A stretch of DNA of 64,000 nucleotides from Auricularia sp. M13 (taxonomy: Eukaryota; Basidiomycota; Agaricomycetes; Auriculariales; Auriculariaceae): positions 124,001 to 188,000 of the forward strand of contig CM073201.1 of NCBI GenBank assembly GCA_037042915.1, read 5' to 3'. The position numbers and the translations under genes are program-made. The notes beneath the pieces are model-generated. The model had not been told where the DNA came from. It saw only the letters and a list, made by a program, of their open reading frames with translations, and ran no database searches. Position 1 is the first letter of the stretch. Every line of letters begins with the position of its first letter. Shown here one piece after another: positions 1-64,000 of the stretch.

Positions 1-3000
1 ACTCGTCGTCTGTGGTATCCTCATCTTCTGAATCCTCCTGCGCCTGCTTCTTCTTCTCCTTTGAGTTCTTACCCCGTATTGCCTTAACAAAGTCGGCAGA
101 GTGTGCAGCGGCAGAATTGAATAACTTCACGGCCGTTCTGTCGAGCGTCAAGTATACAGCCTGCTCTCCGTCGTCGTCCTTGACCTCCTTTCGCGTAATC
201 CGGTTGGGAGCAAAAGCGTAAAGAAGATGCGAGGCCGGAATATGTGCAAAGGTTGCGCAGCCGAGTGTCGGACAAGATACGCTCGTCATCACCGATGGCT
301 TGCTGCGGCTATATACCTGAACGCCCAGATATGACAGTGATGCAAGGGAAGTTGCTTGATCAACTGCTGCGTGTCGTTTGTTGGTCGACATGTACATAGC
401 AAGCACTGCAATGCACCTGAGCATGCGCTACACTGACTGATGCATATCAAGTACCTTCGCCAACTGCGACGTATGGGGTCTTGGTGGGAACAAGAACCAG
501 GGCGTATGTGTGATTTCCTGGAGTCACGGAGAGCGGTGCAAGCGTGGACACATTCGCAAACGGGAGGTGCGGATAGGTTTTGACCAGTTCACCGAGATGC
601 GCCGCAATTGCCTTTTCGCGCGCGTCCTCACGTTGCTGTGAGGGAAGTTAGTGCACTGGAAAAGAATGTAGCTGAATGCGAACCTGAACTGTGAGCGTAG
701 GTGTCTTATTATCAATCGGGCTTGAGTTGTTCGGAAGTTGAGTGAAGCGCAATTTGCGAGAATAGCCTGTCGCAGTGGTTACGTTTCCAAGCAGCTCGAC
801 AAACTTCAGTGCGAGTTGAGACTTGATCTCGTCACGGAAAGGTGCTTTCTCTCCATCCGCCTGCGTCTGTGATGGACGCGCAATGGTTCCCTTGCGCACG
901 GACTCCGAGGTGAACTGATTTTGATAAGCCTCGCGCTCCCGGATAAGGACATCGAGATCAAATGTAGCACCATCAGGGAATAGGCGAGGGATCGTAGTGC
1001 ATGGAATCTGCACTCTGTTAGCCAGGTCCTCGCAGGAACACATTGCGGACACATACATGAGGCTTGTGTTTGTGACCTGCGTGAATCGCCCGCGCGTGGC
1101 CTACAAAGTCCTGAATTAAATCCGCCATGCGGCGCTCGACAGCTTCGTCTGTTTCAGGCAGCGATTCACTATGGAGATTTCAGCTACGCCAATGTGCGAG
1201 GAGATAAAGACCTTACATTTTGTCTGATTCAGCCATATCAGCCGCAGCGTATGCTGCCGCAGTTGCGTCCAGCTGCTGTCTAGTGGCCTGATCAGCTGAT
1301 GCATTGTTCCGCGTGCGCATCAGCTCGGAGAGACTGTTTATCTTGTCGTTCTCGAGGTAGTCCTGGCGCAGCGCCTCAGGAAGTCGCATCAAGCTTGGGC
1401 ATGCGCGCTCAGGCAGGTCACGACGGGGCGGAGGCGGCTTGGGCTGTCTCTTCTTCTTCTCTGGCTTCGACGAAGGAGCTGCCGGAGTAACAAGCATTGC
1501 CTCGACGTCAATACCAACGTGCTTGAGCGCGAATGTCACGTCGGAATAGGCGGAATCAGATAGTGCCTTGATTGTGTCGTCGTCAGGCCAGGATACCAGC
1601 GCAGGCAGGTCCATTCCATCGGTATTTGAGTATGTGTGCCAGTAACCGGCAGCGGTCAGGTTGGCGCGCTCGTCGGCAGACTTAGTACCCAACTTCCCAA
1701 GCAGGAAGGCACACAGTCGTGGGATGAAAAAAAGAAAATCGGCGAAGTTGAAGTCCATCTTGAGTTGCCGAAGAACGCCAAAGACGTGCTCGACCGGCTC
1801 CGTACTATGCAACCATGGAAGAAATGGCCACTGGGGGTAATGCTCGCGGTAGGAGACGATGAGTGCGATGAGGCTATCGCACAGTGTACTAAAGATGTCC
1901 ATCGATTCGCGAGATATGAAGTTGCGCTGGCGGGAGTGGTCTGGGTGGGCGTCGATATGGGCCTGCCAAGCTCGCAGGAAGAAGCGACACCGCAAAGCCA
2001 ATGCAATACGGGTACTATGCGGCATTTTACGGCTCTGCCATGCGTCGAATAAGCCACCGAGGAAGAACGAGTACAAGGTGAAGCCCAAGCGCTCGGGGAA
2101 CTCCTTGCAGTGCAATCTGAGCGCCTCGTGAGAGAAAAGACGCGATGCCGCGCGGTCGTCCTGCCGGTCGTTCTTCTCGATGTCGCGCCAGAAGAGAGGG
2201 GAGCTATCAAGACGAGCAAGCTCCTTGAGCTGCGTATAGAAGATCGGGTAATTCCCTAGCGCAAGCAATCGTGCGCCAGTAAAGAGCTGGTTGCGAGCCG
2301 TCTTGATGCCGTGCTTCGAATCCTGCACCATGATCAGTGGCCTGCCGTTGACCATGGGGATCTCGATCGAGAACGACAGCTCAGGCTGCGAGTTCTCAAT
2401 GAGAAGCGTCTTTTTCGTCGCCATGTCTGCAATCTTGCGCTGAAGCTTGCGCTCGACCTCAGTACCATCCGAAGCGTACGCCACAGGATATATATCAGCC
2501 GCATTCAGCAGGCCAATGATACGCTGATGAGCAAGGTGTAGGGATTCTGCATCATCGCCAGAGCTGCGAGCAAGACCAACGATCGGCGGGATCTTTGGGA
2601 CCGGTATGATAAGCACCCAAACGCGCAGCTGGAAGGTTGTCTCAGAGACGAGAAACAATGCATAAGCAAAGCGCACCTTCTCAGCAAGAATGATCGATGT
2701 ATCTTCAAGCAGCTCGTCGAGTTCCTGCTCATTGGAGACTCGGATTGGGTCGCCTGCATTTCCGATAATCACCCAGGCACCCTTTTCGACAGGCACCTCG
2801 CGTAGAACCGGTTCAAGCTTGGTGTCGTCGCAGGCTAGCACAACAGGCCCGGTGTAGCCATATGACTGTAGAATCTTGACGGCAGCTTCTATGTTCTCCT
2901 TGCATATACCAGGGAGCAAGCGCAACTTCGCACGCAAATGCCTGCCACTCCACGTCAGTGGCTGATGCTCCAAGTCGCGGACCCGTACAACGTACCGTAG

Positions 3001-6000
3001 GCTACGAAATCCCCGGCCACCAAAATGGACGCGAAACAGGCGGTATGCTCGCGGACAGACAGTAGCCAGCGCGGTACAAATATTGTCGAAGGCGGCGGGG
3101 TAGATCGTTCCGCGGTGCGATTTCCCTTGCGCGTCGCGCTGCTTCATCGTAACTGTAGCCTGTATGGCGCCGAGAAGAACCTCCTGATCTGCGTACTGGC
3201 CGCTCAAGACACCTCGCGCGTAATCAGACAGAACCTTCGCCGCGTTATTGACATTCTGGGAACAAGTTCTTCAGCGTCGCAATTGAGACGTCCAGGAAAT
3301 GGTACGTACCCGTTTCACAAGGTCGGAGAGTCCGTGATACCGAGCGTACAGCTCGCCAAGCTCTTTCTCACGGTAGCAATGCGGAACATACTTGCGGTTC
3401 TCCTCCAAAGGAACCGGGACGCTCAAGGCGGTCTTGAACGTCTTTGTTGACTTTACGCGTAAACAAGCAGCACAAATACGAAGCTGAGACGCCGGCGACG
3501 TCTTCAGAGTCTTCTGGCATTTAGACGAGAAGACCGCCTGCAATGCGTGACGATTGAGCCAGATGTAAGCGTGCGTTTCAGCCGTGCGAACTTGATCTTG
3601 TTCCGCGAACGTGAGCTCCTTCCAAGTCCTGTTGAACAGACGCTGGGCGAGGATAGCTCGGGGTGGGGCGCCTCCACCAAGCACTGAAGTACGTGCCAGG
3701 TAATCCTCAATCGCGGGCAGCAAGGCGACGGTAAGACCCATGCAAGGAAGCTCGACGGTGAGAGGAGGTGGAGCAGTGATTGCGGCCTGCCGCTGCCGAG
3801 CAAACATGTCGACGATCGAGTGGGTCTTTCCCTTGATAGGGTTGCCCTTGTATGTCTGCTTCTTGCAGACACGCAAGTGATCGACAAACTTCTGTACGCG
3901 GTAGGGTTTGCAGCGCCGCCAGTTACCACACCGACCACAGCGAACACGACGAAAGTCCTCTGAATCAAACGACGCAGTAGAATCAAGCCGACGGATACTC
4001 TCGCGGAAGTCGGCAAGTTTGACGTCGTGCTCACGTGCATTTGGAACCCAAGAACGAGGTTGGTGGGGGCCAAATTTCTTCCGTTTGGATGCGCGCTCGG
4101 GAGAGGATGCAGAAAGTCGGCGCTTCTTGCCAATAGTGTGTGGTTCATCCCGTACCGTAGCGTCGCTGTCGGTGCCGTCGGAATCGTAGTCAGACTCAGC
4201 GGAGATATCGTCGACATCCATCGCGATCGCAGGAGCAGCAGCGGAAATGGCAGCAGGAGCAGGAACGGCAGTGGACGGCGGCATAGATGATCTGGATGAA
4301 AGAAGCCAGGGTGCACAATCCTCAGTTGAATCTTCCATGGCTTCCCAGTCCGCGGTGAGGTCACCATCAGCAAAGGGAAGGGGTTGGATGTCGACTGAGG
4401 GAGGGGGCGCGGGACAGTCATCTTCGCCGACCTCATTGCCATCACGGTCATCACACGGCAGCAGATGTAGCTGAGAGAGAGATTAGAATATATTATGCGG
4501 ACAAACTAGCAAACATGCTTACAATACTGTCATGAAGCCATAGTCCTGTCATCTGAAGGAACCAAGTCATTCTGTGCTCCATCCATTCCTCTTGAGTCCA
4601 AGCCGGTAACCCGAGAACATGGTGAGCGAGCGAGGTTAGCACGATGACACCGCATGAGCTCCCGTCTGTCTGTTCGGGGGCCGAGCACTCAACAAGACGG
4701 AAATCGCGCCCAGGAAGCAGGCCTCGGAGCCACCAGCGCACGTCCGGAAGTTGCGTCCCGGGAGGCTTTGCCATCGGATCCCGAGAATCGGCGTAGACAA
4801 TAGTAGCAGCCCGCAAATCAATCATCATGAGTGTCCAGTGGTTTCCGTTAACGTGAACAGGGATGGCGATACGATCACAGTGGCCAGCGGCGATTTTAGC
4901 ATCGCCAAACCGAGGACGAGACGGATTATACGCTCCAGCGGCTCGACGGCGGTAGCCTCGGAGATTCAGCAGGTGATACGTACTCATGTATGCCGTGCGA
5001 GAATGCACTCCTTCCTGTCGGGCAATGTACTCAAAGCCAGCATTCAGGTGTTCGTCGCGAAGCCATCTGCGCGAGAGGAACTCGAGCGCCAGTGTTGTTG
5101 TAATGTGGACGTTGGGCCCGAAGCAGTCCATTCTTTCATCGGGGGGGAGAAGATCGAGCCGAGCCAAACATTCGTGGGCGAGCCGGATTGCTCGAGGTCT
5201 GCCAGAATCCAAGGCGTTCTGCAGCCATGTACGCGACGAGGCGAGCAGGGTGTCAAAGGGCGCTAGCGTAGTGGGTGATGAGGCGGACGGAACTGCGGAG
5301 CCTCCAGACATCGATGGGAAAGAATGATTGTCGCGGATGGGGGTGGCAGGCAGCGCATAGGGTTCGCGATAGAAGGGAGAATCGGGCGAGCGAGCCGAAC
5401 GCGGCGTAGTGTCCGGACGGGCGTTTGGACGAGCATGTGGAGGACGTGGAACGGGTCCAGCAGAACGGAAATATGCCAGAAAAGCTGTCATGAGCAGATA
5501 TGCTGCGACCTGCGGATGGTGAGACACGGTATAATAAATAGAACATGTGGCTTACTGCCTGCTTCACTCGACGCCTGCTTGCATGCGCGGAGTGGTTACG
5601 CCGTTTGCGTGGCGGCCAGAGAATGACCGCAATTTGTGAGCGGCAGTGTACGAGCACTACAATGGAACAGTCAGTTCCCGCGATCTGCTTCTGAGCCATG
5701 CTAACGGCGTACCGGCAGTGCTGAGCGCGATGATTCCATAGAAAATGGTGCTAAAGACGAGGATCCGCGGTGCCGTTGGGACCGCTAAAAGACTTGAGAA
5801 CAGCACGGACAGCGCAAAAGCGTGCATCCATGCGAGCCAGAGAGCCGCTGCTGAGGCAGCGTTCAAGGACCCAAGTCCTGCGCCCAAGAACACACCGACC
5901 AGCCAGTAGAACACCTGGATGGGTGACTTGAACGTCCCACCAGGCCTCTGGCCATGAAATTCAGCTAAGGGGAATAAGTTGGTGTTGGTCTGAGAGGCGT

Positions 6001-6063
6001 GCACAACATACCATGAGTGGCATAATGTTTCTGAGAGCGGCGAGGACGTGATAGATCAGCCAT
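1..6063 (-). CDS. Membrane segments + Ulp1 protease + zinc finger + DDE transposase fusion (3' end off window)
   Basis: Ten exons join in phase: 6063-6012, 5964-5713, 5656-5556, 5509-4523, 4470-3310, 3255-1217, 1168-1057, 1007-684, 635-455 and 405-1. All nine introns are 46-56 nt with GT-AG ends. The start is the first ATG after a TATA box. The product is at least 1,871 residues. Residues about 33-50, 55-80, 84-115 and 136-149 are hydrophobic. A Ulp1/C48-like domain has His359 (NHW), Asp376 (YADS), Gln415 and Cys421 (DGSSCG). A C2HC finger uses Cys642, Cys645, Cys/His662 and Cys666. The catalytic core offers Asp994/995 (CDDTKL), Asp1163 (QDSKHGIKT) and Glu1337/1340 (EPVEHVFG) as a putative DDE triad. 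The C-terminus is acidic and lysine-rich. The frame has no stop, so it looks intact. The superfamily is not identified; the QDSKH motif recalls P-element-type transposases only loosely. Two adjacent genes instead of one fusion remain possible. Confidence 0.72.
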
Positions 6064-6136
6064 GTTGGCAGGACACGAGGGCGACGACAGCAGTAGAGCG
6101 GAAGCTAGTGGGCACAGCAGAGAGTAGATTCAGGCC

Positions 6137-6143
6137 TTATATA
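6137..6143 (-). promoter_or_regulatory. TATA box of the transposase gene
   Basis: TATATAA on the minus strand, 74 bp upstream of the ATG at 6063. Similar TATA boxes lie 40-115 bp upstream of several other genes here. Confidence 0.6.
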
Positions 6144-6417
6144 TGTGAGGCGGGCGCGTGGGCCACGCTGCGCTACCTACACCACGATTACGATACCATT
6201 TTCCCCACCACAGTCAAATGAAGACCTCTGGGCGACGGGCACAGCAAAAATCACGTCAGAAGGTGCCCAAAACGGCAATCGTGGTACGCACCTTGCGTAT
6301 TCGTGGTGCATAATGGTCTACGGACCTCGCTTAACGCGACGCGCCGAATTTTTGGCGCGACGCGGCCGCATCGGTCATCAAAAAGCGTGGTGCTGGGAGC
6401 GGCTGTCAGCGCGGTCA

Positions 6418-6523
6418 CGGGTCCCGTTTAGATGGAGCGTGGGCCCACCTGATGGCCACCGCGGGTCCCGTTTAGATGTATGGAGTGGTCGCGTTTCGCG
6501 GCGATACGGGTCCCGTTTAGATG
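6418..6523 (+). repeat. Three 17-bp subterminal direct repeats
   Basis: CGGGTCCCGTTTAGATG occurs at 6418-6434, 6462-6478 and 6507-6523, spaced 44 and 45 bp. The third copy runs on into GGACCC, making a GGGTCCC/GGGACCC hairpin with an 8-nt loop. They sit between the transposase promoter and the presumed transposon end, where transposase-binding repeats are found in other elements. That role is an inference. Confidence 0.7.
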
Positions 6524-6599
6524 GGACCCTTATCGGACTTTGCCGGGGGCCTCTGTGAAGGGCTGTCAGAGTCGTGCAAACTGACAGAAGCTGACGTAC

Positions 6600-7912
6600 C
6601 GAGACAAATAGCGTCACAAGCAGGCTAGCGACAGCGACAGCTGCAGAGCTGCCATGAGCCGTAGCCTTGCTATTTGGGAGGGTATGAAAATACCCAGCAT
6701 TAGCGAAAAGTACGTGAAGGCTATAGAATACGGGATTATCAATTATATTGGGATAATCTAGAAACCGTGGCTCACACACCGTCACGATACAGAGCCTCGG
6801 GCAGACGCGTGAACGGGCAACCAGAGCGACCTGACCAGATGGCTCAGACAGCAGAAACTTTCCAGGTGGATCGACGTACGTTCTTGTCGATACTTGATTA
6901 GAGTCAAGGCAACGAGCGCTGCGCATTCGCATCCAATGAGGTGTTATACACTGAGATACACCGTGTCTGCTCACCGATGTCGACACAGCAAGTGAGAATC
7001 CAGCCTATATAGAAAAGCCGGTACGGGGCGATGACGATGCATCCGTTATGGTGCAGCGCAAATGAGCTGCTCGCCTTGACTTCTCGCCGGGTGAGTGTTT
7101 CGATATGTTGCAACTTCAAGTTGTAGTTTGCGTACATTCCGTGGCTATGGTCCACTGGACGTTGACGTAGGTCGAGACTGCGAAGAGCGCGAGGCAGGAG
7201 GTACACAGGAGCGGCATGATAGCGGCGGAACCGTTCCAGAGCGCCTTCGTCCGCAGAACGAGGATTCCTGGAGATCGCAGTCACGCAGGCGCTACGTAGA
7301 ACCGAATGACGCTGCGTACCCTGGCTCAAGGACATCCCAATGGTTCCGCTGACTGTGATTCTTATCAGTGAGTAATGAAGTTCTGAGGCTACAGCGGAGC
7401 GTAAAGCTCAAATATGCCGAGACTGCTTTGCACTGCGTGTCGCTGAGTGGGCCGAATGAAACTAATGAAAACACAGCATCAGTCAACAGGAGACGGTTCA
7501 TCAGCGCATCCACCTACACATTAGTCCTAGCAAGATGTCCGGCAGCAGCCAGTATCGCGAGGCGTGGTATAACATTTCGGCCGGGCCCAATCGCTTCGAT
7601 GGCCATATGAGCTCGACTTCTTGGCTAATGGTGAGAGCGAAGTCGTAAAACTGCAAGGGAGTGAGACCGAAAGACAGTGAGTGCAGATGTCCGACACGGC
7701 AACGCACACACAGCGCTGCGTTGCACACTTCCGATGGGATGGTAAGTGCAACGGCGGCATTACTACTGTTCAGTCGAATATTACGCACAATCGACGACCT
7801 GTACCGACAGTAAGCACAGATTAGACGACAATCTTGAAAGGCAGGTGAATTGTACCTTGTATATATACGCTCCGCGCATGGCGGCTGCTAGCGCGTTCAA
7901 ATCTTCTACCAT
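6600..7912 (-). pseudogene. DUF6533 membrane protein F1, 3'-truncated
   Basis: The start ATG at 7912 opens a 19-codon first exon ending at 7856 (GTACAA donor). Later exons encode YDFALTISQEVELIWPSKR (the DUF6533 signature), FGPLSDTQCKAVSAYL, LRTKALWNGS, APYRLFYIGWILTCC, ALYRDG and AVAVASLLVTLFVS, ending at 6600. The intron that follows runs straight into transposon DNA. The last two exons of the family, matching EHYQVLLYG and ERMLYTILACRMMLNLR in its paralogues, are absent. The remaining exons keep open frames, so the damage is one 3' truncation. DUF6533 proteins are basidiomycete multi-pass membrane proteins of unknown role. The missing exons may lie left of the transposon, outside the window. 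Confidence 0.75.
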
Positions 7913-7956
7913 TGATAGGCTGAACAGGACGAGCGATCGCCGTAAACGATCCCTTC

Positions 7957-7964
7957 AATATATA
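7957..7964 (-). promoter_or_regulatory. TATA box of F1
   Basis: TATATATT on the minus strand, 45 bp upstream of the F1 ATG. F3 has the same motif at nearly the same distance. Confidence 0.55.
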
Positions 7965-9251
7965 GCCTCGAGTAGGACCGGCCTGGCGTCAGCGAGGCGC
8001 TGGAAATGCAATCAATCTTCAAACATGAACTCGCCGAAGATGCTCACCGCCAGAGTAGCATGAGTTCGCGAGCCCAAGTAGGCAAGGAATGCCATCCTGA
8101 AAACTACGTCCACGCTGCGTAAGTACGTCACGGTTGGGCGTGCGCAGATGGCAGCCTTACATACCCAAAGGATATACCAATGTGTGCTGCAATCTTGGCG
8201 GTGTAAAAGCCACAGTGTGCGCCGAGGGCGATGCCATCCAGTGTTACTGATTCACATATCTCCGGACGAGACCCGCGAAGCTGTTATCGGAGCCGTCGTG
8301 CAAAGCACTGGATTGAAGAGTAGCGGGCCGCACATGGTCGAAGTCTGTGATAGAGCGATCCACCACCCGGAAAAGCTGCGCTGGCCAGTTTGCCAGACAG
8401 ATTAAAAGATGGTTTGCATCAAGCTTTCAATGATCAGTGGGAGGCTTTCCTTTCAAGAAATGAATGCAGCAACCCGGGCGGAGCGGAGGACAGCGCTGGA
8501 ATAGATGGCCAAAAGACGGCGTTGCGCTCGGATGCCAGAGCAGGAAGTTAGTCGTCGCCAGACCAGGTGTCGCGCATAGGGCCTGCATGTGCGAAGATTC
8601 AATTCGTGATACTGAACGGCGACGGCGCTCAGACATGGACTTTGGTCATCAAACGAGCGCGTAGGAAGCGGTTGCGCGTTTTCAAACTCCGACAACTCCT
8701 CTTGTTCCGCGCCACCAACCATCTGTCAGCCGCTTGTCGATCATCTGACTTGCGTCGAATTCTCTTGCTCTCAACCGTTTGAAATCCGTTCAGCGTGATA
8801 TGCTGCCGATACTGGACGATTCGGGATATAAAGCAGGCTTCTGTTAGGTGAGCTCGTCAGATAGCGCGGCGCGTTGGATTGGTATAAAATCGACCACAGT
8901 GCGCTCATACTGGCGAGAATTAGCCCAGACACCATCTCGGCTGTTTCAAGGTCAAGTCGGCGACATGATGTGACTGGAGTCGTAGCAGTCGCTTCCTTTC
9001 GCGCTTCGCATAGTGCGGCCAGGGAAGGGAATGGATGCCGTGGTACTGTCTAAGCTCAGAACAGCTTGGTTCTCAGGCGCCTAAATCCTTTGTTACAGGT
9101 TCCCAGAACCGTGCAAGGCGCCCACGAATCCCCGGATGGACTTCTATTTGGAGCATGCCGTTGCGGTGCTCAGGCGCGCGGCAGCTTCGCTCTTAAAATT
9201 GTCACGATTAGCAAAGACTTCCGCGATTCTCTGTGTTCGTCCCCCTTGCAG
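7965..9251. other. Spacer between divergent F1 and F2
   Basis: No coding region recognised on either strand. The ORFs here are short and show no family motif. A TATAAAA at about 8882 is not followed by an identifiable gene; it lies 370 bp before the F2 ATG and is not assigned. Confidence 0.5.
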
Positions 9252-10905
9252 ATGACGGTCCTACCCGAGGTGACGCAAACGTTAATCATAGCCGCTAAGG
9301 ACGCGCATACTGAAAAGGTGCGTGGTGGCTTGCACAGTGCCGTGTGCTGTACTCTTTAACGCTCTGTGACAGACTGTCTACGGTGCGGCAGGATCCAGTT
9401 TCCCTACACTGAAAACGCGCTGACGCTGTACCGTCACTCCAGCCTGTGTGGCGGCTCTATATGTGAGTCTGTACTGCTTTCGCGACGCCTTGGCCGATAG
9501 AGATCCTTCAGATATATGACTACATAATAACCCTCGGCGACGAAGTCGAGCTCATCTGGCCCTCAGCGTTGAGCATAACCGAAATCATCTTCTTCGCCGC
9601 GCGGTACACCGCTTGGCTCGAGATCATCGAGGAGATGATTTGTGCGTCTAACTGCGCACCGGCTCTGCTCACGCCATGCTCATCGCGTGTTCAGTTTGGT
9701 ACGGCAATCTGGATAGGCACACATGCAAGATCTTCGGAGGGTATCACGCATGTACGTCGTTCACAATATGTCCGTCATCGCCCAATCTGATTATGCTGCA
9801 GTTTCCGTTGTAATCGGCATGGTCATGAGCCAATGTGAGTTTATGTTCGTACAGGACGATGCACGACTTGTTAGCTGAATGACCGCGCTACAAGCCCTCA
9901 TCATCGTCAGAACCTGGGCGATCTGGAACGGCACGCGCGTAATCAAAGTTGCCTTCATCAGCTTCTGCTCAACTTGTCTGGCTATATGCGCGTATCTCAG
10001 CGTGGAGTGGATGAACAACACTACCTGTATGAGCCTCCGAGTCGCTGTTTCGATTTCCCGTCCTCACAGCTTGGACTTCGCAGTTCATGCAACCGGCACA
10101 CTCGTACCATGGGTGCAGGGTTGTGCTATTTCAGCGCCATATCGTTACGTATATGTAGGCTGGATCTTGTTCTGCTGCTGCGATGTCGGTAAGTATGCGG
10201 TATACCTATGCCTGGCTGTCCGATACTCAGCCATTCCCCGTCGCAGGGCTGCTCGGACTGACCGCAATAAAATGCTGGCAGCATCGTACGCCATCTACAC
10301 ATGGAGAGTCATGAGCTGACACGGTGGCTGTAGTACAGCCGGGTTCTAGTCGCCTGACAGTCTCTCTCTATCGAGACGGTGCGTCGCACGATGGCACGTC
10401 TCGGACCATGCATTGATGGCCCAATGTCGCAGCATTTGCAATCTTCTTCATCGTCCTAAGTGAGTAATTCCCGACCCCGGAAGCGATGAACTTGCGTCTC
10501 ATGTTCGCAGTGCTCGCTGTCGCAAACCTCGCGGTGACACTCGCAGCGGCGGTGCGCAAGCTCGTTATGACAGACTCTCCGCCGAAACTGATAACTCATC
10601 TGCGTGCAGGAACATTACCAGGTCTTGTTATACGGGTAAGCCCCGCCCTCCATCATGCGGGCTCAGCTGGCTCAGAGGACGTTGCGATCCATGGCAGGGT
10701 CGAGCGAATGCTCTACACAATCCTAGCGTGCCGCATGCTGCTAAACCTACGGGCGACGGCGCGCGATCCCGTCACATCGCTGGTGCCGCTTGCCACGGGC
10801 CAGACGATCGCCTTCGACAACAACCATGAGCCCGGAACGGCTGGCGCCGCGTACGAACTCTCGCGGCGGGATTGGGTGACGGTCACTGACTCAACGATTG
10901 TGTAA
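9252..10905 (+). CDS. DUF6533 seven-helix-type membrane protein F2
   Basis: About twelve short exons join in phase. Exon 1 is 9252-9317 (22 codons). A 10-nt microexon follows at 9373-9382, then a 20-nt exon at 9443-9462. The next exon starts at 9512 and encodes IYDYIITLGDEVELIWPS, the DUF6533 signature. Later exons give WYGNLDRHTCKIFGGYHAC, VIGMVMSQ, ALIIVRTWAIWNGTRVIK, the helix ending YVYVGWILFCCCDVG, SRLTVSLYRDG, MLAVANLAVTLAAA, EHYQVLLYG and the last exon ERMLYTILACRMLLNLR, ending with TAA at 10905. An in-frame TGA seen if the exon-2 region is read through is removed by the microexon model. It is convergent with F3 (217 bp apart). The function is unknown; the RTWAIWN motif and helix spacing suggest a receptor-like membrane protein. 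Confidence 0.8.
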
Positions 10906-11122
10906 CGACCAGCATTGCTTGTGAACTCGTAAACAAATGAATTGAAATCCACGTTAATGACGAGTCAGAGGTCGGAGGGCATTCCAAACTATCGAATATC
11001 ATGGGCTGTTCTGCGCCATTACGCGCACCCGCGATACGTCGAGAAACGTTCTGGTCGATTTGAAATTGAAAAACGTGTGCGGTTCCATTATCGTACTGTA
11101 GGTGCACCATACTTTCGAGATT

Positions 11123-12780
11123 TTACATGCCCGGTGAGGTCTCCACTACCGCTACCCAATCCCGGCGCGGGGGCTCATATCCATCGGCCGGCTCGCGGCG
11201 GAAATTCATCGTCTGGCCGCTGCTGAGCAGCCCTGGCACCACTGTATCCGACGCGACCGTGTCCCGCGCCATCGCCCGCAGGTTCAGCATCATGCGACAC
11301 GCCAGGATTGTGTACAGCATCCTCTCGAATCTGTAACGGTGGCACTCCCATTAGCCTGGCGAGAGCGACATCGGTGATGGCGTACCCATATAGCAAAACC
11401 TGGTAGTGTTCCTGCAGGACAGAACATACATTTCAGATGCGTTCGGAATATGCGCCGATCCTACGTACCGCCGCTACCAGCGTCACCGTGAGATTTGCGA
11501 CGGCGAGAACTGAATGTCATGGTATCGGCACATGGCGTTGCGTGAGCTACTCGACTTTGGTGGACTCACGGAGGACGAAGGAAAATATTACAAAGGCTAG
11601 GTGACAAAAATGCGCGCCGTCCGAGTCAGCAGTCTGCTATCCTCCACAGGTGAATGCGTAGATGGTACATACCGTCTCGATAGAGCATCACCGTCAGACG
11701 AGCAGAACCCGGACGAACTAGTTTTACATTTAAGTTGACACATCCTTGATTGGATTCAGGGAGGCTTACGTTGTTGCCAGCCTTTGACCGCGGTCAATCC
11801 AATCAAAACTGTCCCATTGGGGATACCACGCATAAAGTGTGGGCACACCAAGATCGGAGGCGCATGATAGAACCCAGCCCACGTAGATGAGACGATAGGG
11901 CGCAGAGATAGCACACCCGTGTAGCCACGGCGCAAGCGTGCCGGTCACGAGGACTGCACCGACAAAGGTGTTAGAGAGTTGCCCAATATCCTTGATTATA
12001 AGGTGCGCCGCACTCACACGTCGTGTTTTCCATCCACTCCACGCTGAGGTACGCGCAGAAGCCGGGTCCGGACAAGCAGAAGATTGTGTAGGAAAATTTG
12101 AACACGCGCGCGCCGTTCCAGATCGCCCAGGTTCTGACGATGATGAGAGCTCAAAAATCGAAGGCATTGTAAGCACATGGCATTCCCAGGCCTCGACATG
12201 AGAAAACTCACTTTGACTCATGACCATGCCCACCACAACGGAAACTGCAGCACGACCTGTCAGAGCCTGGAGGCAGTTTGTAAATTACGCACAGGCATGA
12301 TACCCTCCAAATATCTTGCATGCGCGGCCGTCCAGATCACCGTACCAAACTGAGGGAGACATTAGTGGCGCTGTGCGGAGGGGCCGAAACCAATCAAACG
12401 TACAGATTATTTCCTCGATTATCTCGAGCCAAGCAGTGTAGCGAGCAGCGTAGAATACAATCTCAGTGAGGCTCAATTTTGAGGGCCAGATGAGCTCGAC
12501 TTCCTCGGTGAAAGTGATGATGTAGTCGTATATCTTAGTAATCGAACTTAGTGCTGGAAGCTGAAGGTCGCACAAACTCACAAATAGAGCCGCGACGCAG
12601 GCTTCAGAGGACAGATTATTAGAGCGACTGCAGTGGGTGCAGTAACCCAATGAGCATACCTAAGATAAACTACGACTAGTGGTGAATCGCATTGGAGGAC
12701 AATAGGAGAGTGAAGCGTACCTTTTGCGTTTGCGCATCTTGGGCCGCCGTGATCAAGACTTCCGCAGATTCGGAGACCAT
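11123..12780 (-). CDS. DUF6533 seven-helix-type membrane protein F3
   Basis: Exon 1 is 12780-12721 (20 codons, GTACGC donor). A 13-nt microexon lies at 12659-12647 and is followed by ACVAALF. The DUF6533 core reads IYDYIITFTEEVELIWPSK. Further exons encode WYGDLDGRACKIFGGYHAC, VVVGMVMSQ, ALIIVRTWAIWNGARVFK, the helix ending LIYVGWVLSCASDLG, LRPGSARLTVMLYRDG, AFVIFSFVL, LAVANLTVTLVAA, EHYQVLLYG and FERMLYTILACRMMLNLR, with TAA at 11123. All joins are in phase. F3 is closest to F2 and F4, consistent with local duplication and inversion. A TATA box lies 41 bp upstream. Confidence 0.8.
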
Positions 12781-12820
12781 CGTCGACTGGTACGCTACAG
12801 ATGTGAAGGCCTATGTAAGA

Positions 12821-12827
12821 ATATATA
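12821..12827 (-). promoter_or_regulatory. TATA box of F3
   Basis: TATATAT on the minus strand, 41-47 bp upstream of the F3 ATG. Confidence 0.55.
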
Positions 12828-13760
12828 GCAGCCTCGTTTGACGGTGCTTTGCATGCGTGTACTAGAGGGCGGTGCATCTCTTCATCCGCGAGCTTCCTGC
12901 CGTTCCCCGGGCCGGGGATGGAACAAACAGCCACTTGCGGCGAGTCCTGGTCAGAGAAAGAAGACTGATAGGGAGAAAGTAGTGACAGAATGCCAGCAGG
13001 CTGCGATAGCGGTGATTATGAGGTTCATTGCAGCCGATACGCGCTCTGCCGCTACTTAGTCCAGGCCTCCACAACCGTTCTATGACGCAAGTAAGCTGCA
13101 TCGGAGGCTGAAGCCAGCAGGTGCGCATGCCAGAGAGCTCAGGCAGTCTTCGATACCGAATCATAGGGAACGGAAATCAGCACTGTCGGGAATAAAGCCA
13201 GGAATTCTCGGGCACAATGTAGAGTCGTGACGTAGAAGTGTCAATAAGCGCATTCGTAAGACAATCCGTGCAGAACGAAGCTCGGTTCCTCCGCCGTTTA
13301 GACTAGCTGTGTTCGTGCAAGGGTCCGACTCGTAACTGTTCCGCGACTCGAGCACAGCCAGGAGCAAATAAGGCGTTGAAGACCAAATATAGGATCCGCT
13401 TTTGATTGGGAAAAATGGAGCACGCAGCGCGTTGACGAAGCAGAGGCTTGTGTCAAGCTTGGTGACGAGGAGGAAGAGGTGTTGGTCGGGGTTTGAAGTG
13501 GCCCGCTTGATCCGGTCGCGTTCAACTCTGTCCAGTGTCGTTGCGCACCGTCTTTACCTACCAGCTGAGCAAGCGTCGCCATATTTCATTGCTTGATATG
13601 CTTGCCATACAGTTTTTAGGCTCCGAGAGGAGCCCAGTCAATGTTTCCAGCAGCTCTGGCCCGAATTACACCACTCGGCCTCAAGGCTCACGGTTGTACT
13701 CTCGTCCGCTCTCACGTACCATTTTCCTCTCCCAACTACAATATTTGGCATTGAATAATA
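12828..13760. other. Spacer between F3 and F4
   Basis: No gene recognised. A short minus-strand reading frame at 13582-13298 starting MATLAQLVGKDG has no recognisable family and may be noise. Confidence 0.4.
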
Positions 13761-15459
13761 CTATAGGGTATTACTGGACTGCGCGCAGGTATTCGAGTCG
13801 CTGTTTTGTACAGCGATAGCATTTCCCGGTGCCGAATCTCGTCGCCGAAGCTCATGAAACTCCGTATCACGGCGAAAGGCTACCGTGTCTCCCGCAGTCT
13901 CCAGATCAGACACCATCACCGTTCTTCGTGCTGTATCCCGGAGATTGAGCATCATACGACACGCAAGCATGGTGTGTAACATCCTCTCGACGCTGATGGG
14001 CAGTACGCGTCAGCGGGATGACACCTGCCTCGGTGGAGAGATTCAGGGCTTACCCGTATAACAGAACCTGGTCGTGCTTCTGCACACAGGGAACGATCAA
14101 TACGCGAGTCATCGCGGTCTCACGGAACCTTGCGTACGGCTGCTACGAGCGTCACCGTCAAATTTGCGATGGCAAGCACTGGGAGAAGGTCTAAGAAATG
14201 TACGTTCCAATGTTTTGTATGCTAACTCACCTAATACGACGGAAAAGATCGAAAATGCTGGTGAGAAATCCAGTCAGCAACCGTCTTCTGCTCAGTCTCT
14301 CACAAACCGTCTCGATACAGTGCTACAGTAAGGCGAGCTGAATTAGGTCTCACTTGCAATGGCCGGTCAGTCACACAAACTATCCGATGTCATAGGGTGG
14401 CTCACGTTGTTGACAGCCTTTTACCACGGTCAGCCCTAGCAGCACTACATCCGCGTTAGCTCGGCGCTGCGGCGTTCCACTCACACTCTCACCGAGATCC
14501 GTGCAGCAGAACATGATCCAACCGATATATACCGGGCGATAAGGCGAATAGATCGCGCAGCCGTGCAGCCAGGGTGCGAGGGTGTGGATTGAGTAGACTA
14601 GGATTAAAACGTTACGCTATCACTTGTAGCGCCGCTTCTTAGGTGCGTACAGGTCGTTTTGGTTATCCATTGCACGCTGATATACGGGATTGCGACAACG
14701 ACCGCATAGAAGAGCCCGAGGACCACTTTGATAACGCGCGTGCCGTTCCAAATCGCCCATGTTCGCATGATAATGAGCGCTGCGCCCGAGTCCGTCATTA
14801 CTCTGTGCTCGAGCAGAGACGGTCAATGGCACACATTGGCTCATGACCATGCCAACGACAATGGAAACTGCACAATAATCATCACTCAATTCTTCGATGG
14901 TCAACTGTTGCCCACTCACACGCGTGATACCCCCCGAGGACTTTGCACCCGCAGCTTTCCAGGTCGCCAAACCAAACTGCCAATCGCATAGCATGCATCA
15001 GCTGTCCACAAGCCAACCGCGCAGTGCTCTGTCAGCCTCGGTAACACTCAGACGCACAGATTAATTCTTCGGTTGCCTCCAGCCAAGCGGAGTATCGCGC
15101 GCCGAAGTACACAAACTCCGTGATGCTCAGCTTGCGCGACCATATGAGCTCTATCTCGTCGCCGATCGTAATCATGTAGTCGTATATCTGGACCACGCAG
15201 TGTGAGGCGCTGAAATGGCGCGCCAGGCGCCAGACCTCACAAATAGAGTGGCTACGCAGGCTTCCGACCGTCATCAGAACGCCCGCTTGCCGCGCAACAG
15301 CGAGGATACACCGCACCGTAGACGAGCTGTGGCGGAAATTAATTATCAAAATCACCTTCTGCGATGCGCGGTCCCGAGCTACACCTTTTCAATGTGAGCA
15401 TCACGGGCCGCTGAGATCAGGGCAAGCGTCTCCTCGCCGGGTGGGAGTGGAAGCACCAT
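13761..15459 (-). CDS. DUF6533 seven-helix-type membrane protein F4
   Basis: Exon 1 is 15459-15385 (25 codons). A 10-nt microexon at 15326-15317 gives LVY before ACVATLF. The DUF6533 exon reads QIYDYMITIGDEIELIWSRK. Then follow FGLATWKAAGAKSSGG, VSIVVGMVMSQC, ALIIMRTWAIWNGTRVIK, RPVYIGWIMFCCTDLG, VVLLGLTVVKGCQQ, LRPNSARLTVALYRDG, AFSIFSVVL, LAIANLTVTLVAA, KHDQVLLYG and VERMLHTMLACRMMLNLR, ending with TAG at 13761. Its C-terminal tail is longer than in F2 or F3. It lies tandem to F3 on the same strand. No obvious TATA box is seen upstream. Confidence 0.78.
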
Positions 15460-16337
15460 GTAGGTGGGACGTACGACGCGCAGGGGCGGGATGCTTGCCA
15501 ATCCCGGGACGACTTTATTCAACCGCTGGGCGTCTGAAGCGGCAACGGCACGTCGCTCCGAAGAGAATTCATCCCTGACGGGGTTGACAGTGCGGGGGCG
15601 GTTTCACATGGACTAGCAGTCTGCAAACTCTCTCACAGTAGGCGTTACAGCCCAGTGTATCTTCACACACTGCGGCGAATTCACTTCATCACAAACTCCG
15701 GATTCATGTCTGGCACACAACCACGTGACTTACCGGGTTAATAACTTCGGGCCCGGTTTCAGATGGACTAGCCGCCCGCGAACGAACCCGGTTGCTGAAT
15801 CCGGCTCAGTTTCTCTTCATACACTGCATCTCAAAGTTATCTTGGGCCAGTGTATATGAATTGCATGCATTGTCATCTGAAGGGACGTCCCAATTTACTA
15901 AAAAGCGCGCCAGTTGCGGCTGTAGTCAGCACTTCTTTGGCGGGAATGCACTCGCTCGAGGCATCACAAACTTCACGCGTGAAACGAGATCCACAAAGCC
16001 CAGATTCGTGTTGAATCACAGCCCTTCAGATTTGCGTGGGATCACAGCCTCCAGGACCCGGTTCCGTGTGGAAGCATGCACTCCGGGTTCGTTCACTGTG
16101 CAGAGTCCGGCTTCGTGCACACAACCACGTGACCGCGCCAAACTACATACATACGAGTATTTTGCATCCGCAAGGAAAGTATGGTCATCGATCAACATTC
16201 TCACAAATCGCGATCACTGTCGTCGAGGATTTGTCATCCTCACGAAAGAATCATTCGGCAAATCCTTCCCAATCCGTGCAGAGGCGTGCCTTGCGATTGG
16301 CGAGCAGGGACGCGCGTCCTACACGCACGAGGGTGCT
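15460..16337. other. Repeat-containing spacer upstream of SDR1
   Basis: No gene recognised. CACACAACCACGTGAC occurs twice, near 15714 and 16118, and GGACTAGC-type motifs repeat near 15612 and 15766, so this looks like decayed repeat DNA. Confidence 0.4.
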
Positions 16338-16343
16338 TATATA
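16338..16343 (+). promoter_or_regulatory. TATA box of SDR1
   Basis: TATATA, 77 bp upstream of the SDR1 ATG. Confidence 0.5.
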
Positions 16344-16414
16344 GGAATCCTAGCTACAATTCTGATGGACGCCATATCTCCGAGTGTCGCTCCTAGCGTA
16401 CAGTACCCTCGAAA

Positions 16415-17771
16415 ATGTCTACAACGCAGAAAGACAAGGTCAAACTCGCAGCCTAGTTCCAGCTCACTCTCGCTGAACAATCTCGTGCAGCCGCTCGCGG
16501 GCAAAGTCGCCCTAGTCACAGGCAGCACAACCGGCCTCGGGCTGCGCATCTACCGCCAGCTCGCAGAGCTCGGCGCGACGGTGTACGTCGCTGGCCGCAA
16601 CGAGGCCGCGGGGCGCAAGGCTGCAGAAGAATTCCCCGGCGCGGCGGTGTACGTCAAGATGGACCTCTCGACCGTCCGCCTCGCGCATAAAGCCGTGCAG
16701 GATTTTCTGGCGACTGGTGTTGAGCGGTTGGACATTCTTGGTGCGTCACGTCGGACTGGTTATCAGTTTCGCAAGCTCATTGGCCGGGGATGTAGTGAAC
16801 AATGCTGCTCAGTGCGTGTGCAAACCGTTGATAGAAACGGGTCATTCCGCTCACGTTCCGCAGACTGGCCTCATGGGAGTACGCCCTGAACGAAGACGGT
16901 GTCTTCCAGCAGATGGCCACAAAGTGCGTACCATACCGACTCAATGCCGCCTGTGTATTACTGAAGCCCCGGTAGCCACTTCGGCCACTTCGTGCTGACG
17001 CAGGAGCTCCTCCCGCTGCTCGAGAAGACGTCGCAGCTCCCCGGCGCGGACGTGCGCATCATCACGGTGAGCTCTCACTGCGAGCTGTCTCAGCGGCTGA
17101 GCATTCGCCAAACCGCGCGCAGATCGGCTCGGGGTCGTACCACCTGCCCAGTAAAGACCGCCGCTTCGACTCGCTCGACGCGATCAACCGCGGGCTGCAG
17201 AGCGAGAGCGCGCTCGGCAGGTTGACGCGCTACGGTACGTCTCTTTCCCTGCCACTCTAAGCCAGGACTCCACCGCTGACGAGAACTGAACTCTCTGCGC
17301 AACGGATAGGTGTCTCGAAGTTGGCGCAATGCCTCTACACGCGCGAGCTCGCGCGCCGCCTGCGTGATTCGGGCTCGAAGATCACCGCGCTCGTGGTCGA
17401 CCCGGGCGCCGTGGGGTCCGGTACGCGGCTACAGTCAATTTTGCGACGGCTGACTCTCCCTTCTTGTGGCAGAGGGCGGCCTCGCCGGCCTCGCCTCCTT
17501 CCCCCTCCTCGCGCGGCTCCTCTTCCGGCTCATCCAATCCTCGCCCGAATCCGCCGCGCGAGCCGTCATCCACGCCCTAACCCTCCCGCCCTCCGACGTG
17601 GCGAAACTTCACGGCGGTGTGATAGAGAAGGGGGTCACGGGCCGGGTGGGCGCGGCGCGGTGGACGGACCTCATGGCGGACGGGACGTGGGCGCCGCTCG
17701 CGGGGGAGTTGTGGGAGACGAGTGAGAGGGTCGTCAGGGAGCGGCTTGCCGGCGCGGATGAGGCTGCGTAG
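16415..17771 (+). CDS. Short-chain dehydrogenase/reductase (SDR1)
   Basis: A Rossmann-fold NAD(P)-dependent oxidoreductase. Exon 1 (16415-16438) gives MSTTQKDK. After a 52-nt intron the protein continues PLAGKVALVTGSTTGLG, carrying the TGxxxGLG nucleotide-binding motif. Later exons give DILVNNAA (the NNAG-type motif), GHFVLTQELLPLL, ITIGSGSYHL with the expected catalytic Ser region, and YGVSKLAQCLYTRELARRL with the YxxxK active site. ALVVDPGAVGS is the usual post-catalytic Pro-Gly turn. It ends with TAG at 17771. The first donor (GTCAAA) is weak, so the N-terminus is the least certain part. It resembles SDR2 at 24351-25657 and probably shares its fold class (retinol dehydrogenase or WWOX-like). 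The substrate is unknown. Confidence 0.8.
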
Positions 17772-20234
17772 GACTTTGAGAGCTTTTTGGAGGATGTGTC
17801 ACGTTCGCCCGTGGCGGGTTCAGCTGAGTAGAGTACAGTAGGAGAAGGGACGCGTGCAGTCGCATTTACTAGTAGCAAGCTCCGCCCAAGACTTCTGAAT
17901 GATACAGTATTTCATTTTCGCGGACTGGAAATTAAAAGACACCGACATTCCGGCTCAATGAGCACGCCGCCGTGTTCCGTTCAAGCAGACCAGAGCCAGA
18001 ACGCATGCAAAGCGCAACGGCGAACCCTTCAAGATGCAGGAGGATCACGGCGCGAGAGTATTCAGAGTCTTGTCCGATAGCACAGAGTTGCCAAAGAGAC
18101 GACGTCTGCACAGTACATAAGTATGTTGCCAACTGCCAGTGGAGCTCTGCTGCGAACAGTCGAGCTGATCGCGGGACGAACTCGAAGGACCGAAACAGCG
18201 GTGCTAAGCAATGAGGAGCAGTTGAGTGAGATTTTCAGAGCAGCTAGAGGTTCCGGCCCCAATCGACCGGGCCAGCGACCGGAGCGGAACGCGCACATTG
18301 AAAGAGCGCGTCAGGGAAATCAGCGCAAGAAGACCTGCTTTGGTAGGACTAGGCAAGGCGCATAGTATAGAGAGCGCGCACGCGCACAAGGAAGAGGACA
18401 GAAGTCCGGCCAGCAGACGATCCGAACCTCATAGCGTGAAAGCAGTTGTCATTCGCTCCGAGTTAAACGACCAGAGAACCGGCTATCGACGACCAGCGCA
18501 GATTAAATCCAATTCCCACATGCACCAACTTGAACCTGAATAGCGACTCAGATCAGGGGACCATCCAGCCAGAATGATACGAAAGCGCCGGGCTAAATCC
18601 AAGCTGAATCAGAATCATTTAGACCGACTCCGGTTGGCGATGGTTCGTATCCAGTTTGACGGCCTGAGAGTGTTCAAGCTCGTGGCCAGCCCAGATTTGA
18701 GAAACGTATAGTATGTAGTGTGTACCTGTATGTGTATGTCGGAGCTCGCGGGAGACGAAGGACGGGCAATGTGCGAGCAATCGGGGAGCATATTTAAGTG
18801 GGACGGAATTGGCAAACTTGACAGAAGTCAGTCTAGCAGAAGGCACGGTAACGAGCCCGTCGTACAACAGACTTCAGCGAAATTATAGCCGCGTTGATAA
18901 GCAAGGCACGCTCGGCGGGCGGGCCAAACGGCAAGAGAGAACCGGCCCAGCGCATCGGAAGCACCGTGACATCCAATCTCCACAGGCCCCGAGTTCAAAG
19001 GGACCCATCCGGCAAAAACGCACGTAGCTAAATCAGATAGACTAGTCTCGGCTGGCAATGAAGGGCGATGGCGTCTCGCGGCCAGTCCAGCGTTGAGAGA
19101 CGCACTGTAGTCTCAGCACCATGTAAGTCGGAGCGCTGACCCGCACATCGGATGCCAACTGGTCGAGGTCGACAACGCTCGCGGGAGACGAAGGAAGGAC
19201 GAGCAGTCGAGGAGCAGTCGAGGGGCAGGTTTGGATGGGACGGCGTTGACAAACTTGAAGTCGGTCTAGCAGAAGGCACGGTGACGAGTGCGTCGTAGGA
19301 GTCAGCGAAAATGATAGGTAGGCACGCTCGACTGGCGGGTCAGACGGACAGACGGACAGACGGATAAACAGTGCAGAGTCCAACTACATTTTTTTACAGA
19401 CAACAAGTTGACAAGCGATATTACCAGAGTTCCATTCGGCCAGAAGGCGTGCAGACGAAATAAGCGAGCAATTCCAAAAGGACGCAGTGATCCGCTGGCG
19501 CCGAAAGACGCGGTTTGATAATAAATTCCCGACAGTGTTTAGGCTCTTGGCAGACCAGAGTCGAGGGCCGACGTCTGTACAGTGTGTATGTCGAAGCTCT
19601 GACGTGGATGCGAATGGGTCAAGAACGAGGCAGGCACGGGAGACGGAGGACCAACAGTGGCGCCAGGCACGCCGACCAAATGATACAAGCAGTCGGCGAG
19701 AGGTTCGGATGCGGCATTGGCGATATCGGTGTATCGAATGACAGTAGACTGAGTAGAACGCGGAAGGTACGGCACAGAGCGCGTTAAATAATTAAGGCAA
19801 AATAATCTGGTCCGGTTTGCAAGGGTAATTCAAGCGCAAAGGATGCGCAAGGAAGTGGTCAGAAAGCCGCCAGCAGACATCGCTGGAGCTCGTCCAATGC
19901 GGGCAGATGGAAGCAAACTATCCACGAAGTGATAAGCGGCAGGCTCAGGGATAGCTCACGGAGGTCAAGATATCCAGAGGACGCGTGGTACGTGGCCGGG
20001 ACCAAGAGGCATGGAACGGAGTTTGAACGCGCGCAGCTGCTTTACCCGCTCGCCCGATGACCAAGCTCCCCGGCTGCGCGCCGTCGTCGTCGCCGAGCAC
20101 CACAGGCTGAACCTGCTGAATCTGACGTTCTTGCCGGTTGACTGCGCCTTCTGGCTGTGACCGAGTCGGAGTCATCGCTTCCGAGCCCCCGAGCCCCGAG
20201 CTTCATAAAGCGCCAGGCGCCGCTGAGCGCAGTC
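17772..20234. repeat. Spacer with diverged tandem repeats
   Basis: No gene recognised. Two related blocks at about 18745-18890 and 19182-19320 share GGGAGACGAAGGA, TCTAGCAGAAGGCACGGT and flanking sequence. Weaker matches occur near 17984 and 19550 (GCAGACCAGAG). The stretch looks like several decayed copies of a unit a few hundred bp long. Confidence 0.55.
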
Positions 20235-21365
20235 ATGTTCTCGTCTTCTGTCCCCGGCTCGTCGTCTTCTGCTGCACCCGCGAACGGCGCGCCCGATCGC
20301 AAGGTCAACCATCTGCTGCACACCCTCCGGTATGTCCGTCCGTCCGCTCCATCTTACCCCAGCTGCATTTGCTCACCACTCGTCGTCCACAGCGGGGAAC
20401 ACTTCCGGCGCGGCCTCAACGCCGACCGTGTACGCCTCGCACGCGCCGCAGCACTCGCGTCGGGCGGTCCGACGCTCCCGCCTCTGGTATCTGCCCTCCC
20501 CGCCCCGCCCCGTCCGTCGCTCTCATTAATCTTACCACACCCCCCTCCCCCACACACCAAGCCGACACCCGGCCCGCCCGCCCCGCGCTCCTGGGCGCAC
20601 ACCCCGCGCCACCAACAACAACATCAGGACGCGCTGGACCGCGCGCTGGCGCTCGAACTGTGCTTCGCGCCGCCGCCGCGCGACAGCCTCGTGCAGATGT
20701 GCCTGGAGATCATCCTGGCGCAGGAGACGGATGTCGTGCTGGAGATTCTGCCGGAGCTGCCTGTGCATCTCAGGAAGCAAATCATGCTGCACACCGCCGT
20801 GCACGCGCCCCTATCGCCCGACGGCGTGCGCGCGCTGCTGGCGCGCCATCCGGCCGGCGGCGTCGGCGGCGAGCTTGTCCTCGCGCGGTCGTACGGCGCG
20901 CAGTTCCTGCAGCGCGCGGGCGTGCTGGGTTCGGCGGATACGGCGACCGCAGCGCCCACGCCCTCGCGCGAATGGGACTGGGACGACGACGACGAGGACG
21001 ACCGCACGCCGCTGCACACGCTGATCCTGCTCAGCGCGCCGCTCGCGCCGCCCCTCCTCTCCCTCCTCCCCGCGACGCTCACGCGGCTCGCGCTCCTCGC
21101 CCTGCCCGCACCGCTCGCGGGCCTGCACCGCCTGCCCGCGCTCCTTCCGCTGCTGACGTTCGTCGACCTGTCGTTCAACCCGTGGATGCTGGACCGCGTC
21201 GCGCACGAGGGCGACGAGCGCGCGATCGACCGCGTGCAGTGGTCTCGCTGGAGACGGCTGCAGGTGCTCGGCCTGCGGCAGTGTGGATTCGATGCAAGCT
21301 CAGCGAGGAAGCTGGAAGAGGCCGTTCAGAAGGGACGGTTGCATGATGTGGTCGTGTATACCTGA
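20235..21365 (+). CDS. Uncharacterised protein with leucine-rich C-terminal region
   Basis: The start is the first ATG in frame (20235), giving MFSSSVPGSSSSAAPANG. A 63-nt GT-AG intron at 20330-20392 is in frame and contains no stop, so splicing is likely but not forced. Exon 2 encodes EHFRRGLNADRVRLARAAAL, a proline-rich loop, then a helical stretch with MCLEIILAQETDVVLEILPE. An acidic WDWDDDDEDD segment follows. The C-terminus has LRR-like repeats (LTRLALLALPAPLAGL, LTFVDLSFNPWML, LQVLGLRQCGF). No signal peptide or membrane helix. GC content is very high, so long antisense ORFs overlap it. Function unknown. Confidence 0.75.
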   Translation: MFSSSVPGSSSSAAPANGAPDRKVNHLLHTLRYVRPSAPSYPSCICSPLVVHSGEHFRRGLNADRVRLARAAALASGGPTLPPLVSALPAPPRPSLSLILPHPPPPHTKPTPGPPAPRSWAHTPRHQQQHQDALDRALALELCFAPPPRDSLVQMCLEIILAQETDVVLEILPELPVHLRKQIMLHTAVHAPLSPDGVRALLARHPAGGVGGELVLARSYGAQFLQRAGVLGSADTATAAPTPSREWDWDDDDEDDRTPLHTLILLSAPLAPPLLSLLPATLTRLALLALPAPLAGLHRLPALLPLLTFVDLSFNPWMLDRVAHEGDERAIDRVQWSRWRRLQVLGLRQCGFDASSARKLEEAVQKGRLHDVVVYT

Positions 21366-21629
21366 TCATGACGCGCGCCCGCGTTTTGTAGCCGTAGCTT
21401 TCGACTGTTTAAATCGACAAGTACCTACGTGATCCAAATGCAACAGTAGGATTGTGCACGTCCCGTCTCACTGGCATCAGTTGAGCTCGAGCGCAATGCA
21501 TGGTCAGAGGCTTCCCCTAACACTGTGGTCGTACCGAGTTCGCATTGACAAGTTCGCAATACGGTTTCCCCAGTGCAGTCTTCACGCGTCCTTGACCCCA
21601 CCGAGTCCCGTCTTCACGCGTCCAGGCTC

Positions 21630-22169
21630 GAACCCAGTTGCTGTCAATGCATTATCCCAAAATTTCAACAATGGAGCTTTCATCCCTAGCTCCCGCGCAA
21701 AGTCCCATGTCGGGCGCAATTTGAAAGACGGATCCAGGCACTAGGGCGAGCGCGACTGTACCGGTGAACTTCATTCAGTCGCTGCAACCAGAGAGAGCAC
21801 AGACTCCAACTCGGTGCAGGACACAGCCCGCAATATGTCCTTTTCAGCATATTCTCAGTGGCACAAAATTAAAAGGAAGTGAAAAAGCATTGAAAAAAGT
21901 TCGTGCATTGGCACTAATGCACGAAATTTTTTCAAAGTGTTCTCAAAGCCTATTGTGCCACCCAAAAAGTATCGAAAAGGACGTCTTGCAGGCTGTGGGA
22001 GCGCATCCGACAGACATCGCGAATAATATTAATATTAATGACCATCCGCCTCCGAGTCGTGCGTGCCTGCTAAGTTTTTCCGAGTCGGGACTGCGAATGA
22101 ACATGGAGCCTGATGGAGAATCCCTGTCAATGGGCGCGGCATGCAGTTTTCCGTCAAGTGATCATGAGG
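21630..22169 (+). repeat. Dispersed repeat R1, copy 1 (interrupted by MITE)
   Basis: Closely similar, in inverted orientation, to 42386-42770. Shared landmarks are CCTAGCTCCCGCGCAAAGTC, GCACTAGGGCGAGCGCGACT and CCGTCAAGTGATCATGAGG at the right end. This copy carries a 176-bp insertion that copy 2 lacks. Its origin (solo terminus, old transposon piece) is unknown. Confidence 0.8.
21822..21997. mobile_element. 176-bp MITE with CACAGCC ends and 3-bp target duplication
   Basis: The element starts CACAGCCCGCAATATGTCC and ends with the near-perfect inverse, GGACGTCTTGCAGGCTGTG. Imperfect inverted repeats extend about 45 bp inward (GTCCTTTTC, then GTGGCACAA). The centre is a second palindrome around CGTGCATTGGCACTAATGCACG-type arms. 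It is flanked by GGA on both sides (21819-21821 and 21998-22000). Deleting it with one GGA gives TGCAGGAGCGCATCC, exactly the sequence in repeat copy 2. CACA-type ends with a 3-bp duplication fit a non-autonomous CACTA-like element. Confidence 0.88.
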
Positions 22170-22786
22170 GGTCTACTACCAACCGTCCCTCGGGCTCTGA
22201 GTCCCCCATTTGCTGCGTCGTCAAGTTCCTTGAGGATGAGAGTTGCGCCGACGGTCGTCCGGCACGAGTTCGGCTAAACGGCAGCTTCCGCTTCTCTTCC
22301 TCCTTCCAGTACCACAGTTCTAGCTGCATGACTTCTCAGGCACGCGATGCCCCCACGCTTATCTATATCTACGACCATCTCGCTGCGCTATCTTAGATTA
22401 GTCCCCCAACGAGATCTTGGGGGCTTGAGGAACTAGCTTGGTGTCAATACCACTGCTCATCGCTTTGCTTGTCATGGCTTAACGCGCTTCTACACTCCAG
22501 TGGTTCCTGGCTCGTAACTGCACGCGAGTGTGGCATGGCCAAGTTCGCCCGTGTTTCTGGATCTACTTACCATCTGTCACTGAATGCCCCGGCTACAATC
22601 GCACCTGCGGACCGAGCGTCGAGCATTGCCATGACACTCACGGCAGATTGCATATGACCCGCTGGCACCCACGCGTCTGACCCTTGGCTCTTTCTACGTG
22701 CGCCACTTTTTCGTTTTCACTCTGGCCGCTGGTCGAGGTCGCGCGGCGTTGATCGCTCGCGCACGTTTACTCTCTTTCTCGTTATT

Positions 22787-24142
22787 ATGGAGGCGCTGCT
22801 CGCCGCTGCCGTTGTTGCTGCGCTGGCAACTGTGGCGCGTGCGCGTCTGATCTTCAGGCGACAGGGACCTGGAACTAACTTTACGCCGCCTGGTCCCCCG
22901 CACTTCCCGCCGCCGCCCCCTGGTACTGGAGCGTTCCCGCCGCCCTTCGTTGGAGGGAAACCTCCAAACTTCCCGGGCGCTGCGCCGGCGTTTCCTGGCT
23001 CATTCCCGCCGCACCCACCGTTTGGTTTCCCCGGCGGCGGCGTTCCGCCCAACGGCAAGTTTCCCGTATTCGCCGCCAAGTCGGGGGACGACGGCGACAG
23101 CGGCGGCGACAAGTCATCCAGTGACGAAAAGTCGAAAGACTCAGACGAAAAGGACGACCAGAGCTCGTCAAAGGATTCTAGCGGCTCGAAGGACTCGGAG
23201 GGCAGTTCGGACGGCGACGTCAAAGACAGCAGCAGCAGTAGCGACAAGGGCACGTCTTCGTCGTCGTCTTCGGACGGCAAGAGCTCTGGCTCCGGGCAGA
23301 CGAAGAACTCCAGTAGTGACGACTCTAGCTCGGGCAAGAAGAGCAGCAGCAGTAGCAGCAAAAGCGGCTCCAGCAAGGACTCTGACGACGATTCCGGTTC
23401 GGGCGACAGCAGCTCGTCCAGTGGCGGCCGCAAGGGCAATGCGACCACGTCCAACCGCGGCGGGGGTCCCAAACCGACTGGACCACCGGGCGGAGGCGGC
23501 GGCGGCAAGTCTTCGGAGAGCAGCACGTTGACGTCGCCGAACGGCACGCGGTCTTCTGGGTCGACGGCGTCGTCTACCCCGAGTGGCAGCGGTACCGCTC
23601 CCGCCGGCTCGCAATCCGCGTCATCCTCGCCGACGGGGTCCGAACTCTCCAGCGTAGCCAGCGCCAGCAGCCCGAACAACACACCTAGTCCCACCTCGCG
23701 CTCGCATCCCTTCCCGCTCGCAGCGGCCGGCGTGCTGGGCGGCATCTCGTCCTTCATCGTCGTCTCCGCGATCATCTGGGGACTGTGGTTCGTCCTCCGC
23801 CGGCGGTACAAGCGCCAGCGTCAGCATGGCCCGCCCGAGACTGAGGCAACGGCATGGGACTGGGACTTCAAGGCCACGAACGTCAAGGCTGCCAGTATGT
23901 CGGACGAGGAGTCCGCGCGCATCCTGACGATGCCCAGCTTCCCGAGCATGACTATCACCGAGTCGACGCGGCGCACGGGCACCGACAGCGGCGGGACGGT
24001 GCCGTTCTGGCTGCGCGCGGCAGAGCTCAACGTGCCGTACCAGATGCCTCTGGGGCGCGCCGCTGCGGCACCAGCGCGGGACGCGACGCAGCCCGATATT
24101 CAGGATTTCGCTGGAACGGAGTCGCGTGCCAATCGCTTGTAG
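22787..24142 (+). CDS. Serine-rich single-pass membrane protein
   Basis: A single-exon 451-residue protein. An N-terminal signal peptide (MEALLAAAVVAALATVARA) is followed by a Pro/Gly-rich segment (residues about 30-95). A long Ser/Asp/Lys low-complexity region follows (about 100-210), then a Ser/Thr/Gly stalk. One membrane helix lies at about residues 311-333 (GVLGGISSFIVVSAIIWGLW), followed by a basic stop-transfer RRRYKRQR and a cytoplasmic tail of about 110 residues with EATAWDWDFK. The layout matches fungal surface proteins with a mucin-like O-glycosylated ectodomain, such as stress sensors, but no WSC domain is seen. Ligand and role unknown. Confidence 0.82.
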   Translation: MEALLAAAVVAALATVARARLIFRRQGPGTNFTPPGPPHFPPPPPGTGAFPPPFVGGKPPNFPGAAPAFPGSFPPHPPFGFPGGGVPPNGKFPVFAAKSGDDGDSGGDKSSSDEKSKDSDEKDDQSSSKDSSGSKDSEGSSDGDVKDSSSSSDKGTSSSSSSDGKSSGSGQTKNSSSDDSSSGKKSSSSSSKSGSSKDSDDDSGSGDSSSSSGGRKGNATTSNRGGGPKPTGPPGGGGGGKSSESSTLTSPNGTRSSGSTASSTPSGSGTAPAGSQSASSSPTGSELSSVASASSPNNTPSPTSRSHPFPLAAAGVLGGISSFIVVSAIIWGLWFVLRRRYKRQRQHGPPETEATAWDWDFKATNVKAASMSDEESARILTMPSFPSMTITESTRRTGTDSGGTVPFWLRAAELNVPYQMPLGRAAAAPARDATQPDIQDFAGTESRANRL

Positions 24143-24350
24143 GCGTATACCGCTGACTTTCTGTGTGTGTTGTATCCCCCCTGTCAGTTATGCTTGGCTT
24201 CGCCGATACCATGTCGCTTGTGTCGCATTGAATATATCCCTTGAACGTTCTGACATGGTGCAAGATAGACTGTTAAGCTGATATTCTATTGCTACAGCAA
24301 GCAGCATCACAATACAAATACAAACAGTATAGCAACGCACAAGCCATTTG

Positions 24351-25657
24351 CTAGTTATGGAGGTCTGGGTGATCGAGAAGCCGCGAGCCCTCGCCCCACG
24401 GCAACAACGCGTCAGGCCCAAGTTTCTCACGGGCCAGCGTCTCACATAGTTTCCACACCTTCTCCGCGAGCTCCGCGTCGCGCGCAGCGTCCGTCTCGCC
24501 GCCGACCTTGCCAGGATCCGTGACATATGCGCCCTGGAGCTCCTTCATCTTTTTCTGCTGGTCAGAGTCAACATCGACGACGGCGGCCCAGAGCACGCCG
24601 AGTGAGCCCTCGTCCGGCGCGCGCAGCATGGGCGTCTGCAGCGCGAGCATCGCGCTCCCCAGCACGGTGCCGAACGCCTCCTTGATCTGCTGCTGGATGT
24701 CGGTTGACACCGCGCCCGGGTGCACGGAGAGCGCGAGGATCGCCTCGGGGTGCGGGGCGAGCGCCAGCTGGGCAAGCGCCTTGACGTAGAGGATCACGCC
24801 GAGCTTGGAGCGCGCGTAGTATTGGTCCGCGCGTAGGTTGGGGTCGTTCAGCTCGGCGAGGGAGGAGAATTGCGTGGAGGAGGGCGCGAGTTGGTGCAGG
24901 TTGGACGCGAGGGAGATGATGCGCGGCGTTGGGCCGCCGTGCGCGCTGTTGCGCTGGGCGGTCTTGCGCAGGAGCGGGAGGAGGCGGTTGGTAAGGACGA
25001 AGTGACCGAGTACATTGCACTGGTGCGAAGTCAGTAAGTGAGAACAGATCATTCTTGACATGAGAGACAGGGACTAACACCGAAGATTCGTTCGATGCCG
25101 TCGTCGTCAAGGCCGTACGCAGCGACCCCTACGCCGCCGTTATTGATGAGCTGAAATGATTGTGAGGTGAATTATGCTGCGATATACAAGAAAAATGGAC
25201 TCACGATGTCGAGGCGCGACTCCTCCTTCGCAAGCGCGTCCCCGACCTCCTTAACGTTACTCATCTTGCCGAGATCGCACGCCACGAAGCGCAGGTCGAC
25301 AGAACCATGATGACCGGGAATCTTGCGAGCGGCCTCTTGGATGGAGGACACGGCTTCCTTGCCGTTCTCTGCCTTGCGAGAGACGACGACGACGCGGGCG
25401 CCTGCCAGCGCTAGGGTCTTCGCGACTTCAAATCCGATGCCGCGCGTACCGCCAGTCACGATGGCCGTCTAATACGCAAACATTTAGCAAAATGCATGCC
25501 AATGAGCGCAGTGGCATAAACGTACGCGGCCCTGTAGCCCCTTGACGTCCTTTTGCTGAAAAGCCTCGCCGCCGGTCCAGCTGTTGATCGTGGATTGGAT
25601 GCGCTGTGTCGCGTTCGTGGTGACGGGACCAGTAGAGGTGCTCGTGCTCATGCTCAT
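24351..25657 (-). CDS. Short-chain dehydrogenase/reductase (SDR2)
   Basis: Four exons: 25657-25526 (44 codons from MSMSTSTSTG), 25468-25205, 25150-25079 and 25019-24351. Exon 2 opens with TAIVTGGTRGIGFEVAKTLA, the TGxxxGIG cofactor motif. Exon 3 has LINNGGVGVAAYGL. Exon 4 gives NVLGHFVLTNRLLPLL, RIISLASNLH (catalytic Ser region), YYARSKLGVILYVKAL (YxxSK active site) and ALSVHPGAVSTDI. Total 332 codons before the stop, usual for retinol dehydrogenase/WWOX-like SDRs. It is probably cytosolic. A second in-frame Met lies two codons after the first. Substrate not predictable. Confidence 0.87.
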
Positions 25658-26594
25658 CCTTGGAACGAAAGATACGCAGCGAAGAGTGCGGAGCGTGCAC
25701 AACATGGTATTTAAGGGGTTCTGGTCGACCGAGGGCGTCTAGGCTTTGTACTAACGTCATTATGACGCTCTTTGGCATCTAGAATTGATCGCGCACCTTC
25801 ATTACATTGACGCGAAGGACACGGAGATAGGATGAAATCTGCGCGGTGGGTGCGCAAAGTCCGGTGCCACGGCCTTCGTCGGGGATGTCGCGCGTGGAGC
25901 GTGGTCAGCACAGTCAACACCTTCAATTGGGGAGCAGAATAATGAGCTGTAGCGCTTATTGATGAGCAGTTGTAGCCAGCGGTGGAGAGTTGAGCGGGCA
26001 AACATGGTTTTTCCAACTCAGCTTCGGAGCGTTTTCCTTCTTGCCTTGCGACCCACCTGCGACTAAAAATGAGATCCACAAGCTTGCTCGTGCTCCCAAA
26101 ACGTACCTTCGGCGCCATTTCTGTGTGGTTCCACTGTTGCGCCACCAGGGTGAATTCTCGAACGCCACTGCCACCTTTCCGCCGGCGTGCATTGTCTCCG
26201 TCTTTACCACCGGATCGTGGCGCTGCGGCCAAGTGCACATGGCGGCCTCCAAATTAATCGAAATCCCGATAGCAATGCCTTGCCATCAGCTGCTACCCTG
26301 TGTACCAGGGATGCAACACGATGCAGATCCATAGGAAACCCAGGTTCAGACAGTGGCACTGCTACCGCGGCACTGCTCAGCGTCCCACAATGGATAACCT
26401 GTCCATGATTGCGTCGGTCCGAGTTCTGTTTTTGGTCTGTTAGTTCAGCAATCTCAGATATCGATCTGTCGCGTGCAATATTGCCTAACCAGCCAGGGGT
26501 TCTCACGAGTCGCAGTGGCCGTCCGCCCCGAGCGCTCACACCAGCCTGATTGCCGATCGCCTGGCCTATCCCTTACATTCCGATGCCCGCTTGC
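25658..26594. other. Spacer between SDR2 and F5
   Basis: Small unrelated ORFs on both strands at 25711-26539 show no family motif, repeat or RNA gene that I can support. Confidence 0.45.
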
Positions 26595-26600
26595 TATATA
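26595..26600 (+). promoter_or_regulatory. TATA box of F5
   Basis: TATATA, 116 bp before the F5 ATG. Confidence 0.45.
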
Positions 26601-26715
26601 CTGCCCCTAATCTGGGACAGGGCCTCGCGGTTCTAGCTCGCCAAGGTGCCTGGACGACAGCTTCGGTGTACTGGACTTTGGAGGACGGCCGGCGGACACT
26701 ATTTCTCTGCACGGC

Positions 26716-28355
26716 ATGGCTGACTTGGACCTCGCTGAAACGATCGCGACTTTTCAAAGCCTACAAGTGCACAAGGTATGTCGTTTCCTACAGGTCTTGG
26801 TCAATAACTTGAAGCTCGCAATACTAGTTCCTCGCCGGTGAGCTACACTCCGTTCAGCGACCTCACCGATCATGAACTAAACGATGTCCGCGTAGCCGCT
26901 GTAGCAACATGTTTCGTACGCCCATCCTGCCAAAAACCCTGCTGTAGAGTCCAACTCTGACTATCGCTCAGATATACGACTTCCTCACGATGCTGGACGA
27001 CGAGATCACGTTTGTTTGGTCGTCGCTGTCGGGCTTGGCAGACGCTTTGTACTGCGCGACGAGGTATTCTGCGGTCCCAGAGATATGCCTTTATTTACTC
27101 TGTAAGTTATGTGGTTCGAGTTCTCGCAGTCTTGGACTTATCACGCTGCAGTCTACTTTGGGAATCTTGACACTGCGAAGTGTAAATTGGTCGCGGGTTA
27201 CCTGTCCTGTACGTGTAAGCTTGTCATCCCTTCGGACCTGTCAGTGCTGACTGTTGATTATGCTCGCAGTTTCATTTAGTATAGGAATGCTTCTCAGCCA
27301 GGGTGCGCTTAGCGTTGGAACACGCGACGCTGAGCTGCTTCCTTACCGGTTTGCAGGCATTGTCACCTTGCGGACATGGGCCATATGGAACGGCTCGCGC
27401 GCAGTACAGGTGGCGTCTGCGCTCAGCTTGATCGTCATCTGCGCTGTCATTTCCTACCTCAACGTCGCATGGACTCTGGGGACGCACTGTGAGCTTGATA
27501 TCGGCGGCGTTATTGTGATCTATTCTGACCTGGTGGATCGCGGTGAAGTCCCAGCTGTTCCCCATCTTCATTCGTGTTCAGTCGCAGAGCCATACAAACC
27601 GATGGTTGTGGGATGGGTACTCCTTTCGGTCGGAGATCTCGGTGAGCTCTACGAGTTGCAGTGACATTTTCGGTGATCCAGACGACTGGGAACTCATCAC
27701 GCTATCAGCTCTCCTGTCCCTCACTGTCGCTAAAGGGCGCAAACAACGTTCGCACTCGGACCCATACCTGTAGTTCTCGTCTATTAACGTCGCCCGCGGT
27801 GACCAGTTCGGCCGGATTCGCCTCGTCTGGTCCGTCTGCTTTATCGCGACGGTACGCCAAGACCATAGTTTGGTTTACCATCTCATCTTCTCACGATACA
27901 CCTTAGCCTTTACCTTTTTCTCCCTTACAGTAGGTTCGTCCCATCGCTCAAAGGATTGAAGCTGCAAATAGCTGGCTGACTAGACCGCGGTCATAGTATG
28001 CGCGATTGCGGCACTTGTGGTTAGCATGGTAGCTACGGTACGCTCTCCGGCTCAAAACCACGCACGGTCCTCTGGCGCTAACTCGCACATTATGCCGTCA
28101 AGGCGCACTTTCAGAGCCTGCTCGTCGGGTCAGTCCAGGACCACCCCGCGAGCTTATTACAGTATGCTAATACTGCACTGCTGGCACAGCTTCGAACGGA
28201 TGTTCAACTCGATCCTCGCCAGCCGTATCATCATCAACCTCCGCGCTTCAGCGCTGCGGGAAGAAGACGTGATGTCCGATATTGATCATGAGGTGTCGCG
28301 GGTTGTGTTTGCGCAGCGTACTACACGTACCGAAAGATACAGCCATGGCCAGTAA
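26716..28355 (+). CDS. DUF6533 seven-helix-type membrane protein F5
   Basis: The ATG at 26716 starts MADLDLAETIATFQSLQVHK. A 10-nt microexon (26828-26837) gives FLA and is followed by AVATCF. The DUF6533 exon reads IYDFLTMLDDEITFVWSS. Then YFGNLDTAKCKLVAGYLS, FSFSIGMLLSQ, IVTLRTWAIWNGSRAVQ, EPYKPMVVGWVLLSVGDLG, ALLSLTVAKGRKQ, DSPRLVRLLYRDG, AFTFFSL, VCAIAALVVSMVAT, DHPASLL and FERMFNSILASRIIINLR. Stop TAA at 28353-28355. Every join holds phase, so the gene appears intact. F5 diverges more from F2-F4 than they do from each other. It is head-to-tail with F6, 329 bp away. Confidence 0.8.
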
Positions 28356-28570
28356 TGTCCATATATTTTTATTGCTCTTTCTTTGCCCACTGGCATCGTC
28401 GGCTGATCCAGAAAGCCTCAGAAAGTCGTCTTTGATTATTAAAAGCTCGGTCTCCCTCCGCTCCGTCGGGTGCTAACGCGTTCACATTGTCACTGCAGAA
28501 GCACGGCGGAGGTCGCGTGCAATTACAGTCGGCTTCTTGTGGCCACAAACAAACCGCAGGTTACTTTACG

Positions 28571-28598
28571 CGCTGAGCGCCGCCCCGGGCGCTCAGCG
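28571..28598. promoter_or_regulatory. Perfect 10-bp inverted repeat upstream of F6
   Basis: CGCTGAGCGC and its exact inverse GCGCTCAGCG, separated by 8 nt, lie just upstream of the F6 TATA box. It could be a dimeric factor site or a hairpin; nothing else supports a role. Confidence 0.4.
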
Positions 28599-28615
28599 TT
28601 GGGTCGGCTTACGAT

Positions 28616-28622
28616 TATAAAA
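28616..28622 (+). promoter_or_regulatory. TATA box of F6
   Basis: TATAAAA, 63-69 bp upstream of the F6 ATG. Confidence 0.55.
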
Positions 28623-28684
28623 GTACAGCACGGGAATGCAGGTCGTTTCCCGCTCTCGCGCAGTCTGTGTCGACCACCATTACG

Positions 28685-30349
28685 ATGGACCCACCCCCTG
28701 AAGCGTTGCTCACGACGCTCCTGGCGTCACATACGTACAAGGTGTGCAACTTTCTCTCGCAATGTGAATTACATGCATCTTCTAATGCCCAGGAAGTACA
28801 TCTATGGTAGCTCGCGTTTCCCTTCAAACCGCGCAACCCACGCTGAAACGGAGACTATCGAGCGTGCAAGGCCACTTTATTTGTCCGTTTCCCAGGACCG
28901 CAGTATGCGGAGACAGGTTGACACTGGACTGACAGGACGTTGGCAGATATTTGACTTCATAATCACCTTCGGCGACGAGGTCGAGCTTATCTGGTCTCGT
29001 TGGGGGCCGGTGGAGCTGCTGTACTATGCCGCTCGCTATAGCGCGTGGCCAGAGGTGCTCATGGAAATATTACGTACGTCGCGATACCGACCCGGTGTCC
29101 GAGCTCCACTCGTTCCTCACAGCATGGAATCTTTCTGCAGTCTGGTTCGGGCCATTGGACGCATACGGTTGTAACGCTGCCGCGGCATACATCAGCTGTG
29201 AGACAGTCGGATTGCTGCGGTCGTTGTGTCTGACTGCGCTCGTAGCATCACTTCAGTTCGGCATGGTCCTCGGTCAAGGTGTGTGGCATTTGACGTGGAC
29301 ATTTGATCACTCAAACAAGCATTGCAGCGATCATTGTTTTTCGCACGTGGGCGCTGTGGAACGGCGCGCGGTCACTTCAAGTTCTCTTCTTCGTCGCTCT
29401 TATTGCGATTATTGGCACCTGTGTATACATCGAGATCGCGTGGACCACCAACACCAAATGTATGCTTGTATCTCACTTGACTTCAGGCGGACGGCATACT
29501 GACATCGACGCAGTTCAGCAGTCCAATGACGTTTCACCACATTTGCAAGGATGCTACGCGACGAGCGCGTATAACGAGGGATATTTGCCCTGGCTCGTCT
29601 TTACTTGCGTGGATGCCTGTGCGTACCTACCCGCTGGGGTCCGGACTGCTGACTCAACCCGAGGCTCTTCTTCCAGTATTGCTTGTATTGACCGCGGCGA
29701 AAGCACTGCAACATTGTATGTTACTCTCTCGGCATGATCACCACCTTCACTGATGCGCCGTCCAGTCCGAAAGGGAGCAATGCGACTCACAGCTGCATTG
29801 TATCGCGACGGTGAGTTGGAAGTAATTTTCGCACTGCATTGAATGGACTTTGAACCACGCAACTTTCTCCAGCCTTTTCCTACTTCTCGTTCATGCTTCG
29901 TAAGGGACTTCAAAGCTTATAGTTCCAACCTTCGGCTTATAATAATGTGGCGCATCGCAGTATTCGCCACGGCCAACATTCTAGTCTGGAATCTGGCACC
30001 GGTACGCGGCGACGCCCATTTCCATCATGATCGCTCTCAGGACTGACCTGAAAGCGAAACTTTACTCTAGCCACAATACCAACTCTTAATCGTCGGGTAC
30101 GCATTTAAATGCACAGCCCTTGACAGCTGAACGTGAGGTTGTATCAGCTTTGCGAGAATAATCTACTCGACATTGGCGTGCCGTATCGTGCTCAATCTGC
30201 GTGTCGCAGCCAAATCGCCCGAGATGACCAGCGGACAACTCACAACGGACCACCGCCTCAGTTTCCGTGATGCCGCGGGAGACGAGGAGACGTTCGCAAT
30301 TGAATGCGATACCCGCTCGGAGTTGCCAAATAGGCAGCCTGAGAGGTAG
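28685..30349 (+). CDS. DUF6533 seven-helix-type membrane protein F6
   Basis: MDPPPEALLTTLLASHTYK starts at 28685. Keeping phase requires a donor at 28744 and a 14-nt microexon at 28793-28806, leading to YACKATLF. The core exon reads QIFDFIITFGDEVELIWSR. Later exons give WFGPLDAYGCNAAAAYIS, SLQFGMVLGQ, AIIVFRTWALWNGARSLQ, CYATSAYNEGYLPWLVF, LLVLTAAKALQH, ALYRDG, AFSYFSFML, LFATANILVWNLAP, PQYQLLIVG and FARIIYSTLACRIVLNLR. Stop TAG at 30347-30349. It is intact by these joins, though the first donor is weak. It shares FGPLxxxxC with F1 rather than the FGGYHAC form of F2 and F3. Confidence 0.77.
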
Positions 30350-30475
30350 ACTGCGGCGTTGTTCGGCACACTGTATTGTACGGTACTTAAACATGTAGCG
30401 CAGGATCCCACGCGGCGGCGGACGTTAGGACTACATCGTACTACAACTCTATTGCACGGCCAAGCCGGGCGAAGT

Positions 30476-32721
30476 TCAACGCAGTCTCGCTTTAACGTCC
30501 CGTGAGACTGCCCTGGCAAGTTCCACGAAGAAACCACGCGTCTCCCAGACGGGCAGGATGCAGCTCGTTGCGGCGCTCGCGAAGACCCAGAGGAACGAGA
30601 CGACGACCCACGCAGTGAAGAAGGCGCGCGAGAAGACGTAGTGCGCGAAGAACATCGGCATGGGGATCAGGAAGTCCATGATGAACGTCAGGACGAACGA
30701 CGAGACGCACGCCAGGGTGAACGCGCTGCGCAGCGTCTTGGCGTCGTCGGTCACTGAACCGCTTTCCTCGGATGGTGAGTCGCGCTGCTGCTCGCTTTCC
30801 TCTTTCTCCTTCACCGCGACGTCTGGCTCCACGGTGACAGTGGTTCCGTCCGAGGGCGCAACTTGAAGTTCGTCTGTCGACGCGTTGATAGCCCGAGTGA
30901 CTGCCCAGTCAGACTCGCCCGGCCAGATCCACGACACGGCGACAGTGACGAATAGGCCTATAAGAATGGCACCAAGGTTGCCCGCGAGGGTCGGATACTC
31001 CATGCCCGTAGTGGCAATAGTCAGCTCGCCATACAGCCGCTGCGCCGTGACGAGCCACGCAACGAGTCCCGCCGCCAGCCCCGCTAGACACCCGGCAATG
31101 GCTCCGGCGGCCGTCTGCCCGCGCCAGGTGACGGCGAAGGCGGCGGGGAAGACGGCGCCACCGATGAGCAGGCCCATGACGAGGAACAGCCAGCCGAGGT
31201 CGATCCCGATGGCGTTCCACACGCACGCGAACACCGCCATGGTGAGCCCGAAGACGCCGATCATCCGGTGCGAGACGGCGATGAGCTGCGCGGGCGAGGC
31301 GCGCGGGCGGATGTAGGTCTTGTAGACGTCGAACGTCAGCACGCTCGACACCGCGATCAGCTCGGCGCTCGCGCAGCTCGTCACGGCCATGAAGAGCACG
31401 ATGAGCAGCGCGATGGCGCCGCGCGTGCCCAGCAGGGCGGATGAGGAGAACGCTGCTGCTAGGCCGCTGGAGATTTGCGCGTCGCTGGGGAGCAGGGGGT
31501 AGGTCGGGAAGATGGGGTTGGAGACGAGCGCGACGGCTGCGAGGCCCAGTGTGCTGGCGAAGCCGAAGGGGATGGCGAACCAGGCCATGCCGCCCAGGAT
31601 GTAGGCGTGCACGGCTGTCTTGGGCCGTGAGGCGATTGCGCGCTGCCAGTAGGCTTGGTCCAGGAAGACTGTTCCTGAACCGCTGCACAGTTGGATAACG
31701 CCTAGCTCGACGCGGGATTAGCAGGGTAGCTGTAGCTGCGAGGACGTTGGATATGCACGCACCAAATACTAGTGCGAAGTTTGACTTCAACGTCAGGTAG
31801 CTGCCTTGGATGTTGCCGGCGACTGGAATTCGGTTGGCGGCGGCGTTCAAGAGATCGTACATCCGCGACGGCGAGCCGATGAGATCGTTCGTGGTATAGA
31901 CGTTGAACATGAAGTAGAGCATGATGACCATCAATATGAGCGTGTGCGAGTAGTCGCCTGCGATGCGAGTGCCAAGTGTTCAGCTTCAAGTTTGTACGAT
32001 GGACGAAACAGCCTGACGCGTTGCACTCACATAGGAAAGTCGCACGCAGTCCACCGAGGACGACGTACGCGCAAACACCCACGGGTATGAGGAAGATGGC
32101 GGCGTAGACGTTCATCCCTGTTAGACTGGCCACGACGGCGCTGCCGCCCAGCAGAAGTTGGCTGCCGACGAGGATGTTGGTGAGCAGGGCGAAGAAGATG
32201 AACACCCAGTGTGTTGCGGCGCCGTAGCGCGCGTAGATTATTTCTAGGTATGTATGGCATCTAGGAGCGTTTTGCTTCACTGCGTGCGCGAGTAAGCGTC
32301 GTTGTGAATTGGCAAAGGTAAGCTAGCCTTTGCATGCGAGGACTGAAAACATCAGGATCTGGACTGTCGCCCCAGCGGCGTACCAGAAGGGCCCTGCGAC
32401 GCCGTATCTGTAAGCGACGGTGCAACTCTGAAGGAGGGTTGCCGCCCATGTCCATGCGCTGACAATTCCGCTGGCTATGTTCGAACGTGGCATCACTAAC
32501 GGTCATGGTATGAATCATGCGACCATCTTACCAATGAGGCCCGGCTTTACATTGCGGCTGGCAGTGTTAAACTCCTCGCTCTGCTTCGTGGAAAAGCGCG
32601 TGTAGCGGTTCTGGAGGTAGGATATGCCGCTCATGAGCATCGCGAAGAAGAAGCCGATCCCGACGACGACGCCGTAGCCCGCGGCTTGGGGTAATGCCGT
32701 CGCTGTCGGTGCTGAAGACAT
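30476..32721 (-). CDS. DUR3: DUR3-type urea/sodium:solute symporter, copy 1
   Basis: A plasma-membrane symporter of the SSS family, predicted to take up urea or related nitrogen compounds with Na+ or H+. Exon 1 (32721-32532) reads [18 protein letters not shown] and [20 protein letters not shown]. Exon 2 (32474-32328) reads [20 protein letters not shown]. Later exons carry [80 protein letters not shown] and the last exon [20 protein letters not shown] to the stop at 30476. Roughly 15 hydrophobic helices and an acidic cytoplasmic loop near [12 protein letters not shown] are expected. The second intron has a GC rather than GT donor (32327-32326). It is tandem with copy 2, 537 bp away. Confidence 0.88.
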
Positions 32722-33258
32722 GGAGGTGGAGAGGGGGCGCGGTGATAAGGAAGGGCGCGTATACTTGCTTTAATAGGAGCCTATCTTCATTGCTGCCGAG
32801 GCGCGGGGTCGTCGCCTGCCGTGAACGGTTTGATTATTGAATACTTGTGCAAGCGCCAGCGAGCTGGGCGGCGAGGATGCATTGCTGCAGCTGATATGTG
32901 AGACGCGCGGGAGGTATACTTAGCGTGAGTCTGGGTTAAGCATCATTACCCTTGCGGTTGGGGAAAAAGTCACGGAGATGACCGGTCCGAACCTTGTCTG
33001 CTGCCGTCGTTCCACGCGACGAAAAAAAAAAAAACCGGGAGGTGGGTGTGCAGTTGGGCATGACCTCTAGTGCTCGCTACAGTCTTGGGTACAGTGCATG
33101 CAGTTTTCAAGTGTGGCGCGCACTGCGGCCGGTTACGTGATCACATTCCAGATGTGAACCTTATGCAGGGTGCAATGTATCCAAGACAGTAATATGGTCA
33201 CTGCATGACTCTCTGGAGCGGGCCACAAGTCGGAGCGGCGAGATACGTGAAGCTCATC
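32722..33258. other. Spacer between DUR3 copies
   Basis: Promoter of copy 1 and 3' flank of copy 2. It holds a 12-13-base A run near 33021 and the conserved block at 32964-33014. No gene. Confidence 0.6.
32964..33014 (-). promoter_or_regulatory. Conserved upstream block, DUR3 copy 1
   Basis: About 50 bp matching 35734-35784 upstream of copy 2, with GACCGGTCCGAAC at its centre. It starts 243 bp upstream of the ATG versus 241 bp in copy 2. The two promoters are otherwise poorly alignable, so the block may be a regulatory site. CGG-A-CCG resembles a zinc-cluster factor half-site pair; that reading is inference. Confidence 0.55.
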
Positions 33259-35493
33259 TCATCTCCACCGCGCCCTGACATCCCGTTTCACCGCGCCAGC
33301 AAGCTCCACAAAGAACCCGCGCGTCTCCCACACAGGAAGAATACAGCTTGCCGCGGCACCGAGGAAGACCCACAGGAACGACAGCACGACCCAGCCGGTG
33401 AAGAATGCGTGCGAGAAGACGTAGTGCGCGAAGAACATCGGCATGGGGATGACGAAGTTGAGCACGAACGTCAGGACGAGCGAGGAGATGCAGGCGAGAG
33501 TGAAGGAGCGTCGGAGGGACTTCGCTTCTTCGATTGAGCTGCTTTCATCTGACGCCGGGGGTGAGGCGCGGTGCTCTCGGGCCTCTTTGTCCTTGTCCTC
33601 GTCGACCTGCTCGACGGCGGCGGCAGCGGTCGCATTCTCCGACTCCGCGAGCTCGTAAGTCGAAGTATTGATGGCGCGCGTAACAGCCCAATCGAACTCG
33701 CCGTCGGCAGGCCATATCCACGACACAGCGACAGTCACGACCAGGCCAACTAGAATCGCCGCAAGGTTGCCCGCGAGCGTCGGGTACTCCAACCCCGTTG
33801 TCGCGACCGTAATCTCGCCATACTTCAACAGCGCCGTAATCAGCCAGGCCAAAACGCCCGCCCCCAAGCCCGCCAGAGATCCCGCAATGGCACCCGCAGC
33901 AGTCTGTCTGCGCCACGTCACCGCAAAGGCCGCGGGGAAGACGGGGCCGCCAATCAGCAGGCCCATGACGAGGAACAGCCATCCCACGTCGACGCCCACC
34001 ACATTCCAAATACACGCAAAGCCCGCCATGGCGACGCCGAACAGCGCAATCATCCAGTGCGAGACGGCGATGAGCTGCGCCTGGCTGGCGCGTGGGCGGA
34101 GGTACGTCTTGTACACGTCGAACGTCAGCACGCTGCTCACGGCGATGAGCTCGGCGCTCGCGCTGCTCGTCACCGCCATGAAGACCACGATGAGCAGCGC
34201 CACCGCGCCCTTCGTCCCCATCAGTGCGGATGAGGAGAAGGCCGCTGAGAGGCCGCTGGATATTTCCGCGGGTGTGGGGAGCGCGGGGTAGGTCGGGAAG
34301 ATGGGGTTCGAGGAGAGCGCGACGGCTGCGAGGCCGAGGGTGCTGGCGAAGCCGAAGGGTATGGCGAACCAGGCCATGCCGCCGAGGATGTACGCTTGCA
34401 CGGCGGTCTCCGGGCGCGAGGCGATGGCGCGTTGCCAGTAGGCTTGGTCCAGGAAGACTGTTGCGGGGCCGCTGCAGAGTTGGATAGCACCTGGTTTCGC
34501 AGTTCAGACATGTTTCTCGGACAACTGCGTCCACGCACCAAAGACGAGGGCAAAGTTGGACTTGAGCGTCAAGTAGCTGCCCTCGCTGTTCCCATCGACC
34601 GGGATGCGTTGCGCAGCCTCTTGCAGAAGATCGTACATCCGCGACGGCGAGCCGAAGAGATCGTTCGAGGTGTAGACGTTGAACATGAAGTATAGCATGA
34701 TAATCATCAATATAAGCGTGTGGGAGTAGTCGCCTGCGTTGTAAGAGTTTAGCTTGTCGGTGCATGCGTCAACATCTTCTGCAGTACCCACAGAGAAATG
34801 TCGCTCGCAGTCCCCCAAGCACAACATACGCGCAAACGCCGACAGGAATGAGGAATATGGCTGCGTAGACGTTCATCCCTGTCAAGCTGGTGACAATGAC
34901 GCTGCCGCCCAGGAGAAGCTGGCTCCCGACGAGGATATTAGTGAGCAGCGCAAAGAAGATGGACACGCAGTGCGTCGGCGCGCCGTATCGCGCGTAGATG
35001 ATCTCGAGGTAGGTATGACACCTTGGTGCGTTCTGCTTCACTGGACGAAAGAGAGAGCTCAGCAAGTCAGAACGAGCGTGATGGAGTAGGGGGAGAAGGA
35101 GCCAATGACCTTTGCACGCGAGCACGGCGAACCATAAAATCTGGACTGTCCCGCCCACCGCATACCAGAAAGGTCCTGCGACGCCGTATTGGTATGCGAC
35201 GGTGCAGCTTTGGAGTAGCGTAGCGGCCCATGTCCAAGCGCTGACGATGCCGCCTGCTGGACAGTGCGCTCCAGTGAGCAAACAGGTTCAGCCACGTCTG
35301 GGCGCTCACCGATGAGGCCAGGCTTGACGTTCCGGCTCGCAGTGTTGAACTCCTCGCTCTGCAGCGTGGAGAAGCGCGTGTAGCGGTTCTGGAGGTAAGA
35401 GATGCCGCTCATGAGCAGCGCGAAGAAAGACCCGATCCCGACGACGACGCCGTAGCCCGCCGCTTGCGGCAGTGTGGCCGCAACGGACGACAT
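33259..35493 (-). CDS. DUR3: DUR3-type urea/sodium:solute symporter, copy 2
   Basis: A tandem paralogue of copy 1 with the same exon plan. Exon 1 reads [20 protein letters not shown] from the ATG at 35493. The middle exons give [78 protein letters not shown] and [20 protein letters not shown]. The last exon is [20 protein letters not shown] through to RDVRARWR and the TGA at 33259. All donors are GT, including the position where copy 1 has GC. Differences concentrate in the acidic loop before the last helices. Predicted role: uptake of urea or a related amine at the plasma membrane. Confidence 0.88.
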
Positions 35494-36087
35494 TGTAGTG
35501 AGCAGCAGACGGCGGAATAAACAGCCAGGAGGCGCCAGGCCGCCCAGGAAGACTGTGGTTATAGCAGCCTATCTGCCATTACAGCATCTGACAGCGGTGA
35601 CCATGAGCCTGAAGAGAGCGAGCGCAAGCGAGACTGGAGTAGAAATCCCGATCGGAAGCGCGGATAATGCAACTGTTATGAGAACGCGTCGGCCAATGAA
35701 GCTGTACTGGCGATTACCATGTCACTTGGAAGGAAAAGTCGCGGAGCTGGCCGGTCCGAACTTTGTTTGCTGCCATCGTTCCAGTTCCATATGAGCACTG
35801 GGTGAAATTTGTATCTTCCCTTGGGCGGGCGTGGAGTATTCTCCTTCGCAGACTTACAGCACAAACGTTCGAAGTAAAACGCGCGTGGAGACATCCGCGA
35901 CTCCATCGAACAACGGTAGCGTAAAAGTTCCAGACGCAGTCAAGACACCCAATGATGAACATCTTTGCTTCTCAATGCACGTCAACAGTCTAAGTAGTAC
36001 ACCACGGATCTACAACGCACCCGCACCAGGCGCAATTACCATCCCCATCCTCCTCATCACACCCTCTCGCACACACATAGTCCGGGC
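35494..36087. other. Spacer upstream of DUR3 copy 2
   Basis: Promoter of DUR3 copy 2 with the conserved block at 35734-35784, then the 3' flank of the SKT5-like gene. No coding signal. Confidence 0.55.
35734..35784 (-). promoter_or_regulatory. Conserved upstream block, DUR3 copy 2
   Basis: Partner of 32964-33014 at nearly the same distance from the start codon. The core is GGCCGGTCCGAAC. Confidence 0.55.
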
Positions 36088-39000
36088 TCACATGATCACG
36101 CAATCGCGATCATCCAGCTTCTGGCTCTGGAACCCCATCTCCTGGAACGTCGCCGGGCCCTTCTTGGGCGGCGTCGCAGCGCTCCCCGCACCCGCCGACC
36201 CTCCCGTCGCAGCAGCCGGTAAAGACGGCTTGCTCGTCGGAGGCGGCTTCTGAGCAGGCGCGGAAGCAGATGAAGAAGCCTGCGGTCGCGGGGCTGCAGC
36301 AGAGGGAGGAGCAGCGTCGACAGGTGCGGGCGCAGGAGCAGGAGCAGGCAACGGGTCGTCCAACCGAATCGGCACGCGCACGCGTCCTCCATGACTAGGC
36401 GGCATCCCTCCATGGCTCGGCGAGCTCGCGGACTCCATCTTCGCATGCGACAGCACGATCCCACCACCCCCACTCCCACTCCCACTTCCACCCACGGGGC
36501 CCGAATCGCTCAGCGAGTACCGCTGCTGCGGCATCTGCGCGCCCGCAGGCAACGGCCTCCTCCCCTGGCCCGGCGCAGGAGCAGGCATCGCATGAATCTG
36601 CGCGCCAGGCTGTTGTTGCTGTGGCGCCGGCTGGATATGCATCCTAGCCACCTCCTCCGCGACGGCCTCGACGCGCGTCCCCAGCGGCGGCTGCATCTTG
36701 CTCTTGCGCCCCGCCGCCCACGCCTCGTCGCGCGCCTGCGTCCGCCGGCGCACAAGCGTGCTCTCCTTGAGCTGCTCGTGCTCCGCGCGCCCCAGCGTCG
36801 CGGGCTGCGCCGCGTTCAGCGCGTCCAGGCGTTTGCGCGCCTCGGCGCTGCCCTTCTCCGCCGCGCGCGTGTACCACATCCGCGCGGCGTCGAGATCTTT
36901 CGTGTGTCCGGGCGCGCCAATGCCGACCTGCAATGTGCGTAAGCAGCAGCCCAGGACGAAGGACGCGACGCGGTACGGCCGCCCGCAAACGCGCTGTAGC
37001 ATCAAGGAAAGAACACGCACCTCACAGTAATACCCCATAGCAAATTCGCCCTCGCGTTCGCCCCTCATCGCGCTCTTCTCCGCAAACACGCGCGCAAGGC
37101 CTTCGTCCTGCACCAACGAAAGAAGAAGACGTCAAGTCAGCATCAACCCAGGCACGCCAATCCGCCCAGTCCCAGTCGCGCTTTCAAGCGCGGAGAGTCC
37201 CGTCGTCGATGCGCAGAGGGTGGCCATGGTCGAGGCGGAGGAGGTGTCGCTGTCGAGGCGCAGGGCCCGCCATCAAAAGATGCACGACCGCGCCGACGCC
37301 CCGAATTCGTGCGCGTCGCCCCCGACACTCCGAACACGACCCGACAACCCCACTCTGAGCGCCAAGCGCTCGCATCCACCGACGGCGACAGCAGAGCGCT
37401 ACGCTCTCGCATCCACCGACGTCGACAGCTGAGCGCGACGCTCTCGCATCCACCGTCGACAACACCTCTCTCGCATCCACCGACGTCGCGGGCAGAGCGC
37501 AGTCGCCCAGCCCACAACCCGCCAACCGCCAAACCGCCAGACCGCACCAAGAAAAAAAGAAAAAAAAAAAAAAAACACACCTTCTCAAACGCGCCCTCGC
37601 TCCCGCACAAGAACCACTTGCTGAGCGCCATATCCGCCTCGGGGTGCCCGCGCTGCGCCGCCAGCGAGTAGTACTGCACGCTGAGCAGCGGGTCCGGCGC
37701 GAACGGCGCCGCGCCGAACTCGTATGCGTGTCCGAGCTTGAACTGTGCTGCGGGCGAGCGTCAGCGAACTCCCGAGGTTGCAGTGCGAAGACGAGAGGAT
37801 GCGAAGGTGAGAGGTTGCAGTGGGAAGACGAGAGGATGCAACGGGAAGACGGGACGGCGAGAGGTAGCAGTGGGAAGGCGAGAGGTTGCAAAGGGGACGG
37901 CGAGAGGGGCGGGGCGTTACGGTAGGAAGGCGGGGTGTTACAGTAGGAAAGAGGAAGGCGGGAAAGAAGAATGAATGAAGGCAAGCACTCACCCGCCCCG
38001 CTCCCCAAATACGCCGCGCGCTCCAAGTACCGCCTCGCCTCGAGCAGCGCCGAGCTGCCGCGCGGGATGTACGGCGCGAGCTGCTCGCCGGGCGCCGTGT
38101 ACGCCGCGAACTCGCCCAGCAGCAGCAGCGCGAAGACCTGCAAAAGCGTGTGTGAGCGTGATGGGTGCGGGCGACGATGAAGGTGGGTGCGGGCGACGAT
38201 GAAGGTGGGTGCGGGCGACGATGAAGGTGTGTGCGGGCGACGATGAAGGTGGGTGCGGGCGACGATGATGGGAAGTAGAGAGGAGAAATCAACGAAAGCG
38301 AGTGCCAGCGCGCAGTCTCGAGGTTGGCAGGCAGTCGGGCCAGGGCGCGGCCCCAACTTCGACGCAAGTCGCGATAGCGCGGAAGACGTCAAGAGCGGGG
38401 CTCTGTTCGGCGCGCACACAAGCAGAAGATCCCGCAACCGCGCGGGAGGGCAAGCTGCACTGGCTCTCGAAGCGTGCACGCACCGCTCGCTCGGCCGACC
38501 AGCGTCTACCCTCCCAAGATACGGCAGCTCGACCGCCCAGACGATAAACAGCGCCAGTGCTCGGCCTTGGCGCACGCAGCGCGCGCTCTGCGAACGCAAG
38601 GCCAGCGTCGCCTCCGCAAGACGCGGCTCACGTCCGCCAACGCAAGGTCTGCGCCCGCCAACGCAGGCGCCGTCCTCGCCAACGCAAGCTCTGCGCTCGA
38701 CATCGCCAGTAGCACCGGGATGCGCAGTGCACGCTCGCTGACGCAGGGGCGCGCTCGAGCACCGCCAGCGCTCAACCGCTACGCCACACCCCCAGCGCGC
38801 TGAACCTCCAGCACCAGTGCTCAAGACGGACGTTCCAGGGCCGGCACTCAAAGCGAAGGAAGCAACGCCGCCAACTCTCGAGTGCGACGCCGCACCGCCA
38901 ACTCTCGAGCTCTACGCTGCACGGCCAACTCTCGAGCTCGACGCCGAACCGCCCGCGGTCGAACTCAACGCCGCACCGCCCGCGCTCGAGCTCGACGCTG

Positions 39001-41481
39001 CACCGCCAGCGCACCAGTTCGACGCCGAACCGCCCGCGCGCGAGTTCGACGCCGCACCGCCAACTCTCGAGTTCGACGCCGTACGACCAGCGCGCGCGTT
39101 CGACGCTGCACCGCCAGCGCGCGAGGTCGACGCTGCACGACCAGCGCGCGCATTCGACGCTGTACCGCCAACTCTCGCGCTTGACGCTGAACCGCCAACT
39201 CTCGAGTTCGACGCCGCACCGCCAACTCTCGAGTTCGACGCCGCACCACCAACTCTCGCGTTCGACGCTGCACCCCCAGCGCGCGAGTTCGACGCTGCAC
39301 GGCCAACTCTCGTCTCGAGCTCGACGCTGCACCACCAGCACTCGACCTCGCCGCTCTCGAGCACGACGCTCCATCTGCATCGACGCTGCAACACCTGCGC
39401 GCGAGCGAGACGTTCTCGAGGGCCAGCCAGCCCACGCTGCGGCGATTAGAGCACAGCAAGGACCGGCTCCGGCAGAATGCATGAGCGCGCGGACCCCGCG
39501 AGCCCAGCAAGCCACGACGGCCGGCAACGTGCAAGGAGGAGGTACAGCCTGCGCCGAATCACACGGTGGGAGCGGAATGAGAGAATCAAGGACGAGAGGG
39601 GATGAATCAAGGACGTCAAGGGGACGAATCAAGGACGACAAGGGGATGGGACAAAAGAATGGAAGGCAGGGCCGCGCAAGGAACGAAGCAAACGAAACAA
39701 AAACAACGCAAGACACGCACATAAGCAGGCTGCGGCACGTCCGCGCTCGCGAGCTGCGCCGCGCGGTGCAGCAGCGGCAGCGCCGTCGGCGCGTCCGCCG
39801 CGAAGCCCAGCTGGCCGAGCAGGTGCGCCATCCCTAGGCGCTGTTTGCGCGGCGAGCCGGGCGGTCGAGTGGAACACGAGCCCATCGTCGAGGTGGAGTG
39901 GAAGGCGAGCGGGGCGGTCGAGGTTGAGCGGAAGGCGAGCCAGACGGTCGAGGTCAAGGTGGAAAGCGAGCCAGGCGGTCGAGGGGAAGACGGGCGCGCA
40001 GAGCACACAGCCGATTCATTTCAGAGGAGCAAAATAGAAGAAATCGTCAGCAACAACAGCAGGTCTGCAGAGGGAGAAGGCACGCACATAATAACACGCC
40101 TCACTGCCCGCGCGCGCGCCGCGGTCGAGCGCATGCTTGGCGCGCTCGACGTCGCCCACGGCCTCGTAGTCGCGCGCGATGTTGAACCACGCGGGCACAT
40201 GTCCCGCGCGCGCCGCCGCGTCGAAGTCTCTGTGCAGCGCGCGAGGCGTCAGCGCGGGTTGGGCAAACATCGCATGGGGAGCGCACCTAAACGCCTCGCG
40301 CGGATTCTTCGCGACGAACGTCGGGAAGGATCCCGTATTCGCCAACGTCCCCCTCAAATACAGCGCAAGCGGCACTATCGGTCGAACCCATCATCAGCAC
40401 CCCATCGTTCCGCATTCCTCAGCACATCTACGCACCAGGCGGGTTGGCCGCCGCGCCCTCGAGCACGAACGCAATCGCGCGCTCCACAAGGCCATTCAGG
40501 GCGGGGTCGACGATCACGCTGCCCTTACCAGCGGCAGCGGCATGGGTGCGCTCGACGAGCGCGAGCACCTCCTTGGCCCACACCGCCTTCTTCTCGGCGT
40601 CCGCGCCGAGAGTGGCCAGGGCGTCCGAGAGCGACTGGACGGTCGGCCGCGGCATCTCCAGCACCGGCGCTCCGTTGACCGCGGCAGGGGCGAATTGCGA
40701 CGGGGCGGGCGGGGCGGGCGGGGCGGGCGCGGCGAACTGCGAGGGCGAGGGGAGGACGGGCGTGCGCGGCGGTGTGGGCGCGAGGAAGCTGGACGGGCGC
40801 AGCGAGGAGAAGGAGCTGGAGCTGTGCGGGAACCTGCATGGTGCGTCAGCTTTGGCGGCAACTGGGTACGGCGGGGACGTACGATGGCTGCTGCTGTGGG
40901 AACCTGCACAGTGGATTAGATTAGATGCCTGGAGATAATAATAGCATGACTGAAAGAGCAAGACGTACGGCGGCGGCGGGCCGGGCGACTGCAGGAAATG
41001 GGGCGGCGGCGGTGCGTAGGCGGGCGCGTGCGGCGGGACGGGCGTCGGGAGGCTCCTGGGCGGCGCGAAGCCTGCCATCGTCATCAGCGCACCCTTCTTC
41101 CAACCATAGCGGGTAGGGTACGCACCGCCAACATACGGATCCGGGAAACTCGGTATCGGCGGCGGCCCTGCTGGCGACGCAACACGGTTCTCGAGCTGCT
41201 GAGCCATCTACACCCACCCACCCACCTCATCATCAGCACCAATAACAGCAGCCTTTACACGCCTTTCCACGCACATCCTGCGGGATGCCAGGATCATACC
41301 GGAACGGGCGCGGCGCGACGAGCGGGTCCTCCCAGTGCGGCGGCGCGGGCGCGTCGAACACGGGGTCGTACGTGAAGTTCGGCGGCAGAGGCGGCACGGG
41401 CGGCGGCGCGTCCCCCCTGTCGTCGCTGCTGTGCGGGGGGTAGAGCTCGAATGGGCGGGGGGGAAGAGGCGGCGCGGCCAT
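36088..41481 (-). CDS. SKT5: SKT5/CHS4-like Sel1-repeat activator of chitin synthase
   Basis: The product ends DDRDCVIM, a CaaX box for farnesylation; yeast Skt5/Chs4, the activator of chitin synthase III, carries a prenylated CaaX tail. The N-terminus (from 41481, MAAPPLPPRPFELYPPHSS) is proline-rich. Sel1-type repeats lie in separate exons: FDAAARAGHVPAWFNIARDY (near 40220), RLGMAHLLGQLGFAADAPTA (near 39800), LLEARRYLERAAYLGSGA (near 38020), FKLGHAYEFGAAPF with SLAAQRGHPEADMALSKWF (near 37650), and MWYTRAAEKGSAEARKRLDA (near 36860). A long Pro/Ala/Gln tail precedes the CaaX box. Introns are unusually long (up to 1,583 nt, 38138-39720) and full of tandem repeats. It should act at the plasma membrane or septum. 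The N-terminal exon boundaries are the least certain. Confidence 0.82.
38160..38270. repeat. 22-bp tandem repeat, about five copies, in SKT5 intron
   Basis: Unit GTGCGGGCGACGATGAAGGTGG-like, repeated with one or two changes just upstream (plus sense) of the exon at 38137. Intronic. Confidence 0.8.
38865..39310. repeat. 27-bp minisatellite, about 16 copies, in SKT5 intron
   Basis: The unit resembles GCCGCACCGCCAACTCTCGA plus seven more bases. Because 27 is divisible by three, long ORFs are open on both strands; the plus strand reads a nine-residue repeat like DAAPPTLEF. It lies wholly inside the 1,583-nt intron. I do not call it a gene. Confidence 0.8.
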
Positions 41482-42385
41482 TGTAGACGGACAGGAGACA
41501 GGAGACGGGAAGAGAGGCGGGACGGCTAAGACCGACCTTGCTCTACTTGCAGCGGCATCGATCTATCGGCGCCGCATACACTGCCTCGCGCAATACTGTA
41601 TTGGGCAGTGACGACTGTGACTGCGAGGACGAGGCTGCGCCCGGTGCGCACTGTACCTACTTGGTCCTCGCGCAGCTCGGCGTTGGCGTCGGCAATGCGT
41701 TGCACTGCTTGCGGCGATGCCATTGCCAAGCGCCGACTGGTCCGCCCGACGTCATCAGCGGCGTCAAAATAAATCTCTTCCTCCCTCTTCCACGCAACAT
41801 GACCGTAACAAAATTTCCAGCTGTCGCATGCCACCTTCAGAATCCGGACGCTTGCGGCGGTTCATTCGCACGGGCGCTTGCATTTTCGATCTGGCTATAG
41901 TCTATTCTGATTCATGCTCTTGAGATGGCCAATAGACGCCACGCCTCGGCTGCAGTACTCTAATAGTGAAGATACAGTAGGCTCCAATTACAGTAAGTAC
42001 AGTAGAGAATACGCGCCCTCCCTTATCACTGTCAATGCGCGCCCTCTCCACCTCTGGCATGTCTTCAGCACCGACAGCCACGTCGCACGTCGGGATCGGC
42101 TTCAAATTCTTCTTCAGATGAACTCTTGCATCGCACACGCTCATCGTGTTCATCAACAACGAACGATCTCATCCCGGATTCCAGTCGCCGACATCCCGGG
42201 CCCAACGCAGCTACTATAATAGTACCTGAAAGTCCGACTTCGCACTCGAGTCTAGTATTCGGTGCGTGCATATCCATGGCGCGCTGAAGATGAGATAAGA
42301 TGATCGCCGCTCACCATACTGTCTTTGACACATCGCACGCCGCATAAAGTTCACATCTGGAATATGATCCCGGCTGCCCTCCGCG
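41482..42385. other. Spacer upstream of the SKT5-like gene
   Basis: ORFs at 41538-41900 and 41902-42277 show no recognisable family. No repeat or RNA gene seen. Confidence 0.45.
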
Positions 42386-42770
42386 CCTCATGATCACTTG
42401 ACGGAAAACTGCATGCCGCGCCCATTGACAGGGATTCTCCAGCAGGCTCCATGTTCATCATTGTGGCCCGAAAAGTTTAGCAGGCACGCACGACTCGCGG
42501 AGCGATGGTCATTAATCCGCCCGACGCCGGCGATGTCTGTCGGTTTGGACATCGGATGCGCTCCTGCACGGTGCGCCGAGTTGGAGTCAGTCTGTGCTCT
42601 GTAGATCTGTACTGGCAGCGAGTGAATGGAGTTCACCGGTACAGTCGCGCTCGCCCTAGTGCCTGAATCCTTCAAGTTGCGCCCGACATGGGACTTTGCG
42701 CGGGAGCTAGGAATGAACGCTCCATTGACAGCAAACATTGAACTTTTCGTATAATGCAGCAACTGGTTCA
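42386..42770 (-). repeat. Dispersed repeat R1, copy 2 (no MITE)
   Basis: Inverted copy of 21630-22169, with the uninterrupted site TGCAGGAGCGCATCC where copy 1 carries the 176-bp MITE. Confidence 0.8.
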
Positions 42771-43015
42771 AGGACTTGGACTGGGGAAGAAACTCAACTG
42801 CTAACGCGAACGTGGGGGGAGGATAAAGCTACCTGGAGGTAAGTTCGCTGGCCTAACTGAGCTTGAAAAGCTCGGTCATCCTTGACCGCTTCTCACGTCA
42901 CAAGAGCTCATTCTGCTCGGATATCACCTCTATAGTCTGCTATTGCTCCGGCGTCAGATACGCTCCCAGCTGCAAGCCACTCGTGCGGGAATCATCGTTT
43001 GGAGCGCAGCACGAG

Positions 43016-43115
43016 CATCCAATGCGTACAGCTACCATTGCTTCAGCGAGCGCGTGCATCCAACGCGTACAGTTATCCGTGCTTCAGCACCAAGGATAGC
43101 TGTACGCATTGGATG
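43016..43115. repeat. Short repeat cluster: two direct and one inverted unit
   Basis: CATCCAATGCGTACAGCTA at 43016-43034 recurs diverged at about 43057, both followed by GCTTCAGC. It appears inverted at 43097-43115. The outer units could pair as a 19-bp stem. No gene or element is linked to it. Confidence 0.6.
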
Positions 43116-43381
43116 TACCTGAACTTCGTGAAGCTGCTCGATGATCACTCGCCTGCCTGTTCCATGCAATATGAGCAGCACGATGAACACCCAGACGTCA
43201 AGCGCAACTTCGTTGTGTTGTCACCTAACAAGCTGTTGAACGCCTCTCGCTCGTATTGCCTAGTTCTCGTCGACCGCTGCGTACTCTCTGACGCTGCTCG
43301 AGTTCTGGCTTATGTTGAAACGGGTCAACTCCAAATAATACTTAAATACAAAAGGTTACTCCGGAAGCTGGCTAGAGCACT

Positions 43382-44506
43382 TCAAAGGCCCCTGGCACGC
43401 AAACGGCGGAACTCGCGCCTCTTCTTCTTGCAGGCGGTCGGCGCTGGGGTCGGCGCCGGCGCTTCGGTCTCTGGCGGCGGCGCGGGTGCTTGGGTCGTCT
43501 CCTCCGGCGGTGCGGGTGCCTGCGTAGGCGTCGGCTCGGGCTCCGGGGCGGGCGCAGGCTCTGGTGCAGGTTCGGGAGCAGGCTCTGGCTCGGGAGCTGG
43601 CTCCGGGGCAGGCTCAGGCTCTGGGGCAGGCTCAGGCTCTGGGGCAGGCTCCGGGGCAGGTTCGGGAGCGGGAGCGGGCTCAGGAGCGGGCTCTGGCGCA
43701 GGCGCAGGCTCGGGAGCCGGGGGCGGTGGTGGCGGCTCTGCGCGCGGGAAGTCGGGGACGGGCGCGCCGTCCTGGCAGAGCGTGATCTCGACGCCGACTG
43801 AGTTGGTGTTGCACTGATTCAGACAGCCGTCGCAGCCCTCCGGCCTGTACGCGTCCTGGATCGAGCAGTCCGCCGTCGCGCTGCGCAGTTCCGGATGTTA
43901 GTCGCCTATCAAAAGCTCATTCACAACGCGACACGCGTGACGCACCAAGCCCATCCATGCGGCCCCGTGCACCCGCCGTCGGTGAACTTGTAGCTCATCG
44001 GGACGTTGAATCCCTGCGCAGCGCAACGCGACAATGATTGGACAGACGCATAATAGAGAGGGGCTGTCGAGACGCACGGTGATGACGCTGATGTTGCACT
44101 GCCAGAAGCGGGGCTGCTCCGGGCCAAAGCTGCACTCAAGCAGCGTGCAGCCTAAAGCAGTCAGGGGAGACGCGCCGTGCTTGGACTGTGTGGGACGTAC
44201 GCTCGCCGTCGGGCATGAGGCACGTATTGGCCGAGTCCTGGACGTAGAACCGGCCGGCGTCCCAGATCTCGGGCACGGTCGTCTTGAACGATTCGCCAGG
44301 CCCGATCGTGTTGCCGCGCGTTTCCTGGTCAAACTGTAGCGCGTCACGCGTCAGCAGTGTTTTAGAGCAGGCGGAAAAATACATACGTAGCGCTTCCACA
44401 TCGGCTGGACGTTGAACGGGCACTTGTTGATAAAAGTAACCTCATGGTCCGCCAGGACGCCGAGGACGAGAAGAAGGGCGGCAAAGGCGGGCTTGAGCGG
44501 CACCAT
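43382..44506 (-). CDS. Secreted thaumatin-like protein with Pro-Ala-Glu repeat tail
   Basis: The start at 44506 is chosen because MVPLKPAFAALLLVLGVLAD is a clean signal peptide; an upstream ATG at 44563 is less likely. The mature part begins HEVTFINKCPFNVQPMWKRY, typical of thaumatin-like proteins. Exon 2 reads GNTIGPGESFKTTVPEIWDA and FYVQDSANTCL, exon 3 CTLLECSFGPEQPRFWQCN, exon 4 VPMSYKFTDGGCTGPHGWAW, and exon 5 CSIQDAYRPEGCDGCLNQC. Many cysteines suggest disulphides. The C-terminus is about 30 units of PAPEP-type repeat, then a basic CKKKRREFRRLRARGL end with TGA at 43382. It is probably extracellular or wall-bound. The glycine-rich ORF on the plus strand is its antisense shadow. Confidence 0.82.
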
Positions 44507-45249
44507 TGCTGCAGAAAATGAAATAAAACAAAGAATAAAGAGCTGGGCGAAGGAGAAAGGCAAAAGACAAGACGCAGAAGAGCTCCGGCGCAGCTTCCGT
44601 CAATCCGTTGCCAAGCACAGCCGCTCCGTAGATCACGACAGATTTGGAAGGGCGCCGAGTCTCCGTTCCGAGCAGGATCATCTCTCGAACAGCACACCGT
44701 CAAAATTCAGAATGGGCTTTCTCCAATGGCTTGGATGCAGTCAGAGAAATAGCCATCTAGCTCATACGTTACTGTATAATCTCAGGTTGTCTTTCTGTAT
44801 CTGCAGCAATCCGTTACATGGCCACACGCTCTTCCAGTCCATTGAAAATGACAGAGGATAAGACGACAGTTTCCAGCTTCCGACTCGCGAGGTCTCCTCA
44901 GGCTATAACAGTGTCCAAAAATTTACAAGGAGCTACTGTACCTGCCGACCGATGATATCGAATAATGTATCTTCGCACTCAACAGTCCCATGGCAGCTGA
45001 GATCTAATACCCATCCCTTGTATCTGTACTTCTTTCCGTGAAATAAAGCTCATTGTCGATGCGATTGGCTCGGTCCAATGGAACTGGATCGGATGGTCGC
45101 GGAGCCCGGATGACAAAGCATCACATCGGCTTATGCTCGAGCAATGACTCAGGGTCTTAGTCAGCAGTGTATCGGGACGGCCACCGGTCAGATATAAATC
45201 CCCCATGCATCATCGCCCATAAATCTCACATCTCGTGCCTCACTCCGCT
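44507..45249. other. Divergent spacer between the thaumatin-like gene and SDR3
   Basis: Shared upstream region. No further gene seen. Confidence 0.5.
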
Positions 45250-46134
45250 ATGTCCGTCTGGCTTATAATCGGGTAAGCGTCCGCCTCGCTCCTCTTGCAC
45301 TCTGCATCGAATGATGAAGACTTCCGGACGCAGTGCATCGCGTGGCATCGGACTCGAGCTCGCGCGGCAGCTTGCTCTGGCCACGAGTCCGCCCAACACC
45401 GTAATCGCGACTTACCGAGTACCTTCGGCCGCGACAAGTCTCCTTGAACTGGCAGCACAGCACAGAAACGTGCACATCGTCTCGCTCGACGATCGCAGCG
45501 ACGAATCTGTGCAGGCGGCGGTAGCGGCGACAAGCGCGATCGTTCGTCCCCGCGGCGTGGACATACTCATTAACAGTGCAGTACGTACTCATTTACACCT
45601 CTACTCGTCAGAACCTCAGATGATAACATTGCATGTTATGAAGGACCTGCAAGACAAGACTTCCGCAATGCCCGAAGACGCAGAGGCTTCCTTTCTGCGC
45701 ATATTCCTCGCCTTCCTGCCGCTGATACGAGCCGGCCTGCGCAAACTCGTCGTTTCCGTCAGCAACGACGCAACCGCAAACCGTACCACTGGTACGCCCA
45801 ATATGTTGGCGAGTTTCCACTGCATCCGAAGCCCGCAGCGCTGACGCCTCGCCTTATACAACAGGCGTCGCAATTGGCGACGCAGTACCCGGACCTTGTC
45901 ATTCGAACGTTTGCGCCGTCGTGGATCAGCGAGGGTGAGGGTTTTCAGCCTCGGGAGATCCTTGCGATTCATACTTACGGAGGCTGGCAAGACGCGTTGT
46001 CTGCCATTGGGTCAGGTGCTCAACTGCCAGCGGACTTCGCGATATCGAGACACGTACAACCGTCTGAATATGCGAGCTTGGCAGCTCGGGCTGTCCGCCA
46101 GATTGAGCGGCATGTCGCGAACAGCTATAGATAG
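45250..46134 (+). CDS. Atypical short-chain dehydrogenase (SDR3), possibly inactive
   Basis: Exon 1 (45250-45272) MSVWLIIG joins exon 2 (45334-45580) ASRGIGLELARQLALATSPP, giving the GASRGIG cofactor motif. VDILINSA matches the NNAG motif. A short intron follows, then FLRIFLAFLPLIRAGLRKLV. A 47-nt intron (45792-45838, GTACGC to CCGCAG) restores the frame into LTPRLIQQASQLATQYPDLV and RTFAPSWISEG, ending at 46134. The layout resembles sniffer-like SDRs. The catalytic YxxxK is not visible in the spliced product or in the read-through alternative, so it may be a degenerate gene or I may have one junction wrong. The acceptor of the second intron is uncertain. Confidence 0.62.
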
Positions 46135-46614
46135 TCGACGTGCGGCCGTTAGTAGATTGAAAAACATTTCCTGTAAAATAATAAAATCGAGTCAGAACAG
46201 AATCGGATGAACTGCCGCGACGTTGCCACACGCACGCGAGGAACAGAGAACGGTTGAAGGTTGCCGTGCAGTGCTAGCGCTCCTTGACAGGGGATTGGAG
46301 GGTCGTGCGGAATGAATGTCTATCTTGGAGCCGAGTTGAGGTGAGAGCGCAATTGTTATCGGCCAGCGAGTACAAGCCGTGTTCTCTTGTAGCAAGGTTC
46401 CTCAGTCGCGTTCATTTCTTGTAGGAGAATTAATTTCGTTGTGCACTAACACCGTCGGAGCCGTGGGAAGGGTCACACCAGTTGCTCGATGTAGGCGGGT
46501 ACAGACAGACGTACCTTCCCAGTTGGGCTGTCAACAGCCTAGCCGCTGCCCCTCTCCTCAAAAGAGGGAGACAGCGGAACCGCTTCTATGGAATTGAATG
46601 GGTGTCTAAGAGCT
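46135..46614. other. Spacer upstream of the small secreted protein
   Basis: Nothing recognised apart from the promoter of the next gene. Confidence 0.45.
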
Positions 46615-46620
46615 ATAAAG
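46615..46620 (+). promoter_or_regulatory. TATA box of the small secreted protein
   Basis: TATAAA, 61-66 bp upstream of the ATG at 46681. Confidence 0.6.
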
Positions 46621-46680
46621 AGCGCCCCGGCTAGCCGCTCCCCAGTCAGCAGCTTCCCCCCGCGACCAACAGCCAGTGAG

Positions 46681-46932
46681 ATGAAGCCTACCTCCGTCCT
46701 CGCCCTCGCCCTCGCCCTCGCCGGTCCGGCGTCTGCATCCCTTATCGCCTACGGGCTCTGCCAGACCGGGTGCAACGTCGCAGCCGTCTCGTGTTACGCT
46801 GCGGCTGGCGCGACGATGGGCACCGTCGTCGCGGCACCTGCAGCCGTCGCGGGCGTTGCGGCGTGCAATGCCGGCCTCGGCGCCTGCATGGCCACCCTCT
46901 GCGCGCCTCTTCTGCTCGTCCCTGCTCCTTAA
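46681..46932 (+). CDS. Small secreted cysteine-rich protein
   Basis: An 83-residue single-exon protein. The signal peptide MKPTSVLALALALAGPASA is followed by a short mature chain with a CQTGCN...CY start, an Ala/Val-rich hydrophobic middle and CNAGLGACMATLCAP near the end. The in-frame ATG at 46588 is upstream of the TATA box, so 46681 is the better start. Small proteins with this Cys pattern are common in mushroom-forming fungi, some annotated as zygote-specific-like. Role unknown; secretion is the only firm prediction. Confidence 0.75.
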   Translation: MKPTSVLALALALAGPASASLIAYGLCQTGCNVAAVSCYAAAGATMGTVVAAPAAVAGVAACNAGLGACMATLCAPLLLVPAP

Positions 46933-47606
46933 GCCAAGGTCAGTCGTAGCTACGATATTTTTATCCGCGGACTCAGGAGCGGCTCACCGGCTTGTAGTCC
47001 GAAGTTTGTACCGAATATTGCACGATCGAACGGCCGCGTTTCTCCCGCCTGTTAATTTCGAATGTTGTGTGTCCGGGAAATGAACCTCACCTGTACTGTA
47101 ATTTTCGGGGATGTGCGAATTGATACGTGTTACAATCGTGCCTTCGGCGCCTGTGGGCGGTGACATTGATGGCGCAAGACGAACTTCCGGGTGTTGGAGC
47201 AGGGCCAGACCGATGTGGACGTATTGTCGCTGATGTCGTAGATCTGGGGACGACGACCGTCATGGAGATGAACAAGGCGCGTGCCGGCGCGCGCGTCACG
47301 GCAGACACGTGATCACGAGCGGACCTCATGTTCGCCTATTGTGCACATCAGCGCTCAAGAGAAGCAGAAGCACTGTCCAAATCGGAACTCACCGGGTTCA
47401 GGGATCAAGGCAGGACACAATCTGTGGCAACAGGCAGCTTGTGTAGCGCCGAGCGAGAAGCAACGTGGATTAGTCCGCAGCGGGGCGAAGCATGCCACGG
47501 CGGTTATCACACGTGCATCTCGGCTTCGGGCAGGGACTGCATTGTTGCAGCGCGCAACCCATAAGTACTGCGTCGTCGAGGCTCTGTCTACCTAGTAACA
47601 GCAACG
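46933..47606. other. Spacer upstream of the F-box gene
   Basis: No coding or RNA feature seen. Confidence 0.45.
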
Positions 47607-48944
47607 ATGAGCAATCGCCACCCACTCGCGATGCCCGAACTGCTCGGGCACGTCTTCACGTACCTCGATCTCGAGGAGCTACTCGAGGTCAGGCTGGTGG
47701 CGCACATCTGGGACGCGTGCGTGCGCGAGTCATCCGAATTCAGCGACAACATCCGATTCGACAGCGAGCTCAGCGACGGCGCCGTCCAGTTCTTCCTCCT
47801 GCGCTTGCACGCCCGCCAAAACAGCCCTGTATGCGTCATCATCGAGACCATGGAAGAAAACCCGGAGCTGCAGCACAGGCTGCTCCTGCCGATCGCGAGC
47901 CAGCTACATCGCATCCGCGAGTTGTTGATACTCTTGCTGCATCCCGACCACGCGCAGTTCTTCAACAACGCGCTGTGCCGTCCGGCGCCCATTCTGCGGA
48001 GGCTGGCGCTGACTTATGACCCCGACCCGCCCGAGGACGACGACGCCCTGCCGATTTATGAGCTGCCCGTGAACATTTTCGCCGGCACTGCACCTTACCT
48101 CGTCAATGTCTCGCTCTCGGAGCTGACACTTCCTCCCGCGCCGCCGCCCGGATTCGCTGCAGTGGAGAGTGTCGAGTTCTACATCCGCGTCGCAGAGGAC
48201 ATGGCACGCACCATCAATCCTCTGTTCACGCATTTCCCCCGCCTACGCGACATGCTCATCGCGATACCGCGCCCGATATGGTCGCCGGATACTGCGACAG
48301 CGCCGATGGTGCAGGGCGCGCGCCAGCTCGAGTATTTCCACGTCAGCGGGCAGCAGTCCCCGCTCGTGCGCTGGGTGCAGGGCGTCACCGGCGGGTCGAT
48401 CGACAACGTCGTAATCGTCGACGCGATCGCGTCGGAGTCGCTGGAGCTCTTCGTCGAGCAGCTGGTCGAGCGCCTGACGGACGACCTCGCGCTCTTGATG
48501 ACGGACGCCAGCTCGTCCGCGGAGGCGCGCGTGACCGTCTCGTCGCTCTCGCACGCGCACTGGGAGCGCACGCTCATGTTTCCCCCGACGCACCACGCGG
48601 CGTGGGTGGCCGAGTGGCTCGCGCCGCCCGCGAACTTCGCGCCGCGCATCGTGCGCCTCGACGTGCACTCGACTGTGTGGCCCGCCCTGTGCGAAGGCGT
48701 GCGCGCTCTGCCGAACCTCATGCAACTCCGCGTGAACCTCGGACAGGAATGTATTGCGATGGGCGAGGTTGAGCTCGACGAGGTGCTGGTGTGCCCGCGT
48801 CTGCGCGAGGTGACGCTGGTCGTCGATGGCGATGCTGACGAGGTCGACGACAGCGAGATATATGCGTTTGCGCGCAAGTCGCTGGACCACGGATCGCATG
48901 TCCCACATGTAGCCATCGAGCGTGCTCCGCCAAGCCCGTGGTAG
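47607..48944 (+). CDS. F-box-like protein
   Basis: An intronless 445-residue protein. Residues about 5-40 (HPLAMPELLGHVFTYLDLEE then VRLVAHIWDACV) match the F-box pattern of a Pro-Glu-Leu helix followed by L-x-x-VC-like residues. The rest is a solenoid-like series of strand/helix units with leucines (LRRLALTYD, LVNVSLSELTLP, LRDMLIAIPRP, LMQLRVNLGQE, LREVTLVVDGD), as in many basidiomycete F-box proteins where it recruits substrates for SCF ubiquitin ligase. No membrane helix. Substrate unknown. Confidence 0.78.
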   Translation: MSNRHPLAMPELLGHVFTYLDLEELLEVRLVAHIWDACVRESSEFSDNIRFDSELSDGAVQFFLLRLHARQNSPVCVIIETMEENPELQHRLLLPIASQLHRIRELLILLLHPDHAQFFNNALCRPAPILRRLALTYDPDPPEDDDALPIYELPVNIFAGTAPYLVNVSLSELTLPPAPPPGFAAVESVEFYIRVAEDMARTINPLFTHFPRLRDMLIAIPRPIWSPDTATAPMVQGARQLEYFHVSGQQSPLVRWVQGVTGGSIDNVVIVDAIASESLELFVEQLVERLTDDLALLMTDASSSAEARVTVSSLSHAHWERTLMFPPTHHAAWVAEWLAPPANFAPRIVRLDVHSTVWPALCEGVRALPNLMQLRVNLGQECIAMGEVELDEVLVCPRLREVTLVVDGDADEVDDSEIYAFARKSLDHGSHVPHVAIERAPPSPW

Positions 48945-49318
48945 AGGTAGCCAGTGTACAACAAGTCATTTCCGCCCTTTGATCGTGTCGAGAATGACCC
49001 ATGATTTGGTTGCCAGACAGGTTGAGCCGGAAAGAATCGGATACCAATTGAAATGACTGTAAACCGCTAGCAGTTGACACGAGAGATGCAACTTCAATTG
49101 AAAATAAGCCGCAAAAAAAAAGAAGCCAGTCGCGTAGATTTGCCGCATATTGTGGACTTGACGTGGTCCATATAACAGCTTGCAGTTCAGCGTGAGGAAG
49201 GTATTTTGAGTGGCAGAATGGAGCACCCTCGCCCGCCAAGGCTTCATCCCAGGACAGAGCAGGACGCAAGCAGGACGCCGCCCTCTGAATACAGTGATGA
49301 CTACTGGCCCTGGATATC
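48945..49318. other. Spacer between F-box gene and LTR element
   Basis: AT-richer 3' flank of the F-box gene with a short A run near 49113. No gene seen. Confidence 0.45.
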
Positions 49319-49323
49319 TGAAT

Positions 49324-49487
49324 TATGAAAATTATAGGCTTCCCGGGAGGCTCAAGCCCTTGTAGCGCGGTACGCGCGGGCTGTCGCGGTAAGGACTCTG
49401 GTGAACGGTTAATTATCGGAGTGTAAATACAGAACAATATGTCGTCCAACATCGGACTGACAACCACAGGATACAGAAATCCTGACA
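49324..49487. repeat. Left LTR
   Basis: 164 bp, identical by eye to the right LTR. Confidence 0.9.
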
Positions 49488-52324
49488 CTCCCCCTCAGGA
49501 CGATGTCCGGGAATCAACAATGGATGATAGTGCGGGAGAATGACAAACAAAACGAAAGAATAAAACCTCGTACTCAAAATACTCCCCTTGAAGATGCAAT
49601 GTGCATCGTCGTCGCTGCGCGTCGAAAGCACGCGTTGCCGCATCCACTACTGTGGTGCTGCGCGTCGCATCGTCGCATCCGCCGTGTGTCGGGCCCTGCG
49701 GTCCTTTCCTGTCCGGGATGCCGCTCGTCGAGGCCTTGGCCGTCCCGATGCTGCGTCTGCGCGGTACGGCCTGGTCGGCCTCTCCGCTACGCGGTCGGTC
49801 AGGCCCCATGCGGGTCCTGTACCTTCTCTCCCCCTTCGAAAAAATATAGTCGCGCCGGTGTTGGTGATTCGTGCGCGAGAGCGAGAGAAGAGTCGCAAGA
49901 AGATCTGCAAAAGAAGAATAAAAGATGAGCACTCGGTGCGTAGACCGCAACCTGCGTCTCTCTCCCCCTGCGGGATGCGCCCGAGTCGAAGCTCTAGCTC
50001 GATGCATGAGCTGGTCGAATAGAAAACTCTGCGCGGTGCATATCGCGCTCGCCGCAGACTGCGCTCGTGCCGTCGTGCATGTTGTACGATGCCGACGTCG
50101 AGATCTTGATGAGTACTGTGCGCTCTGCGTGCGCGGGTTGCTGTGCCGCGTCGTCCACTGGCGGCGTCGTCTGCCTCAAGAGAAATGAATGAGTCGCGGG
50201 GCTGAGCCCGCCGCGGACTGATTTCCGCTCGTCGTGCGCGCCCAACGCGCCGACATGGTCCTCTGCACGCTCCGGAGAGCTGTGCGGCTTGCGCTAAGCC
50301 GTCGTCGACTCGCGCTCCGTGAAACGTTGGCGTGCGTGCTGCCCTGCGCCGCCCGTGTCGGAAAACTTGATTGCCGCGCGGCTGCGGCCGTCGCGGTCCT
50401 GCGTCGCGTCGCACGTGTCCTCCATGTCGACGTTCGAAGTCTTCTGCACGCTCTGACGAGCCGTGCGGCTGCGCTAGGTCCTAAGCAGCCTGCGCCGGTC
50501 CCATGACTGCTGCATGGTCTTGCCAAGCACCGCGCGCCGTGTGTGCGCGTGCTGCCTGCAGTCGGCCCATGTCGTGGTCCGCTGCTGAGTGTCGGAGTGG
50601 AAGCGCCGGTGAGCATCGGCCGCTCTCCTCTCCCCCTGCTCCCCGCTGCTGACACTCCCCCACAGCTCGAAGCTGCCGTGGTGCGTGGTCGAGATCTAGT
50701 GCATCCAGAACGTCTGCGTGGGGTGCGGGTGTTGGGTCGTGCGCGCCAGCCTTGCCGTCTGCGGCGATTGTCGGGCTGCGCGCTCTCCGTTGCCGCTGCT
50801 CGCCGCCCTCGGTGAGTAGCGGACTTCTGCGCTCATTGCGCGCGTGGTCCCGAGCTGCGTACGGCGGTGTGTGCGCCCGTCGCGCTCGTGGTCGTTAAGT
50901 CGGCGGTCTGGTGCGTCATATCCTGCTCGGCCGCCGTCATGTGCTGACGCTGTGCTCGGCCGCCGGTGTCGCCGCTCTGCGTCAAGCGCCGGTTGTGGAT
51001 GGTGAGCGTGCGGTAAGTGTCCAACTCCGCCACTCGATGTTCTGCTAACGTCCGGCCTGCCATCCGCGCCGTCGCGGAGGCCTCTGTCCTGGTCGTTGCA
51101 TCGCGCGCGATGGGCCGCGCGAGGTATCTGCGCATGCTGGGCCAGTGCACGGCCCGCTGCGTTGTGGTCGTCCGGAGGTGCGTGTACTCTCGCGTTCCTC
51201 CGGTGCGACTGTCGTTGAGCCGCGCTCGTGTGTGCGCGCTCGTCTGCAACGCGGCGCGGCATTGTGCTCGCCCGCCGTCGTTGTGTCGGGATTTGCGGTG
51301 CGTAATGTCCAACGCCCGCTAGCTGCGTGCTGACACGGCGGCCACCGCTCGTGTAGTCGCGCTCTTCGTGCTGTGCCGCACGGAAATGTCGACGCCAGGC
51401 CTTATAAGGTCGTCGGGTTGCACTAATCGCCGGTGCGTACGGTCGCGTCGCCCGGTGTTGCCGTGCTGATATTGCGCCGCAAGAGTTGGCCGCTCCAGCC
51501 CTCCGCAGACACTGCGTCGCGAATTACGGGGCCCTGGTATGCCGCCTATCTCGCGTGTTGTCGGGGGCCGCGGCACTGAGCTCGCATCAAGTGCGCTCCC
51601 CCTGTCCGCCGCCATTCGGTGGTTGACGATGCCATCGCGGTCGGAGCGAGCTTCTCGCGGCGGGGCGTCCCGTCGCGCGTCCTGCGCCACGCCTGTACGT
51701 GAAACGCGTGCCATCTTTCCTTACTCCGCGCCTGACAAGACTTCCAGCCGCAAATCTTGCGCACTGAAACGGGGTCGTCGTCGGTCGTCCTGGTCCGTCG
51801 GTGCGTGACCTTCGCGCCGCATCGACGCCTCGATACTGACATGTCGAGTGCGCTGTCGTCGTCCTCCTTGCCGGGAAGAGCTCGCCAATCCGAGCAGAGC
51901 TGTATCTTGCTCGCGGGTCGCCAGATCGTTTGCGGTGCGCAGTCAGTGCTGCGGCTGCCGTACTGTCCACTTGGTCACCGTCTGGCTCCCCCTGTCGCCT
52001 GGATAGGACCTTGGAGTCGTCTGTCGCCTAGGCAGTACCCAATAAAGCCAATTCGTCGCCAGGAAGTCGATTCCATGCGCGTTGACCGTCGGTATACGTT
52101 CGTATCAGACAGGGCACATTTTCTACGAGTTGCCTTCTCGGAACGAAGAGTCTTAGAGCCTCCAGAGCAAGCTATGCGCCGGGTCGACATCAAGCCAAAG
52201 CAGTTCGGGTGTAGAATGCGTCGTGGTCGTTCTGCGCGCGCCTGCGCGTCTGTCGTCAGGTCGCCGCCGACCCGCCTCTGCCCGTGCCCATGCAAGTGCC
52301 GCCGCCCGGGCGGGGCTCATAACC

Positions 52325-52488
52325 TATGAAAATTATAGGCTTCCCGGGAGGCTCAAGCCCTTGTAGCGCGGTACGCGCGGGCTGTCGCGGTAAGGACTCT
52401 GGTGAACGGTTAATTATCGGAGTGTAAATACAGAACAATATGTCGTCCAACATCGGACTGACAACCACAGGATACAGAAATCCTGACA
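52325..52488. repeat. Right LTR
   Basis: 164 bp, identical by eye to the left LTR; followed by the TGAAT duplication. Confidence 0.9.
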
Positions 52489-52493
52489 TGAAT

Positions 52494-53328
52494 GCTGCTT
52501 CAATAACGATACTGAGTATGATAACCCATGATATTAAGGATAGGTACCGACTTTTGGCGCCGCCGCTTTGCTCTGGCATGCGTGCCTACATGGAAGAGCC
52601 CGAGCCATGTGACCGCTTTTTGCCGCCAGTCTTTGCTCCCGAACCGTACCTATCTCAGCTCGATTCTTAGACTCGTAACCTAAGTCGGCGTTCGCCGGCG
52701 GAGTCTGAATCGCTGCGCTGAGCCTTGGCGAAGCGACTGGGAGCCAGTTCCGTCACATGGCGCGTCACACTTTTAGATACTGAGCGTGACTTTGGACTTA
52801 GCCGCAACGCGTCGACCCCTCCACACTCAACTTTCACCTCTCCAGGCACATAGTTAAAAATGACTTTTGAAGGATTTGGAAGCATTTGAGATACGATTAT
52901 ATTTTGACTTCGAAAAATAGATGGAAAATAGGCGAAGCATTGAACTGCTGCAGGTCAAGTTGGAACACCTCTCCAAGCTCTCTAACTGTGCTTCTGAGTC
53001 AAAATTTTGGGTTCATAGGCCCCCCTCTAATTTCTGTGTATTTATCTTTGAAAAAAATTGAAATCGTTCTCGATCGCCTCAAAATCGCCTAAAACGTGTT
53101 TTTACCTGTACCTGTGGAAACTCGAAATCAGTGGTGGGAGGTCGCCAGGTGCGATTTGGCGAAGTCCAAAGTCACATTTGGTATCAAAAATGGCGGCGCT
53201 TGAAAAAGCGGAACTGGAGCCCAGCCGTTTTGAGAATCCGTTCAAGCGGACTTCCAAAACGGCTGGGGACGAGCCTACTCGATTCTTGAACCACCAGCGA
53301 TCAACATTCAATCCTCTACATATCGGTC
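52494..53328. other. Spacer upstream of DUF6535 gene 1
   Basis: No gene seen. AT-rich DNA at 52850-53100 is followed by the hairpin at 53221-53266. Confidence 0.5.
53221..53266. repeat. 46-bp hairpin-forming palindrome
   Basis: CCAGCCGTTTTG at 53221-53232 and its exact inverse CAAAACGGCTGG at 53255-53266 enclose a second imperfect stem. It lies 63 bp upstream of the DUF6535 start. Confidence 0.7.
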
Positions 53329-55890
53329 ATGGAGGCCCAGGATACTGCAAACAGAGAGGTACCCGCGTCGGATTTGCGCTCGCAGGTACGGATTTCATCG
53401 CAATTAACCCGCATTTTGTTCGTGACATACCCGCGATAGCAAATTCGTGAAATGAACGACTGGCTAAGGGAGCCGAGCAAGGAAGGGCCTAATCGTGACG
53501 ACGCGCTGTACAAGGTATTCATAAACAGAGCCTTTACAGCTTCCCGCTTCTGATGGGTTTATATATGTGCATAGGAATTGCTGGACGGCACACCAGCTAA
53601 AGCTACTTTACCACCCCCGGGGAACGAGGAAGAGGCCTGGCGTCAGTGCGCCAAGCTCATTGAAAAGCACGACGACGATGCATGCAAGGCATACCGCGAG
53701 GAGATTGACACATTGCTGGTTTTCGTGCGTTTGCCGCTTCGAGTTCAAGTTCTCTTCTAGCTCTGATATTGGTTCTGATGGCGTGCTTCAGGCTGGTCTG
53801 TTCTCTGCTGTCGTGACAGCCTTCAGCGTGGAATCCTACCAGTGGCTTCAGACGCAGCCGAATGATCCGACTGTCGAGATTCTTGCCCGTCTTACGCAGC
53901 TGTTGTCTCACAATGCAACGGTCGACTATCTCGCACCTGCGCAAGACACAGTCGGTCCGGGTCTGTCCCCTTCGACGGCCGCACGGATCAACGCCTTATG
54001 GTTTCTCTCTTTGACGTTCAGCCTCACTGCCGCGCTCGTCGGCATCCTCTGCAAAGAATGGGTGCGAGAGTTCGGGCGCGAGGCCGGGGGACAGAGCACC
54101 GAAGACTTCTGCGGACTGCGACAGATGAAGTTCGAGGGCTTCGAGGAGGCGTGGAAGGTACCAGAAATCATATCTGCTGTCCCGTTGCTTCTGCAGCTCG
54201 CTCTTTGGCTTTTCCTTCTCGGTGTCCTGGAGCTTCTTTGGCGCTTGCATACCGGTGTCGCCTTAGCTGTCTCAGTCGCCGGCGGCATGGCTGTGATGTT
54301 TTATGCGGCGACTACGTTTCTTCCCATGATTCAGCATGGTCTTCGTCTCGCTGATCGACATCAGATAGGTCTGCTGCGCTCGCAGTGCCCATTCAAATCA
54401 CCACAAGCGTGGCTGACCCTTCGCCTATTCTCCTTGCTTATATATCACTGGCCATGGCTGGCCAATCGACGGAAGAACATTGCACTGTCGAACTCTTGGG
54501 TTGACTTCGATTTGCTGTATGAATGATACTTCAATATGAAGTATCATAATACCTATCCGGACGAGTATGGGCCGTCGCTTCCATTCCGCGGACTGGCGTG
54601 GCTGGTTGGCACCATGACGTACCCTGCAGTCCACGATGCAGTTTGGCACTGCGTATGGGGCCGGGTGACAAACGCACGAAAATTTACCCACCGATACGTG
54701 CATGCGGACGTTTTGCACGTGATTCGCGCTGCGGATCGCTATGAGCGCGATCGTCCCTATCGACCATTCTCTTCCCTCACGGTGACTCGCGCATGCGTTT
54801 TGAAATATGCCAGAAGAACTACGATGGATCGTAACGACTTACTCCTCCTGTTCAGCCAGGAAATACATCATATCGGGCGGGAAGATGTCCCTGCGCTATG
54901 GGATGCAATGTTACTAACAGTGAGGGACGTCGACAAGTACTTTACGGTCAGAAAGGGTTAGTCTCCTGTTTTTATGGCACTCGGGATGTTCACAACTGTC
55001 CAGAGACACTTTTCATGCTAATTCGTGCCATTCAACGGCTTATGCATGCAACAAAATCTTCGGATGCCAGCCCCATCCCCAAGGATTACGACCGGATGCT
55101 TGTTAAGCTGGCACATCTACTCCGATACAGCCGTTTCCTCGACTGGAAACTCCGAACATACATGTGTGCGGTCTGCTTACGATGGCTACGCGACCAGTCC
55201 TCTCCGGATCGCGTTCGCCCCGTTGTCAAGGAAATACTGCCTGTTATTTGCCTCCAACCCGTCTCCGTCACCCGGAGACGGCTGATCGACATTGATCAGC
55301 CGCACGTGGGAGTCTATCTTGCGTTTCTGAGAAAGTCTGTTGAGCTGCTCTGTAATCCGCTACCGGACGTCAATTGGATCGAGCACATCACATCGACAGC
55401 CCCTTTCGACTGGATTTACCAACCTCTGCTGGAGCTGGCTTTTCACGAACGATGCGGCCGCACGTCGCAGCAGGCAGAACACCATAACGTGCCGCCTCCA
55501 TCGCCTTCCCCGATTGCCGATGGCGCATCCAATCTGCACGCCGACACCGGTCCAAGGCTGACCGCGACGGTGGGCGTGAGCACGCAGCTTCCCGGGCCGG
55601 TGGCCTCTCCGGAAGAGAGGGTTGCTGTCGATCATGGCTCATCGGAGCGTACCACTCAGGCTGGTTTGACGGTGTCGACGGACGGACCTCTCGGAAACAC
55701 CGGCGTCGCCCATGCTGTTTTGACGCCTGGTTCCGACGAGCGAGACGGGGGCTCGGAGCATGCGGAGAGCGCTGTCGGTGCGGCACGCCGCCTTGGCTTG
55801 GGTTGTCCCGAGGACCCAGGGGAAAGTGCGCGGGAATCCCTCGGGCTGGAGACCGTGCCTCGGGACCCAGAGGCCATGCAGACTGCATAA
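53329..55890 (+). CDS. DUF6535 membrane protein 1, with an in-frame TGA
   Basis: Exons 53329-53385, 53440-53514, 53575-53724, 53792-54956 and 55004-55890 join in phase. Exon 3 ends KAYREEIDTLLVF and exon 4 continues AGLFSAVVTAFSVESYQWLQ, the DUF6535 signature. Further helices include LSLTFSLTAALVGILC, LLLQLALWLFLLGVLELLW and VAGGMAVMFYAATTFLP. After the membrane part come RGLAWLVGTM, DRNDLLLLFSQE and a helical C-terminal region with LRDQSSPDRVRPVVKEI, then a Ser/Glu-rich tail to TAA at 55888-55890. A TGA at 54524-54526 interrupts the frame inside a perfect palindrome. Splicing 54500-54541 would remove it in frame, otherwise the gene is broken. Role unknown. Confidence 0.75.
54522..54546. repeat. 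Perfect palindrome containing the in-frame stop
   Basis: ATGATACTTCA, then ATA, then TGAAGTATCAT: 11-bp arms with a 3-nt loop, located exactly where the DUF6535 frame meets TGA. Confidence 0.8.
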
Positions 55891-57237
55891 CCTCAGTACG
55901 TCGTGACCCAATGCAAGACCATTCATGTTGAGATGATCCCAGCGACGGTTTCAGCTTTCCACGTCTTGAATGTGCATTAGTATTTACTTGATGTCCATGA
56001 AGCTGAGTTTATCACGACAAAATAAAATGGTTAACAAGGGGAGCCAGCCTCTCCTCGACCCAACGGTTCAGTCGGACGAAGGAACTCTTGGAAACACGTC
56101 GGGCGCCACCAATCCGGAGTCTGTATCCCCTCTCGACGATGGAGGAGGAAGCGCAGAGCATGCGGAGAGCGTTGTCGGTGCGGTTTGGCATGGACTGGGC
56201 TGTCCGACGGACGCAGGAGAAGGAGGGGGAGAGTCGCTCGAGACCGCACCTACTAGTAGCGTTTCGGAGGACGCGAGGACTGCATAACGAAAGTAAGCAG
56301 TCACCCAGTGCAAGGCCAATCACGCTGAAGTGATCCCAGCTACTCGGAGGGTTTCAACTCTCCATGCGCGTTAGTATTTGCTCGATGCCCATTACATTTT
56401 TTTCCCGCCGTCGCAAGGACTGCGCATGGTATACACGACTTGTTATCGCCGACCCTGAGATACATATCATCCACCACTAGACTTACGAGGCTGAGTTGAG
56501 GTCGAATGGTCGGTACAACTTTGAACAAGGAGCATCATCTTGTCCTCGACTCTACTGTGCGTGCTGTCGCCAAAGTCCAACAGGCCCACGCTCTGCGTGG
56601 TTCTCGGACTCTGTACTTCAGAGCATCAGCTACCCGCTGGGCAAGGATGCGCAATCGGCGGAGAATCGCGGGCTGCTCCGCGTTCCTATGCGCTCGAGGT
56701 AGACAGGGCGTGACGTTCAACGCGTCGGGACCTTGAGACGGATACCAATGCATCCGGGTCAAACTCATGATCAAAGACACTGCTTCCGAGACAACCCCAT
56801 AGTGCCAAGAAGGTGAACACACCATCAGAAGCGTGGCCCGTGAAGTGAGACCGTGTCCAAACTCAAACAGCCTGCATCAAGACCGATTCCCAACGTAACA
56901 GCCAGCACCCGAATAACCACCGTCCAACCGTCGGGCAAAAGCAGAGCAAAAAGAAAGCCGCCACATGTTACGCATGAGATCAGTACACAAAAAAAAGGAA
57001 AGGAAAGGAAAGGAAAGAAATGGGGGGTAGGTAGAGCGTAGAGCGTAGAGCGTAGGTAAAGCAGACCAATCAGACACAGACAGCGCTCAATAGATATATA
57101 CAGAGCCGGCGCGCGCGCGCGCGGTTGCCGGAGTACATCTTGTTTCATATTCTCGTCCTGTGAGTGTGAGTGTCAGGTTGGAGGAAGGAAGGAAGGAAGG
57201 AAGGAGGGAGGAGGGACGCACCTCAGCCCGCGAGCCT
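55891..57237. other. Intergenic region with a duplicated DUF6535 3' end and microsatellites
   Basis: Besides the duplicated fragment (56030-56400), it holds simple repeats near the end of the PWWP gene: AAAGG runs at 56995-57017, TAGAGCG units at 57032-57055, a GC run near 57110 and GGAA units at 57179-57205. No other gene seen. Confidence 0.6.
56030..56400 (+). pseudogene. Orphan duplicate of the DUF6535 gene 3' end
   Basis: The open frame ending at 56287 repeats the C-terminal tail of the upstream gene (LGNTSG, GGGSAEHAESVVGA, LGCPTDAGEG, GESLET, DARTA against LGNTGV, GGSEHAESAVGA, LGCPEDPGES, RESLGLET, EAMQTA). The 3' flank is repeated too (GATCCCAGC and TTAGTATTT motifs after both stops). 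No membrane-domain exons are present, so it is a partial tandem duplicate. Confidence 0.75.
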
Positions 57238-60200
57238 TCACTGCTGCATCGGCACCGCGCCGTTCCCGTTCCCATTTGCGGTCGCCAGGACTGGCGACGC
57301 GGTCGCGCCACCGCCGACCGAGCTGCGCTGGTTGCTCGCATTTGCGACCTAGCCAAGGCAGACGCGCACGGGCACCAAATCAAGACGGGATCCCACAGCC
57401 GCGACGTGAATATGCGATGAGAGGGAAGCGGAAGGGAGACGATGGTGATTGGTCAGCAAGTCTTAGCGGAAGCAAACAAGCCAGACGCACCTTGTGCCAT
57501 TTGGACACCAAGTCGCCCGCGCGGCGCTTGAACCCAAACTCGGCCTCGCGCGGAATCGTCGCGTCGTCGAGCGAGGCGATGTGGCGCATCACCTTGCCGA
57601 TCTTCGAGTACTGTGCAGCGCCGGATCCAAAAAGAAGGCGCGGCGAAGGATTAAAAAGTCGGGGAAGGGACGGGTGGCCGAGCATAGATAGGCCAAAACC
57701 CATGTTTGAGGAATGGAGAAAAATTGCGCAGCCGTGATGAATATCAAAGGAGAAGAGGTGTACCGCCGATAAGGATTCGAAGGTGAGAGCAAAATGTAAA
57801 CGGATGTCAGAAAAAAAAAGTGTAGAAGGGGAAAATGTGCAGGGTGAAGGAGGGTGAGCAAAGATCAGGGCGGTACAATGTAATTATGCAACAAATGAAA
57901 TGGAAAGGCGCAGAAATGGTAAAGCAAAGGAGGAAAAGGTGAGCGATGAGCAGCAACATAGAGTCAAATGTGAACAACGCACAGTCAAGTATTCCACCTT
58001 GATCTCCTGCGTTTCGAGTTCTTTAAACAGCGAATCGCTTGCTTCCAAGTCCTGCGATAAAGATCAGCATGCGTGCGAGCACAAGCAAGACATGAGCAGG
58101 AGGAAAGGGAAGAGAAAAGTGACAAACAAAACAGAACATGATGGTATGTAGCATCTCAACACATCTGCGAAAAGAAAGGACGGAAACGCTCAGGCTGAGA
58201 TAGTCCGGCGAGCGGTGACAGGTTATACGCGATGCTCTTCCGCGAGCTCTAATCGAAACAGTGCGGCGCAGACATGCAAACGGTCCGATGCCTGCGCCGT
58301 AGCCAACTTGGCACGGGGCGGCACGAGACCAAGAAATGATGGTGCACGATCCTACGCTCTGCGGCGCGATACCGTAGCGTACGCACCACGGCCTGAATTC
58401 TCAGCGCGCGCGCAGGACCTAGCACCTTGAATTCTCGACGCGCACGGGATCCAGCACCAGGACGCACGATCCCCAATCTTGCACCGTACAACGGGGCGTG
58501 CGGAAATGCCAAGTGCGAGCGGACCGCGAGTGTTTGTGGGCCCGCAGACATGCAACATCGCCGAGGAGGAAATCCACGAGCGCATATCCGTCCCAGACGA
58601 CGTCTGGACACACACTCTGAACTCGAGCGAGCTCTGCCCATCTCGCGCTAAGCGTCCAGCACGCACGCGAGACACTCCTAAGCAGGTGTGCGTCGCGCCA
58701 GCAGCCGCAGATCCAGTACGCGACTCGGCCGAGCGCACCAGACGTAGCCCCAGCGGCTCACCATCGCGATGCGCGAACGCCCATGAAGCCCCACAACTGG
58801 GCCAACAAAGAGCACGACGCCCGGGGAGGCGTGCAAAAGCCACTTGCCGCAATTTCGTGCGTACTGGCGCAACTTACCCCGCGTATGGGCGCACCTTGAC
58901 ACGCCGGGCCTGCTAGCGCCGAGCACAGAGGCCCGCGTCCGTCAAACATGCGTGAGCATCGGGCAAGCGCGACCTCACGCATGCGCAACACAGAACGCGG
59001 TATCCGCAACCACGAATTCCGCAGAACAGCCTGCCGCGGGAAAGAACGCCCACTCTGCATAACGGATGCACGAGTTGGACCAGCAAGCTCTGCTCGCGCA
59101 AGGCGCGAGACGGATGTGGCAGGCACTAGGCAACGTGCCCAGCGCGCACCTCAACCCGCAACCCATGCTCGTGCGCTGTGAAGGCGCGCGGCGTGCGGTG
59201 TACGAGCCGCCACACAAGGAAACGAAGAGAAGACCAAAGAAATCGTGAAAACGAGAAAGGAGCGCAAATCGTCGTCGGGAACACTCGGCGACAGAAAGTA
59301 TGCAAGAAGCGATGCAGAGTCGCGCGACCGGCGCGGATAGCGCGCAAACTCGGCGCACGGCGCGGTTCGGGGAATGGGCTAGCGATTTCCCGCCCACACA
59401 ACGTACGCGGATGGCAAACTCGTGCATGGTATGCAATGCCGCCTCGCGTGCTGGCAGAGACAGGCATCGCAGACTTGGAGTACACGAGCAGCGGGGTCAT
59501 GACCCCACCCAGACTGCTTGCACAGCCAAACAATGCGGATCGCATGCGCATGCCTTCGCAGCACAATACGCCCGGAGTTCATGTGCAGAAAAGGGTGGGG
59601 GAGCAAAACAAACAGAGAGAATTGAAGAAAAAATAGCGAAATGGAAAGCCAAGCGCGGGAAAGCGGAACGAAGGTGCCAAGCGACGAGGTGAAAGCGTGA
59701 CGAACCTTATCGGCTGGCGTGGTTTTGCTCAGGAAGGTCTTTTGGAGGGCATGTCGTACGGATTTGATGTGGGCGGCACCGGGATCGGTCTTCAAATGCG
59801 CTACAGACGAGCGTTAGTGAGTCTGACAGTGAAAAGATAACGGAGGAGAGTTGAAGCCAGCAGAATGCAGTCGAAATGAATAGAAAAAGGTAGCAAAAGT
59901 GCGAAAAACGACAGGGGAAGACGCACCATACCGCTCGTCGTCGTCGTCCTTCTTCTTCTTGTCCTGCACGGGGGCAGCGGCAGCGGCGTCGTCCTCGCTC
60001 TCGACGGTCTCGGCCGACAGGCCATTCTTCTTGCTCGTCCGTCGCTTCTTCTTGGTCTGCCCCCCGGCGCCGTCGGGCTTGCCGACAGACGAGCGGCGGC
60101 GCTTCTTCTTGCCGTAGCTGTCGTCGTCGTCCTCCTCCTCGCCCGGCTCGCCGCCGTCGTCTCGCGACTCGTCTGCCTGCGAGATTTGCCAGAATTTTGA

Positions 60201-60757
60201 GATACTTACACTTAAAATGCGAGGGAAAAGCTAAAGAAAGGACGCACGATGCGCTGGGCGATTTCGTCGTTGATGGTCGCCTCCCAGGAGGTGGGGTCGA
60301 GCGCGACCTGGTAGCCTCTGAGCAGCTCGCCGGAGCGCTTCGCGCCCTTGGGAGCCTGGATGTACTTCTCGATCTCGTCGCGCGGCAGGGGTTGGATGTC
60401 GCGCGCCAGCAGCCATGCACTTTGTAACAAAAAGTAAGAAAGTAAGTAAGTAAAGAAAGTAAATAATGCAGAGAGGGAGGGAGGCACGCACTAGTCGCCG
60501 GCGGGGAAGAAACGCACACAGTAGTGCTTTTTGCCGCTCGGGCGCTCCTCGGTGACCTTGTCCGGCACGCTCTCGGGGTCGACGACCTGCGCGGCGGGGA
60601 CGGGCTGTTGGTCAACGCGCTCGGCAACGACGACGAGGCATAGACGGACCATGGCGGGCCAGTGGGGGTAGCCTTTGAGCTTGGCGAGGACGATGTCGCG
60701 CACGGCGTACGAGCGCGCGTCCGCGCCGTCCTTCTTTGTTGCGGGCAGGCTCGTCAT
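57238..60757 (-). CDS. PWWP-domain chromatin protein with TFIIS-N-like helical domain
   Basis: Exon 1 from 60757 reads SYAVRDIVLAKLKGYPHWPA, the PWWP motif in its PHWP form. Exons 2-3 complete the domain with KKHYCVRFFPAGDY and AWLLARDIQPLPRDEIEKY. A charged region follows (DDDDSYGKKKRRRSS, QTKKKRRTSKKN), likely a nuclear localisation signal. Then TDPGAAHIKSVRHALQKTFL, DLEASDSLFKELETQEIK and YSKIGKVMRHIASLDD with FGFKRRAGDLVSKWHK, like the TFIIS N-terminal/LEDGF IBD helical fold. The tail ends GNGNGAVPMQQ with TGA at 57238. Proteins with this pair read methylated histone H3 at transcribed genes and bind elongation factors. One intron (58052-59705) is 1,654 nt, far above the roughly 50-nt norm. 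Confidence 0.82.
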
Positions 60758-62625
60758 CGCGTGCGGCGGCGGCGAGGGGCGACTGGAGGCGGGCGGGAGA
60801 GGCGCGATGGATCAAATCCAACACGATAGCACCCGACAAACTCCGCCGCTCGCTCCGCCCGCCCGGCCCCGTCAACATCGGCAATCCCGCCCGACGCCCC
60901 CGACGCGCGTCCCGCCCGACGCCGGCGCGGGCGAGCGATACCCCCTTGGCTGTGGTGCGTGGCGGACGAGGAGTGCGGTATCCCCGTGCGCCGGATGAGC
61001 CCGCGTTTACTTGGTGTCGTCATGACGCAGGGACCGAGCAACCTGTGCGCCGCGCTGTGCATTGGGGAACGGACTTGTGCACCGCGGCCGAAACGAGTGC
61101 GCGAGCGAGGTGCGCTGTCACAAGCGTGACAGGGGCACGGCGGGAACGTGGAACCGCGAGCGTCGCCGGCGTGTGACAGCATGCGCATATGCTACAGCCT
61201 GTCAGTCGGACGCGCTGGCGGCCACTGGCAGGGTGCATATGAGCAGCCAGCGCGCGTGAGATGTCCGTGGTACATGTGCGAGCGTTGAGAGCAAAGAACG
61301 ATCCCGCCGATTCCGACCGAGCTCATGCCAGGGGTCATTCAGTCGGCGACCCTTCCTCTGCACGGGATTTCGTGCGTAATTCTCCCTCACTCTGATGCGC
61401 TTCATCCAATAGCCACTAGCGTCATTATCTGTACCCTTCTGGACGAAGGAAGAGCTGCTGGAGTGTTCCGAAAGTATTTCTCCAGCGCGAGCGAAGCGCC
61501 TCTGAGCAGCCCCTCGAGCCAATCGCGATTCTCCCTAATTGCAAGGTTGACTCTGATGCATTCGAGCCCAGCGTCCTGCTACTGATTGCAGGTACAAGCG
61601 CGCAGAGTCGTGCGCCTAGTTGTCGTACTTCTCCTCCTCGACCGCTACGTATACAAACCACTCCCGACTCGTATACCGTCGCTGCTGTCCCAGAAAATTA
61701 GCGAGTAAAGAGTTTAAGGGTTGGAACCGTGCTCATATCATTTGCGAAGTGACTAATCGCCTCATCCCGCAGCCACTGTACTGAATCCGTTGGATATCTT
61801 ACAGCGACCCCAAGTTCCAGCGCCCGCTCTGCGTTAAATCAAGGGTCACATGCAGGCGCCGTCGCCCGGGTAGACCCGTCCAACACGAGCGCTTCCTTCC
61901 TTCTTACCGGCATCCATGACGTCCGACGCGACGCTGAATTCGCTCACAACTCGCCCTTGTCCTACAGGTGGCGGACGACTAGCTAGGGGACACTTCATGC
62001 ACAGCACGTCCTACATAGGGGTCCGTAAGGCTCGTCCTGTGGACGGCATGCTCAAACACTACACTAATTTGCCCGCTTAACGGTACGTCTTCCTTGACTT
62101 TTCACCACCTACAGTCCAGTGTTGCAACATACTACGCGCCATGGTTGCGCGTTCCGCGGTCTCCCTGGGATCGTACACCCCACAGCACCCCCCCTGCGCC
62201 GCGAATCTTGTCGTTTACGTCCAAGCCGGCCTGCGCTCGTTAACACTGGGCGCTCACAATCTATAGAGTACAATGTAGTGCGGGCCTGCACTTTGAAATC
62301 CTGTGTAAACCAGAACAAGGCTCGGCGACCCGCAAAATCGGCGTACGATACAAGGCGTTGCTGATTTATGTAGACCACCACCATCGCGCGCCGCTCCGTC
62401 CTTCTCCGCTCACATCGCTCTCCCTTCTAAGTACCCCCTTTCTTCTCTGCCACTAGCATTCATGCAGCTATTACTACTACTACTGTATTTCGACGCGGGC
62501 ATAGACAACTTCACACGCATGGCAGCCATCGAGCCCCGGCGCCGTGCTGCTTCAACTGTTCGTCGAGAAAGTGATCGCGCATTGCATCCTAGCCAGCCCC
62601 GTTGTGTACAGGCCCACCCTTCATA
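60758..62625. other. Spacer between PWWP gene and DUF6535 gene 2
   Basis: Promoter of the PWWP gene, then about 1.7 kb with only short, unrelated ORFs. No repeat, RNA or family motif recognised. Confidence 0.45.
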
Positions 62626-64000
62626 CTATACGTCCGAAATTTTCCCATTGTGGCGACGTTCTGGTTCCAGATCTAGAGCCAGTATATGCTCGTCGTCCTG
62701 TTGGCCGGCGAATTTGTGTACAACTATTTCGATCGAATAGGGGCTCTCCGCGCATGTTGGCCCGGTGCCCCGCTTGTCGCGACTAGCTAGTGAGTTTGAA
62801 TTGGCGACGCAGTCCGGGACAGGCTCGACCGCGACTGTCCCAGCGGGGATCGGCAGTTCACATTCGACTTGCCCAACAGGATCGCCCGCGTTGAGCCCGA
62901 GCTGTTCTCCGCGAGGGTCAACTCTGCGCACGGTTGCTGCCAGTGGTTCCTCGACGCCGTATGGATCATTGAACTTGAAGCCTTCGCTTACTGGCGTTGC
63001 AAGCTCCGGACTACGAACGCTGGCACGGTGCAAAGCCTGGGACGCTACGGAATGGCCGGCCGCCTGTTGTTCTGGGAATGCGAGCTGCAGAAGATGATCG
63101 AGTGCAGGGCTATAGTCTCGGATAAAGACGGTGGCAAAACCCATCTTTGATATAACGTGGGCAACCCAGTCAACGTCCGGCAGCGGCGAGCACAACAGGT
63201 CGACGGATCGCCTCAACAAGGCCGCATAGAGCCCCAAGTGTGGCACAGCGTATGGTACTGATTTCCTGGCGCCGATGATGCTGATCACATGCATAAGCAA
63301 CTTCGAGACAATGAGACGAATATGAGCAGTCTGAGGGGACTGGTCGCGTAACCAGAGCAAGAACGTCGCGCAGAGATATCCCACAAGCTCATTTTCATAG
63401 AGTCGATTGATGCGAATGTGCCCGGCCAGGTCGCTGAGAATCCGACCGTACTCCGCGGGACTGGCACGTCGCGTGGTGCCAGTGGTCCGCATCAAGGATC
63501 GAAAGCTACGAAGAAGCACATATAATACCTCTAAATACTCATCTTATGAGCTACAAAGTTTGAGGTTGACGGAGCGACTTGCCTTTCCTGACCGCATTCG
63601 GGTGGCTATAATAACTCATGCGAGTCCCCCGATAAATCCTCCATATACGATGTGCATCATCTGGCGATAGCCCGGGTAAGGCCTGGCAGTACAGCAACAG
63701 CAGGTCATTCCGATTAGTAGTGGTCTTCAGTGCATAGGTCAATACATGGGCCAGAGTTACGCCTTTGGAGGTATAGGCAGAGGGATGCCCGGCCTCGACA
63801 AATGGGAAGCGGTAGGCAGAGAAATCCACGTGCACGACGTCAATGTGCACTCTAGCACTCTCAGTCCAGGAAGTCCATCTAGAAATAGTGCTGACATGTG
63901 TCCATACGCAGTGCCAGACCAAGTTATGCAAGTCTTTCCGGTCCATCGTATTTACGAGCCAAGCGAGCCCACGAAAGGCAGACGACGGCCCAGGATTAGT
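62626..64000 (-). CDS. DUF6535 membrane protein 2, 3' part (5' end off window)
   Basis: Enters from the right edge reading FRGLAWLVNTM, then LVWHCVWTHVS, NRNDLLLLYCQALPG and, after an intron at 63531-63582, EVLYVLLRSFRSLM, FLLWLRDQSPQTAHIRLIVS and VDLLCSPLPDVDWVAHVI. Each matches the C-terminal half of DUF6535 gene 1 (FRGLAWLVGTM, DRNDLLLLFSQ, ETLFMLIRAIQRLM, LRWLRDQSSPDRVRPVV, VELLCNPLPDVNWIEHI). The intron donor is GC (AAAG|GCAAG), a recognised GC-AG type. The stop is at 62626. The membrane domain should lie right of 64000. Confidence 0.8.

Follow-up and report, generated by a model that had tools for sequence, protein, structure and literature searches.

The left edge of a 64,000-nt window of the Auricularia sp. 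M13 genome (C9:124001-188000; the window is the whole stretch of DNA that was analyzed) carries, on the minus strand, coding sequence for hydrophobic segments, a Ulp1-like protease, a zinc finger, and a putative transposase core in succession. This locus raises the questions of whether these parts form one gene, whether the gene belongs to a mobile element, and what kind of transposase it encodes. The assembly that was searched comprises 52.1 Mb in 14 contigs and contains seven loci of the family, namely, C9 (the copy at the window), C7, C2, C10, C12, C3, and C4.

The gene was modeled with a script based on codon usage and splice sites, which was trained on the gene's own long exons, and by comparison with the C7 copy, the closest one, which settled the initial exons and exposed two introns that had been missed. 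The model contains 12 exons and 1,839 codons, with 11 introns of 46 to 56 nt, and runs from an ATG at position 6063 to a stop codon that ends just beyond the window, at window position -7 (C9:123993) (Table 1). A first-pass annotation of the window had proposed ten exons separated by introns of 46 to 56 nt. The intron sizes stand, but the exon count was too low, as two stop-free introns (introns 6 and 7), each with a length divisible by three, had been taken as coding; they cannot both be in-frame coding sequence because the homologous introns of C7 are 49 and 47 nt long. Its minimum of 1,871 codons is likewise replaced by 1,839, with 18 and 16 intron codons subtracted and the last codons beyond the window added.

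TABLE 1 Positions in the window of the features of the element and its gene
Feature	Position	Strand	Basis or remark
8-bp target site duplication on the element's 5' side, CTTCACAG in gene orientation	6553..6560	.	Second copy beyond the window, at C9:117546-117553
5' terminal inverted repeat, outer block AGGCCCCCGGCA	6541..6552	-	Matching repeat beyond the window, at C9:117554-117565
Three subterminal direct repeats TAAACGGGACCCG	6507-6519, 6462-6474, 6418-6430 (span 6418..6519)	-	Candidate transposase binding sites
Exon 1	6012..6063	-	Start codon at 6063; gene model and C7 comparison
Exon 2, hydrophobic segments	5713..5964	-	Gene model, C7 comparison, hydropathy
Exon 3, remainder of the hydrophobic part; basic motif HASRRRVKQ	5556..5656	-	Gene model, C7 comparison, alignment
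Exon 4, Ulp1 (C48) protease domain	4523..5509	-	PF02902, E = 1e-9
Ulp1 catalytic residues	H359 4840-4838, D376 4789-4787, Q415 4672-4670, C421 4654-4652	-	Exon 4
Exon 5, acidic/basic linker (possible nuclear localization) and C2HC zinc finger (3939-3865)	3310..4470	-	
Exon 6, transposase core begins	2996..3255	-	C7 comparison, core alignment
Intron 6, 54 nt, stop-free	2942..2995	-	Homologous intron of C7, 49 nt
Exon 7, first acidic motif CDDTKL (D976 2829-2827, D977 2826-2824)	2677..2941	-	
Intron 7, 48 nt, stop-free	2629..2676	-	Homologous intron of C7, 47 nt
Exon 8, remaining core (D1080 2469-2467, D1129-x2-H1132 2322-2311, E1306 1791-1789)	1217..2628	-	
Exon 9, C-terminal part	1057..1168	-	C7 comparison
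Exon 10, C-terminal part	684..1007	-	C7 comparison
Exon 11, C-terminal part	455..635	-	C7 comparison
Exon 12, C-terminal part	1..405, running on to -7	-	Gene model, C7 comparison

The C7 copy encodes a protein of 1,840 residues with 73% amino acid identity to that of C9 over 1,819 aligned residues, and all 11 introns are common to the two copies in both position and phase. Between C9 and C7, pN is lower than pS in each of five gene segments, namely, the N-terminal hydrophobic part (pS, 0.58; pN, 0.28, the highest pN and hence the least conserved segment), the Ulp1 region (0.73 and 0.13), the finger region (0.65 and 0.16), the core (0.70 and 0.08), and the C-terminal part (0.72 and 0.22); the ratios are rough because synonymous sites are near saturation. 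All segments of the gene evolve as coding sequence. Searches of the genome recovered the order Ulp1-finger-core at C9, C7, C2, C10, and C12. At C3, the finger region and the core were matched by search and Ulp1 was not, with the Ulp1 catalytic motifs present upstream in the gene model only; at C4, the search matched the core and neither Ulp1 nor the finger, and the C-terminal part is present in the gene model. The models for C2, C10, C12, C3, and C4 are single automatic ones, and that of C2 runs upstream into an adjoining gene, so that only its part from the Ulp1 exon onward was used.

These data bear on the possibility that two tandem genes, one for the membrane part and/or Ulp1 and the next for the transposase, merely appear joined. 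An in-frame ATG ahead of the protease would permit a shorter product, and the membrane exons are apparently missing in C2. However, the splice sites and phases over each junction are the same in C9 and C7 with no intervening stop, and the succession Ulp1-finger-core is unchanged at five loci, which makes two separate genes very unlikely. The shared introns and the excess of synonymous change in every segment instead bear out the original proposal of one gene encoding one fusion protein.

The protease domain lies in the N-terminal part of the protein and was recognized by the Pfam model PF02902. A profile of seven Ulp1 domains (six of this family and one of a pogo-type fusion described below) retrieved yeast Ulp1 (1euv) as its top match (E = 7e-14), followed by SENP proteins. 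The catalytic H, D, Q, and C noted in the first-pass annotation are indeed present, and H359, W360, D376, Q415, and C421 are invariant in all six aligned family copies and in the pogo-type domain. Judged by these residues and matches, this is a genuine domain of the Ulp1/SENP cysteine protease (C48) class, and its family membership points to SUMO as the probable substrate. The predicted zinc finger reads C642-x2-C645-x16-H662-x3-C666 in the C9 protein and is kept as C-x2-C-x16/17-H-x3/5-C in five of six aligned copies, the C3 copy lacking the first Cys and the pattern. A C2HC finger between protease and core, as first described, is therefore a recurrent feature, found in that order at C9, C7, C2, C10, and C12.

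Membrane segments had also been proposed for the N-terminus. On hydropathy estimates only, Kyte-Doolittle peaks cover residues 33 to 103 in C9 and 57 to 104 in C7, and a hydrophobic N-terminus was found in four of the five copies examined (C9, C7, C10, and C12, the latter two from gene models). The putative membrane part is not universal, since no hydrophobic segment is evident in C2. The distance from the element's end to the Ulp1 exon is 680 nt in C2 versus 1,043 nt in C9, and this short lead, together with the lack of an evident hydrophobic segment in C2, indicates that the hydrophobic part is not strictly needed. The hydrophobic exon gave a weak match to MASE4 (E = 0.0018), below the cut-off of that model, which was taken as a sign of general membrane character. 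A basic motif, ASRRR, follows the hydrophobic part in C9, C7, and C10; these basic residues suggest that the rest of the protein may face the cytosol or nucleus.

One reading of this arrangement is a membrane-tethered transposase that releases itself, in which N-terminal helices would anchor the protein and its own Ulp1 would cut the linker, perhaps after a GG directly ahead of the protease, to free the nuclear part. The order of membrane part, protease, basic linker, finger, and core would suit release by one cut, the hydrophobic N-terminus recurs in four copies, and the GG occupies one alignment position in C9, C7, and C2 and lies nearby but unaligned in C10 and C12. In addition, membrane-bound regulators released by cleavage are known, as set out in excerpts of PMC13294678. 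In MYRF, a membrane-bound transcription factor that processes itself, a membrane part, a cleavage module, and a DNA-binding part likewise share one chain, as described there; the cleavage module of MYRF, however, is an intramolecular chaperone domain rather than a cysteine protease, and the likeness is one of analogy only. Several observations weigh against self-release: C2 has no membrane part and yet has perfect ends and a duplication, the GG is exact in only three of five copies, the membrane part is conserved less than any other segment, its membrane insertion is a guess from hydropathy, and an in-frame ATG (MSGGSAV) could yield a product lacking it. Self-release is consequently regarded as doubtful, and the GG ahead of the protease counts as no more than a clue.

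The boundaries of the element were sought by aligning C9 with C7, which showed where the likeness between the two copies stops, and by scanning for 10-bp inverted repeats with at most one mismatch flanked by 8-mers differing at no more than one position. The scan covered six of the seven loci (C9, C7, C2, C10, C12, and C4) and gave one match each, without mismatch, at C9, C7, C2, and C10; no ends with a duplication were found at C12 or C4. The four full copies share the ends AGGCCCCCGG...CCGGGGGCCT and are flanked by perfect 8-bp target duplications, namely, CTTCACAG at C9:117554-130552, TCTTAAAA at C7:1955943-1962702, CTCGTACC at C2:3835335-3841530, and GTTACAGG at C10:3474103-3481554. Full-length copies elsewhere in the genome, which had been named as a check on the annotation, thus exist at C7, C2, and C10. 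The interval first reported, positions 1 to 6063, is covered by the gene, but the element itself is larger, extending from window position 6552 to C9:117554, beyond the window. The C9 element spans 13.0 kb and that of C7 6.76 kb; the former figure includes about 6.2 kb of another element because this second element is nested between the stop codon and the 3' end.

The inverted repeats have two blocks. The outer one is AGGCCCCCGGC; the inner one lies about 25 to 33 bp in, differs among the element types (C9/C7, C2, and C10), and is the same at both ends within each type. In C9 and C7, three TAAACGGGACCCG direct repeats also occupy the same positions close to the 5' end, and two that resemble them lie close to the 3' end; this pattern has three matches in the window against 0.01 expected and was not found in C2 or C10. 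Genome-wide, the 12-base end AGGCCCCCGGCA occurs 22 times versus 3 times for the reversed control. These 22 occurrences comprise the ends of C9 and C7 (two pairs), five facing pairs spanning 441 bp to 2.4 kb, and 8 unpaired ends, one of which (C1:8148164) shares 97% identity with the C9 5' end over 137 bp. All five shorter copies have perfect 8-bp duplications. Three of them, 441 to 443 bp long, are 91 to 98% alike (C1:5350099-5350541, C3:1536281-1536721, and C5:2635661-2636103), and a 691-bp copy derives from the C9/C7 type by deletion. No likeness to the family's proteins was seen in the 2.4-kb pair.

The element is a real DNA transposon and most likely a complete one of the cut-and-paste type. 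A host gene domesticated from a transposase whose mobile element was lost would account for a long, intact, multi-exon frame under purifying selection and for the small number of full copies. It is extremely improbable, given the perfect ends and duplications at four places, the matching short copies, and the different target sequences that mark C9 and C7 as separate insertions.

The element nested in the C9 copy lies at about C9:117587-123812 (L009:3587-9812), left of the window. By eye, its ends are 13 bp long, CAAGGGGTGCCCA, and its duplication is the 8-bp GATGGGAC. Its gene model is on the plus strand, with 9 exons and 1,774 residues, and three of its open frames lacked any Pfam match above the cut-off. 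Homology between its transposase and the core studied here had been suspected from similar motifs and was dropped because profile comparison aligned only an 11-residue proline-rich stretch, with a probability of 2.3%. Other observations concern the neighboring DNA. Also left of the window, on the minus strand, L009:975-3347 contains a long open frame that by eye resembles a copia-type gag-integrase polyprotein. The DNA of C9:114395-114998 shares 98.5% identity with C3:2603859-2604464, and positions 9510 to 12535 of the window contain diverged direct copies (73% over 532 bp) with several inverted arms around 10331 to 11720.

The putative catalytic residues of the core are D977, D1080, D1129-x2-H1132, and E1306. 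In the alignment of the seven copies, in which the C10 row is partial with a doubtful model ahead of 'TKLRLW' and the C12 row is confined to what lies between a large insertion and a stop, the columns of D1080, D1129, H1132, and E1306 do not vary, and all seven have the DD of the first motif. The DDE residues suspected from the window alone are thus confirmed as conserved positions, with no model or structure match for an RNase H fold. The comparison with transposase profiles that had been proposed as a further check set the core apart, with none of the seven cores matching a Pfam transposase model at E values up to 10. Their best Pfam matches, IML1 (0.051) and HTH_54 (0.13), are both unrelated, and the core profile had no match among PDB sequences at E values up to 10. 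A structure prediction of one core sequence, with one intron retained, was unusable (mean pLDDT, 37.7), and a pattern search of viral contigs gave 89 matches, none of which was confirmed as a relative. The motifs suggest that the core has a D-D-[D(2)H]-E site resembling that of RNase H. The family was first described as possibly distinct and basidiomycete; its separation from KDZ, CACTA, and Mutator-like elements stands, as detailed below. Similar cores appear to be common among unannotated mushroom proteins, which makes it likely that the family extends beyond this genome.

Association of Ulp1 with transposases is not confined to this family. There are 28 Ulp1 matches in the genome, 13 of which follow a KDZ match of the same strand at 1.85 to 2.3 kb in the 3' direction, among the 149 KDZ matches listed (from 150 scored of 163 candidates). 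Among the same 149, none of the 28 Ulp1 matches lies 5' of a KDZ match within 6 kb, and C12 has no KDZ match. The gene model at C8:1726892-1731733 contains KDZ and Ulp1 in one open frame of 1,440 residues, with Ulp1 C-terminal. At C2:5118607-5119089, Ulp1 (PF02902, E = 9.6e-8) lies N-terminal to a pogo-like DDE_1 core (PF03184, E = 1.8e-9); by eye, gene models at C4:832408 and C10:1838259 resemble this fusion. In a tree of 15 Ulp1 domains with long branches, in which the 'host' labels are guesses and three of the four domains so labeled (L002-L004, near-identical) were cut too long, the domains of the element family, C3, and the pogo type formed a clade with a support of 0.98, apart from the KDZ-linked and other domains; within it, the family and pogo type without C3 had a support of only 0.38. 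This grouping hints that an N-terminal Ulp1 module may have been exchanged between the element family and the pogo-type fusions.

Together, the sequence features are best explained by an autonomous cut-and-paste transposon whose Ulp1 probably removes SUMO from the transposase or from host proteins. In this mechanism, the protein would recognize the terminal and/or subterminal repeats of the element through its C2HC finger, and the core would cut at the ends with its putative RNase-H-like site and join the element to target DNA by 8-bp staggered cuts. Ulp1 would act as a SUMO protease carried in cis, stripping SUMO from the transposase itself or from host silencing or repair proteins, and the hydrophobic N-terminus may keep some of the protein membrane-bound while the remainder faces the cytosol or nucleus. 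A role of transposon Ulp1 domains in transposition was suggested, not shown, in the excerpted text of PMC2836005. A bolder reading is a new transposon superfamily with a membrane-anchored precursor freed by its own SUMO-type protease, in which transposition would be tied to SUMO signaling and the protease module passed between unrelated transposons of the genome; taken as a whole, we consider it improbable.

The analysis gives the full anatomy, including ends, duplications, derivatives, and a spliced gene, for a transposase core outside current Pfam. A membrane-anchored transposase, if true, would be unusual and is directly testable. Moreover, one genome contains three Ulp1-transposase arrangements: Ulp1 lies 3' of KDZ in the first, whereas in the other two it is N-terminal, once to a pogo-like core and once to the core of this element. 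The joining of Ulp1 to other transposases suggests a shared benefit, and the three arrangements suggest that SUMO removal may be repeatedly useful to transposons. Excerpts of PMC12730594 describe a parallel to this uptake of Ulp1, in that TET/JBP enzymes were acquired by several fungal transposon lineages.

In the order of its motifs, the core most resembles the P/THAP9 signature. The P element makes 8-bp duplications, as does the element described here. According to excerpts of PMC8230255, the P-superfamily series begins with D230 and D303, continues with a [C/D](2)H motif that follows the fifth strand at D339, and, past an insertion domain, closes with E531. The core shares this order (D, D, [C/D](2)H, insertion, E), whereas the spacings differ, being 103, 49, and 177 residues in this core and 73, 36, and 192 in the P element. 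The first spacing is 70 to 73 in P/THAP9 versus 103 here, a C2HC finger and Ulp1 stand in place of the THAP domain, and the ends start with AGGCCCCC, unlike those of P. The P-type RNase H model PF21787 had no match at the family's loci and three sub-cut-off matches elsewhere in the genome (E = 0.08 to 0.27). Because the spacings differ and PF21787 is not matched, the core is said to work like a P/THAP9-type or related transposase, probably, and is not called one.

Other superfamilies were compared and set aside. KDZ elements (Kyakuja, Dileera, Zisupton) resemble this one in having a large multi-exon transposase, in 8-bp duplications, reported for Zisupton and a Dileera in excerpts of PMC12730594, and, at C8 in this genome, in having Ulp1 in one gene with KDZ. 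They differ in that Ulp1 lies 3' of the core in this genome's KDZ copies and 5' in the element described here; PF18758 was not matched by the seven cores, and the nearest KDZ match, among the 149 listed, is 36 kb away. CACTA/EnSpm and Plavaka elements, compared by their description in the same excerpts, have 2- to 3-bp duplications and ends of CAC, TGT, or CATCA and were rejected on the basis of the 8-bp duplications and the AGGCCCCC ends. Mutator-like elements were rejected as well and hAT membership is not supported, as no Mutator transposase model and no Pfam hAT model was matched by the seven cores at E values up to 10, the hAT search being one of the cores without the C-terminal part past them. 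By title or the start of the abstract, no Ulp1-finger-core fusion is described in the open-licence literature searched. The pogo-like fusion at C2:5118607 also has an N-terminal Ulp1, which groups with that of the element in the small tree, and differs in its DDE_1 core. Ginger1, as described in excerpts of PMC2836005, similarly combines transposase and Ulp1 in one protein; it differs in having a Gypsy-type integrase with Ulp1 or OTU at the C-terminus, whereas in the element described here Ulp1 is N-terminal.
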